Positions 1-64,000 of a stretch of DNA of 64,000 nt are shown here, piece by piece; positions within the stretch are counted from its first letter, which is position 1; every line of letters starts with the position of its first letter. Location of the stretch: positions 1 through 64,000 of the forward strand of contig CANQRR010000010.1 in the NCBI GenBank assembly GCA_947626285.1. Reading direction: 5' to 3'. This DNA is from an uncultured Lachnospiraceae bacterium (GTDB lineage Bacteria > Bacillota > Clostridia > Lachnospirales > Lachnospiraceae). The position numbers and the translations under genes were made by a program. Below the pieces are notes generated by a model. The model searched no databases. It saw only the letters and a list, made by a program, of their open reading frames with translations, and was not told the origin of the DNA.

Positions 1-8
1 ATCCAATA

Positions 9-51
9 AATCCCAGAAACCATTGATTTTTCAACGGTTTCTGGGATTTTT
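9..51. terminator. Intrinsic terminator hairpin
   Basis: A 13-bp inverted repeat (9-21 with 36-48) extends inward through 23-26/31-34 and is followed on the + strand by a short T run. It would end a + strand gene lying left of the window. On the minus strand it lies about 100 bases past the stop of the lipoprotein gene and could serve that too. A second small hairpin at 87-105 (CAATTGT/ACAATTG) sits between them. Confidence 0.7.
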
Positions 52-150
52 GACGTCATAAAGTGTCAAAGATGGGATAATAAAGCCAATTGTCAAGCAC
101 AATTGCAGGAAAAAACGAAAAAAACATGTGTTTTTAAAATTTTCCTACAA

Positions 151-1359
151 TTATTCTCCCGCGCCAATTCCTGCCAGCGCGCTTTCTTCTCCGGAGAGTT
201 CATCGCCTTCTTCTTCATAGATCAAATCCGTCTCGTCTTCCGCACCGGCCTCCTCAGGCGTGATCGTAGCAGTATCGTACAAGTATTCCGCAACCTTGTT
301 TTCGTAGAGGCTCCAGACGATGGATTCACGCCCGCCGGCAGCTTCATATTCCGCTGCGCTGGCATAGCCGTAGTCCTCCGCGGCTGCGGTCACCTCGTCC
401 ACGTATTCCTCCTCCGTCAGCTCGATCCCCTTTTCCTCACAGATCGCGCTGATGAGAAGGCGGAGATTGACGGAGTTCATGACATCCGAATCCAGATCCG
501 CCTGTGAGATACCGAGGGCGTCCAGGATCGCGGAAGTGTCCGATTCTCCGATGAACTGTCCGTAATAGGAGAGGATCTCATCCTCACACAAGGTATACAG
601 CTCCTCCGGATAGCCGTTGTAAGTGGACTCCGCCATTGCCTCCTGGAAAAGGGTGTTGACTGCTCCGGTATAGCTGTCTTCTTCGTACTCACTGAGGATC
701 GTTTCTCGGATAGAATCCTCATACTCGCTCTTGGTCTCGTAGCCGGTATACTCGCTGACGAAAGCATCGTCGTACTCCGGAACGACCGTCTCATATACGC
801 CGGTAACCGTTACCTTGAAGTCAACGGTCTGATTGACCCATTCATCGTACCATGCGTCGTCGCCGTAGGTAACAGAAAAGCTCAACTCGTCACCGGTGGA
901 TGCTCCGGTCAGCTGCTGATCGAACTCTTCGCCGTAATCCGCGTCGCCGATCGTGAAGAAGGTGCTCTCCGGCTCAGCCTCCGCCTCCCCCGCAACGGTG
1001 GCTGTGACGTCGGCGTAGACCGTGTTGCCCGCCTCAGCGGCGTGGTCAACTTCGTTTTCTTCGCTGTAGGAGTAAAGTTCATCCTGGATGCGCTCCTGCA
1101 CCATCTCATCTGTGACATCGTAGACGGTCTGCGTGGCAGAAAGGTCGTCAAGATTTCCGAGCGTAATATAATCCGACACATTTTTTACAAGGTAGTCGGA
1201 GGGAGTGATCGCTTCCAGCGCCTCCGCGCTTTCCGACATTTCCTCTGATACATCCGCGGCAGGCTTTTCTGTCTCAGCTTCTTTTTTGCCGCCGCAGCCG
1301 GTCAACGACACAGTAGCCGCCAGGGCGATCAGAGTCAAAGTTTTTCTGTTGAACATCAT
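151..1359 (-). CDS. Trigger-factor-like lipoprotein (extracytoplasmic peptidyl-prolyl isomerase/chaperone)
   Basis: The 402-residue product starts with a lipoprotein signal peptide and a lipobox (SLTGC, Cys about residue 22), so it should be anchored on the outer face of the membrane. After an acidic linker come a segment resembling the FKBP-type PPIase domain of trigger factor (about residues 105-195) and a helical region like the trigger-factor C-terminal chaperone domain (about 200-365), then an acidic tail. The ribosome-binding N-terminal domain of cytosolic trigger factor is absent, which fits a role in folding secreted proteins. That role is inferred from domain layout. The start has a good ribosome-binding site (AAGGAGATATCC). 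It is transcribed away from the ArsR-type gene; a TATAAT-like -10 lies at 1406-1411 on the minus strand. Confidence 0.8.
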   Translation of the reverse strand: MMFNRKTLTLIALAATVSLTGCGGKKEAETEKPAADVSEEMSESAEALEAITPSDYLVKNVSDYITLGNLDDLSATQTVYDVTDEMVQERIQDELYSYSEENEVDHAAEAGNTVYADVTATVAGEAEAEPESTFFTIGDADYGEEFDQQLTGASTGDELSFSVTYGDDAWYDEWVNQTVDFKVTVTGVYETVVPEYDDAFVSEYTGYETKSEYEDSIRETILSEYEEDSYTGAVNTLFQEAMAESTYNGYPEELYTLCEDEILSYYGQFIGESDTSAILDALGISQADLDSDVMNSVNLRLLISAICEEKGIELTEEEYVDEVTAAAEDYGYASAAEYEAAGGRESIVWSLYENKVAEYLYDTATITPEEAGAEDETDLIYEEEGDELSGEESALAGIGAGE

Positions 1360-1463
1360 GGATATCTCCTTTCGAAAATCGTAATCGTATCTGTTTCTGA
1401 GAGTGATTATAATAGTAACACACTATCATATCTTTGTGAAGCATTTGTGAAAACTGTAAACAC

Positions 1464-1492
1464 TTTACTGAATTAAATTGTTGTGGTATACT
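1464..1492 (+). promoter_or_regulatory. Sigma-A-type promoter for the ArsR-type regulator
   Basis: TTTACT at 1464-1469 and TATACT at 1487-1492 are separated by 17 bases. An upstream in-frame ATG at 1478 lies inside this promoter, so translation must begin downstream, supporting the start at 1574. Confidence 0.65.
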
Positions 1493-1573
1493 CTTCGCAA
1501 AAGCGAATTTTTTACGAGATTGAGCACAGTTGGATCCGAGTGTGAACGAATAGCGGGAGGTGAGAGGCGCGGC

Positions 1574-2194
1574 ATGGGAAAGAAGAAAAAGCAGGAAAAA
1601 CTGAAGAAACAGAAAGAAAAGCTGAAGAAGCAGGAAAAACAGGAAAAACTGGAAAAACAGGAGAAAGCGGCAAAGAAAGCAGCGAAACCGGGGAAGGAGA
1701 AACCCGGGGAAAAAGCTGTGAAGACGGCCAGAGCGGGGAAGCCCGAAAAACAGGCGATGCCGGACAAGGCCAAAAAGCCGGCCACGCGCCAGGATGCGGT
1801 CAGCAAAACCGGGAGATTTGCACAGCGGAATGCGGTCGGAGAGGGCGGAACGCAGAGAGAAAAGCAGGTGCGAAAGGCGCACCGCGCAGGGACGCCGTCA
1901 AAGCAGAATCGTGCCGCGGCCGCGCGATTTCGGGCACTGGGGGACGAAAATCGGCTGCGAATCCTGGAATTGCTGGAGGACAGGGAGCTCTGCGCGGCAG
2001 ATATTCTGAGTTCCATAGGTGTCGTGCAGTCGACGCTGTCACACCACATGAAGACTTTGACGGAGGCCGGTCTGGTAAATGTCAGAAAGCAGGGGAAATG
2101 GTCTTACTATTCGCTGGATGCGAAGCTGCGCGAACAGCTGAGCGATCTGATCGGTCAGTGGGGCTGGACGGCCGATGATAAAAAGCAGAAATAA
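1574..2194 (+). CDS. ArsR/SmtB-family HTH regulator with a lysine-rich N-terminal tail
   Basis: The predicted product has 206 residues. Residues 1 to about 115 are low-complexity and dominated by Lys, Glu, Gln and Ala (KKxEK-type repeats), very basic and probably helical or disordered. A winged-helix ArsR domain of about 80 residues follows, with the family pattern LGDENRLRILELL and a recognition helix around QSTLSHHMKTL. No cysteine pair typical of the ArsR metal site is visible in the recognition region, so a metal sensor is not shown. The ATG at 1574 is chosen because GGAGG lies 13 bases upstream and the longer reading runs into the promoter. It sits just upstream of the citrate synthase gene, possibly co-transcribed. 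The basic tail is unusual for ArsR proteins; non-specific DNA or RNA binding is a guess. Confidence 0.8.
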   Translation: MGKKKKQEKLKKQKEKLKKQEKQEKLEKQEKAAKKAAKPGKEKPGEKAVKTARAGKPEKQAMPDKAKKPATRQDAVSKTGRFAQRNAVGEGGTQREKQVRKAHRAGTPSKQNRAAAARFRALGDENRLRILELLEDRELCAADILSSIGVVQSTLSHHMKTLTEAGLVNVRKQGKWSYYSLDAKLREQLSDLIGQWGWTADDKKQK

Positions 2195-2275
2195 AAGAAG
2201 CAATGCTGCCGATACAAGGGGGTGTGCGGGCAGAGCGGGCGACGGAAAAACAAGACAGGTGAGGAGGAGAATATT

Positions 2276-3643
2276 ATGATGAAAAGCGATGAGGACAGAA
2301 GAATCAGGGATATCCGGCTTGCGGAGCTTGTGAAATGGTGTATGATCTCGGGTGCGCTGGATCTGAATCTTTATGAGGAATACGATGTGAAGCGCGGGCT
2401 GAGAGAGTCGGACGGTAAGGGTGTACTCACCGGCTTGACGGAGATTTCGGACGTGGTTGCATTCCGGACGGAAGAGGGCAGAAAGATTCCGGCCGAGGGA
2501 CGACTTTACTTCCAGGGCTATAATGTCATGGATCTGAAAAAGGGGTTTGAGAAGAGAAAATTCAACTTCGAGGAGACCATTTATCTGCTCCTGTTCGGGG
2601 CATTGCCGAATCAACAACAGCTGCAATCCTTTATTGAGATTCTGAGTCAGTACCGGGAGCTGCCGAACAAATTCGTGCGGGATGTCATCATGAAGGCGCC
2701 CAGCATGGACATCATGAACGCGCTGCAGCGCAGCGTGCTGACGCTCTACTCTTACGATGAGAATCCGGACGATATCTCGATCCAGAATGTGCTGAAGCAA
2801 TGCCTGTCGCTGATCGCGACCTTCCCACTGATTTCAGTCTACGCCTATCACGCATACCAGCACTATCACAACGACAAGAGCCTTCTGATCCGCTACCCGG
2901 ATCCGGAGCTCTCTACGGCGGAAAACATTTTGCGCATCCTGCGCGATGACGGGCAGTACACAGAGCTGGAGGCGCGCGTGCTTGACATTGCGCTGGTGAT
3001 CCACGCGGAGCACGGCGGCGGTAACAACTCCACGTTCACCACGCACGTCGTTTCGTCCACCGGCACCGATACCTACTCGGCGATCGCGGCGTCGCTCGGC
3101 TCTCTGAAGGGGCCGAAGCACGGCGGCGCGAACCTGAAGGTGGAGAACATGTTTGCGGACATTAAGGAGCATGTGAGAGACTGGGGAGACGACAACGCGG
3201 TTCGCGATTATCTGGTAAAGATCATGAATAAGGAAGCGTTTGACGGCAGCGGGCTGATCTACGGCATGGGACATGCGGTCTACACGCTCTCCGACCCGCG
3301 TGCGGTCATTTTGAAGGAATATGCGAAGTCCCTGTCGGAGGAGAAAGGACTGACCGGTGAATTTGAGCTGTATGAGAGGGTGGAACGCATTGCCTCGGAA
3401 CTTTTGACGAATCGCAAGAAGCTGCACAAGCCGATCTGTTGCAACGTCGATTTCTACAGCGGATTCGTGTATTCGATGCTCGGTATTCCGAAGCAGCTGT
3501 ATACGCCGATGTTTGCGATTTCCAGGATCGCGGGCTGGAGCGCGCACCGGATCGAGGAGCTGGTGAACGAGGGCAAGATTATCCGCCCCGCGTACAAATA
3601 CGTGGGACACCACAGGGAATATGTGGATCTGAATGAGCGCTGA
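2276..3643 (+). CDS. Citrate synthase
   Basis: The 455-residue product condenses oxaloacetate and acetyl-CoA to citrate, here probably feeding glutamate synthesis through a partial TCA branch. Family motifs are clear: HAEHGGGNNS (about residues 243-252), the acetyl-CoA region GSLKGPKHGGAN, GMGHAVY with the active-site His about 333, and NVDFYSG with the active-site Asp about 392. The length suits the clostridial form, which has an N-terminal helical extension. A GTG at 2222 is also in frame, but ATG 2276 has GAGGAGGAG about 7 bases upstream and is preferred. A 2-methylcitrate synthase activity cannot be excluded by eye, though no propionate-cycle genes are near. Confidence 0.92.
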   Translation: MMKSDEDRRIRDIRLAELVKWCMISGALDLNLYEEYDVKRGLRESDGKGVLTGLTEISDVVAFRTEEGRKIPAEGRLYFQGYNVMDLKKGFEKRKFNFEETIYLLLFGALPNQQQLQSFIEILSQYRELPNKFVRDVIMKAPSMDIMNALQRSVLTLYSYDENPDDISIQNVLKQCLSLIATFPLISVYAYHAYQHYHNDKSLLIRYPDPELSTAENILRILRDDGQYTELEARVLDIALVIHAEHGGGNNSTFTTHVVSSTGTDTYSAIAASLGSLKGPKHGGANLKVENMFADIKEHVRDWGDDNAVRDYLVKIMNKEAFDGSGLIYGMGHAVYTLSDPRAVILKEYAKSLSEEKGLTGEFELYERVERIASELLTNRKKLHKPICCNVDFYSGFVYSMLGIPKQLYTPMFAISRIAGWSAHRIEELVNEGKIIRPAYKYVGHHREYVDLNER

Positions 3644-3791
3644 GGCCAGTTTGTTAAATTTTCATAAAGTGATTGCGGCGCAAGCGGCGCGTATGTAAAA
3701 TAAAAGTAGCACCGTTGCAGCCCGCCCGGTTCGACAGCGCGGGTTGGGGCTTCGGCAGTCGGAAGGCATACAGGAATTCGGAGGGACGGCA

Positions 3792-4499
3792 GTGTCGGAA
3801 GCGTTCGTGAAGCTTGAGAATGTGACGAAGGTCTACCACATGGGCGAGGTGGATATCCACGCGGTGGACGGCATCGATTTTGAGATACAAAAGGGCGAGT
3901 TTGTCGTGATCGTCGGTCCGTCCGGTGCGGGCAAGACGACCGTGCTCAATATTTTGGGCGGCATGGATACGGCGAGCAGCGGTTCCGTGATCGTGGACGG
4001 GAGCGACATCGCGCGCTACAGCCAGAAGAAGCTGACTACCTACCGGCGGGGCGACATCGGCTTTGTCTTCCAGTTTTACAATCTGGTGCCGAATCTGACG
4101 GCGCTTGAGAATGTGGAGCTGGCGCTGCAGATCAGCAGGAATCCGCTGAACGCGGAGGAGGTGCTGCGCGAGGTGGGCTTGGAGCAGCGCATGGGGAATT
4201 TCCCGACGCAGCTCTCCGGCGGCGAGCAGCAGCGCGTGTCGATCGCGCGGGCGCTTGCGAAGAATCCGAAGCTGCTGTTGTGCGACGAGCCGACGGGCGC
4301 GCTGGATTACCAGACCGGCAAGGCGATCCTCAAGCTTCTGCAGGATATGTGTCGGGAGCGCGGGATGACAGTCATCGTCATCACGCACAACACGGCGATC
4401 ACGCCGATGGCGGACCGGGTAATCCGCATCAAGAACGGCCGCGTCTCCGAGATGAAGCTGAACGATCAGCCGATTCCGGTGGAGACGATCGAGTGGTAA
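3792..4499 (+). CDS. ABC transporter ATP-binding protein (MacB/LolD type)
   Basis: This 235-residue ATPase has Walker [10 protein letters not shown], signature [15 protein letters not shown], Walker [13 protein letters not shown] and the H-loop VITHN. Its close similarity to the MacB/LolD/FtsE group and the FtsX-type permease directly after it indicate a mechanotransmission-type transporter that drives an extracytoplasmic process rather than classical import. GTG 3792 has GGAGGG six bases upstream; a longer reading from 3744 has no such site. The stop overlaps the start of the permease gene by seven bases, so the two are probably translationally coupled. Confidence 0.9.
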
Positions 4500-7400
4500 A
4501 TTACAGCGAGAATGTGAGGCTTATGAGAAAAAAAGCGTTACATAAAGATTTTCGCATGGAAATAAAAAAGAGCAAGAACCGCTTCCTGTCCATTTTTTTC
4601 ATAGTGGCGCTGGGAGTGGCTTTTTTCTCTGGAATACAGGCTTCCGCGCCGGATATGCGGCTGACCGGGGACTCCTATTTTGACGACGCAAATCTGATGG
4701 ATCTCCGTGTCGTCAGCACGCTTGGGCTGACGGAGGACGATCTGGATGCGCTTGACGGGATCGAGGGCGTCTCTTTTGTCGTGGGCAGCTATATGGAGGA
4801 TGTCTACTGCGGCGAGGGCGAGGCGCGCGAGGTGCTTCACATTGAGGCATTGCAGGAGGGCATCAACGAGCTCACCCCGGCGGAGGGCAGACTGCCGGAG
4901 CAGGCGGACGAGTGCTTTCTGGACGCGGCCTATGCGCTCAAGACAGGTTACAGGCCGGGGGACGAGCTGGAGATCGAGGTGTCATCGGAGGACGACAGCA
5001 GTCTGAAGCATCGGAAGTTCAAGGTCAGCGGTTACGGTTACAGCCCTTGCTATATTTCGTTCAACCGGGGCAGCACGTCGCTGGGAACGGGTTCGCTGGC
5101 AGGCTTTGCCTATGTGCTCCCGGAGGAGTTTGACGCGGAGATCTACAGCGTGGCGTATCTGAGAGCGGACGGCGCGGCGAAGAAGACCGAGTTTACGGAC
5201 GGCTACGACGATCTGGTGGACGAGGTCTGCACGCGCGTCGAGGGGATCGCGGATGCGCGCTGTGAGATCCGCTACGATGAGGTCATGGAGACGGCGCAGT
5301 CTGAGCTGGATGAGGCGAAGCAGGAGGTCGAGGACGGGAAGCAGGAGCTTGCCGACGCGAAACAGGAGCTGGCGGACGGAAAGGCCGAGGCGGAATCCGA
5401 ACTTGCTGAGGCGGAGTCGGAGCTTTTGGACGGAGAAGAGCAGCTTGCCGACGGGAAGAGGGAGCTCTGGGATGCCGGCGAGGAGGTCGCCGACGGCGAG
5501 CTGGAGCTGAAGACCGGCGAGGAGGAAATTGAGGAGAATGAGTCGACCCTAGAGGAAGGGAAGAACGAGATCGCCGAGGCGGAGGGCACGCTGGAGTCGG
5601 GAGAGAGCGAGTATCAGTCCGGCATGGCAGAATACACGAGCGAAGCGGCCAAGGGCGGGAAGGAGCTGAAGGCCGCGCAGAAGCAGATCGACGATGGAAA
5701 GAAACAGCTTGCACAGGGAAAGCAGCAATACGAGCAGAATCTGGCGGCGTTCCAGAGCGGGCAGGAGCAGCTGGCGGCTGCGGAGACGCAGCTTTCGCAG
5801 CAGCAGGCAACCTATGACGCGGGCGTGCAGCAGCTCGCGGATGGAAAGGCGCAGTATGAAACCGGCCTGGCGCAGTATAACGCGGGGTTGGAGGAGTACA
5901 ATGCCGCGAACGCGAAGCTGCAGGGGCAACAGCAGGAATACAACAATACGATCGGGGCGCAGCAGGCGGCAGTGAGCGCCGCGCAGCAGGCGCAGCAGGA
6001 ATGTGACGCGAGGGTCGCGCAGAACCGCTCAGATAGGGACGCGAAGAGCGCGCAGATGACAGAAGCCCAGAACGCAGTCAGCTCGCTAGATGGGCAGCTT
6101 GGAGAAGCGAAGAGTGCGCTGAGTGTATTGGAAAAGGAAAAAGAGACGGCAGAAACCGAGTTGCAGAGACTACAGGCTGTGTTGGATAATTTAAAGAATA
6201 AGCCGCCGCAAGAGACAGATTCTGAGGGGAATTCGACACAGAAAGAGGAATATGAAAAGCAGCTTGCCGATGCGCAGGCGGCGTTCGATGCACAGAGCGC
6301 GCTTGTGAGCGGGCAGAGCGACGCGGTATCCGCAAAGATCGCGGAGATTGGCGGATTGGAGACGGCACTTGCCGACCAGCAGGGCGTGGTCTCCGGGCTG
6401 GAGAGCGAGATTGCGGCGCTGGACGCGGAATACAATGACAAACTGAGTGTGGAGCAGCAGCAGAAGCAGCAGGAGGCGGCCGGGGCGCAGGCAGCGCTGG
6501 ACCAGACACTGCAGCAGCTTGCGGGTCCGAAAGCAGAGATGGCTGCGGCGGCGGCCACGCTTGCCGGGCAGAAGCAGATGCTGGATGCGACGGCGGCCAC
6601 GTTAGCGCAGTCGAAACAGACGCTGGACGCGAACGAACAGCAGCTGAATACGGCGGGGCAGCAGCTCACCGCCGCGTGGCAGGAGCTGAACACGCAGAAG
6701 GCGCAGGCGGCGACGGCCCAGACACAGCTGGACGAGGCGAAGAAGGAGCTGGACGCGAATGAAAAGAAGCTGGAAGACGGACAGAAGGAGATCGACGCGG
6801 GCTATCAGGAGCTGCGCAAGGCGAAGGCGCAGTTGACTTCGGCGCGCAGGCAGCTGGATTCCGGCTGGGCGCAGCTGGAGGCCTCAAAGTCGCAGGTGTC
6901 GGACGGGGAGCGGCAGCTGGACGAAGGCAGGCAGAAGCTTTCGGACGCGCGAAAAGATCTTGCCGACGCCAGACAGCAGATCCGGGACGGACAGAAGGAG
7001 ATCGTGAAGAACGAGCACACGATTGAAGACGGTTGGGAGGACTACGAGGAAGGGAAGAAAGAAGCCGCGGACGAGATCGCGGAGGGCGAACAGAAGATCC
7101 GCGATGCCGAGTCGGACCTGGCGGACGCGGAGCAGCAGATCGCGGACGCGGAGCAGGAGCTTGCAGAATTGAGCTATCCGGACTGGTATGTGGACAACCG
7201 CAGCGCGCTTCCGGAGCACGCCGGTTTCGGTGAGAACGCGGAGCGCCTTTCCAACATCGCCAAGGTGGTGCCGATCCTGTTTTTCCTAGTGGCGGCTCTG
7301 ATCTCTCTGACGACGATGACGCGCATGGTCGAGGAGGAGCGCACTCAGATCGGGACGCTGAAGGCGCTTGGCTACGGCAAATGGTCGATCGCGTCCAAAT

Positions 7401-8863
7401 ATCTGAAATACGCGTTTCTGGCGACCCTTGGAGGTGGCGCGGCGGGCATTCTGATCGGTGAGAAGATCTTCCCCTGGGTGATCATCAACGCATACGGGAT
7501 CATGTATCAGCACATTCCAGAGATCCTGCTGCCGTACAACTGGACCTACGGGTTGATTGCGATGGGAGCGGCTCTGCTATGCACAATCGGAGCAACGGTC
7601 TCCGCCTGTTACAAGGAACTCATGGCTGTCCCGGCGCAGCTCATGCGGCCGCCGGCGCCGAAGGAGGGCAAACGCGTCCTGCTTGAGCGTGTCACGTTCC
7701 TGTGGAAGCGGCTCAGCTTTACCTGGAAGTCCACGGTGCGCAACCTGTTCCGCTACAAGAAACGGTTCCTGATGACGATCATCGGCATTGGCGGCTGTAT
7801 GGGCCTCTTGCTTGTGGGCTATGGGCTGTTGGATTCGATCTCAGACATCGGGAGGCTGCAGTTTGACGAGCTGCAGCTCTACGACGCGATTGTCGTGTTG
7901 GATACGGATGCGGAGGCGCAGGAGCTGAAAGAAGTGGAAGACACCCTGCGCGCAGACGAGCGGGTGACGCACGCGAAGCGTTTCTATATGCAGCTGACGG
8001 ATGTACAGACGGAGGGCATCACAGACAAGGAGTGGTCGATCTATCTGTATGTGCCGGAAGACATGGAGGATCTGGACGGATTTTTCCGTTTCCGCGACCG
8101 GGAGACGAAGGAGCCGTATGAGCTGAACGACGAGGGCGCGATCATCACGGAGAAGATCGCAAAAGAGTTCAAATTGAAACCGGGCGATGCGATCACGCTT
8201 GAGCAGGAGGAGGGCGACGATGTCGAAGTTCCGATCGCGGCTGTGTGCGAGAACTACCTGTCGCACTATCTATACATGACGCCGACACTCTACGAAAAGG
8301 TGTACGGGGAAAAGCCGGAGTTCAACAGTTTCTTCCTCGAGAGCGGCGAGTCGCAGGAAGGAATCGAGGAGATCGGAGAGCAGCTGCTCTCACATGACGC
8401 CGTGCTCAACGTGACTTACACCGGCACGCTCGCGCAGCAGATCGAGAACATGCTCGGGGCGATGGACGTCGTCATGCTTGTGCTGATCGTCTCCGCCGGC
8501 GCGCTGGCGGTCGTGGTGCTCTACAACCTCAACAACATCAACATCAACGAGCGGCGCAGGGAGCTCGCCACGCTGAAGGTGCTTGGCTTCTACAACGGCG
8601 AGGTGGCGGCGTATGTCTACCGCGAGAACATTCTGCTGACATTGATCGGGGCGGCGCTTGGGATCGTGCTTGGGAAACTGCTGCACGCCTACATTATCAC
8701 GACGATCGAGGTGGACGCATGCATGTTCGGGCGCAACATCAACCTGCCGAGCTTTGTGTATGGGACGCTCTTTACGATCGGATTTTCCATGATCGTCAAC
8801 GGGGTCATGTACTTCAAGTTGAAGAAGATCGACATGGTCGAGTCGCTGAAGAGCGTGGAATAA
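4493..8863 (+). CDS. Giant FtsX-family permease with a ~630-residue coiled-coil ectodomain
   Basis: The 1456-residue partner of the preceding ATPase has one membrane segment near residues 31-50, a folded region, and then an exceptionally long heptad-like region (about residues 262-895). That region is rich in ELADGKxEL-type units with many Glu, Gln, Ala and Asp. The first FtsX domain follows (membrane helix about 925, motif GTLKALGYG), then further helices, a second extracytoplasmic domain, and a C-terminal FtsX domain (about 1320-1456, motif ATLKVLGF). GTG 4493 is chosen because GGAGA lies seven bases upstream; ATG 4523 is the alternative. A surface-reaching stalk or lever driven by ATP hydrolysis is inferred from architecture; substrate unknown. 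Confidence 0.88.
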   Translation: MVNYSENVRLMRKKALHKDFRMEIKKSKNRFLSIFFIVALGVAFFSGIQASAPDMRLTGDSYFDDANLMDLRVVSTLGLTEDDLDALDGIEGVSFVVGSYMEDVYCGEGEAREVLHIEALQEGINELTPAEGRLPEQADECFLDAAYALKTGYRPGDELEIEVSSEDDSSLKHRKFKVSGYGYSPCYISFNRGSTSLGTGSLAGFAYVLPEEFDAEIYSVAYLRADGAAKKTEFTDGYDDLVDEVCTRVEGIADARCEIRYDEVMETAQSELDEAKQEVEDGKQELADAKQELADGKAEAESELAEAESELLDGEEQLADGKRELWDAGEEVADGELELKTGEEEIEENESTLEEGKNEIAEAEGTLESGESEYQSGMAEYTSEAAKGGKELKAAQKQIDDGKKQLAQGKQQYEQNLAAFQSGQEQLAAAETQLSQQQATYDAGVQQLADGKAQYETGLAQYNAGLEEYNAANAKLQGQQQEYNNTIGAQQAAVSAAQQAQQECDARVAQNRSDRDAKSAQMTEAQNAVSSLDGQLGEAKSALSVLEKEKETAETELQRLQAVLDNLKNKPPQETDSEGNSTQKEEYEKQLADAQAAFDAQSALVSGQSDAVSAKIAEIGGLETALADQQGVVSGLESEIAALDAEYNDKLSVEQQQKQQEAAGAQAALDQTLQQLAGPKAEMAAAAATLAGQKQMLDATAATLAQSKQTLDANEQQLNTAGQQLTAAWQELNTQKAQAATAQTQLDEAKKELDANEKKLEDGQKEIDAGYQELRKAKAQLTSARRQLDSGWAQLEASKSQVSDGERQLDEGRQKLSDARKDLADARQQIRDGQKEIVKNEHTIEDGWEDYEEGKKEAADEIAEGEQKIRDAESDLADAEQQIADAEQELAELSYPDWYVDNRSALPEHAGFGENAERLSNIAKVVPILFFLVAALISLTTMTRMVEEERTQIGTLKALGYGKWSIASKYLKYAFLATLGGGAAGILIGEKIFPWVIINAYGIMYQHIPEILLPYNWTYGLIAMGAALLCTIGATVSACYKELMAVPAQLMRPPAPKEGKRVLLERVTFLWKRLSFTWKSTVRNLFRYKKRFLMTIIGIGGCMGLLLVGYGLLDSISDIGRLQFDELQLYDAIVVLDTDAEAQELKEVEDTLRADERVTHAKRFYMQLTDVQTEGITDKEWSIYLYVPEDMEDLDGFFRFRDRETKEPYELNDEGAIITEKIAKEFKLKPGDAITLEQEEGDDVEVPIAAVCENYLSHYLYMTPTLYEKVYGEKPEFNSFFLESGESQEGIEEIGEQLLSHDAVLNVTYTGTLAQQIENMLGAMDVVMLVLIVSAGALAVVVLYNLNNININERRRELATLKVLGFYNGEVAAYVYRENILLTLIGAALGIVLGKLLHAYIITTIEVDACMFGRNINLPSFVYGTLFTIGFSMIVNGVMYFKLKKIDMVESLKSVE

Positions 8864-8913
8864 GAAATTACTGGACGAATAGAGGAAATCAGTGTATGAT
8901 GAATGTATCTAAA

Positions 8914-9139
8914 TAAAAGCCCACGGATTGCTTCGCACTATGTGCTCTCGCAATCCTATCCGCATTCGCAAACTCTGCACTTCGTTTCGGTCGGCGCCAA
9001 ACGCGTGTCACCGGCACGCGGCGCCACAGCACTCACATCTGTTCGTGCTGCTGTATTGCTCATACGGATTAGCGTCTCTCATGGATAAGCAGACGAACAA
9101 GTGAACTTGTTGTCCGCTCTCCATGGAGACCGGGCTTTA
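8914..9139 (+). repeat. Structured intergenic repeat, copy 1 (AAAAGCCC ends)
   Basis: This fills most of the 304-base gap between the permease and transketolase genes, where no gene is seen. Its ends are inverted (TAAAAGCCC 8914-8922; GGGCTTTA 9132-9139). Inside are a nested hairpin GGATTGC/GCAATCC around GCAC/GTGC, a GGCGCC/CGCGTG hairpin, and a right-hand hairpin AACAAGT/ACTTGTT closed by CATGGA/TCCATG and GTCTC/GAGAC. A shorter copy in the opposite orientation lies at 43006-43168. No transposase is present. It could be a MITE-like element, a structured RNA or a processing/terminator element. Confidence 0.7.
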
Positions 9140-9167
9140 TTATCGATAGAAAGGGAAGGTAACCATT

Positions 9168-10007
9168 ATGACGACACTTGAGTTACAGAAAATGGCGAAC
9201 GAGGTTCGCAAGGGTATCGTGACGGCGGTGCACAGCGCGAAGGCCGGGCATCCGGGCGGATCGCTCTCAGCTGCGGATCTGTTCACCTACCTTTATTTTG
9301 AGGAGATGAACATCGATCCGAAGGATCCGAAGAATCCGGACAGAGATCGTTTCGTGCTTTCCAAGGGACACACGGCGCCGGGCTACTATTCCACAATGGC
9401 CCACAGAGGCTATTTCCCGGTGGAGGATCTGACGACGCTGCGCAAGGTCGGCTCACATCTGCAGGGGCATCCGTGCATGCAGCACATCGCCGGAATCGAT
9501 ATGTCCTCAGGTTCTCTGGGGCAGGGCATCTCAGCGGCGGTCGGCATGGCGCTCGCGGGCAGAATGGACGGCAAGTCCTATCGCGTCTACACGCTGCTCG
9601 GCGACGGTGAGATCCAGGAAGGACAGGTCTGGGAGGCGGCGATGTTTGCAGGCCACAGGAAACTGGACAACCTTGTGGTGATCGTGGACAACAACGGCCT
9701 TCAGATTGACGGCAACATCGCGGACGTCTGCTCGCCGTACCCCATCGACAAGAAGTTTGAGGCCTTCAATTTCCATGTGATCAACGTGGCGGACGGCAAC
9801 GACATGGATCAGCTTCGCGCGGCGTTCGCGGAGGCGAAGGCGACCAAGGGCATGCCGACGGCGATCATCATGAAGACGGTCAAAGGAAAAGGCGTCTCCT
9901 TTATGGAGAACCAGGCGTCCTGGCACGGCACGGCTCCGAACGATGAGCAGTACGCCATCGCCATGGCAGACTTAGAGAAAGTGGGGGAAGCATTATGTCA
10001 GAAGTAA
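9168..10007 (+). CDS. Transketolase, N-terminal (thiamine diphosphate) subunit
   Basis: The 279-residue product carries the ThDP-binding half of transketolase. Visible features are the AGHPGGSLSAADL region near residue 26, SKGHTAPGYYS, the GSLGQGISAAVGMA segment, and the Mg-ThDP motif beginning GDGEIQEGQVWEA with the later NNG. It works with the next gene product to move two-carbon ketol units between sugar phosphates in the non-oxidative pentose phosphate pathway. Splitting into two chains is common in Clostridia. The reading frame overlaps the second subunit gene by 13 bases, which fits coupled, stoichiometric synthesis. Ribosome-binding site GGGAAGG precedes ATG 9168. Confidence 0.93.
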   Translation: MTTLELQKMANEVRKGIVTAVHSAKAGHPGGSLSAADLFTYLYFEEMNIDPKDPKNPDRDRFVLSKGHTAPGYYSTMAHRGYFPVEDLTTLRKVGSHLQGHPCMQHIAGIDMSSGSLGQGISAAVGMALAGRMDGKSYRVYTLLGDGEIQEGQVWEAAMFAGHRKLDNLVVIVDNNGLQIDGNIADVCSPYPIDKKFEAFNFHVINVADGNDMDQLRAAFAEAKATKGMPTAIIMKTVKGKGVSFMENQASWHGTAPNDEQYAIAMADLEKVGEALCQK

Positions 10008-10933
10008 AGAAAATCGCTACCAGAGAAAGTTACGGAAACGCGCTGGCGGAGCTCGGCGCGCAGCACGAGGATCTCGTCGTTCTGGATGCTGACCTTGCAG
10101 GCGCGACGAAGACGGGCGTATTCAAGAAAGCGTTCCCGGACCGCCACATCGACTGCGGGATCGCGGAGTGCAACATGATGGGTATTGCGGCAGGCCTCTC
10201 CACGACGGGAAAGGTGCCATTTGCGAGCACGTTCGCGATGTTCGCTTCGGGACGTGCGTATGAGCAGGTGAGGAATTCCATCGGCTATCCGCACATGAAT
10301 GTAAAGATCGGCGCGACGCACGCCGGCATTTCGGTGGGCGAGGACGGCGCGTCCCATCAGTGCAATGAGGACCTGGCGCTGATGCGTGAGATCCCGGGTA
10401 TGGTCGTGATCAACCCGGCGGACGACGTTGAGGCGAGAGCTGCGGTGAAGGCTGCCTACGAGTATGTCGGACCGGTCTATCTGCGTTTCGGACGTCTGGC
10501 AGTTCCGGTGATCAACACGAACCCGGATTACAAGTTCGAGATCGGCAAGGGCATCACGCTGCGCGAGGGCACGGACGTCACGGTCTTCGCGACGGGCCTG
10601 TGCGTGAACAGCGCGCTGGAAGCGGCGGAGATGCTTGCGGCGGACGGCGTTTCCGCGAAGATCATCAACATCCACACGATCAAGCCTCTCGATGAGGAGC
10701 TGGTGGTGGCGGCCGCGAAGGCGACCGGCAAGGTGGTTACGGTCGAGGAACACTCCGTGATCGGCGGTCTTGGCAGCGCGGTTTGCGAGACCCTTTGCGC
10801 GAAGGCTCCGACTCCGGTGCTGCGCATCGGCGTGCAGGACGTGTTCGGCGAGTCCGGCTCGGCTGTGGCGCTGCTCGAGAAGTACAAGCTCGACGGCAAG
10901 GGCGTCTATGAGCAGATCAAGGCCTGGGTATAG
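9995..10933 (+). CDS. Transketolase, C-terminal (pyrimidine-binding and C-terminal domain) subunit
   Basis: The 312-residue product has the pyrimidine-binding domain (DADLAGATKTGVF, the catalytic-type glutamate in CGIAECNMMGIAAGLS, then FASTFAMFASGRAYEQVRN) followed by the transketolase C-terminal domain (TVEEHSVIGGLGSAV). This is the complement of the upstream chain, and together they equal one full transketolase. The downstream hairpin at 10989-11030 marks the likely end of the operon. A DXS-like role is less likely because the partner lacks DXS-specific length and context. Confidence 0.92.
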   Translation: MSEVKKIATRESYGNALAELGAQHEDLVVLDADLAGATKTGVFKKAFPDRHIDCGIAECNMMGIAAGLSTTGKVPFASTFAMFASGRAYEQVRNSIGYPHMNVKIGATHAGISVGEDGASHQCNEDLALMREIPGMVVINPADDVEARAAVKAAYEYVGPVYLRFGRLAVPVINTNPDYKFEIGKGITLREGTDVTVFATGLCVNSALEAAEMLAADGVSAKIINIHTIKPLDEELVVAAAKATGKVVTVEEHSVIGGLGSAVCETLCAKAPTPVLRIGVQDVFGESGSAVALLEKYKLDGKGVYEQIKAWV

Positions 10934-10988
10934 GGAAACTGCCTGGCTGACGCAAAGAGGCAGGGTCACTGAACGATATAGATAATGA

Positions 10989-11040
10989 AAGAGGGAGACA
11001 GATATGCAAACAGCATCCTGCCTCCCTCTTATTGTTTTTC
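10989..11040. terminator. Terminator between transketolase and response regulator genes
   Basis: AAGAGGGAG (10989-10997) pairs with CTCCCTCTT (11022-11030) and is followed by ATTGTTTTTC on the + strand. It lies between convergent genes and may stop both. Confidence 0.7.
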
Positions 11041-11071
11041 ATTAAGCGTCTTTTTCTTTTTTTGCGGGCCT

Positions 11072-11791
11072 TTATCCCTTTACCTCAAATTTGTATCCGA
11101 TTCCCCAGACAGTCGTGATCGCCCAGCGCTCGTGGTCGCTTAACTTCTCACGGATGCGCTTGATGTGCACGTCCACGGTGCGGGTGTCTCCCATGTATTC
11201 ATAGCCCCAGAGCTGATCGAGGAGCTGTTCGCGCGTGAAGACCTGGTTGGGAGAGGAGGCCAGAAAATACAAAAGCTCCAGCTCCTTGGGCGGCATCTCG
11301 ATATTCTCCCCGCGGTAGGTCACAGAGTAGTTCGTCAGACTGATCGCGAGATCCGGATATTCGACGTATTTGCCGGAGGTCGCGGCAGCGGCGGGAAGCG
11401 GCCGTAGCGCCATGCCGAGCGGGCGGTAGCGGCGGAGCACGGCCTTGATGCGCGCGCCAAGCTCACGCTTGTCGAACGGTTTCACGAGGTAGTCGTCGGC
11501 GCCGAGTTCCAAGCCGAGCAGCTTGTCTAGGATATCTGTTTTCGCCGATACAATGATGATCGGGACGCCGGAGAAACGCCGGATCTCCCGGCAGACCTGG
11601 AAACCGTCGATGCCGGGCAGCACGAGATCGAGCAGGACAAGGTCCGGTCCGAATTCAGAGAGCGCGTTGAGCGCAGTCTCTCCGTCCTGGGAAATTTGCG
11701 TTTCATACAGTTCTCCGGACAGATAGCGGGCAAGCTGCTCCGCGGCTGTCCGGTCGTCGTCCACAATCAAAATTTTCTGCTGTGCGGCCAT
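11072..11791 (-). CDS. OmpR/PhoB-family response regulator (orphan)
   Basis: The 239-residue product has a receiver domain with the acidic pocket DDD (11-13), phospho-acceptor Asp55 in LVLLDLVLPG and Lys104 in YLVKPF. A winged-helix DNA-binding domain follows (about 140-237), with the family pattern FTREQLLDQLWG, TRTVDVHIKRIREKL and the closing GIGYKFE. No sensor kinase lies on either side, so the partner must be elsewhere. Upstream is not an ordinary promoter gap but about 210 bases of nested hairpins (11825-12036), which could form part of its leader. Regulated genes are not deducible here. Confidence 0.9.
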   Translation of the reverse strand: MAAQQKILIVDDDRTAAEQLARYLSGELYETQISQDGETALNALSEFGPDLVLLDLVLPGIDGFQVCREIRRFSGVPIIIVSAKTDILDKLLGLELGADDYLVKPFDKRELGARIKAVLRRYRPLGMALRPLPAAAATSGKYVEYPDLAISLTNYSVTYRGENIEMPPKELELLYFLASSPNQVFTREQLLDQLWGYEYMGDTRTVDVHIKRIREKLSDHERWAITTVWGIGYKFEVKG

Positions 11792-11824
11792 GATCTAGCC
11801 TCCTTTTCCATATATTCAGCCATG

Positions 11825-12036
11825 CCAGGCCACAGACGTGGCTGCCAAAGCAGCCACCCGCTTCTTCGAAGCTTATGTCTGTGGCTGGATGTGCTGACGT
11901 GTAGCGCCCGATGGCGCGCAGGTCACAAGGAATCCTCCCACAAAGTGGGTCCCTCCTTGTGACAATTTCCGCACATCCTCACAGAACGCAAATCTGCCTG
12001 CGACGCATAAATGCGTCTCGGCGTTCTGCGTTCTGT
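11825..12036. other. Array of three nested multi-stem structures in an intergenic region
   Basis: Unit 1: a closing stem CCACAGAC/GTCTGTGG (11830-11837 with 11877-11884, extended by CCAG/CTGG) encloses GTGGCTGC/GCAGCCAC and GCTTC/GAAGC. Unit 2: GGATGTGC/GCACATCC (11887-11894 with 11971-11978) encloses GCGCC/GGCGC and a long stem GTCACAAGGA/TCCTTGTGAC capped by CCCAC/GTGGG. Unit 3: ACAGAACGCA/TGCGTTCTGT (11981-11990 with 12027-12036) encloses GACGCA/TGCGTC. Units 1 and 2 resemble three-way junctions. The array lies after mutS2 and before the response regulator on the minus strand. It could be a structured RNA, palindromic repeats or a processing region. Confidence 0.65.
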
Positions 12037-12053
12037 AACATGGCTGAACTTGT

Positions 12054-14429
12054 TTAAGCAAATTCTACAATCGTCACGCCGGAATCGCCCTCTCCGTATT
12101 CGCCGAGGCGGTAGGAGGCGACGTGTTTCTGACGGCGCAGATACTGATGGACAGCTTTGCGAAGGATGCCGCTGCCTTTGCCGTGTACGACACGGACCTG
12201 CGGGAGATGCGCCAGATAGGCGTCGTCGAGGTATTTGTCGAGCTCAGTGAGAGCTTCGTCCACGGTCTTGCCGATCAGATTAATCTCCGCGCTCACCGAA
12301 TAGGACTTGGACATTTTGAGTTTGCTGCCGCCGCTGCGTGTCTTCGCGGAGGAGTAGCGGTCGGCGGAATCGTCGGCAAGCTTCTCCAGATCGCGAATGT
12401 TGACCTGGGAGCGGAGGATGCCCATCTGGACGAAAAGATTGCCCTTCGCGTCCGGCTTCGTGCTGACCGTGCCTTTCAGATTCATACTGAGTACCCTGAC
12501 GCTGTCCCCGATGCGAAGGTCAGAGGCAGACAACTCCTTTTTCGGCTTCTTCGCCGATTTTTCAGCCATTTCCTTCTCAAGTCCCGACATATGTTCACGC
12601 AGTTTTGTACGCTCCTGTTCCATCTCGCGGGAGCTGCCGCCCATCTTGTTGAAGCGGCGAATCGATTCGTCCGCGTAGGTCTTGGCGTCGCGCAGGATCG
12701 CCTGCGCTTCCTCGCGCGCTTTCTGCAGGATCGCTTCGCGGCTGGATTCAAGCTTTTCCTCCTTGCGGGAGAGACGGTTTTTCAGATCCTCGATCTCCCG
12801 GCGGTAACGGCTGATCTCTTCCTGCTCTTTTTCCAGCTTTTCGCGGTTGGATTCGAGATCTGCGATCACATCCTCGAAATCTTCGTCCTGCTGGCGCAGG
12901 TGACTTTTCGCATCTTCGATCACATAGTCTGGAAGACCCAGCTTTTCAGAGATCGCGAACGCGTTGCTCTTGCCGGGGATGCCGATCAGCAGCCGGTAGG
13001 TCGGGCGCAGCGTCTCGACGTTGAATTCGCAGCAGCCGTTTTCCACGCCCGGTGTCGACAGGGCGAACACTTTCAGCTCGCTGTAGTGTGTCGTCGCGAT
13101 CGTGCGGATGCCACGGCGGTGCAGGCTGGAGAGGATCGCGATCGCCAGAGCCGCGCCCTCGGTCGGGTCGGTGCCGGCGCCGAGCTCGTCGAAGAGAACG
13201 AGGGAGTGCTCGTCCGCCTTTTCCCAGAAAGAGACGATGTTCGTCATGTGGGAGGAAAAGGTGCTCAGACTCTGCTCGATGCTCTGCTCGTCGCCGATGT
13301 CCGCGTAGACTTCCTCAAAGACCGCCAGTTCCGAGTGGTCGAACGCCGGAATGTGCAGCCCGGCCTGCCCCATCAGGGTGAACAGCCCAACAGTTTTGAG
13401 CGAGACAGTCTTGCCGCCGGTGTTCGGGCCGGAGATGACGAGCAGCGTAAAATCGTCCCCGATGCGGATGTCGACCGGCACGACCTTTTTCGGGTCGAGC
13501 AGCGGATGACGCCCTTTTTTGATGTGCACGCGGCCTTCCAGGTTGAACTCCGGCTCTGTTCCGTTGTAAGAGCGGGAGAGCAGCGCGCGCGCAAAGATGA
13601 AATCCAGCTCGGAGAGGAGCAAGACATTGTAGCTCAATGGTTCGCTCTGTTCGGCGACCTGGGCGCTTAAGGCGGCGAGGACGATCTCAATCTCCTTTTG
13701 CTCGCAGATCTCGAGCTCGCGCAGGTCGTTGTTCAGCTTGACGACGGCCATCGGCTCAACGAAAAGAGTCGAACCGCTCGACGACTGATCGTGGATCATG
13801 CCGGGTACCTGAGAGCGGTATTCCGCCTTGACCGGCAGACAAAAGCGGCCGCCCCGCTGGGTGATGACCGCGTCCTGCAGGTAGGTCCGCGCCGAACCGT
13901 TCACCATGGAGGCGAGCTGTGCGCGAATTTTTTCGTTTGTCAGCTTGATCTGGCGGCGCACCTGCCGCAGTCCGGGACTCGCGTCGTCGCTGATCTCCTC
14001 CTCGGAGATGATGCAGCGCCGGATCTCTGTGCCAAGCGGGGTGAGCGGCTGCAGACCGGAGAACATTTCCTCGAGCGAATCCTGAGGCATGTCCTCGCGG
14101 TTTTCGCTGCGGGACCATGCTTTTACGCGCGAAGTAGTCTCCAGCAGACGGCATACGCGCAGGAGCTCTTCGATATTCATCGAGCTGCCGATTTCCAGAC
14201 GTTTGAGAGAGCCGCGGACATCGCTCAACCCGGAGAACGATATGCTTCCGCGCCGGCAGATCCGGCTGACGGCGTCGCTCGTCTCGCGCTGCATGCGCCG
14301 GATCCCCGGGAGGTCGGCGGAAGGCTCCAGACGGCGGCACAGCTCCCTGCCCGGCTGCGATCCGGCGTACTGCACCAGTTTTTCTATGATCTTCGGGTAC
14401 TCCAGGACCCGCAATGCTTTCTCGTTCAT
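12054..14429 (-). CDS. mutS2: MutS2 family ATPase/nuclease
   Basis: The 791-residue protein lacks the MutS mismatch-recognition domain. It has the MutS core and clamp helices, a P-loop GPNTGGKT (334-341), Walker B around LVLFDELGAGTDP, a long charged coiled coil (about 500-640), a KOW-like segment (IGDSVRVLSMNLKGTV) and a C-terminal Smr nuclease domain with the VVHGKGSGILR motif. MutS2 proteins act on branched DNA and, in Bacillus, on collided ribosomes; which applies here is not visible. ATG 14429 is preferred over the in-frame ATG at 14456 because GGAGA lies just upstream. Convincing full-length member. Confidence 0.95.
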   Translation of the reverse strand: MNEKALRVLEYPKIIEKLVQYAGSQPGRELCRRLEPSADLPGIRRMQRETSDAVSRICRRGSISFSGLSDVRGSLKRLEIGSSMNIEELLRVCRLLETTSRVKAWSRSENREDMPQDSLEEMFSGLQPLTPLGTEIRRCIISEEEISDDASPGLRQVRRQIKLTNEKIRAQLASMVNGSARTYLQDAVITQRGGRFCLPVKAEYRSQVPGMIHDQSSSGSTLFVEPMAVVKLNNDLRELEICEQKEIEIVLAALSAQVAEQSEPLSYNVLLLSELDFIFARALLSRSYNGTEPEFNLEGRVHIKKGRHPLLDPKKVVPVDIRIGDDFTLLVISGPNTGGKTVSLKTVGLFTLMGQAGLHIPAFDHSELAVFEEVYADIGDEQSIEQSLSTFSSHMTNIVSFWEKADEHSLVLFDELGAGTDPTEGAALAIAILSSLHRRGIRTIATTHYSELKVFALSTPGVENGCCEFNVETLRPTYRLLIGIPGKSNAFAISEKLGLPDYVIEDAKSHLRQQDEDFEDVIADLESNREKLEKEQEEISRYRREIEDLKNRLSRKEEKLESSREAILQKAREEAQAILRDAKTYADESIRRFNKMGGSSREMEQERTKLREHMSGLEKEMAEKSAKKPKKELSASDLRIGDSVRVLSMNLKGTVSTKPDAKGNLFVQMGILRSQVNIRDLEKLADDSADRYSSAKTRSGGSKLKMSKSYSVSAEINLIGKTVDEALTELDKYLDDAYLAHLPQVRVVHGKGSGILRKAVHQYLRRQKHVASYRLGEYGEGDSGVTIVEFA

Positions 14430-14532
14430 ACAAGTCTCCGATCTCTGACATATCATTTTGCAGTATTCTTTTATTTTACCTTATTTGTGGCATGCTTGAC
14501 AAGAATATCTTTTTCCATGGAAACAGGGCATG

Positions 14533-14576
14533 AAAAAGGGCGCCTAGGAGCTGCAGATACAGCCCTCGGGCACCCT
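14533..14576 (-). terminator. Terminator after the minus-strand lipoprotein gene
   Basis: On the minus strand AGGGTGCC pairs with GGCGCCCT (one G-U pair) and is followed by TTTTTC. It sits about 30 bases after the stop at 14607. Confidence 0.7.
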
Positions 14577-14606
14577 GATCTTCCTGTATTGTCTGACGAA
14601 TCAGCC

Positions 14607-15548
14607 TTATGCAGCCGGCGTCGCGACGGTATCCGCGGTCGGAGCGGCAAGTACTTCGTCCGGAATGACGATCTCGTCTACGGTGTTGTAGGCTATCGTT
14701 GCGTCGAAAGAACAATCGTTCAGGACGAGATCAAAGGTGGTAGAAGCGGCGCTTTCGCCCAGCACGCTGACCATTGTCTGGCCAATTAACGCATTGAGTG
14801 TGCTGAAATCGCTACCATTGAGGTCAAGATGCGCTTTGGCCGGAAGATAGGTCGAAGCGTCTACATAGTACTCAATGTTCAGCACGATGCCGTCGAGCAT
14901 GGAGAGCGCCAGACTGACATTCTCATCCGCGGTGAGATCCTGGCCGGTCATCTCGGAAGCCTTCTGCAGGATCGTGTTCAGCGCAGCGGAATCGAACGTG
15001 CAGCTGAGCAGATAGCACTCGGCGCCGTTCACGTCCGCAGCCTCCGGTGCGAGCTCAAAATTCAGTCCCCATTCGGACATCTCGCTAAAGGATACGGACT
15101 GGCCGGCGGTGGAATCCATAAGCGCCTTTATATCAATGCCGGTGCTGTCGGACTGTGCCTGCCAGGAACCGCTCACAGGATCCTTCATATACGTTGTCAT
15201 GGTGCCGTCCTCGGCTGTCACCATATAGGACTCGATCGGTGTCGTCTGCCCATCGGACAGAGCGGCCACATCGATGGAGCCGTCCATCTTCATCGCGATC
15301 GGATCCAGCGTGTAGTCTATCTGCAGGGAGCCCGCAGCGGTGATAGGCATATTGTTTGAGGTTGTGCCGTCGGACATGTTGAGTGCAGCGTCCAGATTGA
15401 TGTCCATGCCCATGGACATGCTCTTCATGTCCACCTCCGCAGCAGCCATCTTTTCGCTGAGAGAATCAAGCGTCTCGGCGCTGTCGAATCCGCAGAGCAT
15501 GGAAGCTGCCGCAACGATCGCGAGACCCGTAAGAAGCTGTTTCTTCAT
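14607..15548 (-). CDS. Secreted lipoprotein, DUF6612/LppX-like
   Basis: The 313-residue product begins with a signal peptide and a lipobox-like ASMLC (Cys about 19). The remainder alternates beta-strand-like stretches typical of Firmicutes lipoproteins with a DUF6612-like fold: a helix (ETLDSLSEKMAA), then IDYTLDPIAMKMDGSI, then VNGAECYLLSCTF. Such proteins resemble the lipid-binding LolA/LppX fold, but no ligand is known. It stands alone between mutS2 and folC with its own terminator. The family assignment is by general pattern only. Confidence 0.65.
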   Translation of the reverse strand: MKKQLLTGLAIVAAASMLCGFDSAETLDSLSEKMAAAEVDMKSMSMGMDINLDAALNMSDGTTSNNMPITAAGSLQIDYTLDPIAMKMDGSIDVAALSDGQTTPIESYMVTAEDGTMTTYMKDPVSGSWQAQSDSTGIDIKALMDSTAGQSVSFSEMSEWGLNFELAPEAADVNGAECYLLSCTFDSAALNTILQKASEMTGQDLTADENVSLALSMLDGIVLNIEYYVDASTYLPAKAHLDLNGSDFSTLNALIGQTMVSVLGESAASTTFDLVLNDCSFDATIAYNTVDEIVIPDEVLAAPTADTVATPAA

Positions 15549-15702
15549 AGGTTTAAGTCCTTCCTTTCCATATGTATGTTTTTGATTTACAAGATGGCGT
15601 CATTATAACACTGATTGTTTCGAGTGTCTATAGAGCAAAGATTGGAAGCGCGAAAAATTAAGAAAATTTACACTTTTTCACGAATCGTGCGAAAAAAATT
15701 TC

Positions 15703-15730
15703 TTGAATAACCGGACGATTGTGGTATAGT
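15703..15730 (+). promoter_or_regulatory. Candidate promoter for the folC operon
   Basis: TTGAAT (15703-15708) and TATAGT (15725-15730) are separated by 16 bases, about 105 bases before the folC start. A short palindrome CACGA-A-TCGTG lies just upstream. Confidence 0.5.
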
Positions 15731-15837
15731 GGTAACATTGACAGACACAGGATAAAACGTACTACCCCGGCGCAGAAGGGACGCCTGGCAGAGGAAAACG
15801 GAAGGGACATACAGGATATAGGGCAGGAGCTGAACTC

Positions 15838-17220
15838 ATGAATTATACGGAAGCGGTTGAATACATAGAGAGTACGCCGAAATTTACGAAGAAAAACAAG
15901 CCGGAGAATACCGCGGAGCTGATCCGCAGGATCGGGAATCCGGAGCGCCGGATGAAGGTGATCCATGTGGCGGGAACGAACGGAAAGGGCTCGGTCTGCG
16001 CGTTTCTTGCGTCAATTCTCGGAAAGGCAGGGAAACGGACGGGACTGTTCACTTCACCGCATCTTGTGGAGATCACGGAGCGTTTTCAGGTGGATCAGGT
16101 TCCCGTTTCGCATGAGACGTTTACGAACGCGTTCGCGCGTGTGAAGAGGGAGATCGACGCGATGATTGCGGACGGCTATGCGCATCCGGCCTATTTTGAG
16201 CTGCTGTTTGCGGCGGGGCTTCTGATGTTCGAGGAGGCCGGGGTGGAATATCTCGTGCTGGAGACGGGACTCGGCGGCAGGCTGGATGCGACGAACCTTG
16301 TGGAACGCCCGATCGCCTGCGTGCTCACGAGCATCAGCCTTGACCACATGGAATATCTGGGGAATACCGTGGCGCAGATCGCGGCGGAGAAGGCCGGAAT
16401 CATCAAGGAAGGCGTCCCTGTCATCTACGACGGAAGAAATCCGGAGGCGGAGCGGGTGATCCTCTCCCAGGCGAAAAAAATGCACGCGCCGACATACCGC
16501 TACGACGATTCCATGTGTGAAATACTGTCAAAAACAGATAAAAGCATTGATTTTATGTTCGATTGCAGTTATGATAAAATTGATACGGCGAGAAAACTGC
16601 GGATCACAGTTCCGTTTCTCGCTGAGTACCAGATCGTGAACAGTTCGCTTGCTGCCATGACGGCGCAGGTGATCGGCTCGCAGGATATGGCCGGAGTTCG
16701 ACCGGAGGTTTCTGCGCAGCGAGGGGAGACCGAATCCGGAAAAAAGCTCTGTATGATCAGTGATGAAGCGATCGCGGAGGGAATCCGCCAGACGCGCTGG
16801 CAGGGCAGGATGGAGACCGTTCTGCCGGGCGTAGTGTTGGACGGGGCGCACAATGCGGACGGGATCCGCGAGTTTATCCGCACCGCAGCGGACGTCCGGG
16901 CGCGGATGCCGGTGTCTCTGCTGTTTTCGGCGGTCGTCGAGAAGGAATACGAGAAGATGATCCGGGAGATCTGCGAGGATATGCGGCCGGAATTTGTCGT
17001 GGTGACGCAGGTAGGCGGCGCGCGTGTCGTGCCGGCGGATACGCTCGCGGAGGTATTTCGCAGATATACGAAAGTTCCGGTCATCGCGAAGGCGGACGTG
17101 GCGGAGGCCTTTGAGGAGGCGCTTGCACGCAGGGGGGACAGCATGCTGTTCTGCGCAGGGTCTCTGTATCTGGTCGGGGAACTGAAGGGGCTGCTACTGA
17201 GGAGAGGAACAGATGATTAA
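15838..17220 (+). CDS. folC: Folylpolyglutamate synthase / dihydrofolate synthase
   Basis: The 460-residue Mur-ligase-family enzyme adds glutamate to folates (and possibly to dihydropteroate). Visible are the P-loop GTNGKGS (46-52), the FTSPHLVEITERF segment typical of FolC, the TGLGGRLDATN motif, SLDHMEYLGNT, and the C-terminal-domain motif VLDGAHNADGI. A loop of roughly 25-30 residues after residue 285 looks longer than in most homologues. It opens a likely operon with the next small gene (overlap of eight bases) and the TPR gene. Confidence 0.93.
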   Translation: MNYTEAVEYIESTPKFTKKNKPENTAELIRRIGNPERRMKVIHVAGTNGKGSVCAFLASILGKAGKRTGLFTSPHLVEITERFQVDQVPVSHETFTNAFARVKREIDAMIADGYAHPAYFELLFAAGLLMFEEAGVEYLVLETGLGGRLDATNLVERPIACVLTSISLDHMEYLGNTVAQIAAEKAGIIKEGVPVIYDGRNPEAERVILSQAKKMHAPTYRYDDSMCEILSKTDKSIDFMFDCSYDKIDTARKLRITVPFLAEYQIVNSSLAAMTAQVIGSQDMAGVRPEVSAQRGETESGKKLCMISDEAIAEGIRQTRWQGRMETVLPGVVLDGAHNADGIREFIRTAADVRARMPVSLLFSAVVEKEYEKMIREICEDMRPEFVVVTQVGGARVVPADTLAEVFRRYTKVPVIAKADVAEAFEEALARRGDSMLFCAGSLYLVGELKGLLLRRGTDD

Positions 17221-17368
17221 TTACGAAGAGGAACTGAAAAAATTTCATCCCAGCATGGATGTGAACGAGGCGGAGGACGCGATCTACAGCCGCGACCTGA
17301 CTGACGTCACGGATATTCTGAAGGAGATGCTGAAGGAAGAAAAGAAGAACAGAAAGCAGGGGAACTGA
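17213..17368 (+). CDS. Small acidic/basic protein of 51 residues, function unknown
   Basis: The ATG overlaps the folC stop and follows GAGGAGAGG at proper spacing, and the stop lies only three bases before the next start, so this is a well-placed small gene. The product begins MINYEEELKKFHPSMDVNEA and ends in a lysine-rich helix (LKEMLKEEKKNRKQGN). It is probably all-helical with no membrane segment or metal site. I do not recognise a family. Confidence 0.7.
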   Translation: MINYEEELKKFHPSMDVNEAEDAIYSRDLTDVTDILKEMLKEEKKNRKQGN

Positions 17369-17371
17369 TCC

Positions 17372-19048
17372 ATGAGGTGTATCTACTGCAATACCCCTCT
17401 GGCGGCGATCGATTACTGCACGGGCTGCGGCGCGGATATCACGATTCTGAAACGCATTGTCCGAATTTCCAATCTTCTGTACAATGAGGGGCTTGAGAAG
17501 GCGCTGATCAGGGATATGAAGGGAGCGATCTCCTGTCTGCAGCGCAGTTTGAAATTCAACAAAGAAAACACGGATGCCAGGAATCTTCTGGGTCTTTGCT
17601 ATTATGAGACAGGCGAGGCCGTCTCGGCGCTCTGCGAGTGGGTAGTCAGCAAGAATCTGCAGCCTGCGGACAACCTTGCGGACTATTACATCAATGAACT
17701 CCAGACAAACAAGAACCGTCTTGACACGATCAACCAGACGATTCGCAAATACAACCAGTGTATCACGTACTGCCGTGAGAACAATGAGGACATGGCGATC
17801 ATCCAGCTTAAGAAGGTGCTCAGCCAGAACCCGAAGCTCGTGAAGGCGTATCAGCTTCTCTCGCTTTTGTATATGAAACGACAGGAATACGAGCGCGCGC
17901 GCAAGCTGCTCCGAAAGGCGTCGTACATTGACACGACCAATACGACGACGCTGCGGTATCTCCAGGAGATCGAGGACGTCACGGGACGGGGTACGAACCT
18001 GAACTGGAAACATAAGAAGCAGGAGAAAGAGAGCGGAGAACAGCTGTCCGGAGCGCTGCGGTACATGAGCGGCACGGAGATGGTGATCCAGCCGACGACC
18101 TTCCGGGACAGTTCCGGGATCGCGACTTTCATCAACATTGCGCTGGGGATTCTGCTCGGCGGCGCGATCGTGTGGTTTCTGATCGTTCCGGCGAACCGCC
18201 AGTCGGTCAACGACGCGGCGAATCGACAGATCACGGACGCCAACACAAAGCTTGCCACGGAGTCGGTCAAGGTGCAAGAGCTTCAGGATGAGATCGACGG
18301 ATATACGGCGCAGGTGGAGAACGCGCAGAAGGACCGCGACGACGCGCTCGCGAAGGCGGACGGCTACGATGAACTGCTTGGCATCGCGCAGATCTATGTG
18401 GGCGGCGACGCCTCCACGGCGGCCAGCAGGATCGCGAATCTGGACGCTTCGAATTTTGACGGAAACGCGAAAGCGCTGTACGACACGCTCTCGGGGGCGG
18501 CGCAGGGAAGCCTCTTTACACAGTATTATAATGCAGGGACGTCGGCGTATGTGATCCCGAATTACCAGACGGCGGCGGAGCAGCTTCAGAAGGCGGTCGA
18601 CTGCGATCCGGACCGCAAGCAGGCGAATCACGGAGACGCGCTGCTGTACCTGGGAATGTCCTATTACTATCTCGGTGATTCGATGAAGGCGGACAGCGTG
18701 TTTGCCCAGATCCAGCAGTATTATCCGAACATCGCCCAGCAGTACGGCCTTGCGGGATACATGTCCATGGGTGGTTATACGGGCGTGCAGGATACGGGAG
18801 CACAGGATCTGAGCGGCCTCGGGGATGCGACGACCGGTCAGAACGCGAACGGGACCAACGGGACCGGGGACGGCAACATTACGGTGTACGGAGACCAGGG
18901 GAGCGTTGGGACGACCACCGGCACCAATACAGGGACCACGGCTCCGGTCTATGACTACGAGAACGGCATCTATCCCGCGTGGACGGATCCGAATACCGGC
19001 ATACAGTACGACGTCTACGGCAACCCGCTGCCGGGACAGGGGCTATAA
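17372..19048 (+). CDS. Membrane-anchored TPR protein with N-terminal zinc ribbon
   Basis: The 558-residue protein starts with CIYCNTPL and CTGCGAD, a four-cysteine zinc ribbon (residues 3-21). Cytoplasmic TPR-like helices follow (about 35-210), then one membrane segment (about 250-272, IALGILLGGAIVWFLIV) and a coiled coil (about 275-330). Extracytoplasmic TPR-like repeats come next (NYQTAAEQLQKAVDCDPD), and the tail is Gly/Thr/Asn-rich. Such proteins are frequent in Lachnospiraceae; a scaffold role bridging cytoplasm and envelope is inferred, with no enzyme motif visible. Confidence 0.8.
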   Translation: MRCIYCNTPLAAIDYCTGCGADITILKRIVRISNLLYNEGLEKALIRDMKGAISCLQRSLKFNKENTDARNLLGLCYYETGEAVSALCEWVVSKNLQPADNLADYYINELQTNKNRLDTINQTIRKYNQCITYCRENNEDMAIIQLKKVLSQNPKLVKAYQLLSLLYMKRQEYERARKLLRKASYIDTTNTTTLRYLQEIEDVTGRGTNLNWKHKKQEKESGEQLSGALRYMSGTEMVIQPTTFRDSSGIATFINIALGILLGGAIVWFLIVPANRQSVNDAANRQITDANTKLATESVKVQELQDEIDGYTAQVENAQKDRDDALAKADGYDELLGIAQIYVGGDASTAASRIANLDASNFDGNAKALYDTLSGAAQGSLFTQYYNAGTSAYVIPNYQTAAEQLQKAVDCDPDRKQANHGDALLYLGMSYYYLGDSMKADSVFAQIQQYYPNIAQQYGLAGYMSMGGYTGVQDTGAQDLSGLGDATTGQNANGTNGTGDGNITVYGDQGSVGTTTGTNTGTTAPVYDYENGIYPAWTDPNTGIQYDVYGNPLPGQGL

Positions 19049-19087
19049 ACGCCGGAGCGTGAAAAGAGAAAAATCGAAAAATTCAGG

Positions 19088-19134
19088 AAGAGACTGTTAC
19101 AGAAGAGAAAAACTTCGGTGGCAGTCTCTTTTTT
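19088..19134 (+). terminator. Terminator of the folC-TPR operon
   Basis: AAGAGACTG (19088-19096) pairs with CAGTCTCTT (19122-19130), with an inner GAAG/CTTC stem, and is followed by TTTT. Confidence 0.85.
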
Positions 19135-19287
19135 GCGCAGTCCGCAGGAAGAAAACGGCTGCTGCCGTAGCAGGCGGACCGTACGGCGGACAGAGTCGCG
19201 AGCATGAACGAAAAAGCGGAGATTGAGGCTGTCACAGCAGACGGGCCACGCGGTGGACAGAAAACAGAGAGTATGGGAGGGAAGAAC

Positions 19288-19623
19288 ATGAATCAGGTAT
19301 TTACGATCGTGGGGACGGCGATGACGATCCACCTGCCGGCGGAGCTGGATCATCACAGCTCAGAGCAGATCCAGGTGGAGGCGGACCGGCTGATCCGCAC
19401 GCACAACATTCGCAGTCTTCTGTTTGACTTTGGCGGGACAAGCTTTATGGACAGTTCAGGAATTGGGATGATCATAGGGCGTTATAAGATGATGCGCTTC
19501 ATGGGCGGCAACGTCCTGGCGATTCGGGTGAGCGAGCAGATGCGGAGGATCCTGACGATGTCCGGAATCTACAAGGTGATCGATATCTATGAGGGAATGC
19601 CGCAGCAGTCGGAGCTGTATTGA
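19288..19623 (+). CDS. spoIIAA: Anti-sigma F factor antagonist SpoIIAA
   Basis: The 111-residue STAS-domain protein has the diagnostic motif MDSSGIGM with the phosphorylatable serine (Ser57 by alignment to the Bacillus DSSG motif). When unphosphorylated it binds SpoIIAB and frees SigF in the forespore; SpoIIAB phosphorylates it. ATG 19288 has GGGAGGGAAG just upstream and gives the normal length; a longer in-frame reading from 19204 would add 28 atypical residues. First gene of the spoIIA operon. No convincing SigH promoter was found in the 150 bases upstream. Confidence 0.95.
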   Translation: MNQVFTIVGTAMTIHLPAELDHHSSEQIQVEADRLIRTHNIRSLLFDFGGTSFMDSSGIGMIIGRYKMMRFMGGNVLAIRVSEQMRRILTMSGIYKVIDIYEGMPQQSELY

Positions 19624-19655
19624 CAATGAGAATCTGGACGAAAGGGGAGCAGATG

Positions 19656-20165
19656 ATGCAAAACGAGATGAAACTGGAATTTGACAGCCGTTCCTGCAAC
19701 GAGAGCTTTGCCCGCGTGACGGTGGCGGCGTTTCTGACGCAGCTGGACCCGACGCTGGAGGAGGTCTCGGACGTCAAGACAGCCGTGTCCGAAGCGGTCA
19801 CGAACGCGATCATACACGGCTATGAAGGGAGAGTGGAGAAGGTCACGATCCTCTGCAGGCTGGAGGGCCGGGAGCTGTATGTGGAAGTGCGGGATGAGGG
19901 AAAGGGGATCGCGGACGTGGCGCTCGCGATGGAGCCTTTGTTCACGACAAAGGAGGAGTGCGACCGCGCCGGGATGGGATTCTCTTTCATGGAGGCGTTC
20001 ATGGATTCCCTCGAGGTGGAGTCCGCGCCGGGACAGGGCACCTGCGTAAAGATGCGCAAGCGGATCGGGCGCGAGGCGGGGGACGGCGGCGGAGCCGGAA
20101 AGGAAGGATCCCTGGGATCGTCCCGGGCGGAGTGTATGGAAAAAGTGAAACAGGAAAGGTCGTGA
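19656..20165 (+). CDS. spoIIAB: Anti-sigma F factor and serine kinase SpoIIAB
   Basis: The 169-residue product is a GHKL-type kinase with the N-box SEAVTNAIIHGYEG (Asn50), the G1 box DEGKGI and the G2 region AGMGFSFMEAF. It binds SigF and phosphorylates SpoIIAA. AGGGGAG lies six bases before ATG 19656 (the adjacent ATG 19653 is equally in frame). Compared with Bacillus SpoIIAB the C terminus carries an extra tail of about 25 residues rich in Gly, Lys and Glu, seemingly unstructured. Its stop overlaps the sigF start in a GTGA arrangement. Confidence 0.94.
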   Translation: MQNEMKLEFDSRSCNESFARVTVAAFLTQLDPTLEEVSDVKTAVSEAVTNAIIHGYEGRVEKVTILCRLEGRELYVEVRDEGKGIADVALAMEPLFTTKEECDRAGMGFSFMEAFMDSLEVESAPGQGTCVKMRKRIGREAGDGGGAGKEGSLGSSRAECMEKVKQERS

Positions 20166-20893
20166 TCTGGCGGATGGAACACACCCTTGCGTTGATCAAA
20201 CGGGTACACGAGGGGGATAAAGATGCCAGAGAACAATTGGTAGAGGAGAACATGGGTCTGGTCTTCACGGTGGTGCACCGCTTTCAGGGGCGCGGCTGCG
20301 ACCAGGAGGACCTGGTGCAGATCGGCTGCATCGGTCTGCTGAAGGCGATCGACAATTTCGACAGCTCCTTTGAGGTGCGTTTTTCGACCTACGCGGTGCC
20401 TATGATCACCGGGGAGATCAAGCGCTTCCTGCGCGACGACGGGATGATCAAGGTGAGCCGGATTTTAAAAGAGGCGGCGGCCAAGGCGTACCGCGCGCGC
20501 GACATGCTGGAGAAGCGCGGCGGGAGGGAGCCGACGATGGAGGAGATCGCGCAGGAGACCGGGATCAGCGCGGAGGATCTTGCGCTCGCGATGGAGGCAA
20601 TGTCGGACGTGGAATCCTTAAGTCAGACGATCTACAGCGGGGACGGCACGCCTGTGCTTTTAAGCGACCGCCTGCCCGACCGCAAAGACCGCAATGAGGA
20701 GCTCTTGAACCGCATGCTGCTTCTTGAGCTTCTGAAGCTGCTGTCGGAGGAGGAGCAGGAAATCATCCGGCTGCGCTATTTTGAGGACTGCACGCAGGTG
20801 CAGGTGGCCGGGCGGCTGGGGATGACGCAGGTGCAGGTGTCGCGGGCTGAGAAGCGGATACTGAAAAAGCTGCGCGGGTATTGTTCGGACTAG
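20162..20893 (+). CDS. sigF: Forespore sigma factor SigF
   Basis: The 243-residue sigma-70-family factor follows the Bacillus SigF pattern closely: region 2 DLVQIGCIGLLKAIDNFD and RFSTYAVPMITGEIKRFLRDD, region 3 PTMEEIAQETGIS, region 4 RYFEDCTQVQVAGRLGMTQ followed by VSRAEKRIL. It directs early forespore transcription. GTG 20162 overlaps the spoIIAB stop (GTGA), suggesting coupling; ATG 20174 is the alternative start. Downstream is the unrelated fumarase, not spoVA as in Bacillus. Confidence 0.95.
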   Translation: MIWRMEHTLALIKRVHEGDKDAREQLVEENMGLVFTVVHRFQGRGCDQEDLVQIGCIGLLKAIDNFDSSFEVRFSTYAVPMITGEIKRFLRDDGMIKVSRILKEAAAKAYRARDMLEKRGGREPTMEEIAQETGISAEDLALAMEAMSDVESLSQTIYSGDGTPVLLSDRLPDRKDRNEELLNRMLLLELLKLLSEEEQEIIRLRYFEDCTQVQVAGRLGMTQVQVSRAEKRILKKLRGYCSD

Positions 20894-20930
20894 TCCGGCG
20901 CAGGTTTTTCCGTTTTGCGCGGATTACTAC

Positions 20931-20959
20931 TTGCGGGAATTCCCGGGAATTGATATGAT
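20931..20959 (+). promoter_or_regulatory. Candidate promoter with palindromic operator for fumarase
   Basis: TTGCGG (20931-20936) and TATGAT (20954-20959) are 17 bases apart. The spacer contains the perfect palindrome GGGAATTCCC (20935-20944) followed by another GGGAATT, a plausible repressor site. This gives fumarase its own transcription start, separate from the spoIIA operon. Confidence 0.5.
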
Positions 20960-21048
20960 AAGGTGCATTCATACAGGAGGACCGGCTGCGCGGCCTGCGT
21001 TTCGCAGGACAGGAGCGGGAAAAGCAGCCGGATGGAGATACGGGAGGA

Positions 21049-21897
21049 ATGACGGTGAGAGAGATACAGGCGGGGACGATCACGGACGTCGTGGAACGGC
21101 TGTGCATCGAGGCGAACGAACGTCTTCCGGAGGACGTGAAAGGCGCGATCAGGGCTTGCCGCGCGTGCGAGGACTGGCCGGTCGCGCAGGATGTTCTGGA
21201 CAAGATCGTTGAGAATTACGAGATCGCGGAGGCGCAGGAGGTGCCGGTCTGTCAGGATACCGGGATGGCCTGCGTGTTCCTGGAGATCGGGCAGGATGCG
21301 CACATCGCGGGCGGCGATCTGCGCGAGGCGGTGGACGAGGGCGTGCGCCGCGGATACGACAAGGGCTACCTGCGCAAGTCGATCGTGAAAGATCCGCTGC
21401 GCCGCGGAAATACCGGGGACAATACGCCGGCGATGCTCTACACGGAGATCGTGCCGGGCGAGCAGATCAAAGTGACGGTGGCCCCGAAGGGCTTCGGCAG
21501 TGAGAACATGAGCGCGATCCGCATGTTCAAGCCATCCGCGGGACTGCAGGGGATCAAAGATTTCATTTTGGAGACGGTGGAGACGGCCGGGCCGAATCCC
21601 TGCCCGCCGATGGTGGTCGGCGTCGGCATCGGCGGGACGTTCGACAAGGCGGCGCTGCTGGCGAAGAAGGCGCTGCTGCGCCCGCTGGATGCGCGAAACC
21701 CGGATCCGTTCTATGCGGATCTTGAGCGGGAAATGCTGGAGAAGATCAATCGGCTCGGCATCGGGCCGCAGGGCTTCGGCGGGCGGACGACGGCGCTCGG
21801 ACTCAACGTCGAGACCATGCCGACGCACATCGCGGGCATGCCCTGCGCGATCAACATCAGCTGCCATGTAACGCGGCATAAGACGGAGGTGATCTGA
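21049..21897 (+). CDS. Class I (Fe-S) fumarate hydratase, alpha subunit
   Basis: The 282-residue product corresponds to the N-terminal catalytic half of class I fumarase, which holds a [4Fe-4S] cluster and interconverts fumarate and malate. Typical segments are PVCQDTGMACVFLEIG, GNTGDNTPAMLYTEIVPG, GFGSENMSA, GPNPCPPMVVGVGIGG and a closing NISCHVTRHKTE; the cysteines are the likely cluster ligands. The L-tartrate dehydratase pair is the main alternative, as the families are alike. GTG 21055, seven bases after GGAGGA, may be the true start instead of ATG 21049. The beta-subunit gene follows after one base. Confidence 0.9.
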   Translation: MTVREIQAGTITDVVERLCIEANERLPEDVKGAIRACRACEDWPVAQDVLDKIVENYEIAEAQEVPVCQDTGMACVFLEIGQDAHIAGGDLREAVDEGVRRGYDKGYLRKSIVKDPLRRGNTGDNTPAMLYTEIVPGEQIKVTVAPKGFGSENMSAIRMFKPSAGLQGIKDFILETVETAGPNPCPPMVVGVGIGGTFDKAALLAKKALLRPLDARNPDPFYADLEREMLEKINRLGIGPQGFGGRTTALGLNVETMPTHIAGMPCAINISCHVTRHKTEVI

Positions 21898-21898
21898 G

Positions 21899-22462
21899 AT
21901 GGAGAGACACATTACGCTGCCGCTCACGGAAGAGCTGGCGCGTACGCTTCACGCGGGCGATACGGTGTATCTGACCGGGACGGTCTACACTTCCAGGGAC
22001 GCCGGGCACAAGCGCATGTGCGAGGCGCTCGCGAGAGGGGAAACGCTTCCGTTTGACCCGAAGGATGCCACAATCTACTATGTCGGCCCGTCCCCCGCGA
22101 AGCCGGGACAGGTGATCGGTTCTGCCGGACCGACGACAAGCGGGCGCATGGACGCCTACGCGCCGACGATGATGTCCGTGGGCGCGCGCGGGATGATCGG
22201 CAAAGGAGCCAGGCTGCCGGAGGTGGTCGAGGCGATGAAAAAATACAGTGGCGTATATTTTGGCGCGATCGGAGGCGCGGGGGCGCTGCTCTCGAAGCGC
22301 ATCAAAGAGGCAGAACTGATCGCGTACGAGGACCTCGGCGCGGAGGCGCTGCGCAGGCTCTATGTGGAGGAGATGCCGCTCGTCGTCGTCATCGACTGCG
22401 AGGGAAACGATCTCTATGAGACCGGCCGGGCGGCCTATCTGAAACAGCGCGAAGAAAAATAG
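21899..22462 (+). CDS. Class I fumarate hydratase, beta subunit
   Basis: The 187-residue product matches the C-terminal (swivelling) half of class I fumarase: TGTVYTSRDAGHKRM, YYVGPSPAKPGQVIGSAGPTT, MIGKGA, YFGAIGGAGALLSKRI and VVVIDCEGNDLYE. It completes the enzyme with the alpha chain directly upstream. Tartrate dehydratase beta subunit is the alternative assignment. Confidence 0.9.
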   Translation: MERHITLPLTEELARTLHAGDTVYLTGTVYTSRDAGHKRMCEALARGETLPFDPKDATIYYVGPSPAKPGQVIGSAGPTTSGRMDAYAPTMMSVGARGMIGKGARLPEVVEAMKKYSGVYFGAIGGAGALLSKRIKEAELIAYEDLGAEALRRLYVEEMPLVVVIDCEGNDLYETGRAAYLKQREEK

Positions 22463-22513
22463 CGGGCGGGGAGAGATCTTCTGCCGGAGATGAGAAGAAA
22501 GCCAGGAGCGATG

Positions 22514-22543
22514 CGGATAATTCCATGCGATACGGGAATACTA
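22514..22543 (+). promoter_or_regulatory. Candidate forespore (SigG/SigF-type) promoter for spoVA genes
   Basis: CGGATA (22514-22519) and AATACTA (22537-22543) with a 17-base spacer resemble the SigG pattern TGAATA / CATACTA; the GGGAATACT string also resembles a SigF -10 element. It lies about 80 bases before the first gene of the spoVA group, the expected regulon. No experiment supports it here. Confidence 0.4.
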
Positions 22544-22623
22544 TCCTCAATCATGCAGGCCCGTAAAGGCAGGACAGAGCCTTCGGAGATCTGCAGGTAA
22601 AAGCAGATTGAGAGGTGGATCGC

Positions 22624-22794
22624 ATGGAGCGGAAGCTGTTGACACGTTATCTGATCCTGATCACGGCGCTGATGATCTTCGCCGGCGCAGCGTGGTATTT
22701 TACAAAGGATTCGGGCACACCGCGCGCAGGCGTGGTGCTGGCGAAACAGGAAACGGAATTTCCAATCGGGGAGGAAGTTTCCTATGGGCGGTGA
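22624..22794 (+). CDS. Small single-pass membrane protein preceding spoVAA
   Basis: The 56-residue reading frame follows GAGAGGTGG and overlaps the spoVAA start by 11 bases. It has a basic N terminus (MERKLLTRY), one hydrophobic helix (about 9-26) and a polar tail, so it should sit in the membrane with the tail outside. Position suggests co-expression with spoVAA-spoVAB during sporulation. I do not recognise the family. Confidence 0.6.
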   Translation: MERKLLTRYLILITALMIFAGAAWYFTKDSGTPRAGVVLAKQETEFPIGEEVSYGR

Positions 22795-23404
22795 CACGCT
22801 GTATTTGAAGATCGACAAAAATGTGCAGGCGGACCATGAGCACGTTATGCTGAAGGATATCGCCGAGATCCGCTGCAGCGACAAGGCGACTGAGAACAAG
22901 GTGAAGGTCCTGCGGCTTCCGACGGAGATCGTGAAAGGGCCGGGACGGTACGTGTTTTCTGTGCTCGACGTGATCGAGGTCATCGGGAAGGAATTTCCGA
23001 ATCTGGAGGTCAACAATCTGGGAGAGGCCGATTTTATCCTGACGGTGGAAAAGCGGGACAAGCTGTCCGACGCGCTAAGCTGGGGGAAGACGGCCTTCGT
23101 GTGTGTGCTGGCGTTTTTCGGCGCGGCTTTTTCCATCATGGCTTTCAACAACGACGTGGGGATTACGACGCTCTTCGCGCAGCTCTACGAGACGTTCACC
23201 GGAGAGGCTTCAGACGGGTTCACGCTGCTGGAGCTGTCCTATTCCGTGGGTGTGGGGCTTGGCATTCTGATCTTTTTCCATCATTTTGCGCGCAAAAAAG
23301 GGTTCTCGGATCCGACACCGCTGGAAGTCGAGATGCGCACGTACGAGGACGACGTCGACACGACGCTGATCGAATCCGGCAACCGGAAGGAGCGCAGACC
23401 ATGA
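22784..23404 (+). CDS. spoVAA: Stage V sporulation protein AA
   Basis: The 206-residue product has the SpoVAA pattern: an N-terminal cytoplasmic domain of about 100 residues (YLKIDKNVQADHEHVMLKDI), then two hydrophobic helices (about 103-122 and 150-170) around a short loop, and a charged tail (HHFARKKGFSDPTPLEVEMR). SpoVAA is part of the inner-membrane system linked to dipicolinate movement in spores. GGGGAGGAAG lies seven bases before the ATG. Only spoVAA and spoVAB are present here; the AC-AD-AE genes are not in the window. Confidence 0.88.
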   Translation: MGGDTLYLKIDKNVQADHEHVMLKDIAEIRCSDKATENKVKVLRLPTEIVKGPGRYVFSVLDVIEVIGKEFPNLEVNNLGEADFILTVEKRDKLSDALSWGKTAFVCVLAFFGAAFSIMAFNNDVGITTLFAQLYETFTGEASDGFTLLELSYSVGVGLGILIFFHHFARKKGFSDPTPLEVEMRTYEDDVDTTLIESGNRKERRP

Positions 23405-23449
23405 AAAGCGTTTGGACGGATCATGCAGGGGCGACAGGAGGGAAGAGCT

Positions 23450-23884
23450 ATGGGACATGCATGGATGGCGCAGGCGCTGCTTGCGCTGATCGGATTTTCC
23501 TCCGGCTTTATCATCGCCGGGGGCGTCGTGGCGCTGATGGTCGGACTCGGGATCATCACAAGGTACATCGGGATCACCCGCACGGCGGATCGAATTTTCT
23601 GGTATGAGGACGCGATTCTTCTCGGCGCGGTGGCGGGCACACTGCTGACGGTCTACGATCTGCGTCTGCCGGTCGGCGCGTGGATCTTAGGGGTCGGAGG
23701 ACTGTTCATCGGGATCTTCGTGGGCAGCTGGATCCTAGCGCTCGCGGAGGTCGTCAATGTGTTTCCGGTCTACTGCAGGCGGCTCGGGATCACGAAGGGA
23801 CTGAGCTGGATCGTGATCGCGATGGCGGTTGGAAAGGTGAGCGGGAGCCTGCTGGGATTCTATATGAGATGGGGTAAGGGATAA
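23450..23884 (+). CDS. spoVAB: Stage V sporulation protein AB
   Basis: The 144-residue protein is very hydrophobic with four predicted membrane helices and the SpoVAB-like motifs SSGFIIAGGVVALMVGLGI, ITRYIGITRTA and EVVNVFPVYCRRLGI. ATG 23450 follows ACAGGAGGGAAGAGCT; an upstream in-frame ATG at 23423 lacks a site. It acts with SpoVAA in the spore membrane. The next gene is a MATE transporter, so the Bacillus-type operon does not continue. Confidence 0.88.
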   Translation: MGHAWMAQALLALIGFSSGFIIAGGVVALMVGLGIITRYIGITRTADRIFWYEDAILLGAVAGTLLTVYDLRLPVGAWILGVGGLFIGIFVGSWILALAEVVNVFPVYCRRLGITKGLSWIVIAMAVGKVSGSLLGFYMRWGKG

Positions 23885-23907
23885 ACTACAAAAGGTGAGG
23901 GATAGGC

Positions 23908-25263
23908 ATGCGCGAAGGTGCGAAGGATATGACGAAGGGCAGTCCGTATCGTCTGATACTCGGATTTGCCCTGCCGGTATTTTTAAGCCAGGTATTTCAG
24001 CAATTCTACAATACGGCGGATACATTGATCGTCGGAAAATTCCTCGGGACGGAGGCGCTGGCCGCGGTCGCCTCCTCGGGAAATCTGATCTTTCTGATGA
24101 TCAGTTTTTTTGAGGGGCTTGCGCTGGGAGCCGGCGTCGTGATCTCGCGCTATTTCGGGGCGCGGGAATACGGTCTGGTCTCAAGGGCCATACATACGAC
24201 GGTTCTATTAAGCTTTCTCTGCGGGGCGTTCCTGACGGCGGCGGGCGTGATTTTTACTCCGACGCTGCTGCGCCTAATGAACACGGACCCGGAGGTGATG
24301 CCGCAGGCGGTCGAGTACTTCCGTTACTATTTTCTGGGCGTGCTGGCGGTCGTTTGCTATAACAACCTGAAGGGAATCATGAACGCGCTCGGCGACAGCA
24401 GACGTCCGCTGTATTATCTGATCTTCTCGTCTCTCTTGAACATCGTGCTTGACCTTCTGTTCATCGCGGGCTTCGGCTGGGGCGTGTGGTCGGCGGCGGT
24501 GGCGACGGTGATCTCGCAGGCGGCAAGCATGGTGCTCTGTTTTATCCATCTGTGCAAACCGGGGACGGTCTGGCAGATCCAGTGGAGGAAACTGAAGCTG
24601 GACGGGCGCATCATGCGCGAGATCATCCGCTTCGGCTTTCCGTCCGGCGTGCAGAATTCCGTGATCGGCCTGGCCAATGTGATCGTGCAGACAAACATCA
24701 ACACGTTCGGCAAGCTGGCGACGGCGGCCTATGGAAGCTATGCGAAGATCGAGGGATTCGCGTTTTTGCCGGTCACGAGTTTTACGATGGCGCTCACCAC
24801 ATACACGGGGCAGAATCTGGGCGCGCAGGAGTATGACCGCGCGCGGAAGGGATCGCGGTTTGGCATCCTCTCGTCAGTGCTTCTGGCGGAGCTGATCGGC
24901 ATCGTGATCTTTTTGACTTTCCCGACGCTGATCGGTTTCTTTACGAACGACCCGAAGGTGATCGCGATCGGCACGAGGCAGGCGCGCATCGAGGCGCTGT
25001 TCTACTGCCTGATGGCGTTCTCCCACGCGGTGGCGGCGGTGTGCCGCGGGGCGGGGAAGGCGTTTGTGCCGATGTTCGTCATGCTGTCCGTCTGGTGCGT
25101 GCTGCGGATCACCTACATAACGATCGCGATGCACTTTGTGCATGAACTCTCGTACATCTACTGGGCGTATCCGATGACCTGGGGAATCAGTTCGGTGATC
25201 TTTCTGCTCTACTATCATTTTTCGGATTGGATCCACGGGTTCGAGAAGGCGGGTTCTTTTTGA
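23908..25263 (+). CDS. MATE-family efflux transporter
   Basis: The 451-residue protein has about 12 hydrophobic segments in two similar halves. MATE hallmarks are LPVFLSQVFQQFYNTADTLI in helix 1, VGKFLGTEALAAVASSGN, KGIMNALGDSRRPLYY, and in the second half GFPSGVQNSVIGLANVIVQ and CRGAGKAFVPMF. It should export a cationic or drug-like compound using Na+ or H+. Its substrate and any link to the sporulation genes upstream are not evident. Confidence 0.9.
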   Translation: MREGAKDMTKGSPYRLILGFALPVFLSQVFQQFYNTADTLIVGKFLGTEALAAVASSGNLIFLMISFFEGLALGAGVVISRYFGAREYGLVSRAIHTTVLLSFLCGAFLTAAGVIFTPTLLRLMNTDPEVMPQAVEYFRYYFLGVLAVVCYNNLKGIMNALGDSRRPLYYLIFSSLLNIVLDLLFIAGFGWGVWSAAVATVISQAASMVLCFIHLCKPGTVWQIQWRKLKLDGRIMREIIRFGFPSGVQNSVIGLANVIVQTNINTFGKLATAAYGSYAKIEGFAFLPVTSFTMALTTYTGQNLGAQEYDRARKGSRFGILSSVLLAELIGIVIFLTFPTLIGFFTNDPKVIAIGTRQARIEALFYCLMAFSHAVAAVCRGAGKAFVPMFVMLSVWCVLRITYITIAMHFVHELSYIYWAYPMTWGISSVIFLLYYHFSDWIHGFEKAGSF

Positions 25264-25279
25264 ATTCCTGTTTGGGAAG

Positions 25280-25307
25280 TGGACTTTTGAAATAAATGTG
25301 GTATAAT
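25280..25307 (+). promoter_or_regulatory. Extended -10 promoter for the GGDEF gene
   Basis: TGGTATAAT (-10 at 25302-25307, preceded by TG) with a weak -35 TGGACT at 25280-25285 and a 16-base spacer. It lies about 80 bases before GTG 25385. Confidence 0.55.
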
Positions 25308-25384
25308 ATCTTGTAGCAATGATTGCCTGAGGACCTGATTTGCCACAAGATATTGAAAACAGGTTAAGTAAGGAAGTAATTGTC

Positions 25385-27175
25385 GTGAACGATGTAAAAA
25401 ATGATGCGGTGTATGATTTTGTGAAAGACACGCTGCTGGACAATTTCCTCAAGCTTGCCAGAGTGAATGTACTGACAGGCGAATATGACTTTATGAAGTA
25501 TGACATCGTGATGCGGGAAGAGGGATATGAGAATATCTCCAGCATATATAACTACATTGAAAAGCAGGTCACGGACGGACTGGTGCTGTCCGAGTACGCT
25601 GGGGAATATCTGAAATTTGCGAATCCCGAATACGTACAGAAGCGTGTGTTCGGCGGAGACCGGAGGATCATCCAGAGCTACAAGAGAAAAGTGCACGGCG
25701 GCAATATGTGGGTCACGTTCGGGATCGTGGGGCCGAAGGGCTGCAGCAGGGAGAATCCCTGGGTCGTGTTCTACTGGAGAGAGGCGGATTCAGATACGAC
25801 GACGATGGTCGACGCGCTCTCCACGCTCTCGGCGATCTATTACAAGATTCTGAAGATCAACCTCACCACGGACCGTTTTCAGGTTATTAAGGTGAGCGAA
25901 TATGAGAGAGGGCACTTTGTGAACCGGCTGAACCGGATCACGGACTGGTGGCGGGAGTTCGCAGAGGGTGGAAACGTCTACGAGGAGGATCTGGAAGTCT
26001 ACCGGGAATTCACGGACGCGGAACGTTTAAGGAAGGTCTTCCGGGAGGACAGCATCAGCGCGCAGAGCTGCCGTTACCGAAGGCTGGTGGACGATACCTA
26101 TCGCTGGGCGCAGATGGAGCTGACACCCAGCATCGAGTATGAGGATGACAATCAGGTCCTGGTCCTGTACATCAAGGATGTCCACGACGTGTATCTCAAG
26201 GAACTGCGCAATCGCGAGGCGCTGCTCGACAGTTACCACAGGGACGCGCTGACGAGGCTGTTCAACCGCCATAAATACGAGGAGGACCTGAGGGAGCTGT
26301 CAAGGGGAGACGAAGCGTACCTCACCTGCATGTATGTGGATGTGAACGGACTGCACGAGCTGAACAATCATCTTGGACACGAAAAGGGCGACGATATGCT
26401 GTGCAGCGTGGCGGATACGCTGAAGCGCTTCTTCCCGGAAGAGTCGGTCTACCGCATCGGAGGCGACGAGTTTGTCATGCTGAGCACGAGGCTCTCCAGG
26501 GAGACGGTGGAGCATATTCTGCTCGAGGTGCGCAGAGAACTTCTGAAGGATAACTATGAGATTTCTGTCGGGGTGGAACACGGACGCCGCGAGCTGAGCG
26601 CATACAAGATCGTGGGCGCGGCGGAGCTCGCCATGAGGAAAGACAAGGAGCGCTACTACCGTGAGAACGGCAGAGACCGCAGGCGTCGCGTGCTGAACGA
26701 AGAGCTGGAGAAGACGCTGGAGGCGAAGAAGTACGCGGAGCGTTTTCTGAACGTGATATCGGATAAATATGCGGGGGTCTATTTCGTGGATCTGAAGAAA
26801 GACACCCTGCAGCACATCTACATACCGGAGTACTTCCTGGAGCTTTTGGAAGAGACGGACTATTGTTACAGCAAGGCGATGCGGCTTTACATTGACAAGT
26901 ATGTGGAGAAAGAATACCAGCCTCTGCTTTTGAGCGTGATCGACTACGAGGAGTTGACGAGAAGGCTGCGCACGGAGGCGCAGGGCGACGTCTCGCTCGT
27001 CTACCGGAAAGTGGACGGCAAATACGTGTCGCTGCGCATCCTGGAGCTGGAGCAGTATACAGAGGAGAAATATGAGACGATCTGGATCTTCTCAGAGAGA
27101 GTGTTCCAGGCCGACAATCTGGGAAATTTAAATACAGGGAGACAGTGGAATTATGAAGAAACTATCAACGGGTAA
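25385..27175 (+). CDS. GGDEF-domain protein (probable diguanylate cyclase) with flanking sensory regions
   Basis: The 596-residue protein is predicted soluble, with no membrane helix. A long N-terminal region (1 to about 290) looks like PAS-type sensor folds. The GGDEF domain follows (about 290-425), starting with DALTRLFNRHKYEEDL and carrying an intact RIGGDEF active site (359-363), so it should be able to make cyclic di-GMP. No RxxD inhibitory site is seen just upstream of it. A second PAS-like region occupies about 435-580. GTG 25385 has AGGAAG eight bases upstream and is chosen over the longer TTG 25340 reading. Its last 23 bases overlap the next gene. Confidence 0.82.
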   Translation: MNDVKNDAVYDFVKDTLLDNFLKLARVNVLTGEYDFMKYDIVMREEGYENISSIYNYIEKQVTDGLVLSEYAGEYLKFANPEYVQKRVFGGDRRIIQSYKRKVHGGNMWVTFGIVGPKGCSRENPWVVFYWREADSDTTTMVDALSTLSAIYYKILKINLTTDRFQVIKVSEYERGHFVNRLNRITDWWREFAEGGNVYEEDLEVYREFTDAERLRKVFREDSISAQSCRYRRLVDDTYRWAQMELTPSIEYEDDNQVLVLYIKDVHDVYLKELRNREALLDSYHRDALTRLFNRHKYEEDLRELSRGDEAYLTCMYVDVNGLHELNNHLGHEKGDDMLCSVADTLKRFFPEESVYRIGGDEFVMLSTRLSRETVEHILLEVRRELLKDNYEISVGVEHGRRELSAYKIVGAAELAMRKDKERYYRENGRDRRRRVLNEELEKTLEAKKYAERFLNVISDKYAGVYFVDLKKDTLQHIYIPEYFLELLEETDYCYSKAMRLYIDKYVEKEYQPLLLSVIDYEELTRRLRTEAQGDVSLVYRKVDGKYVSLRILELEQYTEEKYETIWIFSERVFQADNLGNLNTGRQWNYEETING

Positions 27176-28505
27176 GATTTGGGCGTTTGCCACAGGCCAG
27201 CTCGGCTGGTCGCTGATGTCGGGACTGATCTCAAACTGGCTGGTGTACTTCTATCAGCCGGATGAGACCGCGATCGGTCAGGGACAGACTCTGTTTATTC
27301 CGCAGGGCCTTGTGATCCTCGGAATTTTCACGGTGATCGGTGCGATCACGGCGTTCGGACGCATCTTTGACGCGGTCACGGATCCGCTGATCGCGTCCTG
27401 GTCGGACCGCTGCACTTCGCCGAAGGGCAGGCGCATGCCGTTTCTGCGCTATGCGTCCTTCCCGCTGTCAATTGCGACGGTGCTCGTGTTCTGGTCGCCG
27501 ATCAACAAGACGAGCTGGATCAACGCGGCGTTTTTGTTTGTGATGGTAATGACCTACTATCTGTCGATCACCGCGTACTGTACGCCGTACAACGCGCTGA
27601 TCTCGGAGCTCGGACACACGCAGCAGGAGAGGCTGAACATTTCGACGGTCATCTCGTTCACCTACATCGCGGGCACGGCGGTGGCCTACCTCGCGCCGAT
27701 GATCTGGGGCGCGTTTATCCCGGCGTTCGGCAGGGTGAACGCGATTCGTGTGACCTTCACGGGCATGGCGGTCATCGCGTTCTGCTGCATGCAGGTGCCG
27801 GTCATCGCGATCAAAGAAAAGGAGTACGTGAACACGGTGCCGACGCAGGACGGCGCGTTCGGCTCGCTCGTGGCGACGTTTAAGAACGCGGAGTTCCGCA
27901 AGTTCGTGGCGTCCGACATCCTTTACTGGATCGCGATCACGATGTTCCAGACCGGACTTCCGTTTTTTGTGACGAGCCTTCTGAAGCTGCCGGAGACGAT
28001 GACGACGATCTATTTCGTGGGGATGACGGCGATCTCCCTGGTGTTCTATATCCCGATCAACAAGCTGACGCCGAAGCTCGGCAAGAAGAAGCTGATCACC
28101 TTCGCGTTTGTGATCTTCTGCGCGGCGTATTTCTACACCGGTTTTCTGGGGAGGATTCCGGGCATTCCGGCGGAAGTCCAGGGCGCGGTGCTGACCGTGG
28201 CGGCTGCTCTGCCGATGGCGATCTTCGGCATTCTTCCTCAGGCGGTCGTGGCGGATATCGCGCAGAGCGACGCGAAACTCACGGGGAGCAACCGCGAGGG
28301 CATGTTCTACGCGGCGCGCACGTTTGCGTTTAAGATGGGCCAGAGCGTCTCGATGCTGCTGTTCACGGCGGTGTCCACGATCGGGGCGGCGGCCGGGACC
28401 GGTTACCGCATGACGGCGTTTCTCGCTGCGGTGTTCTGTGTGCTCGGCGGGATCGTGTTCCTGACCTACAATGAGATCAAGATCAATAAGATTATCAATG
28501 ATTGA
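27153..28505 (+). CDS. GPH-family sugar:cation symporter (MelB-like, MFS)
   Basis: The 450-residue protein has about 12 membrane helices. GPH features are GRIFDAVTDPLIASWSDR in helix 2 and the following loop, SPKGRRMPFLRYASFP, and the TPYNALISELGHTQQERL segment. It should import a glycoside or hexuronide with Na+ or H+. No glycosidase is adjacent, so the substrate is open. The start overlaps the end of the GGDEF gene by 23 bases, implying co-transcription. Confidence 0.88.
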   Translation: MKKLSTGKIWAFATGQLGWSLMSGLISNWLVYFYQPDETAIGQGQTLFIPQGLVILGIFTVIGAITAFGRIFDAVTDPLIASWSDRCTSPKGRRMPFLRYASFPLSIATVLVFWSPINKTSWINAAFLFVMVMTYYLSITAYCTPYNALISELGHTQQERLNISTVISFTYIAGTAVAYLAPMIWGAFIPAFGRVNAIRVTFTGMAVIAFCCMQVPVIAIKEKEYVNTVPTQDGAFGSLVATFKNAEFRKFVASDILYWIAITMFQTGLPFFVTSLLKLPETMTTIYFVGMTAISLVFYIPINKLTPKLGKKKLITFAFVIFCAAYFYTGFLGRIPGIPAEVQGAVLTVAAALPMAIFGILPQAVVADIAQSDAKLTGSNREGMFYAARTFAFKMGQSVSMLLFTAVSTIGAAAGTGYRMTAFLAAVFCVLGGIVFLTYNEIKINKIIND

Positions 28506-28582
28506 TAAACACAAACGCGCGGGTAAAAACAGGCGAGGGAACAGATACAGATAAAACGGTAAATTGAGATTGGGCAAGAGTT

Positions 28583-29572
28583 ATGGAAGAAAAGAATTTT
28601 GTGTTGAGCGAAGAGACTTATTTTGAGGAGATGCGGCAGCGGGTGCTGCCGTATCTGGCACAGCGCAAAAAAGAGCTGTGGCTGGAGCGGGAGCCGGGGA
28701 AGCGGCAGTACTGCGTCCGCTACCTCGCGGATGAGGCGGTGGGGACCGTAGTCGTCGTGCACGGCTTTACTGAGACGGCGGAGAAGTATCAGGAGGTCGT
28801 CTGGTATTTTCTGAGCCACGGATACAACGTGTATGTGCCGGAACACTGCGGCCACGGATACAGCTACCGTCTGGTGGAGGGCGACCTGTCGCTCGTGCAT
28901 GTGGACCGCTATGAGCGCTACGTCGCGGATCTGCTCGCGGTGGCGGAGAGGGCGGCGAAGGAACAGAAGGGTCTGCCGCTGTTTTTGTACGCGCATTCAA
29001 TGGGCGGCGGAGTCGGGGCGGCGGCGCTCTCGAGACAGCCGAAGCTGTTCGCGCGGGCGGTGCTCACATCGCCGATGATCCGGCCGATCACGAGCGGTGT
29101 TCCGTGGCCTCTGGCGAAACTGTTGGCAGGTTTGCTCTGCAGAATCGGGCGGGCGGACAAGTATGTGCCGGGAGGGCATCCGTTCGACGGGCAGGAGACT
29201 TTTGAGGGAAGTCCGTCGACCTGCCGGGAGCGTTACGATTTTTACCAGAGGCGGAGAGAGGAGGAGCCGCGCTATCAGATGAGCTCTCCGTCGTGCGGCT
29301 GGCTGCACGAGGCGGTCAGGCTGAACCGTTATCTTCAGTCGGATGGCTGGAAGCGCGTCGAGACTCCGTTTCTGCTCTTTCAGGCGGAGGACGACAGTTT
29401 TGTTTGGGGGAGCGAGCAGGAGCGCTTCGTGGAAAAGGTAAATCAGAACGGGAAGACCTCCGCGCGGCTGGTGCATGTGCCGCGGACAAAGCATGAGATC
29501 TTTAATTCCGCGAGCAGCGTGCTGGAGCCGTATTGGGAGGAGATATTGGAGTTCTTCGCAGGAAGCTTTTAA
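28583..29572 (+). CDS. Alpha/beta hydrolase (lysophospholipase/monoacylglycerol lipase-like)
   Basis: The 329-residue serine hydrolase has the oxyanion region VVVHGFTETAEKY, the HGYS segment, the nucleophile elbow AHSMGGG (Ser139), an acid in LFQAEDDSF and a histidine in RTKHEIFN, completing the triad. The arrangement resembles PldB and monoglyceride lipase. There is no signal peptide, so it acts in the cytoplasm, probably on lipids or small esters. It may be co-transcribed with the GPH symporter 77 bases upstream. Confidence 0.85.
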   Translation: MEEKNFVLSEETYFEEMRQRVLPYLAQRKKELWLEREPGKRQYCVRYLADEAVGTVVVVHGFTETAEKYQEVVWYFLSHGYNVYVPEHCGHGYSYRLVEGDLSLVHVDRYERYVADLLAVAERAAKEQKGLPLFLYAHSMGGGVGAAALSRQPKLFARAVLTSPMIRPITSGVPWPLAKLLAGLLCRIGRADKYVPGGHPFDGQETFEGSPSTCRERYDFYQRRREEEPRYQMSSPSCGWLHEAVRLNRYLQSDGWKRVETPFLLFQAEDDSFVWGSEQERFVEKVNQNGKTSARLVHVPRTKHEIFNSASSVLEPYWEEILEFFAGSF

Positions 29573-29991
29573 TAGAGTTCGTGTTTCGTTTATTCTATCA
29601 TAGCGGCGTCGGCTGTAATAGTCCGCTGTCCGCCGATTGTCCTCCTACATCTGTCTGCCTGCGTCGGATTGCATCCGCCTCAGATCAGACATCTGTATCG
29701 TACCTTGCCGTGCGAAGCACGCCCGCCTGACGGGCATGCATTACGGGATGCCCTGTGGGTAGACATGTCGGAACAGCCGGACCACCACAGCCTTTCGCCG
29801 GGGAGTGTATCGCAACCGTAGACAGGAACCGCAGGGATTTCCGGGGCTTTTCCGGCACAAACTGAAGAAAGAAAGTTTTACGCTTCCCAACATGTATCTA
29901 CAGTTTTGCCGGGAAAGTTCCCAGGAAGGGTACCGTGCGGTTTCGTCCGAAGTGAATTAAACGCGAATTAAAAAAATCGGGTGACAATACT
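29573..29991. other. 419-base gene-free region with several potential hairpins before larE
   Basis: No convincing gene is present. Hairpins include CGTGC-gaa-GCACG (29709-29721), GCCCG/CGGGC (29721-29735) and GGGCAT/ATGCCC (29732-29753). The last two share bases and cannot form together, a pattern seen in switches. Further right TTTCCGGCA near 29850 can pair with TGCCGGGAAA near 29908. No known riboswitch consensus was recognised. It could be a long leader of larE or a separate small RNA. Confidence 0.4.
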
Positions 29992-30807
29992 ATGAGTACG
30001 ATTCAGGAAAAGTATGCGAAACTCCAAATGATATTACGGGAGATGGGCAGCGTGGCGATCGCCTTTTCGGGCGGCGTGGATTCCACGTTTCTGCTGAAAG
30101 CTGCACAGGATGCGCTGGGTGAGAGGGCTGTCGCGGTGACGGCCCACTCCTGTTTTTTCCCGGAAAGAGAGAGCGGGGAGGCGGAAGCCTTCTGCAGGGA
30201 GAACGGAATCGACCAGATCGTCGTGGAGGAGGACATCCTCAGTGTAGAAGGGATACGGGAAAATCCGCCGGACCGCTGTTATCTGTGCAAGAGGACGCTG
30301 TTCGGACGGATCTTGCAGATTGCGCGGGATCGCGGGATCGCGGCGGTTGTGGAGGGCTCGAACATGGACGACACCGGGGATTACCGGCCCGGCATGAGAG
30401 CCGTGCGGGAGCTTGGCGTGCGAAGTCCGCTGCAGGAGACCGGATTCTACAAGGCGGAGATCCGTGAGCTGTCGCGACAGCTCGGGCTTCCGACCTGGGA
30501 AAAACCGTCGTACGCCTGTCTGGCTTCGCGTTTTGTGTACGGGGAGACGATCGACGAGGAACGCCTGCGCATGGTCGACCGGGCGGAACAGCTGTTGCTT
30601 CGTCTTGGGTTCCGGCAGATGCGCGTGCGCGTGCACGGCACGCTGGCGCGGATCGAGCTGCCGGCGGAGGAGATCGGGCGGATCGCGGACGAGCACCTGC
30701 GCGGGCAGATCGTGGAGCAGCTGCGGGAGTATGGATTTACCTATGTGACGCTGGATCTGCAGGGATACCGGACCGGGAGCATGAATGAAGTACTGACCGT
30801 GAAGTGA
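29992..30807 (+). CDS. larE: LarE-type ATP-dependent sulfur transferase (three-cysteine form)
   Basis: The 271-residue PP-loop enzyme has AFSGGVDSTFLL (24-35) and LarE-specific cysteines: Cys96 and Cys99 in DRCYLCK and Cys176 in YACLASR. LarE supplies sulfur for the nickel-pincer cofactor of lactate racemase. The single-cysteine Lactobacillus enzyme sacrifices Cys176, whereas enzymes with three cysteines are known to hold a [4Fe-4S] cluster; this one has the three-cysteine set. No larA, larB or larC is in the window, so cofactor use is inferred. The stop overlaps an in-frame GTG of the next reading frame. Confidence 0.88.
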   Translation: MSTIQEKYAKLQMILREMGSVAIAFSGGVDSTFLLKAAQDALGERAVAVTAHSCFFPERESGEAEAFCRENGIDQIVVEEDILSVEGIRENPPDRCYLCKRTLFGRILQIARDRGIAAVVEGSNMDDTGDYRPGMRAVRELGVRSPLQETGFYKAEIRELSRQLGLPTWEKPSYACLASRFVYGETIDEERLRMVDRAEQLLLRLGFRQMRVRVHGTLARIELPAEEIGRIADEHLRGQIVEQLREYGFTYVTLDLQGYRTGSMNEVLTVK

Positions 30808-30854
30808 ACGCCAACTCTGATATAGGAGCTGTGTTAAATGGCGGAAAGTTCAGG

Positions 30855-31409
30855 ATGGGTGAGAAGATGAAAGGAAAGCTGAAGAAAGCGCTTATCGTCC
30901 TATTGATCTTTGTGGGGATTCTTGCGTTGGCAGTGCTCGGACTTGGAATCTATTTTATCGCCGTGAAGCCGAAAGCGGACATCAGTGAGATTCCGCAGAA
31001 TCTTGGCATTTCCGTGATCTTATCCGATGTTGTTTCCGCGCCCTCTGAGGACGAGGAGGATCTCAACTGGTATGGGACGCTTGAGGAGGCGGGTGCGGAC
31101 ACGAGCCTGATCGAGCGCAGTGTATTTTATGGAGGATACGACACAGCGGAGCGGATCAAGGCGTTCGAGGGCGACGACCAGTGTATGGCAGTCAACGCCT
31201 ATGTCAATCCGGAGAACGAGAACAGTGATTTTGTCTCCTTTGTGCTTTATCACAGGCGCGACGGGAAATACTCGCAGCCGTACAAGATCTTCTCGACCTG
31301 GATCGATCTGAACAACGACGATATGTACCGCTACGATTGCGACGACGCGGCCGTGAGTCTCCTCAGTCTGGAGGATGCGCTCGGCTTGACGGTCGACACG
31401 GGAGACTGA
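30855..31409 (+). CDS. Membrane-anchored hypothetical protein, ends at an in-frame UGA
   Basis: ATG 30855 follows GGAAAG at six bases. The 184-residue product has a basic start (MGEKMKGKLKK), one membrane helix (about 12-35) and an extracytoplasmic acidic domain. The reading frame meets TGA at 31407-31409 but stays open in the same frame for 77 more codons with similar composition. The gene is therefore probably the front part of a 262-codon protein. I do not recognise the family. Confidence 0.6.
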   Translation: MGEKMKGKLKKALIVLLIFVGILALAVLGLGIYFIAVKPKADISEIPQNLGISVILSDVVSAPSEDEEDLNWYGTLEEAGADTSLIERSVFYGGYDTAERIKAFEGDDQCMAVNAYVNPENENSDFVSFVLYHRRDGKYSQPYKIFSTWIDLNNDDMYRYDCDDAAVSLLSLEDALGLTVDTGD

Positions 31410-31643
31410 AACAAGCTGTACTGTGGATTCTGGACGGATGAGGCGGAGACAGGCTCCCTGACCTTTGCCGGGCGGGAAGTGGACGGCGTGGAGAAGGTCG
31501 ATTATTTTGACACACTCTATTATTTCTGGTATCTTACCCTGCCGGATGCCGAGAAGCGGTTGCAGAACATCGATTACGGCAACTATACCTGTCAGGAGCT
31601 GATCGACGCGCTGGAAGTGCAGTATGAGAAAACGGCGGAGTGA
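31410..31643 (+). pseudogene. C-terminal continuation of the preceding gene, separated by UGA
   Basis: The codons after TGA 31407 read in frame from NKLYCGFWTDEAETGSLTF to LEVQYEKTAE and stop at 31641-31643. The stretch has protein-like content and no good start of its own. A TGG-to-TGA nonsense change or a sequencing error is the simplest explanation. No clear SECIS-like hairpin follows the UGA, so selenocysteine insertion is not supported. Confidence 0.55.
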
Positions 31644-31695
31644 CGGGAGAAAAGAAACGCGAAACGGGCAAGGAAGCCTGAAGTGGGAAAGATGC

Positions 31696-31724
31696 TTGCA
31701 ATCTCTGAATGTTTCCTGTACAAT
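31696..31724 (+). promoter_or_regulatory. Promoter for the cysteine desulfurase-thiI operon
   Basis: TTGCAA (31696-31701) and TACAAT (31719-31724) with an exact 17-base spacer, 65 bases before the cysteine desulfurase start. Confidence 0.65.
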
Positions 31725-31789
31725 AGCATATCGACAAACTACCTGATCTTCAGCTAAGGCGGAGACGGAATGAAAACGGGGACTGAGGC

Positions 31790-33022
31790 ATGGAAGCATA
31801 TCTGGACAATTCGGCGACGACACGCTGCACCGAGGGGGTGCGGGACGTCGTCGTGCGCGCGATGACCGAAGATTACGGGAATCCCTCGTCGCAGCACGGA
31901 AAGGGCGTGGAGGCGGAGCGCATCCTGCGAAAGGCGCGCGAGACGCTGGCCGCGACGCTCAAGGTCAGCGAGAAGGAGATCTACTTCACCTCGGGCGCCA
32001 CAGAGTCGAATAACTGGGCGATCATCGGCGCGGCAATGGCAAACCGGCGCGCGGGCATGCATCTGATTACGACGGCGATCGAGCATGCGGCGGTGCTGGA
32101 GCCGATGGCGTATCTGGAGAAGCAGGGTTTCCGGGTGACTTATCTGCCGGTGGACGCGAAGGGTCACATCCGCCTTGAGGATCTGGAGGAGGCGCTCTGT
32201 GAGGAGACGATCCTCGTCTCGATTATGTACGTCAACAATGAGATCGGGACGATCGAGCCGATCGCGGAGGCCGGGAAGCTGATCAAGACGCGCAGTCCGC
32301 ATACGCTGTTTCATGTGGACGCGGTGCAGGCCTATGGAAAGATGGAGATCCGCCCGAAGAAGCTGGGCGTGGACATGCTCTCGGTGAGCGCGCACAAGAT
32401 CCATGGTCCGAAAGGCGTCGGCTTCCTATATGTGAATGAGAAGACGAAGCTTCAGCCGATGATGCTCGGCGGCGGGCAGCAGAAGGGGATGCGTTCCGGC
32501 ACGGACAATGTCCCCGGCGCGGCGGGACTCGCGGAGGCGGCGAGGGAGGCGTATGCACAGCTCGGGCAGAGTACAGAGCATCTTCTGAAATTGAAAAAGC
32601 GCATGATGGACGGGCTGAAAACTCTGTCAGACGAGCTGTCGAAAAGCAACGCAGAGCCTGTGAAGCAGGGCGAAACGGCAGGAAAGCCGGATGCGAAGAA
32701 ACCCTGCATCGTCATCCATTCGGAGGAGGGCGACAAGAGCGCGCCTCACATCGTGAGCGCGGCGTTTCCGGGGGTGCGCAGCGAGGTGCTGCTGCACGCG
32801 CTCGAGGAGCGCGGCGTCTATGTGTCGGCCGGTTCCGCCTGCACGACGAACAAGAAGGTGCCGGTCAGCGGCGTGCTCAGGGAACTGCATCTGCTAAAGG
32901 AGTTGGCGGAGTCGACGCTGCGTTTCAGCTTCAGCCGTTTCACGACGGAGGCGGAGATCGACTACTGCCTGGAAGCGCTTCGGGAGCTGCTTCCGGTGCT
33001 CGCGCGGTACGCGCGGCACTGA
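31790..33022 (+). CDS. Cysteine desulfurase (NifS/IscS family)
   Basis: The 410-residue PLP enzyme releases sulfur from cysteine as a protein persulfide. It has the PLP lysine in SAHKIHGPKG (Lys203), the DNSATTR start, the ATESNNWAI segment and the catalytic cysteine in SAGSACTTNK (Cys351). About 25 residues rich in Lys, Glu and Asn (about 280-304) look like an insertion. The adjacent thiI gene, 21 bases downstream, indicates that it feeds sulfur to tRNA 4-thiouridine synthesis, as NifZ does for ThiI in Bacillus. Confidence 0.93.
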   Translation: MEAYLDNSATTRCTEGVRDVVVRAMTEDYGNPSSQHGKGVEAERILRKARETLAATLKVSEKEIYFTSGATESNNWAIIGAAMANRRAGMHLITTAIEHAAVLEPMAYLEKQGFRVTYLPVDAKGHIRLEDLEEALCEETILVSIMYVNNEIGTIEPIAEAGKLIKTRSPHTLFHVDAVQAYGKMEIRPKKLGVDMLSVSAHKIHGPKGVGFLYVNEKTKLQPMMLGGGQQKGMRSGTDNVPGAAGLAEAAREAYAQLGQSTEHLLKLKKRMMDGLKTLSDELSKSNAEPVKQGETAGKPDAKKPCIVIHSEEGDKSAPHIVSAAFPGVRSEVLLHALEERGVYVSAGSACTTNKKVPVSGVLRELHLLKELAESTLRFSFSRFTTEAEIDYCLEALRELLPVLARYARH

Positions 33023-33043
33023 ATACATGAATGGAGAGAGCAT

Positions 33044-34222
33044 ATGTTTCAGACATTTCTGATCAAATATGGAGAAATTGCGATCAAGGGGAAGAACCGC
33101 CATCTGTTTGAGGACGCGCTGGTGAAGCAGATCTGCCATGCGCTGAAGCGGGTGGAGGGAGACTTCCATGTATACAAGGAGCAGGGACGCATCTATATCG
33201 ACTGCGATCCTGGTTACGATTACGATGAGACAGTCGAAGCTCTGCAGAAGGTGTTCGGCATCGTCGGGATCTGCCCGGTCATGAAGTGCGCGGACGAGGG
33301 TGTACAGAAGCTCGGGGACGACGTCGTGAAATTTCTGCGGCAGGCATACGACCGCCACGACCAGAGCTTCAAGGTATTCACCAGACGCCCGAAGAAGAGC
33401 TTCCCGATTGACTCGATGGAGGCAAATGCGGAGCTCGGCGGCCGTATTCTCGACGCGTTTCCGGACATGCGTGTGGACGTGCATGAGCCGGAGCTGCAGC
33501 TGTATGTGGAGATCCGGGATGAGATCTTCATCTACTCGAAGATCATTCCGGGACCGGGCGGTATGCCGGTTGGCACGAACGGGCGGGCCATGCTGCTGCT
33601 CTCCGGGGGAATCGACAGTCCGGTGGCGGGCTATATGATCAGCAAGCGCGGCGTCAGTCTGGACGCGGTGTACTTCCATGCGCCGCCCTATACGAGTGAG
33701 CGGGCGAAGCAGAAAGTGATCGATCTGGCGAAGATCATCGCCGCGTACACAGGGCCGATTCGCCTGCACGTTGTGAATTTCACGGAAATTCAGCTTTACA
33801 TTTACGACAAGTGTCCGCACGATGAACTGACGATCATCATGCGGCGTTACATGATGCGCATCGCCGAATACTTTGCCGGCGAGACGAATTCCCACGCGCT
33901 GGTGACGGGCGAGAGCCTTGGGCAGGTGGCGAGCCAGACGATGCAGAGTCTCGCTGCGACGAACGAGGTGTGCACGATGCCGGTGTTCCGTCCGCTGATC
34001 GGTTTTGACAAGCAGGAGATCGTGGACATCGCGCAGAAGATCGATACGTTCGAGACCTCGATCCTCCCGTTCGAGGATTGCTGTACGATCTTTGTGGCGA
34101 AGCATCCGGTGACGAAGCCGAACGTGAACATCATCAAGCGCTCCGAAAAAAAGCTCGCCGAAAAAATCGACGAGCTGATGAAAACCGCGCTGGATACGAC
34201 GGAAGTGCTCCTGATTGAATAG
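33044..34222 (+). CDS. thiI: tRNA 4-thiouridine synthase ThiI
   Basis: The 392-residue protein has the N-terminal ferredoxin-like and THUMP domains (about 1-165) and a PP-loop domain with LLLSGGIDSPVAGYM near residue 185 and the GESLGQVASQT motif. The C-terminal rhodanese domain of the E. coli enzyme is absent, as in Bacillus, so a partner cysteine desulfurase must supply persulfide; the gene for one lies directly upstream. The enzyme thiolates U8 of tRNA. Confidence 0.95.
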   Translation: MFQTFLIKYGEIAIKGKNRHLFEDALVKQICHALKRVEGDFHVYKEQGRIYIDCDPGYDYDETVEALQKVFGIVGICPVMKCADEGVQKLGDDVVKFLRQAYDRHDQSFKVFTRRPKKSFPIDSMEANAELGGRILDAFPDMRVDVHEPELQLYVEIRDEIFIYSKIIPGPGGMPVGTNGRAMLLLSGGIDSPVAGYMISKRGVSLDAVYFHAPPYTSERAKQKVIDLAKIIAAYTGPIRLHVVNFTEIQLYIYDKCPHDELTIIMRRYMMRIAEYFAGETNSHALVTGESLGQVASQTMQSLAATNEVCTMPVFRPLIGFDKQEIVDIAQKIDTFETSILPFEDCCTIFVAKHPVTKPNVNIIKRSEKKLAEKIDELMKTALDTTEVLLIE

Positions 34223-34223
34223 G

Positions 34224-34254
34224 CAAAAAAACGGAACTGTTGCAGGACAGTCCC
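34224..34254 (-). terminator. Terminator of the HPr-like gene
   Basis: On the minus strand GGGACTGT pairs with ACAGTTCC (one G-U) and is followed by seven T residues after a G. It lies between convergent genes. Confidence 0.85.
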
Positions 34255-34281
34255 GCGTAGAAAGAGCGAAAAAGGCAACAC

Positions 34282-34512
34282 TTAGATGATGTAAGGAGCG
34301 AGTGCCTTGAGCACCTCGTCCATATTGTCCTCTGCATGAATATTGAGATCGATGGGCTTCGACAGGTCGAGGCTGAAAATCCCCATGATGGACTTTGCGT
34401 CGATGACATATCTGCCGGAGACGAGGTCAAAATCGTTGTCAAACTTGGTGACGTCGTTCACGAAAGATTTTACTTTATCAATTGAATTTAAGGATATCTG
34501 AACTGTTTTCAT
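34282..34512 (-). CDS. HPr-like protein lacking the phosphocarrier histidine
   Basis: The 76-residue product aligns with HPr: the stretch TKFDNDFDL matches the conserved SKFD region and KSIMGIFSL holds the regulatory serine (Ser41, equivalent to Ser46). The position of the phospho-accepting His15 is a serine (Ser10 in LNSIDK), so it cannot act as a normal PTS carrier. A regulatory role like that of Bacillus Crh is an analogy, as Crh also lacks the histidine and keeps the serine. ATG 34512 has GGGGAGG seven bases upstream. It is divergent from mtaB. Confidence 0.82.
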   Translation of the reverse strand: MKTVQISLNSIDKVKSFVNDVTKFDNDFDLVSGRYVIDAKSIMGIFSLDLSKPIDLNIHAEDNMDEVLKALAPYII

Positions 34513-34549
34513 GGAAAAACCTCCCCGCATAATTAATGTATACCATTAT

Positions 34550-34561
34550 CTTAACGTTAAG
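34550..34561. promoter_or_regulatory. 12-bp perfect palindrome CTTAACGTTAAG in a divergent promoter region
   Basis: It lies between the divergent HPr-like and mtaB genes, 16 bases from the mtaB -35 box. It could be an operator for either; no regulator is identified. Confidence 0.35.
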
Positions 34562-34577
34562 AGAACGAAAAGTCAAG

Positions 34578-34604
34578 TTGAAAACGGCAGAAGATGGGTA
34601 TAAT
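34578..34604 (+). promoter_or_regulatory. Promoter for mtaB
   Basis: TTGAAA (34578-34583) and TATAAT (34599-34604) with a short 15-base spacer. Confidence 0.5.
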
Positions 34605-34688
34605 GTATGTAAAATGTACTGCGGACCGGGAGACGGGAGTTTGTCGTGCTGTCATTGCGGGTGGGGACGATGCGGAGGGTAGACCGGA

Positions 34689-36131
34689 ATGAGCAAAAAA
34701 GCGGCGCTGCACAATCTTGGCTGCAAAGTAAACGCATATGAGACGGAGGCGATGCGGCAGCTTCTGGAGGAGGCCGGGTATGAGATCGTGCCGTTCGCGC
34801 CGGGAGCGGACGTTTACGTCATCAATACCTGTACAGTGACGAACATTGCGGACCGCAAGTCGCGTCAGATGCTGCACAAAGCTCGAAAGATGAACCCGGA
34901 CGCGATCGTCGTGGCGGCCGGCTGTTATGTGGAGACTGCCGGGAGCGATGGAAAGATACGCGGCGAAGCGGCGAAAGACGGCTGCGCGCAAAGCGGAAGA
35001 ACCGAAAATGACAGCGCAAAGGATGCGGCGATCGATATTGTGCTGGGGAACAACTGTAAGAAAAACATTGTGGAGGCGCTGCGCGATTTTGAGGCGGCAC
35101 GGGCGGAACATGCCGCTTGTGGAGCGGAAGGCCGGGATACAGGAGAGGATGACATTTCGGAGAGTGAACGTACTGCGAGCGATGCCTTGACTCGGAAGAT
35201 TGACATCAATCACACGAAGGAATTCGAATCCCTGAACGTTTCGAGGACGCAGGAGCACACGCGCGCCTACATGAAGGTGCAGGACGGCTGCAACCAGTTC
35301 TGCAGCTACTGCATCATCCCGTACGCGCGGGGCCGGGTGCGCAGCCGCGCGCCGGAGGATGTGGTGCGGGAGGCGCGAACGCTTGCCGAGAACGGCTGCC
35401 GGGAGATCGTGTTGACCGGCATTCATCTGAGCTCTTACGGTTGTGACTGTGATACGACGCTGCTGGAGCTGATCTGCTCTGTCCATGAGATCTGCGGGAT
35501 CGAGCGCATCCGTCTGGGCTCGCTGGAGCCGGGGATCGTCACGGAGGAATTTGCGCAGACGCTTGCGGCCCTGCCGAAGTTCTGCCCGCATTTCCATCTG
35601 TCGCTGCAGAGCGGCTGCGACGCCACGCTGAAGCGTATGAACCGCCGTTACACGGCTGCGGAGTACGAACAGCGGTGCGAGCTGCTGCGCAGGGTGTTTC
35701 GCGATCCGGCGCTCACGACGGACGTGATCGTCGGTTTCCCGGGGGAGACGCAGGAAGAGTTTGAGGAGACCGTCGCTTTTCTGAAGAAGATACGGCTTTA
35801 CGAGACGCATATTTTCAAGTATTCCAGGAGGCAGGGGACGCGGGCGGCCGCGATGCCGGAGCAGATCCCGGAAGCTGTCAAGGGAGAGCGCAGCGAGCGG
35901 CTGATCGAGCTCGGCGGGGAGAACCGTCTTGCGTTTGAAAAGCTCTATGCCGGCCGCGCGGTCGAAGTGCTGTTTGAAGAGAAATGCGCCATCGCCGGCC
36001 GGGAGTACTACACCGGCTACACCAAGGAGTATATCCGCGCCGCGGTCCCGGCGGATTTCGATTATGAAAATGAACTGTGCAGAGGCACTCTGGGAGCGGA
36101 ACTCGAGCCGCATGTATATCTTTTTTCCTGA
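34689..36131 (+). CDS. mtaB: tRNA t6A37 methylthiotransferase (MtaB)
   Basis: The 480-residue radical SAM enzyme adds a methylthio group to t6A37 of tRNA. The N-terminal methylthiotransferase domain has Cys12 (HNLGCKVNA), Cys48 (INTCTVTN) and Cys79 (VAAGCYV). The radical SAM cluster is CNQFCSYC (Cys201, 205, 208). A C-terminal TRAM-like domain ends the protein. LGCKVNxYE points to MtaB rather than MiaB or RimO. About 120 residues separate Cys79 from the radical SAM cluster, roughly 50 more than usual; the extra part is acidic and low in order. Confidence 0.92.
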   Translation: MSKKAALHNLGCKVNAYETEAMRQLLEEAGYEIVPFAPGADVYVINTCTVTNIADRKSRQMLHKARKMNPDAIVVAAGCYVETAGSDGKIRGEAAKDGCAQSGRTENDSAKDAAIDIVLGNNCKKNIVEALRDFEAARAEHAACGAEGRDTGEDDISESERTASDALTRKIDINHTKEFESLNVSRTQEHTRAYMKVQDGCNQFCSYCIIPYARGRVRSRAPEDVVREARTLAENGCREIVLTGIHLSSYGCDCDTTLLELICSVHEICGIERIRLGSLEPGIVTEEFAQTLAALPKFCPHFHLSLQSGCDATLKRMNRRYTAAEYEQRCELLRRVFRDPALTTDVIVGFPGETQEEFEETVAFLKKIRLYETHIFKYSRRQGTRAAAMPEQIPEAVKGERSERLIELGGENRLAFEKLYAGRAVEVLFEEKCAIAGREYYTGYTKEYIRAAVPADFDYENELCRGTLGAELEPHVYLFS

Positions 36132-36212
36132 GAGGGAAGAATGCAGATACAACAGACAGTTCCCAAACTGCTCGTTACCCGAAAGGACCAGCTTCGCGTT
36201 ACTGTTCAAACA

Positions 36213-36240
36213 GCATCCAGACACCTTGCTGTCTGGATGC
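36213..36240. other. Strong 11-bp hairpin after mtaB
   Basis: GCATCCAGACA (36213-36223) pairs perfectly with TGTCTGGATGC (36230-36240). It is not followed by a T run, so it may be a weak terminator, RNA-stabilising hairpin or repeat. Confidence 0.45.
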
Positions 36241-36271
36241 GTAAGAACATGAAACAATTGTTCGAAAGGGA

Positions 36272-36300
36272 TTGAATTATTTTACAAATTATATTAGAAT
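36272..36300 (+). promoter_or_regulatory. Promoter for the ireB-ruvX operon
   Basis: TTGAAT (36272-36277) and TAGAAT (36295-36300) with a 17-base spacer, 31 bases before the ireB start. Confidence 0.6.
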
Positions 36301-36331
36301 GGGATTACAAGGTACTTAAGGACGTGAGGAT

Positions 36332-36607
36332 ATGGCAGATATCAACAATACACAATACTTTAATTTCAACACAGATCCGGAAGCGCGCGTGAAGAAGGTG
36401 CTGGAGGTAGTCTACAATGCGATGGAGGAGAAGGGCTACAATCCGGTGAATCAGATCGTGGGTTATATCATGTCTGGCGATCCGACCTACATCACCAGCC
36501 ACAACAATGCGCGCAGCATGATCATGAAGGTTGAGAGGGACGAGCTGGTCGAGGAGCTTTTGAGGGAGTACATTAAGAACGAGTCGTGGAAACAGGAGGA
36601 ACAGTGA
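36332..36607 (+). CDS. IreB-family regulatory phosphoprotein (DUF965)
   Basis: The 91-residue protein matches the IreB/YrzL family: [58 protein letters not shown]. In Enterococcus IreB is phosphorylated by the Ser/Thr kinase IreK and influences cephalosporin resistance; the likely threonine is in the N-terminal part. The order ireB-ruvX-DUF1292 is conserved across Firmicutes. The stop overlaps the ruvX start (GTGA). Confidence 0.93.
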
Positions 36608-37041
36608 ACCGCATCATGGGGCTGGACTTTGGTTCCAGGACCGTGGGAGTGGCCGTCAGCGATGCGCTTGGGCTCACCGCGCAGGGCGTGGAGATTATCA
36701 GGCGGGAGCAGGAAAACAAGCTGCGGCGGACACTTGCGCGGATCGAGGAGCTGATCGTGCAGTATCAGGTGACGGAGATCGTGCTGGGTTATCCCAAGAA
36801 TATGAATAACACCATCGGAGAGCGCGCGCAGAAGACGCTGGAGTTTGCTGAGATGTTGAAGCGCAGGACGGAGCTCCCGGTGGAGTTGTGGGATGAGCGG
36901 CTGACGACGGTGGCGGCGAACCGCGTGCTGATCGAGGGCGGCGTGCGCCGTGAGAGACGAAAGGAATATGTAGATATGATAGCGGCCGTGTATATCCTGC
37001 AGGGATATCTCGACAGCCGGGAGAGGGAAACGAATGAATAA
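36604..37041 (+). CDS. ruvX: Holliday junction resolvase RuvX / 16S rRNA processing protein (YqgF)
   Basis: The 145-residue RNase H-like protein has the catalytic Asp in [17 protein letters not shown], the conserved [13 protein letters not shown] segment, and [15 protein letters not shown]. YqgF proteins are linked both to junction resolution and to 16S rRNA 5' maturation. GTG 36604, four bases after AGGAGG and overlapping the ireB stop, is the chosen start; ATG 36616 is the alternative. Confidence 0.93.
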
Positions 37042-37297
37042 AAAAATAGAGTTTTGCCCGGTCGGAGAAGAAGAGACCGTCGGGTTTTTTGTGTTGGAAG
37101 AAACTCGGATCGGCGGGGTCTCGTACCTGCTGGTCACAGAGACCGAAGACGATGAGACGGACGCTTACATTCTGAAGGATCTGTCGGAGGACGGGGACGC
37201 GGAGGCACAGTACGTCTTTGTCGACGATGACGATGAGATGGAAGCAGTGTCGAAGATTTTTGCAGAGCTCTTAGAGGACGTGGACATTGAGCTCTGA
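37034..37297 (+). CDS. DUF1292 (YrzB-like) acidic protein
   Basis: The 87-residue acidic protein has the family pattern of short beta strands separated by Asp/Glu-rich turns ([37 protein letters not shown]). It overlaps the ruvX end by eight bases and completes the conserved ireB-ruvX-yrzB cluster. Function unknown. A hairpin CTTTC/GAAAG with GGAC/GTCC follows at about 37315-37341. Confidence 0.88.
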
Positions 37298-37429
37298 GAA
37301 GGATAGGACGTATCTTTCGGGACGGCTTATGTCCGGAAAGTGCGGTGAGCAGGAATGACGGAACACGGGAGGACGGTGTCGAATTCAGGCGCATGCTACC
37401 GTATTCCGCTCTTATGATGGAGGTGCAGA

Positions 37430-39136
37430 TTGAAGAAAAAGCAGACGAATCAGAATATCAATGAAAAAGTGAATGAGAAGATAAGCGAAAAAGTAAAGAT
37501 CATCCCGATCGGAGGATTGGGACTGATCGGCATGAATATGACGGCCTTCGAGTACAAGGACAGCATTATCGTGGTGGACTGCGGACTGGCGTTCCCTGAG
37601 AATGATATGCTGGGGATCGATCTCGTGATCCCGGACGTCACGTATCTGAAGGACAACATTGACAAGGTAAAAGGCATCGTGTTCACGCACGGACACGAGG
37701 ATCACATCGGCGCGTTGCCGTATGTGCTCAAGGAGCTGAACGCGCCGCTGTACGCGACGAAGCTGACGATGGGCCTGATCGAGCGCAAGCTCACGGAGCA
37801 CGGCATGATGCGCACGACGAAGCGCAAGATCGTGAAGCAGGGGCAGTCGATCAATCTTGGAGCGTTCCGGATCGAATTCATCCGGACGAACCACAGCATC
37901 GTGGACGCGGTGGCGCTGGCAATCTATTCGCCGGCGGGAATCATCGTACACACCGGGGATTTCAAGGTGGACTATACGCCGGTGTTCGGCGACGCGATTG
38001 ACCTGCAGCGCTTCGCCGAGATCGGCAAGAAGGGCGTGCTGGCACTGATGTGCGACAGCACAAATGCGGAGCGCCCGGGCTTCACGGCTTCGGAGCGCAC
38101 CGTCGGCGGCATCTTTGACAATCTGTTCATGGAGCACCGCAATCACAGGATCATCATCGCCACCTTTGCCTCAAACGTGGACCGAGTGCAGCAGATCATC
38201 AATTCCGCGAACAAGTACGGGCGCAAGGTCGTGGTGGAAGGTCGCAGCATGGTGAACATCATCCAGATCGCGTCAGAGCTCGGATACCTTGAGATCCCGC
38301 AGAACACGCTGATCGACCTGGAGCAGATGAAGAACTATCCGGACGAGCAGATGACACTGATCACGACCGGAAGCCAGGGAGAGTCGATGGCGGCGCTCTC
38401 GCGGATGGCGGCGGACATGCACAAGAAAGTCAGCATCAAACCGGGTGACACCGTGATCTTCAGCTCAAATCCGATTCCGGGAAATGAGAAGGCTGTGTCG
38501 AACGTGATCAATGAGCTCTCGATGAAGGGGGCTAACGTCATTTTCCAGAACGCGCACACGTCGGGACACGCCTGCCAGGAGGAGATCAAGCTGATCTACT
38601 CTCTGGTGCGGCCGAAGTATTCGATCCCGGTGCACGGAGAATTCCGCCACATGAAGGCGCAGGCCGCGCTGGCCGAGAGCCTTGGCATCGAGAAGGACAA
38701 TATTTTCCTTCTGAAGACCGGAGATGTGCTGGAGCTTGGCGAGGACAGCGCGAAGATTGTCGATCATGTGCAGACCGGCGCGATCCTGGTGGACGGGCTT
38801 GGTGTCGGGGACGTCGGGAACATCGTTCTGCGCGACCGTCAGCATCTGGCGGAGGACGGGATCGTGATCGCTGTTCTGACGCTGGAGCGCCACACCGGGC
38901 AGATCCTCTCAGGGCCGGATATCGTGTCGCGCGGATTCGTGTACGTCCGGGAGGCAGAGGAGCTGATGGAAGAAGCGCGCAGCGTGGTGGAGGAGACGAT
39001 GGATTCCTGCAATTCCCATCACGTGACGGACTGGGCCAAGATCAAGAATTCCATCCGGGATTCGCTCAGCGATTTCCTGTGGAAGCGGACGAAGCGCCGT
39101 CCGATGATCCTGCCGATCATAATGGAAGTAGAGTGA
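37430..39136 (+). CDS. rnj: Ribonuclease J
   Basis: The 568-residue metallo-beta-lactamase/beta-CASP enzyme has the zinc motif FTHGHEDHIGALPYV, GDFKVDYTP, CDSTNAERPG, the RNase J-typical SSNPIPGNE and the motif VHGEFRHMKAQ. It combines 5'-3' exonuclease and endonuclease activity in mRNA decay and rRNA processing. The N terminus is a short Lys/Asn/Glu-rich extension. The start is TTG 37430 with GGAGGTG four to five bases upstream. RNase J1 versus J2 cannot be told by eye, but the full zinc motif suggests an active copy. Confidence 0.93.
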   Translation: MKKKQTNQNINEKVNEKISEKVKIIPIGGLGLIGMNMTAFEYKDSIIVVDCGLAFPENDMLGIDLVIPDVTYLKDNIDKVKGIVFTHGHEDHIGALPYVLKELNAPLYATKLTMGLIERKLTEHGMMRTTKRKIVKQGQSINLGAFRIEFIRTNHSIVDAVALAIYSPAGIIVHTGDFKVDYTPVFGDAIDLQRFAEIGKKGVLALMCDSTNAERPGFTASERTVGGIFDNLFMEHRNHRIIIATFASNVDRVQQIINSANKYGRKVVVEGRSMVNIIQIASELGYLEIPQNTLIDLEQMKNYPDEQMTLITTGSQGESMAALSRMAADMHKKVSIKPGDTVIFSSNPIPGNEKAVSNVINELSMKGANVIFQNAHTSGHACQEEIKLIYSLVRPKYSIPVHGEFRHMKAQAALAESLGIEKDNIFLLKTGDVLELGEDSAKIVDHVQTGAILVDGLGVGDVGNIVLRDRQHLAEDGIVIAVLTLERHTGQILSGPDIVSRGFVYVREAEELMEEARSVVEETMDSCNSHHVTDWAKIKNSIRDSLSDFLWKRTKRRPMILPIIMEVE

Positions 39137-39141
39137 CGCAT

Positions 39142-39495
39142 ATGGACATGAAAAAATGTACGGAAGACCTGATTCAGTGTATTCTCGAGAGCGAGGAATA
39201 TAAGAATTTCTGTGCGCTCCGGGACAAGGTACAGGAGGAGCCAGAGCTGCGCCGTCAGATCAACGACTTTCGAATCCATGTGTTTGAGACGCAGAATTCG
39301 CAGGAGCCTCTTGATATGTACGGGGAGCAGGAACGGCTGTGCCGCGATTATGAGGAGTTCCGAAAGAATCCTCTGGTGAACGGATTTCTGCTGGCGGAGC
39401 TGCGTGTGTGCCGCATGGTGCAGAAGATCACAGGCGAGATCGTGGATGCGGTCGACATTGACGCAGACGAAGTGTCGGAGAGGATCCGGATCTGA
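39142..39495 (+). CDS. YlbF-family protein
   Basis: The 117-residue all-helical protein resembles the YlbF/YmcA family: EDLIQCILESEEYKNFCALR, RRQINDFRIHVFETQ, NPLVNGFLLAELRVCRMVQK. In Bacillus such proteins form a complex that affects RNase Y and mRNA maturation; being next to RNase J fits an RNA-decay link. ATG 39142 gives the normal length; the longer frame from 39079 lies inside the RNase J gene. The stop overlaps the next start (TGATG). Confidence 0.8.
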   Translation: MDMKKCTEDLIQCILESEEYKNFCALRDKVQEEPELRRQINDFRIHVFETQNSQEPLDMYGEQERLCRDYEEFRKNPLVNGFLLAELRVCRMVQKITGEIVDAVDIDADEVSERIRI

Positions 39496-40166
39496 TGATA
39501 ATTGACGAGCGCATGGCAGTTTATATCAATTCGCTGGACACAGGCAACGGCGCCTTTCTGGACGAGCTGGAGCGCGAGGCAATAGCGAGGGAGATCCCGG
39601 TAATCCGGCAGGATATGCAGAGTTTTCTGAAGGTGCTGCTGGCGATTCATGCGCCGAAGCGAATACTGGAGGTCGGGACAGCCGTCGGTTTCTCCGCGAT
39701 CCTGATGGCGCAGAACAGCGATCCGGACTGCCATATCACAACGATTGAGAACTATGAGAAACGGATTCCGCAGGCAAGGGCGAATTTCGAAGCTGCGGGG
39801 CTGAAAGAGCGGATCACACTTCTGGAGGGCGATGCGCTCGAGCGAATGCGCGGCCTTTCGGGGCCGTACGATCTGATCTTTATGGACGCGGCGAAGGGGC
39901 AGTACATTCATTTTCTGCCGGAAGCGCTGCGCCTGCTGCGTGCGGGCGGAGTGCTTGTCTCAGACAATGTGCTGCAGGACGGGGACATCGTCGAGTCGCA
40001 CTATGCTGTGGAGCGCCGGAACCGCACGATCTACAAGCGGATGCGGGAATATCTCTACGTGCTGAAACACACGGACGGCCTGCTGACCTCGATCGTCGCG
40101 GTCGGGGACGGAGCGGCCGTGACAGTGAAGCAGAAGAATGAGATGCAGATTATAACTGAAAAATAA
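39495..40166 (+). CDS. trmR: tRNA 5-hydroxyuridine methyltransferase TrmR-like (SAM-dependent O-methyltransferase)
   Basis: The 223-residue class I methyltransferase has the SAM loop ILEVGTAVGFSAILMA, the acidic IENYEKR, and the metal-site-like FMDAAKGQY and SDNVLQDG typical of cation-dependent O-methyltransferases. The neighbouring U32 gene is a TrhP-like hydroxylation factor. As in Bacillus trmR-trhP, the two together should make 5-methoxyuridine at position 34 of tRNA. The function rests on this context; a generic catechol-type methyltransferase is the alternative. Confidence 0.82.
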   Translation: MIIDERMAVYINSLDTGNGAFLDELEREAIAREIPVIRQDMQSFLKVLLAIHAPKRILEVGTAVGFSAILMAQNSDPDCHITTIENYEKRIPQARANFEAAGLKERITLLEGDALERMRGLSGPYDLIFMDAAKGQYIHFLPEALRLLRAGGVLVSDNVLQDGDIVESHYAVERRNRTIYKRMREYLYVLKHTDGLLTSIVAVGDGAAVTVKQKNEMQIITEK

Positions 40167-40334
40167 ATTCCCGTGAAATGCCGCAGGAGACTTTGACAAA
40201 TGCTTTCGGCATATTACGGAGGCAGGACGCAGAGATGCAGAATACTGTGAAAGATGACAGCGGATCGTTTTGCCATGTCGTAAAGGTAAGCAGGGCAGAA
40301 AAATACAAAGCAGCGACTACAGTCTGGAGGGACA

Positions 40335-41579
40335 ATGGAAGGAACGGGAAGACATCCGGAGCTTTTGATACCGGCGAGCAGCCTGGAGGTGTTAAGGACC
40401 GCCGTGATCTTTGGCGCGGACGCCGTGTACATCGGCGGCGAGGAGTTCGGCCTGCGTGCCAAGGCGAAGAATTTTTCCATGGAAGAGATGGCGGAGGGGA
40501 TCGCGTTCGCGCACGCGCGCGGCGTGAAGGTACATGTGACCGTCAATATCCTCGCGCACAATTACGACCTGGAGGGGGTGAAGACATACCTTCAGGAATT
40601 GCGGGAACTGCGCCCGGATGCGCTGATCATCGCGGATCCGGGAATTTTTATGCTCGCGAAACAGATCTGTCCGGAGATCGAGCGCCATGTCAGCACACAG
40701 GCGAATAACACGAACTATGAGACCTACCGCTTCTGGTGGGAGCTCGGAGCGAAGCGCGTCGTATCGGCGCGGGAGTTGTCCCTTGCGGAGATCCGGGAGA
40801 TCCGGGACAACATTCCGAGGGAAATGGAGATCGAGAGCTTCGTGCACGGGGCGATGTGCATCTCTTATTCGGGGCGCTGCCTGCTGAGCAATTATTTTAC
40901 GGGCAGGGACGCAAATCAGGGCGCCTGCACGCACCCCTGTCGCTGGAAGTACGCGGTAGTTGAGGAGACGCGCCCCGGCGAGTATCTGCCGATCGAGGAG
41001 AACGACCGCGGCACGTTTTTATTCAATTCAAAGGATCTCTGCATGGTGGAGTACCTGCCGGATATGATCGACGCGGGGATCGACAGCCTCAAGGTCGAGG
41101 GGCGCATGAAGACCGCGCTGTACGTGGCGACGGTGGCCCGCACGTACCGGAAGGCGATCGATGATTATCAGAAAGATCCGGCGCTGTACCGGAAGAATAT
41201 GGACTGGTACCGGACGCAGATCGGAAGCTGCACGCACAGAGAGTTCACGACCGGCTTTTTTTACGGAAAACCCGGCGCGGACGCGCAGATCTACGGCGAG
41301 AGCACCTATGTCAAAGAATATACTTATCTCGGCATGGTCGGCGCGCGGCGCGGCGACGGCCTGTACGCGCTTGAACAGCGCAACAAATTTTCCGTTGGCG
41401 AGGAGATCGAGATCATGAAGCCGGACGGCCGGAACATCCCCGTCAGAGTTGCGGGCATCTTCGATGAAACCGACGCCCCGCAGGACAGCGCTCCGCACGC
41501 CAGGCAGAAGCTCTGGGTCGACCTTGGCGATACGGCTGACGAGTATGATATCCTGCGCCGCGAAGAAGAGAAAGAATAG
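40335..41579 (+). CDS. U32-family protein TrhP-like (tRNA U34 hydroxylation)
   Basis: The 414-residue U32 protein has the family hallmark ESFVHGAMCISYSGRCLLSN followed by GACTHPCRW (cysteines likely binding an Fe-S cluster), DLCMVEYLPDMIDAGIDSLK and VEGRMKT, with a C-terminal beta-barrel region. U32 proteins are named peptidases, but TrhP members form 5-hydroxyuridine in tRNA using prephenate. The adjacent trmR-like gene supports this. ATG 40335 follows GGAGGG. The 168-base gap upstream holds no clear gene. Confidence 0.87.
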   Translation: MEGTGRHPELLIPASSLEVLRTAVIFGADAVYIGGEEFGLRAKAKNFSMEEMAEGIAFAHARGVKVHVTVNILAHNYDLEGVKTYLQELRELRPDALIIADPGIFMLAKQICPEIERHVSTQANNTNYETYRFWWELGAKRVVSARELSLAEIREIRDNIPREMEIESFVHGAMCISYSGRCLLSNYFTGRDANQGACTHPCRWKYAVVEETRPGEYLPIEENDRGTFLFNSKDLCMVEYLPDMIDAGIDSLKVEGRMKTALYVATVARTYRKAIDDYQKDPALYRKNMDWYRTQIGSCTHREFTTGFFYGKPGADAQIYGESTYVKEYTYLGMVGARRGDGLYALEQRNKFSVGEEIEIMKPDGRNIPVRVAGIFDETDAPQDSAPHARQKLWVDLGDTADEYDILRREEEKE

Positions 41580-41669
41580 AATCCAGAATGATACAAAAAC
41601 CAGAGAAGCGGCTCCTGTCCGTTGGAGTTTCGGTGTGTTGTATTTTTTTTGTACAGCGGACGAAAGTCC

Positions 41670-41698
41670 TTGCAAAGCGGACAAAACAGGACTATAAT
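41670..41698 (+). promoter_or_regulatory. Promoter for the liv operon
   Basis: TTGCAA (41670-41675) and a perfect TATAAT (41693-41698) with a 17-base spacer, about 85 bases before livJ. Confidence 0.75.
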
Positions 41699-41781
41699 AG
41701 GGACTGTGTTGGGCGCTTTGTTGCTCTATCGCAGGAAAGCAGCCGAATAATACAGAAAAGAAACATAGGAGGTAAAAAGTT

Positions 41782-42942
41782 ATGAAAAAATTGGCAGCAC
41801 TTGCACTGTGCGCGACTATGTGCTTCGCAGGAGCGATGAGCGTTTCCGCGGAAGATGTCGTGAAGATCGGCGTGTTTGAGCCGGCATCGGGTGACAACGG
41901 CGCAGGCGGCAAGCAGGAGACACTTGGTATTCAGTACGCAAACAGCGTGGCTCCGACGGTTGAGATCGACGGCACGGAGTATACGGTTGAGCTGGAGATC
42001 GTGGACAACGAGTCCTCTGCAGAGAAGGCTCCGTCCGCAGCGGCGGATCTGGTAAGCCGCGGCGTATCCGTAGTGCTTGGTACATATGGTTCCGGCGCAG
42101 CGATCGCAGCTTCCGATACCTTCGGTCAGGCCGGCGTTCCGGCGATCGGCGTTACCTGCACGAACCCGCAGGTGACGGAGGGCAACACGCATTACTTCCG
42201 TATCTGCTTCCTGGATCCGTTCCAGGGCACGGTTCTCGCGAACTTTGCGTCTGAGAAATTTGAGGCGAAGAAGGCCTATGTTCTGACGAAGCTCGGCGAC
42301 GACTACTCCGCAGGCCTCGGCCATTACTTCACGGAGGCGTTCGAGGGCCTTGGCGGAGAGGTAGTTTCCGACACCTTCCCGGAGGGCAACGCAGACTTCA
42401 CATCCTATATCACGACCGCGGTGAACGAGGGCGTGGATGTTATCTTTGCTCCGACCTCTACCGAGGCGGCTCAGCTGATCATCGACACGGCTGCTTCCCA
42501 GGGCGTGACGGTTCCGCTTCTTGCAGGCGATACCTGGGATTCCAACGTTATCCTGAATGCGGCTGAGGGCAAGGACGTACAGATCTACGTGACGACCTTC
42601 TATCAGGAGGGCGGTAACGAAGAATTCGATACCGGCATCAAAGAGTGGATCAACGCAGACAGCACGAACCTCGCGAACAACGGCGGCGATGACACGGTCG
42701 CAGCGGTTACGGCGATGGGTTACGACGCATACTTCACGGCCCTCGAGGCTCTGAAGAACGCGGGCTCCACCGATCCGGCAGCGGTCAACGAAGCACTCTG
42801 GGATACGACCTACACGGGCGTTACCGGCGAGATCGCTTTCGAGTCTGAAAACGGCGACGCGATGCGCGACACGGCATACGTAAAGCAGGCGAACACCGAG
42901 ACGGGTGCCTGGGACTTCGTAGCGGAGCAGGGCGTCAACTAA
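41782..42942 (+). CDS. livJ: Branched-chain amino acid ABC transporter, substrate-binding protein
   Basis: The 386-residue secreted protein has a signal peptide (to about residue 23, SVSA-ED) and the periplasmic-binding type I fold of the LivJ family: VKIGVFEPASGDNGAGGKQE, the repeated alpha/beta pattern, and VVLGTYGSGAAIAASDTFGQ. A cysteine at 14 could make it a lipoprotein, but the lipobox is poor. It delivers Leu/Ile/Val or a related ligand to LivHM. Strong ribosome-binding site AGGAGGT. A terminator and a structured repeat separate it from livH, as expected when the binding protein is needed in excess. Confidence 0.9.
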   Translation: MKKLAALALCATMCFAGAMSVSAEDVVKIGVFEPASGDNGAGGKQETLGIQYANSVAPTVEIDGTEYTVELEIVDNESSAEKAPSAAADLVSRGVSVVLGTYGSGAAIAASDTFGQAGVPAIGVTCTNPQVTEGNTHYFRICFLDPFQGTVLANFASEKFEAKKAYVLTKLGDDYSAGLGHYFTEAFEGLGGEVVSDTFPEGNADFTSYITTAVNEGVDVIFAPTSTEAAQLIIDTAASQGVTVPLLAGDTWDSNVILNAAEGKDVQIYVTTFYQEGGNEEFDTGIKEWINADSTNLANNGGDDTVAAVTAMGYDAYFTALEALKNAGSTDPAAVNEALWDTTYTGVTGEIAFESENGDAMRDTAYVKQANTETGAWDFVAEQGVN

Positions 42943-42966
42943 AGATCAAAAGACAGCAGAGCAGGA

Positions 42967-42996
42967 GAGGCTGCGAAAACGCAGCCTCTTCTTTAG
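42967..42996 (+). terminator. Terminator/attenuator after livJ
   Basis: GAGGCTGCG (42967-42975) and CGCAGCCTC (42980-42988) form a perfect stem with an AAAA loop, followed by TTCTTTAG. Partial readthrough would set the ratio of binding protein to permease. Confidence 0.8.
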
Positions 42997-43005
42997 TATT
43001 TACTG

Positions 43006-43168
43006 TAAAAGCCCGGTCTCCATGCTGAGCCGGAAGGCAAGTTTACTTGCCGAAACGGCTATGCATGAGAGACGCTAACATGTATGAGCAAGTAGGCTGT
43101 TAGGCCGGATTGCGAATACATGTAGGGTTGCGGGAGCACGAAGTGCGGAGCAATCCCTGGGCTTTTTA
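43006..43168 (-). repeat. Structured intergenic repeat, copy 2 (AAAAGCCC ends)
   Basis: This is the reverse-orientation relative of 8914-9139. Ends are TAAAAGCCC (43006-43014) and GGGCTTTTTA (43159-43168). Read on the minus strand it shares the left hairpin with GGATTGC and CGCACTTCGTGC, and the right hairpin GGCAAGT/ACTTGCC closed by CATGC-type and GTCTC/GAGAC segments. The stem bases differ from copy 1 in a compensatory way (AAC/GTT versus GGC/GCC). It lacks the roughly 60-base middle part of copy 1. Confidence 0.7.
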
Positions 43169-43196
43169 ATTTAGCAAGTTAGGGAGGAGTTCCAGC

Positions 43197-44081
43197 ATGG
43201 ATTTTATTACGAAAAATCTGCCGTACCTTCTGGCAGGGATTTCCGTCGGCGGACAGTACGCCCTGATCGCGATCGGCTACACGATGGTCTACGGCATCCT
43301 GAGGCTGATCAACTTTGCGCACGGCGATATTTTCATGGTGGCGGCGCTCGTGACGGTCTACGCGACGACGACGCTTCCGCTGTATCTGTCGATCCCGCTG
43401 ACGCTTGTCGTCACGGTCGTGCTCGGGCTGGCGGTGGAGCGCGTCGCGTACAAGCCGCTTCGCAGCGCGCCGCGTATGTCGGTCATGATCTCCGCGATCG
43501 GCGTGTCCTACCTGCTGCAGAATCTGGCGCTGTACGTCACGGGCGGCCTGGCGCAGACCTATCCGGCGATCCCGTTCATCTCCGACACGATCCAGATCGG
43601 ACCGGCCACCACAAAGATGGTGACGATCGTGACGCCGATCCTGACGATCGTTCTCGTGTTTGCGCTGATGCAGCTGATCAACCACACGAAGATCGGCATG
43701 GGCATGCGCGCGGCGGCGAATGATTTCGAGACGAGCCGCCTGATGGGAATCAAGGTCGACAACGTCATCAGCATGACCTTCCTGATCGGGTCGTTCCTGG
43801 CCGCGATCGGGTCGGTGCTTTACTTTACAAACTATGCGTCCGTGGTTCCGACCTCCGGAGCCATGCCGGGTCTGAAGGCGTTTGTCGCGGCAGTGTTCGG
43901 CGGCATCGGTTCGATCCCAGGAGCGGTCATCGGCGCGTTTATCATCGGTATCTGTGAAAACATCATCAAAGGCCTTGGGTGGACGACATTTTCCGACGCG
44001 TTCACGTTTGCGCTTTTGATCGTCATCCTGATCGTCAAGCCGACTGGTCTGTTCGGCGAAGGCGCGACGGATAAGGTCTGA
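43197..44081 (+). CDS. livH: Branched-chain amino acid ABC transporter permease LivH
   Basis: The 294-residue membrane protein has about eight hydrophobic segments and LivH motifs: GGQYALIAIGYTMVYGILRL, NFAHGDIFM, MGMRAAANDFETSRLMGI and AAVFGGIGSIPGAVIGAF. It forms the channel with LivM. GGGAGGAG lies at good distance before ATG 43197. Confidence 0.93.
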   Translation: MDFITKNLPYLLAGISVGGQYALIAIGYTMVYGILRLINFAHGDIFMVAALVTVYATTTLPLYLSIPLTLVVTVVLGLAVERVAYKPLRSAPRMSVMISAIGVSYLLQNLALYVTGGLAQTYPAIPFISDTIQIGPATTKMVTIVTPILTIVLVFALMQLINHTKIGMGMRAAANDFETSRLMGIKVDNVISMTFLIGSFLAAIGSVLYFTNYASVVPTSGAMPGLKAFVAAVFGGIGSIPGAVIGAFIIGICENIIKGLGWTTFSDAFTFALLIVILIVKPTGLFGEGATDKV

Positions 44082-44097
44082 GGGGAGGCGGCGAACT

Positions 44098-45162
44098 ATG
44101 AAGAAGAGAAATGTGATCATCTGCGCGCTGCTCTACCTGGCGGCGATACTCGCGATCGTGGTTCTGGAGAAGTTTCTTCCCCCGACGCACATCGCGCTTG
44201 CGGTTCTGAAAAAGGGCTGCATCTATTCTCTGGTCGCGGTGTCTATGAACCTGCTGAACGGCTTCACGGGACTGTTTTCCCTGGGGCAGGCGGGCTTCAT
44301 GCTGATCGGCGCCTACACCTACGCGGTGCTGACGATCCCGGTCGCGGAGCGCGACTCTGTGTATATGTATTTTGACGGCGGCATCATTCAGTTCTCCGTT
44401 CCGGTCTTTGTGGGCCTTCTGGCGGCCGGCCTTCTGGCAGCGCTGCTGGCGTGGCTGATCGGCCTGCCGGTGCTGCGCTTAAAGAGCGACTATCTGGCAA
44501 TAGCGACGCTCGGCTTTGCGGAGATCATTCGCGCGTTCTTCCAGTGGGATGAGCTCGGCGTGATCACGAACGGTTCGAACATGCTGCGCAAGTATCCGAC
44601 GTTTACGACGACGCTGTTTCCGTTCCTCGTGTGTTCGGCCTGCATCGCGGTCATTGTGCTGCTGATCCACTCGTCCTACGGGCGCGCGTTCCACGCGATC
44701 CGCGACGACGAGATCGCGGCGGAGGCGATGGGCATCAACCTGGCGAAGCACAAGAGACTGTCGTTCTGCATCTCCTCGTTTTTCGCGGGCGTGGGCGGCG
44801 GACTGCTGGCGATGTACCAGACGTCGATTCAGGCGATGACATTCAAGTCGGCGATGACCTACGAGATCCTGCTGATCGTCGTGATCGGCGGCCTCGGTTC
44901 CGTGACCGGAAGCTGTATCGCGTCGTTTCTGTTCATCGCGTCCTCTGAGTGGTGGCTGCGTTTCCTGGATACCGAGATGACGATCGGGAATTTCAAGGTG
45001 CCGCTTCTGCGCGCCGGTTTCCGAAAGGTCGTGTTCTCAATTATTATCATGGTGATCGTGCTGTTTGCGCGCAAGGGCATCATGGGAGACCACGAATTTT
45101 CCATCGACGGTATCTGCAGCTTTTTCAAGAATCTGGGCAAGAAGAAGGAGGTTAAGTCATGA
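44098..45162 (+). CDS. livM: Branched-chain amino acid ABC transporter permease LivM
   Basis: The 354-residue membrane protein has about nine to ten hydrophobic segments and LivM motifs: NLLNGFTGLFSLGQAGFMLI, LKSDYLAIATLGFAEIIR, GRAFHAIRDDEIAAEAMGI and VVIGGLGSVTGSCI. It pairs with LivH. A loop around YMYFDGGIIQ is somewhat longer than usual. Its end overlaps livG by four bases (ATGA). Confidence 0.93.
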   Translation: MKKRNVIICALLYLAAILAIVVLEKFLPPTHIALAVLKKGCIYSLVAVSMNLLNGFTGLFSLGQAGFMLIGAYTYAVLTIPVAERDSVYMYFDGGIIQFSVPVFVGLLAAGLLAALLAWLIGLPVLRLKSDYLAIATLGFAEIIRAFFQWDELGVITNGSNMLRKYPTFTTTLFPFLVCSACIAVIVLLIHSSYGRAFHAIRDDEIAAEAMGINLAKHKRLSFCISSFFAGVGGGLLAMYQTSIQAMTFKSAMTYEILLIVVIGGLGSVTGSCIASFLFIASSEWWLRFLDTEMTIGNFKVPLLRAGFRKVVFSIIIMVIVLFARKGIMGDHEFSIDGICSFFKNLGKKKEVKS

Positions 45163-46001
45163 GTACGAATGTCCTCCGGGTAGAAGACGTCACCATGCAG
45201 TTCGGCGGCGTGGTGGCGGTAGACAACCTTTCCCTCGAGGTGAACGAGGGTGAGATCGTGGCGTTGATCGGGCCGAACGGCGCCGGGAAGACGACCGCGT
45301 TCAACTGCATCACCGGCGTGTACGAGCCGACGAACGGCAGAGTGTCGTTTTACGGCAAGGAGCTCGTGGAGAGCTATCCGCACGGCAAGATGAAGAAGAC
45401 TTACATCGGTGAGAACGCCGGGCGGTACACGAAGCGCCTGGTGCAGACGCCGGATAAGATCACGAAAGAAGGGATCGCGCGCACGTTCCAGAACATCCGT
45501 CTGTTTTCTTCGATGACGGTGTTTGAGAATGTGCTGATCGCGAAGCATATGCGCGCGAAGCAGAATTTCCTGACTGCGACGTTCCGCCTGAACCACGCGG
45601 AGGAGAAGCGGATGCGCGAGGAGACGATGGAGCTTCTGAAAATGCAGCATCTCGATCATCTGAAGGATGAGATCGCCGGCTCCCTGCCATACGGCATTCA
45701 GCGCCGCCTCGAGATCGCGCGCGCGCTGGCGACGAATCCGAAGCTTTTGCTGCTCGACGAGCCGGCCGCGGGCATGAACCCGCAGGAGACGTTGGAGCTG
45801 GCAGAGTTTATCCGTCAGATCCGCGACGAATACAAGCTGACGATCTTCATCATCGAGCACCACATGGATCTGGTCATGCAGATCTCGGACCGCCTGTACG
45901 TACTGGATTTCGGCAAGCTGCTCGCGCAGGGGACGCCGGAAGAGATCCAGAACGACCAGCGCGTCATAGATGCTTATCTGGGGGTGAGTGAGGATGCTTA
46001 A
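45159..46001 (+). CDS. livG: Branched-chain amino acid ABC transporter ATP-binding protein LivG
   Basis: The 280-residue ATPase has Walker A GPNGAGKTT, the LivG-typical EGIARTFQNIRLFSSMTVFEN, signature-like LPYGIQRRLEIARALA, Walker B LLLLDEPAAGMNP and H-loop IIEHHMD. It is slightly longer than the common LivG because of a 20-25-residue insertion after the Q-loop strand (SYPHGKMKKTYIG). Translationally coupled to livM and livF. Confidence 0.93.
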   Translation: MSTNVLRVEDVTMQFGGVVAVDNLSLEVNEGEIVALIGPNGAGKTTAFNCITGVYEPTNGRVSFYGKELVESYPHGKMKKTYIGENAGRYTKRLVQTPDKITKEGIARTFQNIRLFSSMTVFENVLIAKHMRAKQNFLTATFRLNHAEEKRMREETMELLKMQHLDHLKDEIAGSLPYGIQRRLEIARALATNPKLLLLDEPAAGMNPQETLELAEFIRQIRDEYKLTIFIIEHHMDLVMQISDRLYVLDFGKLLAQGTPEEIQNDQRVIDAYLGVSEDA

Positions 46002-46692
46002 GGTAAACGATCTGAAAGTTAACTACGGCGGCATTGAGGCCGTCAAGGGAATCAGCTTTGAGGTGCCGGAGAAGAGCATCGTCACGCTGATCGGCGCGAA
46101 CGGCGCGGGCAAGTCCACGACGCTTCGCTCGATCGTGTCGCTCGTCAAGCCTGCCTCCGGAACGATCGAATTCATGGGCGAGAACATCACGGGCAAGGAC
46201 ACGAACGAGATCGTGGCGAAGGGCATCACGCTCGTTCCGGAGGGGCGCAAGATCTTTCCGGACCTGACCGTGCTCGAGAATCTGAAGATCGGCGCCTACA
46301 TGCGCAAGGACAATCTGACCGACGACCTGAACTGGGTCTATGATCTGTTCCCGCGCCTGAAGGAGCGCCACTGGCAGCCGGGCGGTACGCTCTCCGGCGG
46401 CGAGCAGCAGATGCTCGCGGTCGCGCGCGCGCTGATGAGCCGCCCGAAGCTGATCATGATGGATGAGCCGTCGCTCGGACTCGCGCCCCTGATTGTAAAG
46501 GGGATCTTCGACATCATCAAGGAGATCAACAAGCAGGGCGTGACGATCCTGCTGATCGAGCAGAACGCGAACATGGCGCTGCGCACGGCGGACATCGGCT
46601 ACGTCATGGAGACCGGCAGCATCACGATGACCGGCAGCGGCGCGGAGCTTTTGGTTAACGAGCAGGTACGCGCGGCGTATCTCGGGAAATAG
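45994..46692 (+). CDS. livF: Branched-chain amino acid ABC transporter ATP-binding protein LivF
   Basis: The 232-residue ATPase has Walker A GANGAGKSTT, LVPEGRKIFPDLTVLENL typical of LivF, signature LSGGEQQMLAVARAL, Walker B LIMMDEPSLGLAP and H-loop IEQNA. ATG 45994 follows GGGGTGAG at five bases and overlaps the livG end; GTG 45988 is in frame too. Last gene of the operon. Confidence 0.93.
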   Translation: MLKVNDLKVNYGGIEAVKGISFEVPEKSIVTLIGANGAGKSTTLRSIVSLVKPASGTIEFMGENITGKDTNEIVAKGITLVPEGRKIFPDLTVLENLKIGAYMRKDNLTDDLNWVYDLFPRLKERHWQPGGTLSGGEQQMLAVARALMSRPKLIMMDEPSLGLAPLIVKGIFDIIKEINKQGVTILLIEQNANMALRTADIGYVMETGSITMTGSGAELLVNEQVRAAYLGK

Positions 46693-46694
46693 AG

Positions 46695-46818
46695 GTATGC
46701 AGGAAGAAAAGTTCAGGCCTAAATTGGACATTCCCTGCATACAAATATAAAATGGTGGAAAAGCACTTTTGGGCGGCTGGTATCATAAGATATCATAAAA
46801 CCGCTTAGAGGTGCTTTT
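46695..46818 (+). promoter_or_regulatory. Structured leader and candidate SigE-type promoter of sigK
   Basis: GTATGCAGG (46695-46703) and CCTGCATAC (46734-46742) form an inverted repeat that may also end livF transcripts. CATACAAAT at 46738 resembles a SigE -10 element, but no clear -35 was found. Next, AAAAGCAC (46759-46766) pairs with GTGCTTTT (46811-46818) around GCGG/CCGC and TATC/GATA. The right arm covers part of the ribosome-binding site (AGAGGTG) and touches the TTG start codon, so the fold could limit translation. Confidence 0.45.
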
Positions 46819-47457
46819 TTGAAAACGTTTAAAAAGCCGCTTTCTCCGGAGGAAGAGAAATATTATCTGGAATGTTACAAGGGAGGAGATACGGCAGCCA
46901 GGAATCTGCTGATCGAGCACAATCTAAGACTGGTTGCGCATGTCGCGAAGAAATATCAGGCGCCGGAACACGACACGGACGACCTGATCTCGATAGGGAT
47001 CATCGGGCTGATCAAGGCGGTCATGACCTTTGACAGTGAGAAGAACAACAGGCTTGCCACGTATGCGGCGCGATGTATTGAGAACGAGCTGCTCATGATG
47101 CTGCGCTCCCGCAAGAAGCTGACACGCGAGGTGTCCATGTATGAGAAAATCGGGATCGACCAGGAGGGGCGCGAGCTTCAGATTATGGATGTGCTCGAGA
47201 GCGAGCCGGTGGACGTCGTGGAGAATCTGGAGACGCAGAAGAACATTGAGCATCTGCAGAAGTGCCTGGCGGACGTGCTCGACGAGCGCGAACTGCAGGT
47301 GATCTGCGAGCGCTACGGGATCTGCGGAAAGAAGGAGCGGACGCAGAGGGAGATCGCCGCGTCGCTGGGGATCAGCCGCTCCTATGTGTCGCGGATCGAG
47401 AAGAAAGCGCTGGAGAAACTGCGCGCGGAGTTTCGCAGATATGAGCTGGAAGGGTGA
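46819..47457 (+). CDS. sigK: Late mother-cell sigma factor SigK, without pro-sequence
   Basis: The 212-residue sigma factor matches Bacillus SigK from the mature region on: LLIEHNLRLVAHVAKKY, DLISIGIIGLIKAVMTFD, LATYAARCIENELLMMLR, KERTQREIAASLGISRSY, VSRIEKKALEKL. It begins directly with MKTFKKPLSPEEEKYYLE. In-frame codons upstream hit a stop at 46786-46788 with no start, so there is no inhibitory pro-sequence, as reported for Clostridioides difficile. The gene is uninterrupted (no skin element). The start is TTG 46819. Confidence 0.92.
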   Translation: MKTFKKPLSPEEEKYYLECYKGGDTAARNLLIEHNLRLVAHVAKKYQAPEHDTDDLISIGIIGLIKAVMTFDSEKNNRLATYAARCIENELLMMLRSRKKLTREVSMYEKIGIDQEGRELQIMDVLESEPVDVVENLETQKNIEHLQKCLADVLDERELQVICERYGICGKKERTQREIAASLGISRSYVSRIEKKALEKLRAEFRRYELEG

Positions 47458-47567
47458 CAGGAGAGAAAAAAGATGTTATACTTTGTGCGATGACAGACAA
47501 GGATTTTTCAGAGTCGGCACGGTTTATGAAAGCTGTTGCGGGCAGCGCATCCAGGGAGAAGAAAGCG

Positions 47568-48260
47568 ATGAACAGCAGGATTTATGTGCGGGAATATCAT
47601 GCTTCAGAGCCGATTGCGGACGGCGGAGCGCACAGCGATGTTTCAGCCGACGATCGGGCATTGCAGGAGCGGGCGAAGACTCTGCCCCTGCAGCTTCCCG
47701 ATGGATGGACGGAAGGACAGAGGTGGAACGCGAGCAGGCAGCGTGTCCTGGCGTGGCTGCTGCTTGGACAGGCTCTTGAAGAACAGTTCGGGTACACGTT
47801 TGCGCAGCTGGACATCCGGCGCGACGGACAGGGAAAGCCGTACAGCGCCGCGCATCCGGAGATTTATTTCAATATCAGTCATTGCAATGCGGCGTACGCC
47901 TGCGCCGTGGGGACGGTTCCGGTGGGGATCGACGTGGAGCGGAAGTTCTGTCCGAAGGACGGATTGATCAAAAAGGTCTGCCATCCGGAGGAGTCCGCGC
48001 GGCTTGCGCAGATGGAGGACGAGCTTCGCATTCAGCAGTTTCGCTGTCTCTGGTCCCTGAAGGAAGCCTTTGTGAAGATGGACGGGCGGGGGCTTGGCTA
48101 TGGGATGGAGCGGGTGAATCTTGCGCCGCTTCTGCCGCTTCCTGCGCAGAGCGGGGAACGGATCCGGAGAGAGCTTGGCGGGACGGAATTTATGATCTGC
48201 AGTTGTGAGCACTATACGCTTGCGGCGTGTGAGACGCAGATTGGCGCAAGGACAGAATAA
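47568..48260 (+). CDS. 4'-phosphopantetheinyl transferase (Sfp family)
   Basis: The 230-residue enzyme transfers phosphopantetheine from CoA to carrier proteins. It has the family motifs VGIDVERKF and LWSLKEAFVKMDGRGL with the Mg-binding acids, and the preceding GKPYSAAHPEIYFNISHC segment. The Sfp length suggests broad substrate range. ATG 47568 has AGGGAG nine bases upstream and gives the usual size; an in-frame GTG overlapping the sigK stop would add 38 residues. Which carrier proteins it serves is not shown; no NRPS or PKS is in the window. Confidence 0.88.
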   Translation: MNSRIYVREYHASEPIADGGAHSDVSADDRALQERAKTLPLQLPDGWTEGQRWNASRQRVLAWLLLGQALEEQFGYTFAQLDIRRDGQGKPYSAAHPEIYFNISHCNAAYACAVGTVPVGIDVERKFCPKDGLIKKVCHPEESARLAQMEDELRIQQFRCLWSLKEAFVKMDGRGLGYGMERVNLAPLLPLPAQSGERIRRELGGTEFMICSCEHYTLAACETQIGARTE

Positions 48261-48358
48261 AAACAGGGTCGATGAGCTGCCGCAGTGGGGGCGTAGTCTG
48301 ATACAGGCTTTGCCGATTGGACAGGTTTGCAGATAACGTTAGAAAAGAGGATACCATC

Positions 48359-49255
48359 ATGACGAAACAGGAATTTACAGAATTAACGAGACAAGGCGTT
48401 GTGCTGATGGACGGCGCGACAGGATCAAACCTGCGCAAGGCCGGGATGCCGGTCGGCGTGTGCACGGAGCAGTGGGTGCTGGAGCACCCGGAGATCATCG
48501 TGGAACTGCAGCGGGCATACGCGGAGGCGGGCAGCAGGATCGTCTACGCGCCGACGTTCTCTGCCAACCGCATCAGCCTGGCGATGCACGGGCTGCAGGA
48601 CCGGCTTGCGGAGTTGAACACGGAGCTTGCGAAGCTCACGAAAAAGACGGTCGCTGAGGCGCGCACAGGCGGAGACCGGGTGTATGTGGCGGGGGACGTC
48701 ACCACGACTGGGAAGATGCTGGAGCCGCGCGGGGATGTCACGTACCAGGAGCTGTATGAGGTATATCAGGAACAGATCCGCGTGCTCTGCGATGCGGGCG
48801 TGGATCTGATCGGGGCGGAGACGCTGATGAGCGTCGAGGAGGCGCAGGTGATCCTTGACGCGGCGCAGTCGGTCTGCGACCTGCCGGTGCTGTGCACGCT
48901 GACGCTGGAGGCGGACGGAAACGCGCTGTTTGGCGGAAACGCGGTCGAGCTCGTGGAGACGCTGCAGGAGATGGGGGCTTCGGCGGTCGGGCTGAATTGT
49001 TCGGTCGGGCCGGATCAGCTGGAGTCGGTGGTGGCATCGATGAAGTCGGTCGCCCGTATCCCGGTCGTCGCGAAGCCAAACGCAGGGATGCCGGTCATGG
49101 ACGAACAGGGAATGGCGCACTACAGCATGGGACCGGAGCAGTTCGCGGCGTCCATGATGCGCCTGGTCGATGCGGGCGCGCAGATCATCGGCGGCTGCTG
49201 CGGCACGGATCCGGGGTATATCGGGGAGCTTCGCAGGTTGTTATCCGAAAGATAA
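48359..49255 (+). CDS. Homocysteine S-methyltransferase domain protein
   Basis: The 298-residue protein has the homocysteine-binding TIM barrel: LMDGATGSNLRKAG, TFSANRISL, GLNCSVGP and IGGCCGTDP, the cysteines forming the zinc site. It equals the N-terminal module of MetH without folate and cobalamin domains. Methionine synthesis from a methyl donor such as S-methylmethionine, or activity with separate modules elsewhere, are both possible. ATG 48359 has AGAGG upstream; a TTG at 48317 would add 14 residues. Confidence 0.85.
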   Translation: MTKQEFTELTRQGVVLMDGATGSNLRKAGMPVGVCTEQWVLEHPEIIVELQRAYAEAGSRIVYAPTFSANRISLAMHGLQDRLAELNTELAKLTKKTVAEARTGGDRVYVAGDVTTTGKMLEPRGDVTYQELYEVYQEQIRVLCDAGVDLIGAETLMSVEEAQVILDAAQSVCDLPVLCTLTLEADGNALFGGNAVELVETLQEMGASAVGLNCSVGPDQLESVVASMKSVARIPVVAKPNAGMPVMDEQGMAHYSMGPEQFAASMMRLVDAGAQIIGGCCGTDPGYIGELRRLLSER

Positions 49256-49407
49256 ACAGAGCTTGTTCTTTCCGAAAACCATGATGCCTATTTTTACAAG
49301 TTTACTTTATGACAGATGCAGTCGACATGATAGTTGAATTGTTGAAAAAGATGTGAATATATATGGTATCTTATAAGTGTACATGAAAGAAAAAGGAGGA
49401 ATTCACC

Positions 49408-50037
<630 letters not shown>

Positions 50038-50055
50038 TAAAACATAAAATACCTA

Positions 50056-50084
50056 TTGACAAAGTAGGCTTTGTATGTTATCAT
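50056..50084 (+). promoter_or_regulatory. Strong promoter with overlapping dyad for metY-cysK
   Basis: A perfect TTGACA (50056-50061) and TATCAT (50079-50084) are 17 bases apart. The -35 box lies inside an inverted repeat CCTA-N9-TAGG (50052-50068), placed where a repressor would block polymerase. This resembles sites used by CymR/Rrf2-type cysteine regulators in Firmicutes; that link is inference. About 150 bases of leader follow with no S-box motif seen. Confidence 0.65.
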
Positions 50085-50236
50085 CAAAACCGACCTGAAA
50101 GGTAGGCGATGACATGGGAAACCACTTTGAAAAACTCGTGAGAGAAAACTTCCGTTTCGGACGAATGTGTAAATGAGATTGAGCGGATGACAGGAACCAT
50201 ACAATACACATTCTAAAAACGAAAGGAAGTATCGAT

Positions 50237-51517
50237 ATGTCTGATTACAAATTTGAAACTTTACAGCTCCATGTGGGGCAGGAAACTCCCGACCTGGCGA
50301 CCGATTCCCGCGCAGTGCCGATCTACGCGACGACCTCTTATGTGTTCCACAATTGCGAACACGCGGCCGCGCGCTTTGGTTTGACCGATGCGGGCAACAT
50401 TTACGGACGACTGACGAACTCTACGCAGGATGTCCTGGAGCAGAGAGTCGCGGCGCTTGAGGGTGGTGTGGCGGCTCTGGCGCTGGCTTCCGGCGCGGCG
50501 GCGATCACCTATACACTGGAGGCGCTGGGACAGAACGGCGGCCATTTCGTGGCGCAGAAGACCATCTATGGCGGCAGCTACAATCTGCTGGCGCACACGC
50601 TGCCGAATTTCGGCATCACGGCGAGCTTCGTCAACATCCACGATCTTTCGGAGGTAGAGGCAGCGATCCGGGAGGATACGCGCGCGATCTACATCGAGAC
50701 GCTTGGAAATCCGAACAGCGACATCCCGGACATTGATGCTCTGGCCGATTTGGCGCACAGGCATGGGCTTCCGCTGGTGGTTGACAACACTTTCGGTACG
50801 CCATATCTGATCCGTCCCATCGAGCACGGCGCGGATATCGTTGTACATTCCGCGACCAAGTTCCTCGGCGGCCACGGCACCACCCTCGGCGGCATCATCG
50901 TGGATTCCGGCAAATTTGACTGGGCGGCCAGCGGGAAGTATCCTGCGATCGCAGAGCCGAATCCCAGCTACCACGGCGTTTCCTTTGTGAAAGCTGCGGG
51001 TCCGGCGGCGTTCGTGACTTACATTCGCGCGGTGCTGTTGCGCGATACCGGCGCGACCATTTCTCCTTTTGCGGCGTTTTTGCTTCTGCAGGGTATCGAG
51101 ACGCTGTCCCTGCGTTTGGAGCGCCATGCGGAGAACACGAAGAAGGTCGTGGAGTTCCTCGCGCGTCATCCGAAGGTAGAGAAGGTCAACCATCCGTCCC
51201 TGCCGGATCATCCGGATCACGCGCTGTATCAGAAGTATTTTCCGAACGGGGGAGCTTCCATCTTTACCTTCGAGGTCAAAGGCGGCGTGAAGGAAGCGCA
51301 TAAATTTATCGATAGCCTGAAGATCTTCTCCCTGCTGGCGAACGTGGCCGACGTCAAGAGCCTTGTGATCCACCCGGCTACGACCACACACAGTCAGTTG
51401 AACGAGGAGGAGCTGGCCGACCAGGGAATTCGGCCCAACACGATTCGGCTTTCCATCGGCACAGAGCACATCGACGACATCCTTGCGGATCTGCAGAACG
51501 GCTTCGACGCCATTTAA
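50237..51517 (+). CDS. O-acetylhomoserine sulfhydrylase (MetY type)
   Basis: The 426-residue PLP enzyme of the Cys/Met metabolism family makes homocysteine (or methionine) from O-acetylhomoserine and sulfide. Motifs include ETLQLHVGQETPDLATDSRA at the N terminus, YGRLTNSTQDVLEQR, the PLP-lysine region HSATKFLGGHGTTLGGII, and IHPATTTHSQLNEEEL. The length and the insertion before HGVSFVKAAGPAAFVTYIR are typical of MetY rather than MetB or MetC. The cysK gene follows after 64 bases, probably in the same transcript. Confidence 0.93.
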   Translation: MSDYKFETLQLHVGQETPDLATDSRAVPIYATTSYVFHNCEHAAARFGLTDAGNIYGRLTNSTQDVLEQRVAALEGGVAALALASGAAAITYTLEALGQNGGHFVAQKTIYGGSYNLLAHTLPNFGITASFVNIHDLSEVEAAIREDTRAIYIETLGNPNSDIPDIDALADLAHRHGLPLVVDNTFGTPYLIRPIEHGADIVVHSATKFLGGHGTTLGGIIVDSGKFDWAASGKYPAIAEPNPSYHGVSFVKAAGPAAFVTYIRAVLLRDTGATISPFAAFLLLQGIETLSLRLERHAENTKKVVEFLARHPKVEKVNHPSLPDHPDHALYQKYFPNGGASIFTFEVKGGVKEAHKFIDSLKIFSLLANVADVKSLVIHPATTTHSQLNEEELADQGIRPNTIRLSIGTEHIDDILADLQNGFDAI

Positions 51518-51581
51518 CTGAGTATGAGCGCGGGCATCCGCCCGGCTCACAGCTTCATCTAAATAACAGGAGGGAAACAGA

Positions 51582-52514
51582 ATGTCCAATATTTATACAT
51601 CCGCCGATCAGCTGATCGGCAGGACTCCGCTTTTGGAGCTCACACACATTGAAAAGGAACTTGACCTGAAGGCAAAGATCGTCGCGAAGCTGGAGTATTT
51701 CAACCCGGCGGGTTCGGTCAAGGACCGTGTCGCCAAGGCGATGCTCGACGACGCTGAGGCGGATGGGAGGCTGAAGCCGGATTCCGTGATCATTGAGCCA
51801 ACTTCCGGCAATACGGGAATCGGGCTTGCCGCCGTGGCTGCGGCGCGGGGTTACCGGATCATTATCGTCATGCCGGAGACGATGAGCGTGGAACGCCGTC
51901 AGCTCATGAAGGCGTACGGCGCAGAGCTGGTACTGACGGAAGGCTCCAAAGGAATGAAAGGGGCGATCGCGAAGGCGGAGGAGCTGGCAAAGGAACTGCC
52001 GAACAGCTTCATTCCGGGACAGTTTGTGAATCCCTCCAATCCGAAAGCGCACCGTGAGGCTACAGGGCCGGAGATCTTTGCGGATACGGACGGCAAGGTA
52101 GACATCTTTGTCGCGGGCGTCGGTACCGGCGGAACGGTCACAGGCGTCGGAGAATACCTGAAATCGAAAAATCCGTCTGTCAAAGTCGTCGCGGTCGAGC
52201 CCGCTTCGTCGGCAGTCTTGTCCACCGGAGTGGCAGGCGCCCACAAGATTCAGGGAATCGGCGCTGGCTTCGTTCCCGATGTGTTGAACACGGAGATTTA
52301 TGATGAGATCATTCCGGTCTCGAATGAGGACGCGTTTGCGACCGGCAAGCTCATCGGAAGAAAAGAAGGCGTTCTGGTCGGCATTTCCTCCGGCGCGGCT
52401 GCCTTTGCCGCGATCGAGCTGGCGAAGCGCCCGGAAAATGCGGGGAAGACGATCGTCGTTCTCCTGCCCGACACCGGCGACCGCTATCTGTCCACGCCGA
52501 TGTTCGAGGATTGA
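51582..52514 (+). CDS. cysK: Cysteine synthase A
   Basis: The 310-residue PLP enzyme makes cysteine from O-acetylserine and sulfide. It has the PLP lysine in [14 protein letters not shown], the substrate loop [14 protein letters not shown], the [13 protein letters not shown] phosphate loop and [11 protein letters not shown]. The C-terminal [14 protein letters not shown] is typical of CysK. It shares a transcript with metY, and a terminator follows. Confidence 0.95.
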
Positions 52515-52521
52515 TGAAAGG

Positions 52522-52556
52522 ATCAGGTGTATGGGAAACCTGCACCTGATTTATAT
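52522..52556 (+). terminator. Terminator after cysK
   Basis: ATCAGGTG (52522-52529) pairs with CACCTGAT (52543-52550) followed by TTATATTT. A second hairpin CGGTTTG/CAAACCG lies about 60 bases further on. Confidence 0.7.
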
Positions 52557-52674
52557 TTCATATAGTTATCTCAGAATGAATTTATATTGTCTTGTCCGGG
52601 CCCGGTTTGGCATTTTCAAACCGAGTCTGTTTTGTGTTCATATTGAATCCGGATAATAAGTGTTCCTTGACGCA

Positions 52675-52720
52675 AACAGTAAATGACAGTAAAATAAATT
52701 CAGAACAGTAAACGACAGTA
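52675..52720 (+). repeat. Phased ACAGTA direct repeats upstream of the WYL regulator
   Basis: Two 17-base repeats (AACAGTAAAYGACAGTA, 52675-52691 and 52704-52720) differ at one base. They hold four ACAGTA hexamers beginning at 52676, 52686, 52705 and 52715, spaced 10, 19 and 10 bases, so on one helical face. They lie in the 359-base gene-free gap after cysK and look like a cooperative protein-binding array. Confidence 0.55.
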
Positions 52721-52773
52721 CAGTCGATAGAAATCATAGAGAATCTCTGCACGGAATTGCGCAGTTATTTGGC

Positions 52774-52790
52774 ATGACAAATCCTGTCAT
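52774..52790. promoter_or_regulatory. Operator-like dyad ATGACA-N5-TGTCAT, copy 1
   Basis: A perfect 6-bp inverted repeat with a five-base centre, 83 bases before the WYL regulator start and next to promoter-like TTGGCA and TATGAT. The identical dyad occurs at 55108-55124 upstream of the zinc-ribbon/GTPase pair. Confidence 0.6.
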
Positions 52791-52873
52791 ATGATTTGAT
52801 TACACTGGATATCAGATCAGCGGAAAAGAAAGAGGATTCAATCTGGCTGCTTTGATAAGGAGGGATATGGGGC

Positions 52874-53878
52874 ATGGGAGATTTTCCGAAAAACGCGCGC
52901 ATTCTGAGCATGTATGTGCGTTTCTGCGAGGGCAGGGTGATCAGCAAGGCGGACGAAGCGAGGAGATTCTGCGTTGACGAGCGGTCGATTCAGCGCGATA
53001 TCGACGACATCCGCGCGTTTCTAGACGAGCGCAGCATAGAGGGAGACACGCGCACCATCGTGTATGACCGGGCAAAGAAAGGCTTTTTGATGGAGGGGTC
53101 GGAGCCGTCCATGATGACGAACAGTGAGATCCTGGCCGTTTCGAAGATACTGCTGGAGAGCCGCGCGTTCACGAGACGTGAGCTGAACAGCATCCTTGGA
53201 AAGCTGGTAGAGGGCTGTGTCCCGCTCAACAATATGAAGCTGGTTAGTGAGCTGATCGCCAATGAGAAGTATCATTATGTGGAGCTTCATCACAAGGAAT
53301 ACATACAGGACAAGCTCTGGGCCATCGGTTCGGACATTCAGGAGCGGAATTTGGTCTCACTGCGTTATGCCCGTGCGAATGCTCCGCGGGAATCCATCAA
53401 AAGGATCGTGGAGCCGGTCGCTATTCTGTTTTCAGAGTATTATTTCTACCTGAACGCGTTTATCGTGGAGCAGGACGAAGCGGGGAAATACGTCCACAAA
53501 TATGATTATCCGGCCATCTTTCGGATCGACCGGATCAAGGATTACAGGCAGATGAACGAGAAATTCCGGGTGTCCTATGCCAACCGTTTCGAGGAGGGGG
53601 AATTCCGGAAGCGGATCCAGTTCATGTATGCGGGCAGATTGATGACAGTGCGACTGAAGTATTACGGAGAAAATCCGGAGGCGATCCTTGACCGACTGCC
53701 GACCGCCCGTGTGGTTGAGCAGTATGAACACGAATGCATCATAGAGGCAGAGGCGTATGGAAAAGGAATGCTCATGTGGCTTTTGAGTCAGGGCAACAGG
53801 GTGGAAGTGCTGCGCCCGGAGAGCCTGCGAAAGGAGATGCAGGAGACGCTTGAACAGATGTTAGAGAGATATCGGTAG
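52874..53878 (+). CDS. WYL-domain transcriptional regulator
   Basis: The 334-residue protein has an N-terminal helix-turn-helix (about 5-60; ISKADEARRFCVDERSIQRD), a linker domain, and a WYL domain (about 150-240; ERNLVSLRYARANA, then VEPVAILFSEYYFYLNAFIV and a run RIDRIKD). A C-terminal WCX-like domain ends it. WYL regulators often sense nucleic-acid or nucleotide ligands and control phage-defence loci (BrxR, CapW). The two matching dyads, one before this gene and one before the GTPase unit, suggest autoregulation and control of the island. ATG 52874 follows AGGAGGG. Confidence 0.87.
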   Translation: MGDFPKNARILSMYVRFCEGRVISKADEARRFCVDERSIQRDIDDIRAFLDERSIEGDTRTIVYDRAKKGFLMEGSEPSMMTNSEILAVSKILLESRAFTRRELNSILGKLVEGCVPLNNMKLVSELIANEKYHYVELHHKEYIQDKLWAIGSDIQERNLVSLRYARANAPRESIKRIVEPVAILFSEYYFYLNAFIVEQDEAGKYVHKYDYPAIFRIDRIKDYRQMNEKFRVSYANRFEEGEFRKRIQFMYAGRLMTVRLKYYGENPEAILDRLPTARVVEQYEHECIIEAEAYGKGMLMWLLSQGNRVEVLRPESLRKEMQETLEQMLERYR

Positions 53879-53910
53879 AGAAGAAATTTTCGTTGGAGGA
53901 TCAGAGGGAA

Positions 53911-55056
53911 ATGTTAAACAACAGTTACAGTCTCCGTATTTATGATACTGAGCTGATGAAATTTATTCTGGAGAAGCGTGGTCTGGAAGGTCTTGTGGCA
54001 GAAATCATTTCTGTGAACGAGGAATTGCGGTATCTGCTTCCACTGGACATGGAGTGTACCGGGGAGGGAATCGTCAAATGGCTGGAACGTCGCGTGATCC
54101 CCAAGAACAGAACATTCGTGGATGAAATTCTGAAAACGCTTGGGCTCAGTCACAACGATACAAAAGGAATCATTGATGTCTGCAAGGGATTGTCTCTCAA
54201 TGACAGCTACTGGGTCGTGCCGGAAGACTTTGACGGACAATTTGCCGATTACAATCTGTATGAAAACCGTTTTTCGGAGATGCTGGCATTGGTGGCTTAT
54301 ACCGGCGCGGGACAAAGTCGGGAAGCATTCACTACATCCCCGGAACTGACGACGGGCGGTATGTTGCCAAAGGCATGGCGTCTCGTTGAGGGGGACGGCA
54401 TCTATCTCTACAAGGGCGGTTCCAGCGGCGCGTCCAACACCGGGCGCGAACCGTACTGCGAATATTATGCTTCTCAGATTGCGGAGACTATGGGGATCAA
54501 CGCCGTACACTATGATCTTGAGAACTGGAAAGGGATCACAGCCTCCAAATGCGCTCTGTTCACGGATGTGGACACGTCATACATTCCTATCGGCAGGCTG
54601 GTGAAGGCAGGTGGGATCGGGAAGTGCCTGGAGTATTACGATGCTCTTGGACCGACATTTGGTGAACACATCCGCAGTATGCTGGTCTTTGACGCGCTGA
54701 TTTATAATGAGGACCGGCATTTCGGAAATTTCGGGCTCCTGCGGGATAACCATACCGGGAAGATCAAGGCGCCGGCCCCTGTCTTTGACAATGGACTGTC
54801 CTTGCTGTGCTATGCCGGGCGGGAAGAGATCGAGAATTTTGAGGCGCTGCAGGAATACGCCGTGACCAGGACAGATCCCTACGGTCTGTCCTTTGAAGAG
54901 GTATGCGCCGCGGTGATGGGCGCGAAGCAAAGAGAGCAGCTGCGGAGGATGATCGGCTTTACCTTCAGACGGCATCCGTCGATCAATTTGCCGGAGCAAC
55001 ATCTGAAAGCGTTGGAGAGGCTGTTGGAGATCAGGGTAAGAAAATTGTTGGGATAA
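53911..55056 (+). CDS. HipA-like kinase domain protein without HipB partner
   Basis: The 381-residue protein has a C-terminal HipA-like kinase core: a glycine-rich YLYKGGSSGASNTGREPYCE segment for ATP, the catalytic loop YNEDRHFGNFGLL (Asn266, Asp268) and the metal motif FDNGLSLL (Asp293). An N-terminal part of about 150 residues differs from HipA. HipA toxins phosphorylate translation factors and are held by HipB, but no small HTH antitoxin lies adjacent. The gene follows the WYL regulator by 32 bases and probably shares its transcript; a terminator follows. Kinase function is inferred from motifs. Confidence 0.75.
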   Translation: MLNNSYSLRIYDTELMKFILEKRGLEGLVAEIISVNEELRYLLPLDMECTGEGIVKWLERRVIPKNRTFVDEILKTLGLSHNDTKGIIDVCKGLSLNDSYWVVPEDFDGQFADYNLYENRFSEMLALVAYTGAGQSREAFTTSPELTTGGMLPKAWRLVEGDGIYLYKGGSSGASNTGREPYCEYYASQIAETMGINAVHYDLENWKGITASKCALFTDVDTSYIPIGRLVKAGGIGKCLEYYDALGPTFGEHIRSMLVFDALIYNEDRHFGNFGLLRDNHTGKIKAPAPVFDNGLSLLCYAGREEIENFEALQEYAVTRTDPYGLSFEEVCAAVMGAKQREQLRRMIGFTFRRHPSINLPEQHLKALERLLEIRVRKLLG

Positions 55057-55069
55057 TCTGAGTTCAGAC

Positions 55070-55098
55070 GAGGCTGCGAAAGCGCAGTCTCTTTTTTT
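55070..55098 (+). terminator. Terminator after the HipA-like gene
   Basis: GAGGCTGCG (55070-55078) pairs with CGCAGTCTC (55083-55091, one G-U) and is followed by seven T residues. Confidence 0.9.
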
Positions 55099-55107
55099 GT
55101 TTTCAGA

Positions 55108-55140
55108 ATGACAGAAAATGTCATGGGAGTATTTTATAAT
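55108..55140 (+). promoter_or_regulatory. Operator-like dyad copy 2 and promoter of the zinc-ribbon/GTPase unit
   Basis: ATGACA (55108-55113), five bases, TGTCAT (55119-55124): the same perfect dyad as at 52774. A perfect TATAAT (55135-55140) follows, placing the dyad over the -35 position. Binding there would control the downstream unit. Confidence 0.6.
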
Positions 55141-55196
55141 GACGGCACAAGGATCGCAGGAAGGGCTTTACAATATCGGAGGAGGGAATAAGGAAT

Positions 55197-55436
55197 ATGA
55201 ACGAGTCAATTGTGGCAAGGCACAAAATCTGCCCTCTGTGCGGAACGCTGTACTATTGGAATCCGGGCTCGACAGATATAAGGAGAAATCGGTGTCCGGA
55301 ATGTCACGGCAGCATTGCGGTGGCATTTGTAAAAAGGATTCAAAGGTCGAAGAAGAACCAAAATGGAGGAGAAGGAAATGAAGAAGACTATGGAAGAGCT
55401 GCAGGAAGGAATGAAGAAGACAATGAGAACAATTAG
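55197..55436 (+). CDS. Small zinc-ribbon protein 1
   Basis: The 79-residue product has two cysteine pairs in HKICPLCGTLYYW and NRCPECHGSI, about 20 residues apart, a clear zinc ribbon. A basic then Asn/Glu/Gly-rich tail follows and overlaps the start of the GTPase gene by 59 bases. A GGAGGAGGG and AAGGAA region precedes the ATG. It is a paralogue of the protein at 56965-57159 (shared HKICPLCGT, RCPEC and GSI). Function unknown; such ribbons often bind nucleic acid or protein partners. Confidence 0.7.
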   Translation: MNESIVARHKICPLCGTLYYWNPGSTDIRRNRCPECHGSIAVAFVKRIQRSKKNQNGGEGNEEDYGRAAGRNEEDNENN

Positions 55437-56511
55437 GGATTTGCAGGGAGAAAGGCGCGGAACGATCAAGGAGAGCATGGACGATCTCTGCGAGGCGCTG
55501 GAGAATGAGATCATCAGCGGGAATGCGGATGAGGAGACGAAAAAAGAACTGCTGAAGAAATTCAGAAAGTTCTGCAACACGGAGACGAACATCATGCTGG
55601 TAGGAGCGACCGGTTCCGGTAAAAGTTCTACGATCAACGCGCTGTTTGGCTGTGGTGAGACGGAAAGCTCTGATGAAACCGATTCCGAAGAAAACGTATC
55701 GAAATACATCGAAGTCGCGAAGGTGGGGAGCAAAGCGGATCCCGAGACAAGGGACATTGAGAAATATACCATCGGGAAACTGATCCTGTGGGACACTCCG
55801 GGTCTCGGAGATGGAACCGATATCGACGTGCATCACCGTGATGTGATCCGGGAACTGCTGCGTGAGGAGGATGAGGACGGCAACGCACTCATTGATCTGG
55901 TGCTCGTCATTCTGGATGGATCGACGAAAGACCTGGGCACCTCATACAAGCTCATTAACGAGGTTTTGATCCCGGAGCTCGGAGACGAGACGAACCGCAT
56001 TCTAGTCGCTTTGAACCAGGCGGATATCGCCATGAAGATCGGGCGCCACTGGGACTATGAAAAGAATCAGCCGGATGAAACGCTGGTGGAATATCTTGAG
56101 CAGAAAGCTGCGTCGATCCGGGAGAGAATCAAAGAGGATTCCGGCATTGACATCGACCCGATCTATTACTGCGCCGGTTATAAAGAGGAGAGCGGCGAGG
56201 TGCTCCGCCCGTATAACCTGTCCAAGCTGCTCTACTACATCCTGAGCGCACTCCCTGCCCAGAAGCGTATTGCGATCATGGAGGGCATCAACACGGACGC
56301 GGACAATTACGAATCCAACGACGACGATATGGACTACAACCAGGCGGTGACCGACAGTTTTTTGGACGATTATGACATCTACGTCTCGGAAGGCGTGGAC
56401 AAAGGGGCTGAGATCGGGCACACGATACTCGGTATTCCGGGTATGATCGTCGGAGCGGTGGTCGGCGGCGCGATCGGGAGCATCAAGAGTATTCTGAGCG
56501 ATATCTTTTAA
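55378..56511 (+). CDS. P-loop GTPase with C-terminal glycine-zipper segment
   Basis: The 377-residue protein has a helical N terminus (1 to about 65) and a GTPase domain: G1 GATGSGKS (76-83), G3 DTPG (139-142), G4 NQAD (213-216). It resembles the TRAFAC group of YeeP/YfjP or AIG1-type GTPases more than dynamins. An acidic stretch follows, then a final 31 residues rich in Gly, Ile and Val (GHTILGIPGMIVGAVVGGAI and after) that look like a membrane-inserting glycine zipper. ATG 55378 has GGAGGAGAAGG just upstream. A membrane-acting effector is a possibility, not shown. Confidence 0.8.
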   Translation: MKKTMEELQEGMKKTMRTIRDLQGERRGTIKESMDDLCEALENEIISGNADEETKKELLKKFRKFCNTETNIMLVGATGSGKSSTINALFGCGETESSDETDSEENVSKYIEVAKVGSKADPETRDIEKYTIGKLILWDTPGLGDGTDIDVHHRDVIRELLREEDEDGNALIDLVLVILDGSTKDLGTSYKLINEVLIPELGDETNRILVALNQADIAMKIGRHWDYEKNQPDETLVEYLEQKAASIRERIKEDSGIDIDPIYYCAGYKEESGEVLRPYNLSKLLYYILSALPAQKRIAIMEGINTDADNYESNDDDMDYNQAVTDSFLDDYDIYVSEGVDKGAEIGHTILGIPGMIVGAVVGGAIGSIKSILSDIF

Positions 56512-56570
56512 GGCGGCTGGCTTGCATGCATTCGAATTATTTATATCTGCAGGAAAAAGGAGAACACAGG

Positions 56571-56768
56571 ATGAATATGTGGAAAGCATTGAGGCTAACT
56601 TGGATTCGGCATAGGAAAGCAGAACGTTTAAGAAAGCAGATGAACATGACGCGGAAATGCAGCAAAGAGCTGGATACGTTGCTTTATCTGATTGGAATTG
56701 ATTTTGCCAGTCTGGAGTTATGTCCGGTCCAGGTGGAAAGGAGGAAGTTGAAGAACGGAGAACCATAG
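56571..56768 (+). CDS. Small basic protein of 65 residues, function unknown
   Basis: ATG 56571 follows AAAGGAG at about nine bases. The product (MNMWKALRLTWIRHRKAERL at the start) is basic and helical in its first half and has a short hydrophobic stretch (LDTLLYLIGIDF). It is not similar to the zinc ribbons. Position between the GTPase and the second zinc ribbon suggests the same transcript. Confidence 0.5.
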   Translation: MNMWKALRLTWIRHRKAERLRKQMNMTRKCSKELDTLLYLIGIDFASLELCPVQVERRKLKNGEP

Positions 56769-56844
56769 ATATGATGACAGGTTTGTTTTAAAATGCACGT
56801 TTTGCGTCAGAAGATGAGATCTTCTGAGTGCGCACCGGTAATGC

Positions 56845-56884
56845 GGGCATATATTTGCAGTTATGTGATTGCAATTATATGCCC
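56845..56884. other. Long hairpin between the 65-residue gene and zinc-ribbon 2
   Basis: GGGCATATA (56845-56853) pairs with TATATGCCC (56876-56884), extended by TTGCA/TGCAA (56855-56859 with 56870-56874) after one mismatch. Other hairpins nearby are AGAAGAT/ATCTTCT (about 56811-56827) and CACGCGG/CCGCGTG (about 56919-56942). None is a classic terminator. Confidence 0.5.
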
Positions 56885-56964
56885 CAAATAGGTTTGCAGG
56901 TATGTTTCTATGTTTCACGCGGAAAAATACACCCGCGTGTCTATTTTGACGTGGAGGTGATCGT

Positions 56965-57159
56965 ATGTCAATCCGGCTGGCACACAAAATATGTCCGTTG
57001 TGCGGGACATTTTATTCTTATGATCCACACGCAATCGGAATGAGAGCAAAGAGATGTCCGGAATGCCGAGGAAGCATTATAAAAGCAGTAAATGAAGAAT
57101 GTGATGGGAAGACAACCTTTAACGCTTTTTTTGTGTACGATGATAGGAATAGAGACTGA
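56965..57159 (+). CDS. Small zinc-ribbon protein 2
   Basis: The 64-residue product contains HKICPLCGTFYSY and KRCPECRGSI, the same zinc-ribbon layout as the protein at 55197-55436, with a different acidic/aromatic tail. The ribosome-binding site GGAGGTGATC is near ideal. It is the last gene before the A+T-rich GTPase operon, so each paralogue precedes a GTPase unit. Function unknown. Confidence 0.72.
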   Translation: MSIRLAHKICPLCGTFYSYDPHAIGMRAKRCPECRGSIIKAVNEECDGKTTFNAFFVYDDRNRD

Positions 57160-57552
57160 AGAAGTCGCAGCGACTGCAACCAAACGTCCAGAAAAGAATC
57201 ACGATAAATATTTCATCGGGGGAGAGGGTTGGCTTAGGATATCTTCGATATTATCCATGATGGGATCTTAGGCAAAATGATTGAAGGCAGGACAGGAGTG
57301 CCAAGAATATTTTGCTTTTTTTCGAGATGAATCATCTGCCATATCTGGAGTGATGATATCCTATAATAATTATCAATCCATAGCATTCTTGTGAACTAAA
57401 TATGAAAATAAAATAATTGACATGTAGGTATGTAATGATTATGATTATTCTGTAAAAGAAGCAATTTAATATATTATGGCTTGAATTTTCCGACTTATGA
57501 TAATGAACTTGAATATGAAAAAAATACCAAGGAAAAGAATGGAGAAAAGGAT
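57160..57552 (+). promoter_or_regulatory. A+T-rich gap with the promoter of the dynamin-like GTPase operon
   Basis: No gene is supported here. A strong promoter, TTGACA (57417-57422) and TATGAT (57440-57445) with an exact 17-base spacer, lies about 108 bases before the first GTPase start. The sequence shifts to high A+T within this gap, which probably marks an island or module boundary. The ATGACA-N5-TGTCAT dyad is not present. Confidence 0.6.
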
Positions 57553-59226
57553 ATGATTAACAAGGCAATTAATAAAGAGAAAGCATTATTAGTGCGAAAC
57601 ATTACAGAAAAATATGGTTTGATGGATCAACTCGCAGAATTGGACAATTTTATAGCTAGGAACGAGGAATATAAGGCTCATATTTTAATGTTGGGCGGCT
57701 ATAGTGCGGGAAAATCTGCTTTGCTAAATAAGTATATAGGTAAAAAAGTTTTAAAGGAGAATCAAGGTCCTGAAACGGATATTGCTGTTGAACTTTATTT
57801 TTCTGAAAAGGAGCATATTGTAGCAAATATGTTGTCCGGGTCAAAGCAAGAGATATCAGATATAGAGCAAATTAATATTGAAGAGACTCGGAATATTGAA
57901 TATTACCTTAACAGTGAGAATTTAAAGACACAGAGCGATTACATTATGGTTGATACTCCTGGTTTTGATTCGGGCATAGAAAAGCATAATAAAGCCTTGA
58001 TGCAATATGTTGACCGTGGGACTGCCTTCTTTTTAGTGATTGATTGTGAGAACGGTACTATTTCGGAGAGTACATTAAAGTTTATAAATGAAGTAACGAA
58101 CTATAGCACAGACATAGCAGTTATCATTAATAAATGTGATAAGAAAACTGATACAGAAATCGAGGAAATTAGAGAACATATAGAGGATTTACTGCTAGCA
58201 TGGACAGGAAGGTCATTCCCGCTTATTTGTACATCAATCTACGACGATGATGTTGAGAAGAAAATGAAGCAATTAATAGGTGGGTTTAATCCACAGTATT
58301 TATATGATAAGACTATAACTTCTGAGCTGAAGAGACGAGAAGATGAAATAGTTCAGGCTTTGGAGGTACTTAAAGAAAAGACAACATGTAATACGGAGGA
58401 GATTGAAGAAGAAATAGTTAAAAGAGAGAATGCACGAAAAAGACTTCTTGAACAAATCAATTTGCAGAAAAAGAGATTGGGGACGAAGCTTCACAATGAA
58501 ATAAAGGAGCAGATTGTGTCAAATGTATATTCTCAGTTAATGTGTAATGCCGAAAGTCTTGCTTCAGCTTACAAAGGTGGCATTGAATTGTTTCAGGAAA
58601 GGGTAATTGAGATAATAAGACCGGTAATGATTTCGGAAATAGAAAACTATTCGTCGCTTGCTTATGAAGATTTTATCAAGCATTTAAATTATAAAGACAT
58701 AGATGTATTAAATAATTCAGATGAAATTACTGAGGTAGTTGAAAGCGTATATGAAAAACTGATAGAGCTTAGTAAAGATGGAGCTATATCTGTGCCAGTA
58801 GTGCATGAAAGCGATAACACAAATTTAGCCGACAGTGCAATGAAGACATATCGGGCTGTTAGCTCTATTTTGGCAATTGCCACTGATGCCGTAGCGCCTC
58901 CGTTGGAGCTATTGATTGTATTTTTGCCGGATATAATAAAGCTTTTAGGTGTGTTAACGGGCAATACAAAGGAGCAGCAACTTGTTGAGGTAATACAGAA
59001 TAAAATCATTCCACAGATTGTTGCAAAAGTGAGAACGGAGTTGGACAAATCGCTTAATGAAGTTGAGTCTGTTATGTTGGTTGATATTTCTGCCAATGTT
59101 GAAGAAATATTAAATATAGAGAATGAGGCATTGGAAGTTGCGAAAAATAAAAAGAGTGAAACTGAGAGTACATATTCAGAATTTATCTCTTCAATAGATG
59201 AAGACATAGCGGCAATAAGAAAGTAG
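57553..59226 (+). CDS. Dynamin-like GTPase 1 with C-terminal hydrophobic segment
   Basis: The 557-residue protein has G1 GGYSAGKS (48-55), G3 DTPG (from Asp134) and G4 NKCD (193-196). A long helical region follows (about 250-420; the run EEIVKRENARKRLLEQ is coiled-coil-like). Next comes a hydrophobic stretch (about 436-468, SSILAIATDAVAPPLELLIV and on) that could dip into membrane like a dynamin paddle. Another helical segment ends it. ATG 57553 follows GGAGAAAAGG; a TTG at 57481 would add 24 residues. First gene of a tight operon; the next start is nine bases after its stop. Codons are far more A+T-rich than in the genes before 57 kb. Confidence 0.82.
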   Translation: MINKAINKEKALLVRNITEKYGLMDQLAELDNFIARNEEYKAHILMLGGYSAGKSALLNKYIGKKVLKENQGPETDIAVELYFSEKEHIVANMLSGSKQEISDIEQINIEETRNIEYYLNSENLKTQSDYIMVDTPGFDSGIEKHNKALMQYVDRGTAFFLVIDCENGTISESTLKFINEVTNYSTDIAVIINKCDKKTDTEIEEIREHIEDLLLAWTGRSFPLICTSIYDDDVEKKMKQLIGGFNPQYLYDKTITSELKRREDEIVQALEVLKEKTTCNTEEIEEEIVKRENARKRLLEQINLQKKRLGTKLHNEIKEQIVSNVYSQLMCNAESLASAYKGGIELFQERVIEIIRPVMISEIENYSSLAYEDFIKHLNYKDIDVLNNSDEITEVVESVYEKLIELSKDGAISVPVVHESDNTNLADSAMKTYRAVSSILAIATDAVAPPLELLIVFLPDIIKLLGVLTGNTKEQQLVEVIQNKIIPQIVAKVRTELDKSLNEVESVMLVDISANVEEILNIENEALEVAKNKKSETESTYSEFISSIDEDIAAIRK

Positions 59227-59235
59227 GTGTACATA

Positions 59236-61437
59236 ATGGGAAAAAGATATGAAGAAGCATCAGAGATAGTTTTAAAAGGGTTAAAAGGTTTTGAAGGCTT
59301 TTACTCCAAAGAATATTATCATAATTTCGAAGATAGAATTCTCGACCTGAAGAGAAGAATTCAGGATTCTACGCAGGAAGGAAGGTTGCTGAGAATTGGA
59401 ATAGTGGGGGAAGTAAAGGCCGGCAAGTCTTCGTTTTTGAACGCATTGATTTTTGACGGAAAAGATGTATTGCCCAAAGCCAGTACACCAATGACTGCTG
59501 CTCTCACAAAAATAACTTATTCAGAAAAACCATCCGCAACAATAGTCTTCTATAGTGAGAAGGACTGGGATCGAGTAGCTAGTTATGCGAGAGAATATGA
59601 TTTGGAGTTTGAGAAATACTATAATGATTACAAAAAGAAGGTTTCTCAACTAAACAGAAATATAATTGATAGAACGACATTGAAAACAAAAGAGGATATG
59701 ATGCGATCTTTTAATAAAATTGCATCGATACAATTGGTGTCATGCAAAGAACTGACTGATATGTTCAACAAATCGTCTGAAAACTTAGATACATATTTAG
59801 GTCAGACGAAGGACTTGCAGATTGATGACTTAGATGCCACTCTATATGATTACATAGGAGCAAACGGAAAGTATACAGCTATTGTCAAACATGTAGAGCT
59901 GAGAATGAATAATGAAATTCTTCAAACTGTCGAAATTGTAGACACGCCGGGATTGAATGATCCGATCATAAGCAGAGGTGAAATGACAAAGCGGTTTTTA
60001 AGGGAATGTGACGTTGTATTTTTGCTGAGTTATTCGGGACAGTTCCTTACTCAAGAAGATATATTGTTTATGTGTGAAACTTTGCCTAATGAGGGAATTA
60101 GAAATATTATTCTTGTCGGCAGTAAATTTGATTCTGGGATTTTGGATGACAATAAGTCGAAAGACATTAGAACTGCCTGCAATTCATCAAAGGCAACTTA
60201 CGATGCTCAGGCGAAAGAAAATATTAAGAGGTGTTTAACAAGTGGATATAATCGTGAGGTACTAGGTAGAATTCAAAGTTCTCTGCCTCCAAGTTATATA
60301 TCATCTGTTTTATTTTCATGTGCAAAAAAGAAAAAGCAGGGTGTGTCTTATTCAGAACAGGAACAAAACATTATAAACCAGCTGAAAAGGCATTTTAAGG
60401 ATTTTGAAGATGATGAGAAAACATTGTTGGCATTATCAGGAATCAATCAGATAAAAAGAAATAGGCTCTTTCCGGTGATGGATGCCAAAAAGGAAATTAT
60501 TGCTGAAAGGAACAGAGAAATATTATCTGATAATAAAAAAATTTTGTTGACCCTTCTTGAAGATATAAACATACAAGTGTTACAGAATAAAGACGATATA
60601 GAACATTACGATAAAAATCAACTGGAAAAGAAATTACAGGCGCTTCAGTCAAAACTTAATTCAATGAGACGGGAAATAAAGTATATTTTTGAAAAGGCGT
60701 CGAGTGAAGCGGACAAATTTCTGAATAATATGAAAGTGGATATTGACTTGGAGGTTGATAATTATATCGATTTCAATATTCATTCAAAAACTCGTGTTGA
60801 GCACGGTTCATACAGGAGAGGATTTTTAGGTCTTATAAAAGAGAATTATACAGAGGAAATTATTACCTATACAGCTTTGATATCTGATGTTATCTCTAAT
60901 ATGAGAAATTATATTAGCAGATGCAAAAAGTATGCTAATGAAGAATTTGAAAAGATTATAAATATCGGTAAGTTGAAAAAGGAAATAAAAGAAATAGTAA
61001 TTGGAGCCTTTGATTTGAGTGGCAGTGATTTCAGGGAGGAGGCTATTCTTATACCACTTGATATTGTGGCGAATCAAATTCAGATTCCTAAAATCGATAT
61101 AGAGCCAACCGAATTTGAAAACTCAATTATTGACGCATTTTCAGGTGCTGTGGTTACGGGAGATGAGATTCATGAACTGCGTTTGGTGGAAAACAAAGTG
61201 TTAGGGGATATTTCAAAGAGGATTAAGAACGAGTTGGATAATTGTAATAAAAAAATCGATCAGGTAATGGCTGAGCAAGCAAGTACATTTGTAGACAAAA
61301 TAATTGAGACGTTGAAAAGTAATGTTAAAGCATTAAAGGATCAGATTGATGACAGGGAAAATGCCATAAGGCAGTACAATACTTTATGCAACGCTCTTGT
61401 TGAATATAAACAGTTAATTAATGAAATGGAGATGTAA
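59236..61437 (+). CDS. Dynamin-like GTPase 2 (large)
   Basis: The 733-residue protein has G1 GEVKAGKS (58-65), the dynamin-type LPKASTPMTAALTKI switch (Thr87 or a neighbour as G2), G3 DTPG (from Asp236) and G4 SKFD (296-299). About 330 residues of largely helical stalk with coiled-coil runs follow (QLEKKLQALQSKLNSM; KNELDNCNKKIDQV). This is the classic bacterial dynamin-like layout. No strong membrane helix is visible, so membrane contact, if any, would be through a partner or an amphipathic tip. ATG 59236 has AGGTG upstream. It overlaps nothing but is only nine bases after GTPase 1. Confidence 0.85.
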   Translation: MGKRYEEASEIVLKGLKGFEGFYSKEYYHNFEDRILDLKRRIQDSTQEGRLLRIGIVGEVKAGKSSFLNALIFDGKDVLPKASTPMTAALTKITYSEKPSATIVFYSEKDWDRVASYAREYDLEFEKYYNDYKKKVSQLNRNIIDRTTLKTKEDMMRSFNKIASIQLVSCKELTDMFNKSSENLDTYLGQTKDLQIDDLDATLYDYIGANGKYTAIVKHVELRMNNEILQTVEIVDTPGLNDPIISRGEMTKRFLRECDVVFLLSYSGQFLTQEDILFMCETLPNEGIRNIILVGSKFDSGILDDNKSKDIRTACNSSKATYDAQAKENIKRCLTSGYNREVLGRIQSSLPPSYISSVLFSCAKKKKQGVSYSEQEQNIINQLKRHFKDFEDDEKTLLALSGINQIKRNRLFPVMDAKKEIIAERNREILSDNKKILLTLLEDINIQVLQNKDDIEHYDKNQLEKKLQALQSKLNSMRREIKYIFEKASSEADKFLNNMKVDIDLEVDNYIDFNIHSKTRVEHGSYRRGFLGLIKENYTEEIITYTALISDVISNMRNYISRCKKYANEEFEKIINIGKLKKEIKEIVIGAFDLSGSDFREEAILIPLDIVANQIQIPKIDIEPTEFENSIIDAFSGAVVTGDEIHELRLVENKVLGDISKRIKNELDNCNKKIDQVMAEQASTFVDKIIETLKSNVKALKDQIDDRENAIRQYNTLCNALVEYKQLINEMEM

Positions 61438-61439
61438 AT

Positions 61440-62717
61440 ATGGGATTTTGGGATGTTGAGGATGATGTAGAGGACTTTCTGACGGACGATTATGTTCAGG
61501 AAGAATGCAATCGTTATTTGTCCGACACGGAAGCAGCGATTGATTTGATAGCCAAAATAATTCCTATATCCAGAGAACGCTATTCAGAACGAAAGAGCAT
61601 ACAAATGATAGATGATATGCTTGACGTTGACTTTCTATCCGCATTCAGACGAATTCAATTAACAGATGAGGCACAGCTTCAAGTGAGGCTTGCTTTGTTG
61701 AGCGATAAACTGGTTGAACAAAAGAAATATGAGGTGTTGAAGAATAAACCAATCGTAGGACTAGGTGGCAAATTTAGCGCCGGAAAATCAAAATTCATCA
61801 ATTCTATTCTGAAAGCCGGAGAGGAATTGCTTCCAGAGGATCAAAATCCGACAACGTCCATACCGACATATATAGTATATGGTGGCGCAGAAGAAATATG
61901 TGCATATACATCAGACAATGAAAAGGTTCTGCTAGACATTGAGGCTTTGCAGGCATTGACACATAAATTTTACGAAAAATATAAAATGGGATTTTCTTTT
62001 TTTATCAATAGCCTCATTATTTCAGAGCCAGATATGCCTTATAGAGAACTGGTTTTTTTAGATACACCCGGATACAGTAAAGCAGACTCTGTAGGGAAAA
62101 ACAAAAAACAAAAAGAATTGACAGATGAAAATAAAGCGTACGCCCAATTAAGAAACGTAGATTATTTGATATGGCTTATAGATATAGAAAATGGAGTGTT
62201 AACGGAACCGGACATTGCATTTATTTCAAAATTAGGACTTGAAACTCCTATTTTAATTGTAGTTAACAAGGCAGATAAAAAAATAGATACAGAGATAGAG
62301 TCAATTGTAGAGTTGGTAAGAAGAACAGCAATAAATTCAGGAATAAATTTATTTGGAGTGACTGCTTATTCTTCAAGCAATAATGAAGAGTGGAGGAGCG
62401 CAAATATTATATCGGATTTTTTGGAAGTGGCAAAAAGGAAAAAAGCAAGCAGGGATGATATAGTTGAGCAAATTGAAATAATTAAAAACAAAGTTTCCAG
62501 AGAAATTGAAAAAAAGATAAATGATAAAGTGAAAGAAAGAAATACTTTAAATAATGTGATTTTTAAATCTGATGATATTATGGAAATAAAAACTCTGATT
62601 AATTTGTATGGAGAATCCATGGAAGAAATTCGAGATATGAGGGAATGCAGGAAAAAATATCAGGCGAATATTAGAAAATTAGAAAAGACTTTAGAGAAAC
62701 AGTATGGCAGGAGGTAA
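61440..62717 (+). CDS. Dynamin-like GTPase 3 (short)
   Basis: The 425-residue protein has a helical N-terminal region of about 100 residues, then G1 GGKFSAGKS (109-117), the switch LPEDQNPTTSIPT (Thr138/139), G3 DTPG (from Asp208) and G4 NKAD (276-279). A short helical C-terminal region (about 340-425) follows. It lacks the long stalk of GTPase 2, so the two may form a hetero-oligomer, as paired bacterial dynamins do. GGAGATG precedes the ATG, two bases after the previous stop. Confidence 0.84.
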   Translation: MGFWDVEDDVEDFLTDDYVQEECNRYLSDTEAAIDLIAKIIPISRERYSERKSIQMIDDMLDVDFLSAFRRIQLTDEAQLQVRLALLSDKLVEQKKYEVLKNKPIVGLGGKFSAGKSKFINSILKAGEELLPEDQNPTTSIPTYIVYGGAEEICAYTSDNEKVLLDIEALQALTHKFYEKYKMGFSFFINSLIISEPDMPYRELVFLDTPGYSKADSVGKNKKQKELTDENKAYAQLRNVDYLIWLIDIENGVLTEPDIAFISKLGLETPILIVVNKADKKIDTEIESIVELVRRTAINSGINLFGVTAYSSSNNEEWRSANIISDFLEVAKRKKASRDDIVEQIEIIKNKVSREIEKKINDKVKERNTLNNVIFKSDDIMEIKTLINLYGESMEEIRDMRECRKKYQANIRKLEKTLEKQYGRR

Positions 62718-62721
62718 AAAG

Positions 62722-64000
62722 TTGGAAACGCGACAGAATAGAATGCTAGATGTTCTTTCTAAATTGATGGATGAACAAGACAATTCTTTTTCGGAGTTGA
62801 AAGAAAGTTATGATAATTTATACTCTGTTGTAAGAGAAAAACTACCGAAAGTTTTGGACGAAGGGGAATACACAGATAATGCTGGTATTGTAAGACAAGT
62901 AAATGAATTATTATTAGACAAAAAGATATTGACGGTTGTTCCAGAACTTGCGGTGAGAAATGTAATCGCTATATGGGGTTCTGCTCATGCAGTTGCAAAA
63001 TTGTTTGAACAATTATCGACAAAACGGTTAGGCATTGAGTTGAACTCAAATCTTCCTTTATTGATGATTCCTGTTGAGGGTTATAAAGATGATAAAATTT
63101 TAGCCATCACATATATGGATAAATTGGTACCATTATCATATGATGAATACAGATATATTACGAAAGAAGTATATAAAAATAATATTGATATTAGAAGGCT
63201 TATTAGAAGTTTCGTAATTTATTTTCAGGGAGAAGGAAACAAGCAAATATATACTGTTCTACCGGAATATGTCGATAGGGATAATGAATATTTTGATAAG
63301 ATCAAAAAGATGGTCTCGTATCAAATTATAATTACAGACGAAGAAGGCAGATGGAAAAAAAGTATAGGTAGATTATTAGAAAATGATATTTATTTTTTAG
63401 GGAATGAGGATGATTTTGAGTATATTTCAAGTAGACGGAATAATGTCATTTTAAAACGTGAAAAAGACTTCAAGGATATTTGCGAACTGTTAAATGTACC
63501 CTGTATAAATTTTGCTATTGCAATCGAATTTCAGAGAGTATTGTTGGATGTATTTATTTTTTATTGTAGAAAACGAAAGATTTTAAAAGATAAAATATCA
63601 AAATTAGCGGAGGATTCCATTAATCTGCAGGATTCTTCTGTAAAAAAATATGTTCAAAATTATCGGGAGAAGTATATCCGACTGCAGGAGAAAATGGAAG
63701 AAAAGTACAGGTCTTTTGAGAAAGTAGTAAATGAAATAGAGGAAGCATCTTTAGAATTTGAAAGCCAGAATTCAAATATGCTTGCACACAATCTGGCAAA
63801 TGATGTTATAGTAAAAATTTACACGGATTCGTTGACAAGAGCTTTTTTTAAATGTGTATATGCAGAGAAACATGAAACTGCTAAAGATATTATATTAAAA
63901 TTAGCAAAGGCAAATTATCCCTATACGAATGCGCTTGCCTGCCTGTTGAAACATGAGCAGGGAAGTGAGTTGATAGCTAGTGATATAGCAAGGATTAAAG
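62722..64000 (+). CDS. Large helical partner protein of the GTPase operon, 3' end beyond window
   Basis: The frame is open from TTG 62722 to the window end (at least 426 codons). AGGAGG lies at 62710-62715 within the end of the previous gene; ATG 62704 is in frame too but precedes that site. The protein starts METRQNRMLDVLSKLMDEQD, has a mixed alpha/beta part (about 80-260), then coiled-coil-like helices (about 300-355, with EKMEEKYRSF). It ends in helical-repeat-like sequence (AKANYPYTNALACLL). No P-loop or nuclease motif is seen in the visible part. I do not recognise the family. Confidence 0.7.
   Translation, partial: METRQNRMLDVLSKLMDEQDNSFSELKESYDNLYSVVREKLPKVLDEGEYTDNAGIVRQVNELLLDKKILTVVPELAVRNVIAIWGSAHAVAKLFEQLSTKRLGIELNSNLPLLMIPVEGYKDDKILAITYMDKLVPLSYDEYRYITKEVYKNNIDIRRLIRSFVIYFQGEGNKQIYTVLPEYVDRDNEYFDKIKKMVSYQIIITDEEGRWKKSIGRLLENDIYFLGNEDDFEYISSRRNNVILKREKDFKDICELLNVPCINFAIAIEFQRVLLDVFIFYCRKRKILKDKISKLAEDSINLQDSSVKKYVQNYREKYIRLQEKMEEKYRSFEKVVNEIEEASLEFESQNSNMLAHNLANDVIVKIYTDSLTRAFFKCVYAEKHETAKDIILKLAKANYPYTNALACLLKHEQGSELIASDIARIK

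Follow-up and report, generated by a model that had tools for sequence, protein, structure and literature searches.

Bacterial dynamins are known mainly as single proteins or as pairs. In C. jejuni, DLP1 and DLP2 form a tetramer, and tetramer formation switches on GTPase activity and lipid binding (PMC6104087). The same paper speculates on membrane repair and describes Bacillus DynA as two dynamins fused in one chain; tethering, repair or drug tolerance are the roles it connects with the C. jejuni pair, with DynA and with IniA (PMC6104087). In E. coli (ETEC), LeoABC is a cluster of dynamin genes in which LeoB and LeoC split one GTPase (PMC4159319). In addition, an account of an H. pylori island mentions three dynamin-like proteins (PMC8935386), which are perhaps Leo-like genes.

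The locus described here comes from an uncultured Lachnospiraceae bacterium and lies at the end of the stretch of DNA analysed, 64,000 nucleotides in length (hereafter the window). An operon at 57553-62717 holds, in open frames, three adjacent and complete dynamin-type GTPases separated by gaps of 9 and 2 nt, and a fourth gene follows. The features are as follows.

52874..53878, + strand: WYL/WCX-domain transcription regulator, 3.6 kb upstream of dyn1
53893..55056, + strand: HipA-like kinase, PADLOC candidate PDC-M03A
55363..56511, + strand: GTPase4, 382 aa, an intact GTPase with a glycine-rich, hydrophobic C-terminus
57417..57445, + strand: putative sigma-70 promoter, TTGACA-17-TATGAT, 11/12, about 108 nt before dyn1
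57553..59226, + strand: dynamin 1 (dyn1), 557 aa, complete GTPase and stalk, hydrophobic helix at about residues 439-457
59236..61437, + strand: dynamin 2 (dyn2), 733 aa, complete GTPase with a long helical part and without a hydrophobic segment
61440..62717, + strand: dynamin 3 (dyn3), 425 aa, complete GTPase, short form
62704..64000, + strand: fourth gene (pseudo-dynamin), open to the end of the contig (C10:65063), 786 aa or more

The P-loops read GGYSAGKS in dyn1, GEVKAGKS in dyn2 and GKFSAGKS in dyn3; DTPG is present in all three, together with NKCD, SKFD and NKAD, respectively. All three score above the Pfam Dynamin_N cut-off of 27 bits (dyn1 62.0 bits, 9.5e-17; dyn2 84.7, 9.9e-24; dyn3 47.0, 3.6e-12) and are the best matches to this family in a search of the whole genome. 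The sequence-only reading had proposed three adjacent, distinct dynamin GTPases with these motifs, and frames, motifs and Dynamin_N scores confirm it, as do the gap lengths that it gave. The four dynamin genes have a GC content of 0.34-0.35 and a GC3 of 0.30-0.33, while the values for the host gene cysK are 0.585 and 0.71; the WYL, HipA-like and GTPase4 genes, with a GC3 of 0.62-0.70, are close to cysK. The foreign composition noted earlier for the neighbourhood is therefore limited to the four dynamin genes and does not hold for the WYL and HipA-like genes. A sister species is 87% identical across the cysK region. Its match to the window ends where cysK does, at 52514, and none of the 2.6 kb that follow in its sequence matches the window, so the stretch after cysK is variable. 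The candidate promoter is a match to consensus only, among the two best of 41 sites, and shuffled sequences average 30 sites.

Of the 80 best-scoring dyn2 relatives in genome contigs, 64 have all three dynamin families at their locus, a frequency that applies to close relatives because these 80 loci are the best of at least 316 confirmed ones. Open frames were called with a simple longest-frame script, which dropped the dyn2 of L060, making this locus the 65th trio. The other 15 loci lack a full trio: four of them or more (L059, L063, L068, L110) seem truly incomplete, with room on both sides, and several others end at a contig edge. The order is dyn1-dyn2-dyn3 in 31 of the 64 trios, dyn1-dyn3-dyn2 in 20, dyn1-dyn2-dyn3-pseudo-dynamin in eight and another in five; the dynamins are co-stranded in 64/64 trios scored on full-length genes across all loci and plasmids. 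Correlations between the pairwise distance matrices of the families are 0.886, 0.833 and 0.938, against a maximum of 0.122 in permutations (1000 each). The P-loop is retained in 74/74 dyn1, 84/84 dyn2 and 83/83 dyn3 proteins, and is accompanied by D[TM]PG in the same chain in 68/74, 83/84 and 78/83. The window's own proteins and the near-identical L032/L033 are included in these motif counts and in the hydropathy and length counts below, and the L029/L081 duplicate is also included in the motif and hydropathy counts. A chance origin of the trio is excluded by its recurrence in other phyla (10 phylum labels among the named loci). At the level of sequence, the three dynamins with intact nucleotide motifs are thus shown to be one co-inherited operon.

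The operon is patchily distributed. A dyn2 relative is present in 1/47 genomes of the genus, that of the source itself, and 12/295 genomes of the order, the source included, have a dyn3 relative (E<=1e-10). In 22 genomes carrying other loci, dyn2 has a single match in 18 and a second, weak match in three; Pelistega, with two strong matches, is the sole such case. Conserved housekeeping homologues had been named as grounds for abandoning the defence interpretation, and a housekeeping role is rejected by the rarity of dyn2 within the genus and its mostly single, patchy copies elsewhere. Phage carriage was also considered and rejected, as the viral contigs searched gave no dyn2 relative and the phage records searched no dyn3 relative. 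The dyn2 tree requires 15 changes of phylum label, with a minimum of 9 and a shuffled mean of 29.5; this partial clustering of the gene set by phylum fits horizontal transfer without proving it.

Megablast, at its sensitivity, detected the cassette in 5/5426 complete E. coli genomes, in all five on plasmids, and further copies are borne by plasmids of Pseudomonas, Calditerrivibrio and Moraxella. A Photobacterium copy is surrounded by the conjugation genes traC, traU and traN. These locations raise the possibility that the operon serves the plasmid or mobile element itself, through membrane action in conjugation control, entry exclusion or stabilisation. Such a function is considered improbable: several trio copies lie on long contigs next to BREX or R-M genes, and the 25 flank Pfam families considered, out of 99 at 17 loci, include none for conjugation.

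The flanks of the trio point, in part, towards defence. They were scanned as six near open frames per locus at 17 loci (102 of 142, the 1692-aa frame of L089 being skipped), and the control as 102 of 153 open frames for PADLOC, with the Pfam scan covering the flank proteins. BREX BrxL and PglZ, type I R-M and DarT/DarG are among the PADLOC matches of the flanks. There were 138 model matches in the 102 flank proteins (25 viewed) versus 29 in the 102 control proteins (25 viewed), both counts being inflated, as a single protein matches many models; type I methyltransferase models account for 15 of the 25 control rows viewed. The copy on a P. aeruginosa plasmid adjoins a ZorC gene (2.3e-211) and a DEAD/DEAH helicase. 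Recurrence of the gene order near defence genes had been suggested as a check: the order does recur in unrelated genomes and on plasmids, but defence genes (BREX, Zorya, R-M) adjoin it at some loci only.

The upstream genes differ in how closely they accompany the trio. Among the 47 trios with 4 kb or more of upstream DNA, 17 (about one third) have a WYL gene in the 5 kb upstream, and 4/48 have one downstream; the control, 346 kb of DNA in 18 regions of trio-carrying genomes, contained none. These counts used a model built from five trio-associated WYL genes; some of the hits are weak, the lowest scoring 32 bits, and one is on the opposite strand. Pfam WYL matches 11/102 flanking proteins and the PADLOC WYL models match eight. 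The HipA-like kinase has no relative in the other loci scanned (phmmer E<=1e-6), and its membership in the system appears doubtful. A further intact GTPase, GTPase4, is encoded upstream, outside the range of the earlier reading. Pfam MMR_HSR1 and Septin exceed their cut-offs on this protein, and IIGP and AIG1 fall below theirs; two relatives were detected in the loci scanned (in L035, 51% identical, and in L042), each adjoining WYL and the trio.

A paddle-like hydrophobic segment had been noticed in one of the GTPases, and the hydropathy scan places it in dyn1 only of the window's three; across relatives it occurs in 70/79 dyn1, 0/84 dyn2 and 11/87 dyn3 proteins. The AlphaFold model of dyn1 (pLDDT 81.8, residues 386-436 below 50) has long stalk helices and the hydrophobic helix, and in structure comparison resembles mitofusins and IniA. 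Sequence matches in the structure database are led by BDLP, followed by 5owv_C (1.9e-21). In another branch, dyn1 is fused in frame to a patatin phospholipase, in 5/5 tested genomes with a long dyn1, and the patatin active-site motifs are readable in four of these five fusions; the fusion is absent from the window's variant. The long fused forms account for a length CV of 0.27, the middle half spanning 550-588 aa. We infer that dyn1 is the membrane subunit, with its hydrophobic stalk helix as the proposed anchor. Dyn2 is near constant in length across relatives (CV 0.03), has 5owv_A (4.6e-26) as its best solved sequence relative and is proposed as the conserved core.

Dyn3, whose best solved sequence relative is 5owv_C (2.7e-13), bears varying extra modules in its relatives, including Sel1, ankyrin, TPR and TerB/beta-helix-related ones. 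Pfam assigned Sel1 to five, ankyrin to five and FGE to three of 81 dyn3 proteins; this tally covers 81 of 85 proteins, with L007, L023, L028 and L065 omitted for size and the duplicates L029 and L032 dropped earlier. Part of the length variation reflects N-terminal coiled-coil extensions instead of tails, and dyn1 varies in length as well. Dyn3 with its varying modules may represent a sensing or adaptor arm, which is one reading among others. Fusion of a CFI-box to dyn3 was considered and rejected, since the profile matches on dyn3 are to Sel1 repeats or the GTPase part. The intervening proteins of variant B were likewise unsupported as additional pseudo-dynamins (40 proteins, one cluster, hhalign probability 0.3-0.8); among 23 of them scanned, TerB matched three and beta-helix eight at E<=0.1, the best at 4.4e-8 and 9.7e-9.

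These subunits also bear on a non-immune explanation, in which an envelope-stress or membrane-repair machine tethers and reseals the damaged inner membrane after exposure to antibiotics, bacteriocins or phage lysins, comparable to what has been proposed for B. subtilis DynA, the C. jejuni DLP pair or mycobacterial IniA. Among solved structures, those nearest in sequence are BDLP and the tethering pair DLP1/DLP2 of C. jejuni, the dyn1 model has its likeness to mitofusins and IniA, and repair is itself a speculation of the C. jejuni paper (PMC6104087). The explanation nevertheless seems less likely than defence, given that the operon is patchy, plasmid-borne in E. coli and present as a single strong copy in 21/22 genomes, and that the varied repeats and the fusion to patatin suit sensing and attack better.

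The fourth gene does not begin within 4 bases after dyn3, as had been stated; its first ATG, at 62704, lies 14 nt inside the end of dyn3, so that the two genes overlap. It passes the window end by 1063 bases and reaches the end of the contig without a stop codon, so its 3' end is missing. Its product had been described as a large protein of unknown family, and is found to be dynamin-derived: a degenerate dyn3-like GTPase domain and stalk are followed by Sel1/TPR-type repeats, a Ser-rich linker and a CFI-box, the last matched by NF041770 at 44.0 bits versus a cut-off of 40. The first 350 or so residues match dyn3 with an hhalign probability of 98.3 (E 1.6e-14), which rejects both an unrelated origin and a closer relationship to dyn1 or dyn2 (probabilities 3.8 and 0.4). 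The fourth-protein profile also matches dyn3 proteins, and the model of a homologue (L039) resembles mitofusin, BDLP and IniA, with middling Z. Neither G1 (P-loop) nor G3 (DxPG) was present in any of 11 fourth proteins checked (10 distinct, L029 and L081 being one contig; L116, below the score limit, was omitted). Profile comparison and modelling thus show the fourth protein to be a dyn3 relative without nucleotide motifs and with Sel1-type repeats and a CFI-box; the other ground named earlier for abandoning the defence interpretation, that it might be an ordinary enzyme of another pathway, failed on its homology to dyn3 in hhalign and the model. All nine rows of the dyn2 tree with a fourth gene group together (SH-aLRT 98); L064 and L116, which also possess it, are excluded from the tree as their dyn2 is broken. 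An E. coli plasmid copy sits among Bacillota in this group, which is likely to reflect cross-phylum transfer.

Variable recognition repeats on one subunit with a phospholipase on another form a pattern of immune systems. Defence is preferred because the varying repeats and the attached phospholipase resemble sensor/effector immune systems, and is ranked before repair or stress, plasmid function and vesiculation, in that order. We would give about an even chance to the operon being a horizontally spread, modular dynamin machine on membranes with a putative anti-phage or anti-mobile-element role. That it represents a new class of dynamin immune system, with an exchangeable-module sensor, an invariant core and a membrane/effector dynamin (with patatin in one branch), the sensor having been duplicated into a dead-GTPase regulator in the window's lineage, is advanced tentatively, at slightly less than an even chance. 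In such a machine, dyn1 would anchor the complex in the membrane via its stalk helix, dyn2 would assemble with the other dynamins as the invariant core, like the C. jejuni DLP pair, and the varying modules of dyn3 would form the sensing or adaptor arm. In the window's variant, the sensing arm may be provided by the pseudo-dynamin through Sel1/CFI, and its dead G domain may dock at the G-domain interface as a regulator. Trigger binding would lead to complex assembly, GTP hydrolysis and remodelling of the inner membrane. This remodelling could damage the membrane and halt the infected cell, an option favoured by the patatin fusion elsewhere, or could seal or block the site of entry or lysis.

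Against the defence reading, defence genes adjoin only a subset of the loci, PADLOC finds matches in control DNA too, the patatin fusions belong to another branch, the Photobacterium copy is surrounded by conjugation genes, and the viral contigs and phage records searched gave no dyn2 and no dyn3 relative, respectively; in addition, the roles given in PMC6104087 for the C. jejuni pair, for DynA and for IniA are other than abortive infection. The defence or stress interpretation offered earlier is, on these comparisons, partly supported. If defence is correct, the operon would parallel in bacteria the immune GTPases of animals (Mx/GBP/IRG). A trio with apparently divided roles suggests a reason for keeping more than one dynamin in the same operon, leads to the prediction of a regulator that is a pseudo-GTPase, and connects the dynamins of bacteria with immunity directed at membranes. 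The complete four-gene cassette on the E. coli plasmid pZ1323PEC0011-3 (NZ_CP148279.1 44300-51888) makes the hypothesis directly testable.

LeoABC is named Eleos in defence catalogues, and resembles the present locus in having dynamin-like genes in an operon on an island. LeoABC comprises LeoA and one dynamin split as LeoB/LeoC, whereas each of the three dynamins here carries complete motifs. In PADLOC, LeoBC is the best match of dyn1 (E 0.0032) and dyn2 (0.00095) and dyn3 has none, while the LeoA model matches none of dyn1-3 at E<=0.1. When the genome itself was searched, LeoBC ranked dyn2 (2.7e-4) beneath generic GTPases and LeoA again matched none of the trio; across 196 genomes, most LeoA matches were to frames whose lengths correspond to other GTPases. 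The structure 4AUR, presumably that of LeoA, is missing from the solved-structure hit lists of dyn2 and dyn3; for dyn1, 60 of 80 hits were viewed. Membership in LeoABC/Eleos was rejected on the noise-level scores and the lack of a split GTPase. A machine for vesiculation or secretion like LeoABC, suggested by those top matches and by LeoABC being another cluster of dynamin genes in E. coli (PMC4159319), is very improbable on the same grounds: the scores are at noise, generic GTPases outrank dyn2, and dyn1-3 are all complete.

Other known proteins differ in gene set or architecture. Nostoc BDLP, mitofusins and mycobacterial IniA are structural kin from another gene set. DynA is a fused double dynamin, in contrast to the three separate frames with one P-loop each found here, and its NCBIfam model gives 35.7 bits for dyn1 and 22.8 for dyn3 versus a cut-off of 1600. 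HcpA is a Sel1-repeat protein. Relative to CFI-box-CTERM proteins (NF041770), the CFI-box here is attached to a pseudo-dynamin with Sel1-type repeats. PADLOC-DB 2.0.0 gave only noise-level matches for dyn1-3 and the fourth protein, and public annotation names the genes singly, as "dynamin family protein" or "CFI-box-CTERM domain-containing protein". A system of three dynamins with a CFI-box/pseudo-dynamin is undescribed in the open-access literature searched. The C. jejuni DLP1/DLP2 pair (Cj0411/Cj0412, PDB 5OWV) is the best solved relative of dyn2 and dyn3 and second to BDLP for dyn1. It comprises two dynamins, where three and a pseudo-dynamin occur here, and the available part of its description mentions no third GTPase, CFI-box, WYL or patatin (PMC6104087). 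The pair forms a heterotypic 2:2 tetramer via the DLP1 assembly domain, and the relation of dyn1-3 to this pair is one of sequence. By its gene content, the set described here is distinct from LeoABC and from the two-member C. jejuni system, and belongs within the bacterial dynamin operons.

Three features lie upstream of the dynamin operon in the window:

53893-55056: HipA-like kinase, adjoining the gene for the WYL regulator and matching PDC-M03A, a candidate model of the PADLOC defence-system collection (6e-15)
55363-56511: GTPase (GTPase4) with a hydrophobic, glycine-rich C-terminus
about 56960-57150: short frame between GTPase4 and the dynamin promoter, with a zinc-ribbon-like CxxC...CxxC pattern read from the DNA

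No relatives of the HipA-like kinase were found at the other scanned loci. A GTPase4-type gene and a WYL gene adjoin the dynamin trio in three loci, namely the window, L035 and L042.

The dynamins themselves carry additional modules in other genomes. A patatin-like phospholipase is fused to the N-terminus of dyn1 in five loci (L044, L045, L050, L060 and L073), the hosts being Vibrio, Pseudoalteromonas, Pseudomonas (two) and one proteobacterial bin. HHH, ankyrin and beta-solenoid modules are present at the C-termini of dyn3 in L082, L105 and L075, from Latescibacteria and Spirochaetia. In addition, the fourth proteins of L029/L081 and L041 end in a short Ser/Tyr-rich tail with a terminal GW in place of the CFI-box; this tail may be of low complexity and serve in assembly.

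In L031, L034, L035, L054-L058, L062, L109 and L115, the interval separating dyn3 from dyn2 encodes one to three proteins of TerB/beta-helix type; one of the 23 proteins scanned from this interval gave a weak lipoyl/biotinyl match (E 0.041). Some of these same loci also encode a large protein 3' of dyn2, and the single example tested was HerA/DUF87-like.

On a P. aeruginosa plasmid (L024, 1130-10284), the WYL gene and trio have ZorC and a DEAD/DEAH helicase as neighbours, and the dyn3 of this copy carries a long extension at its N-terminus.
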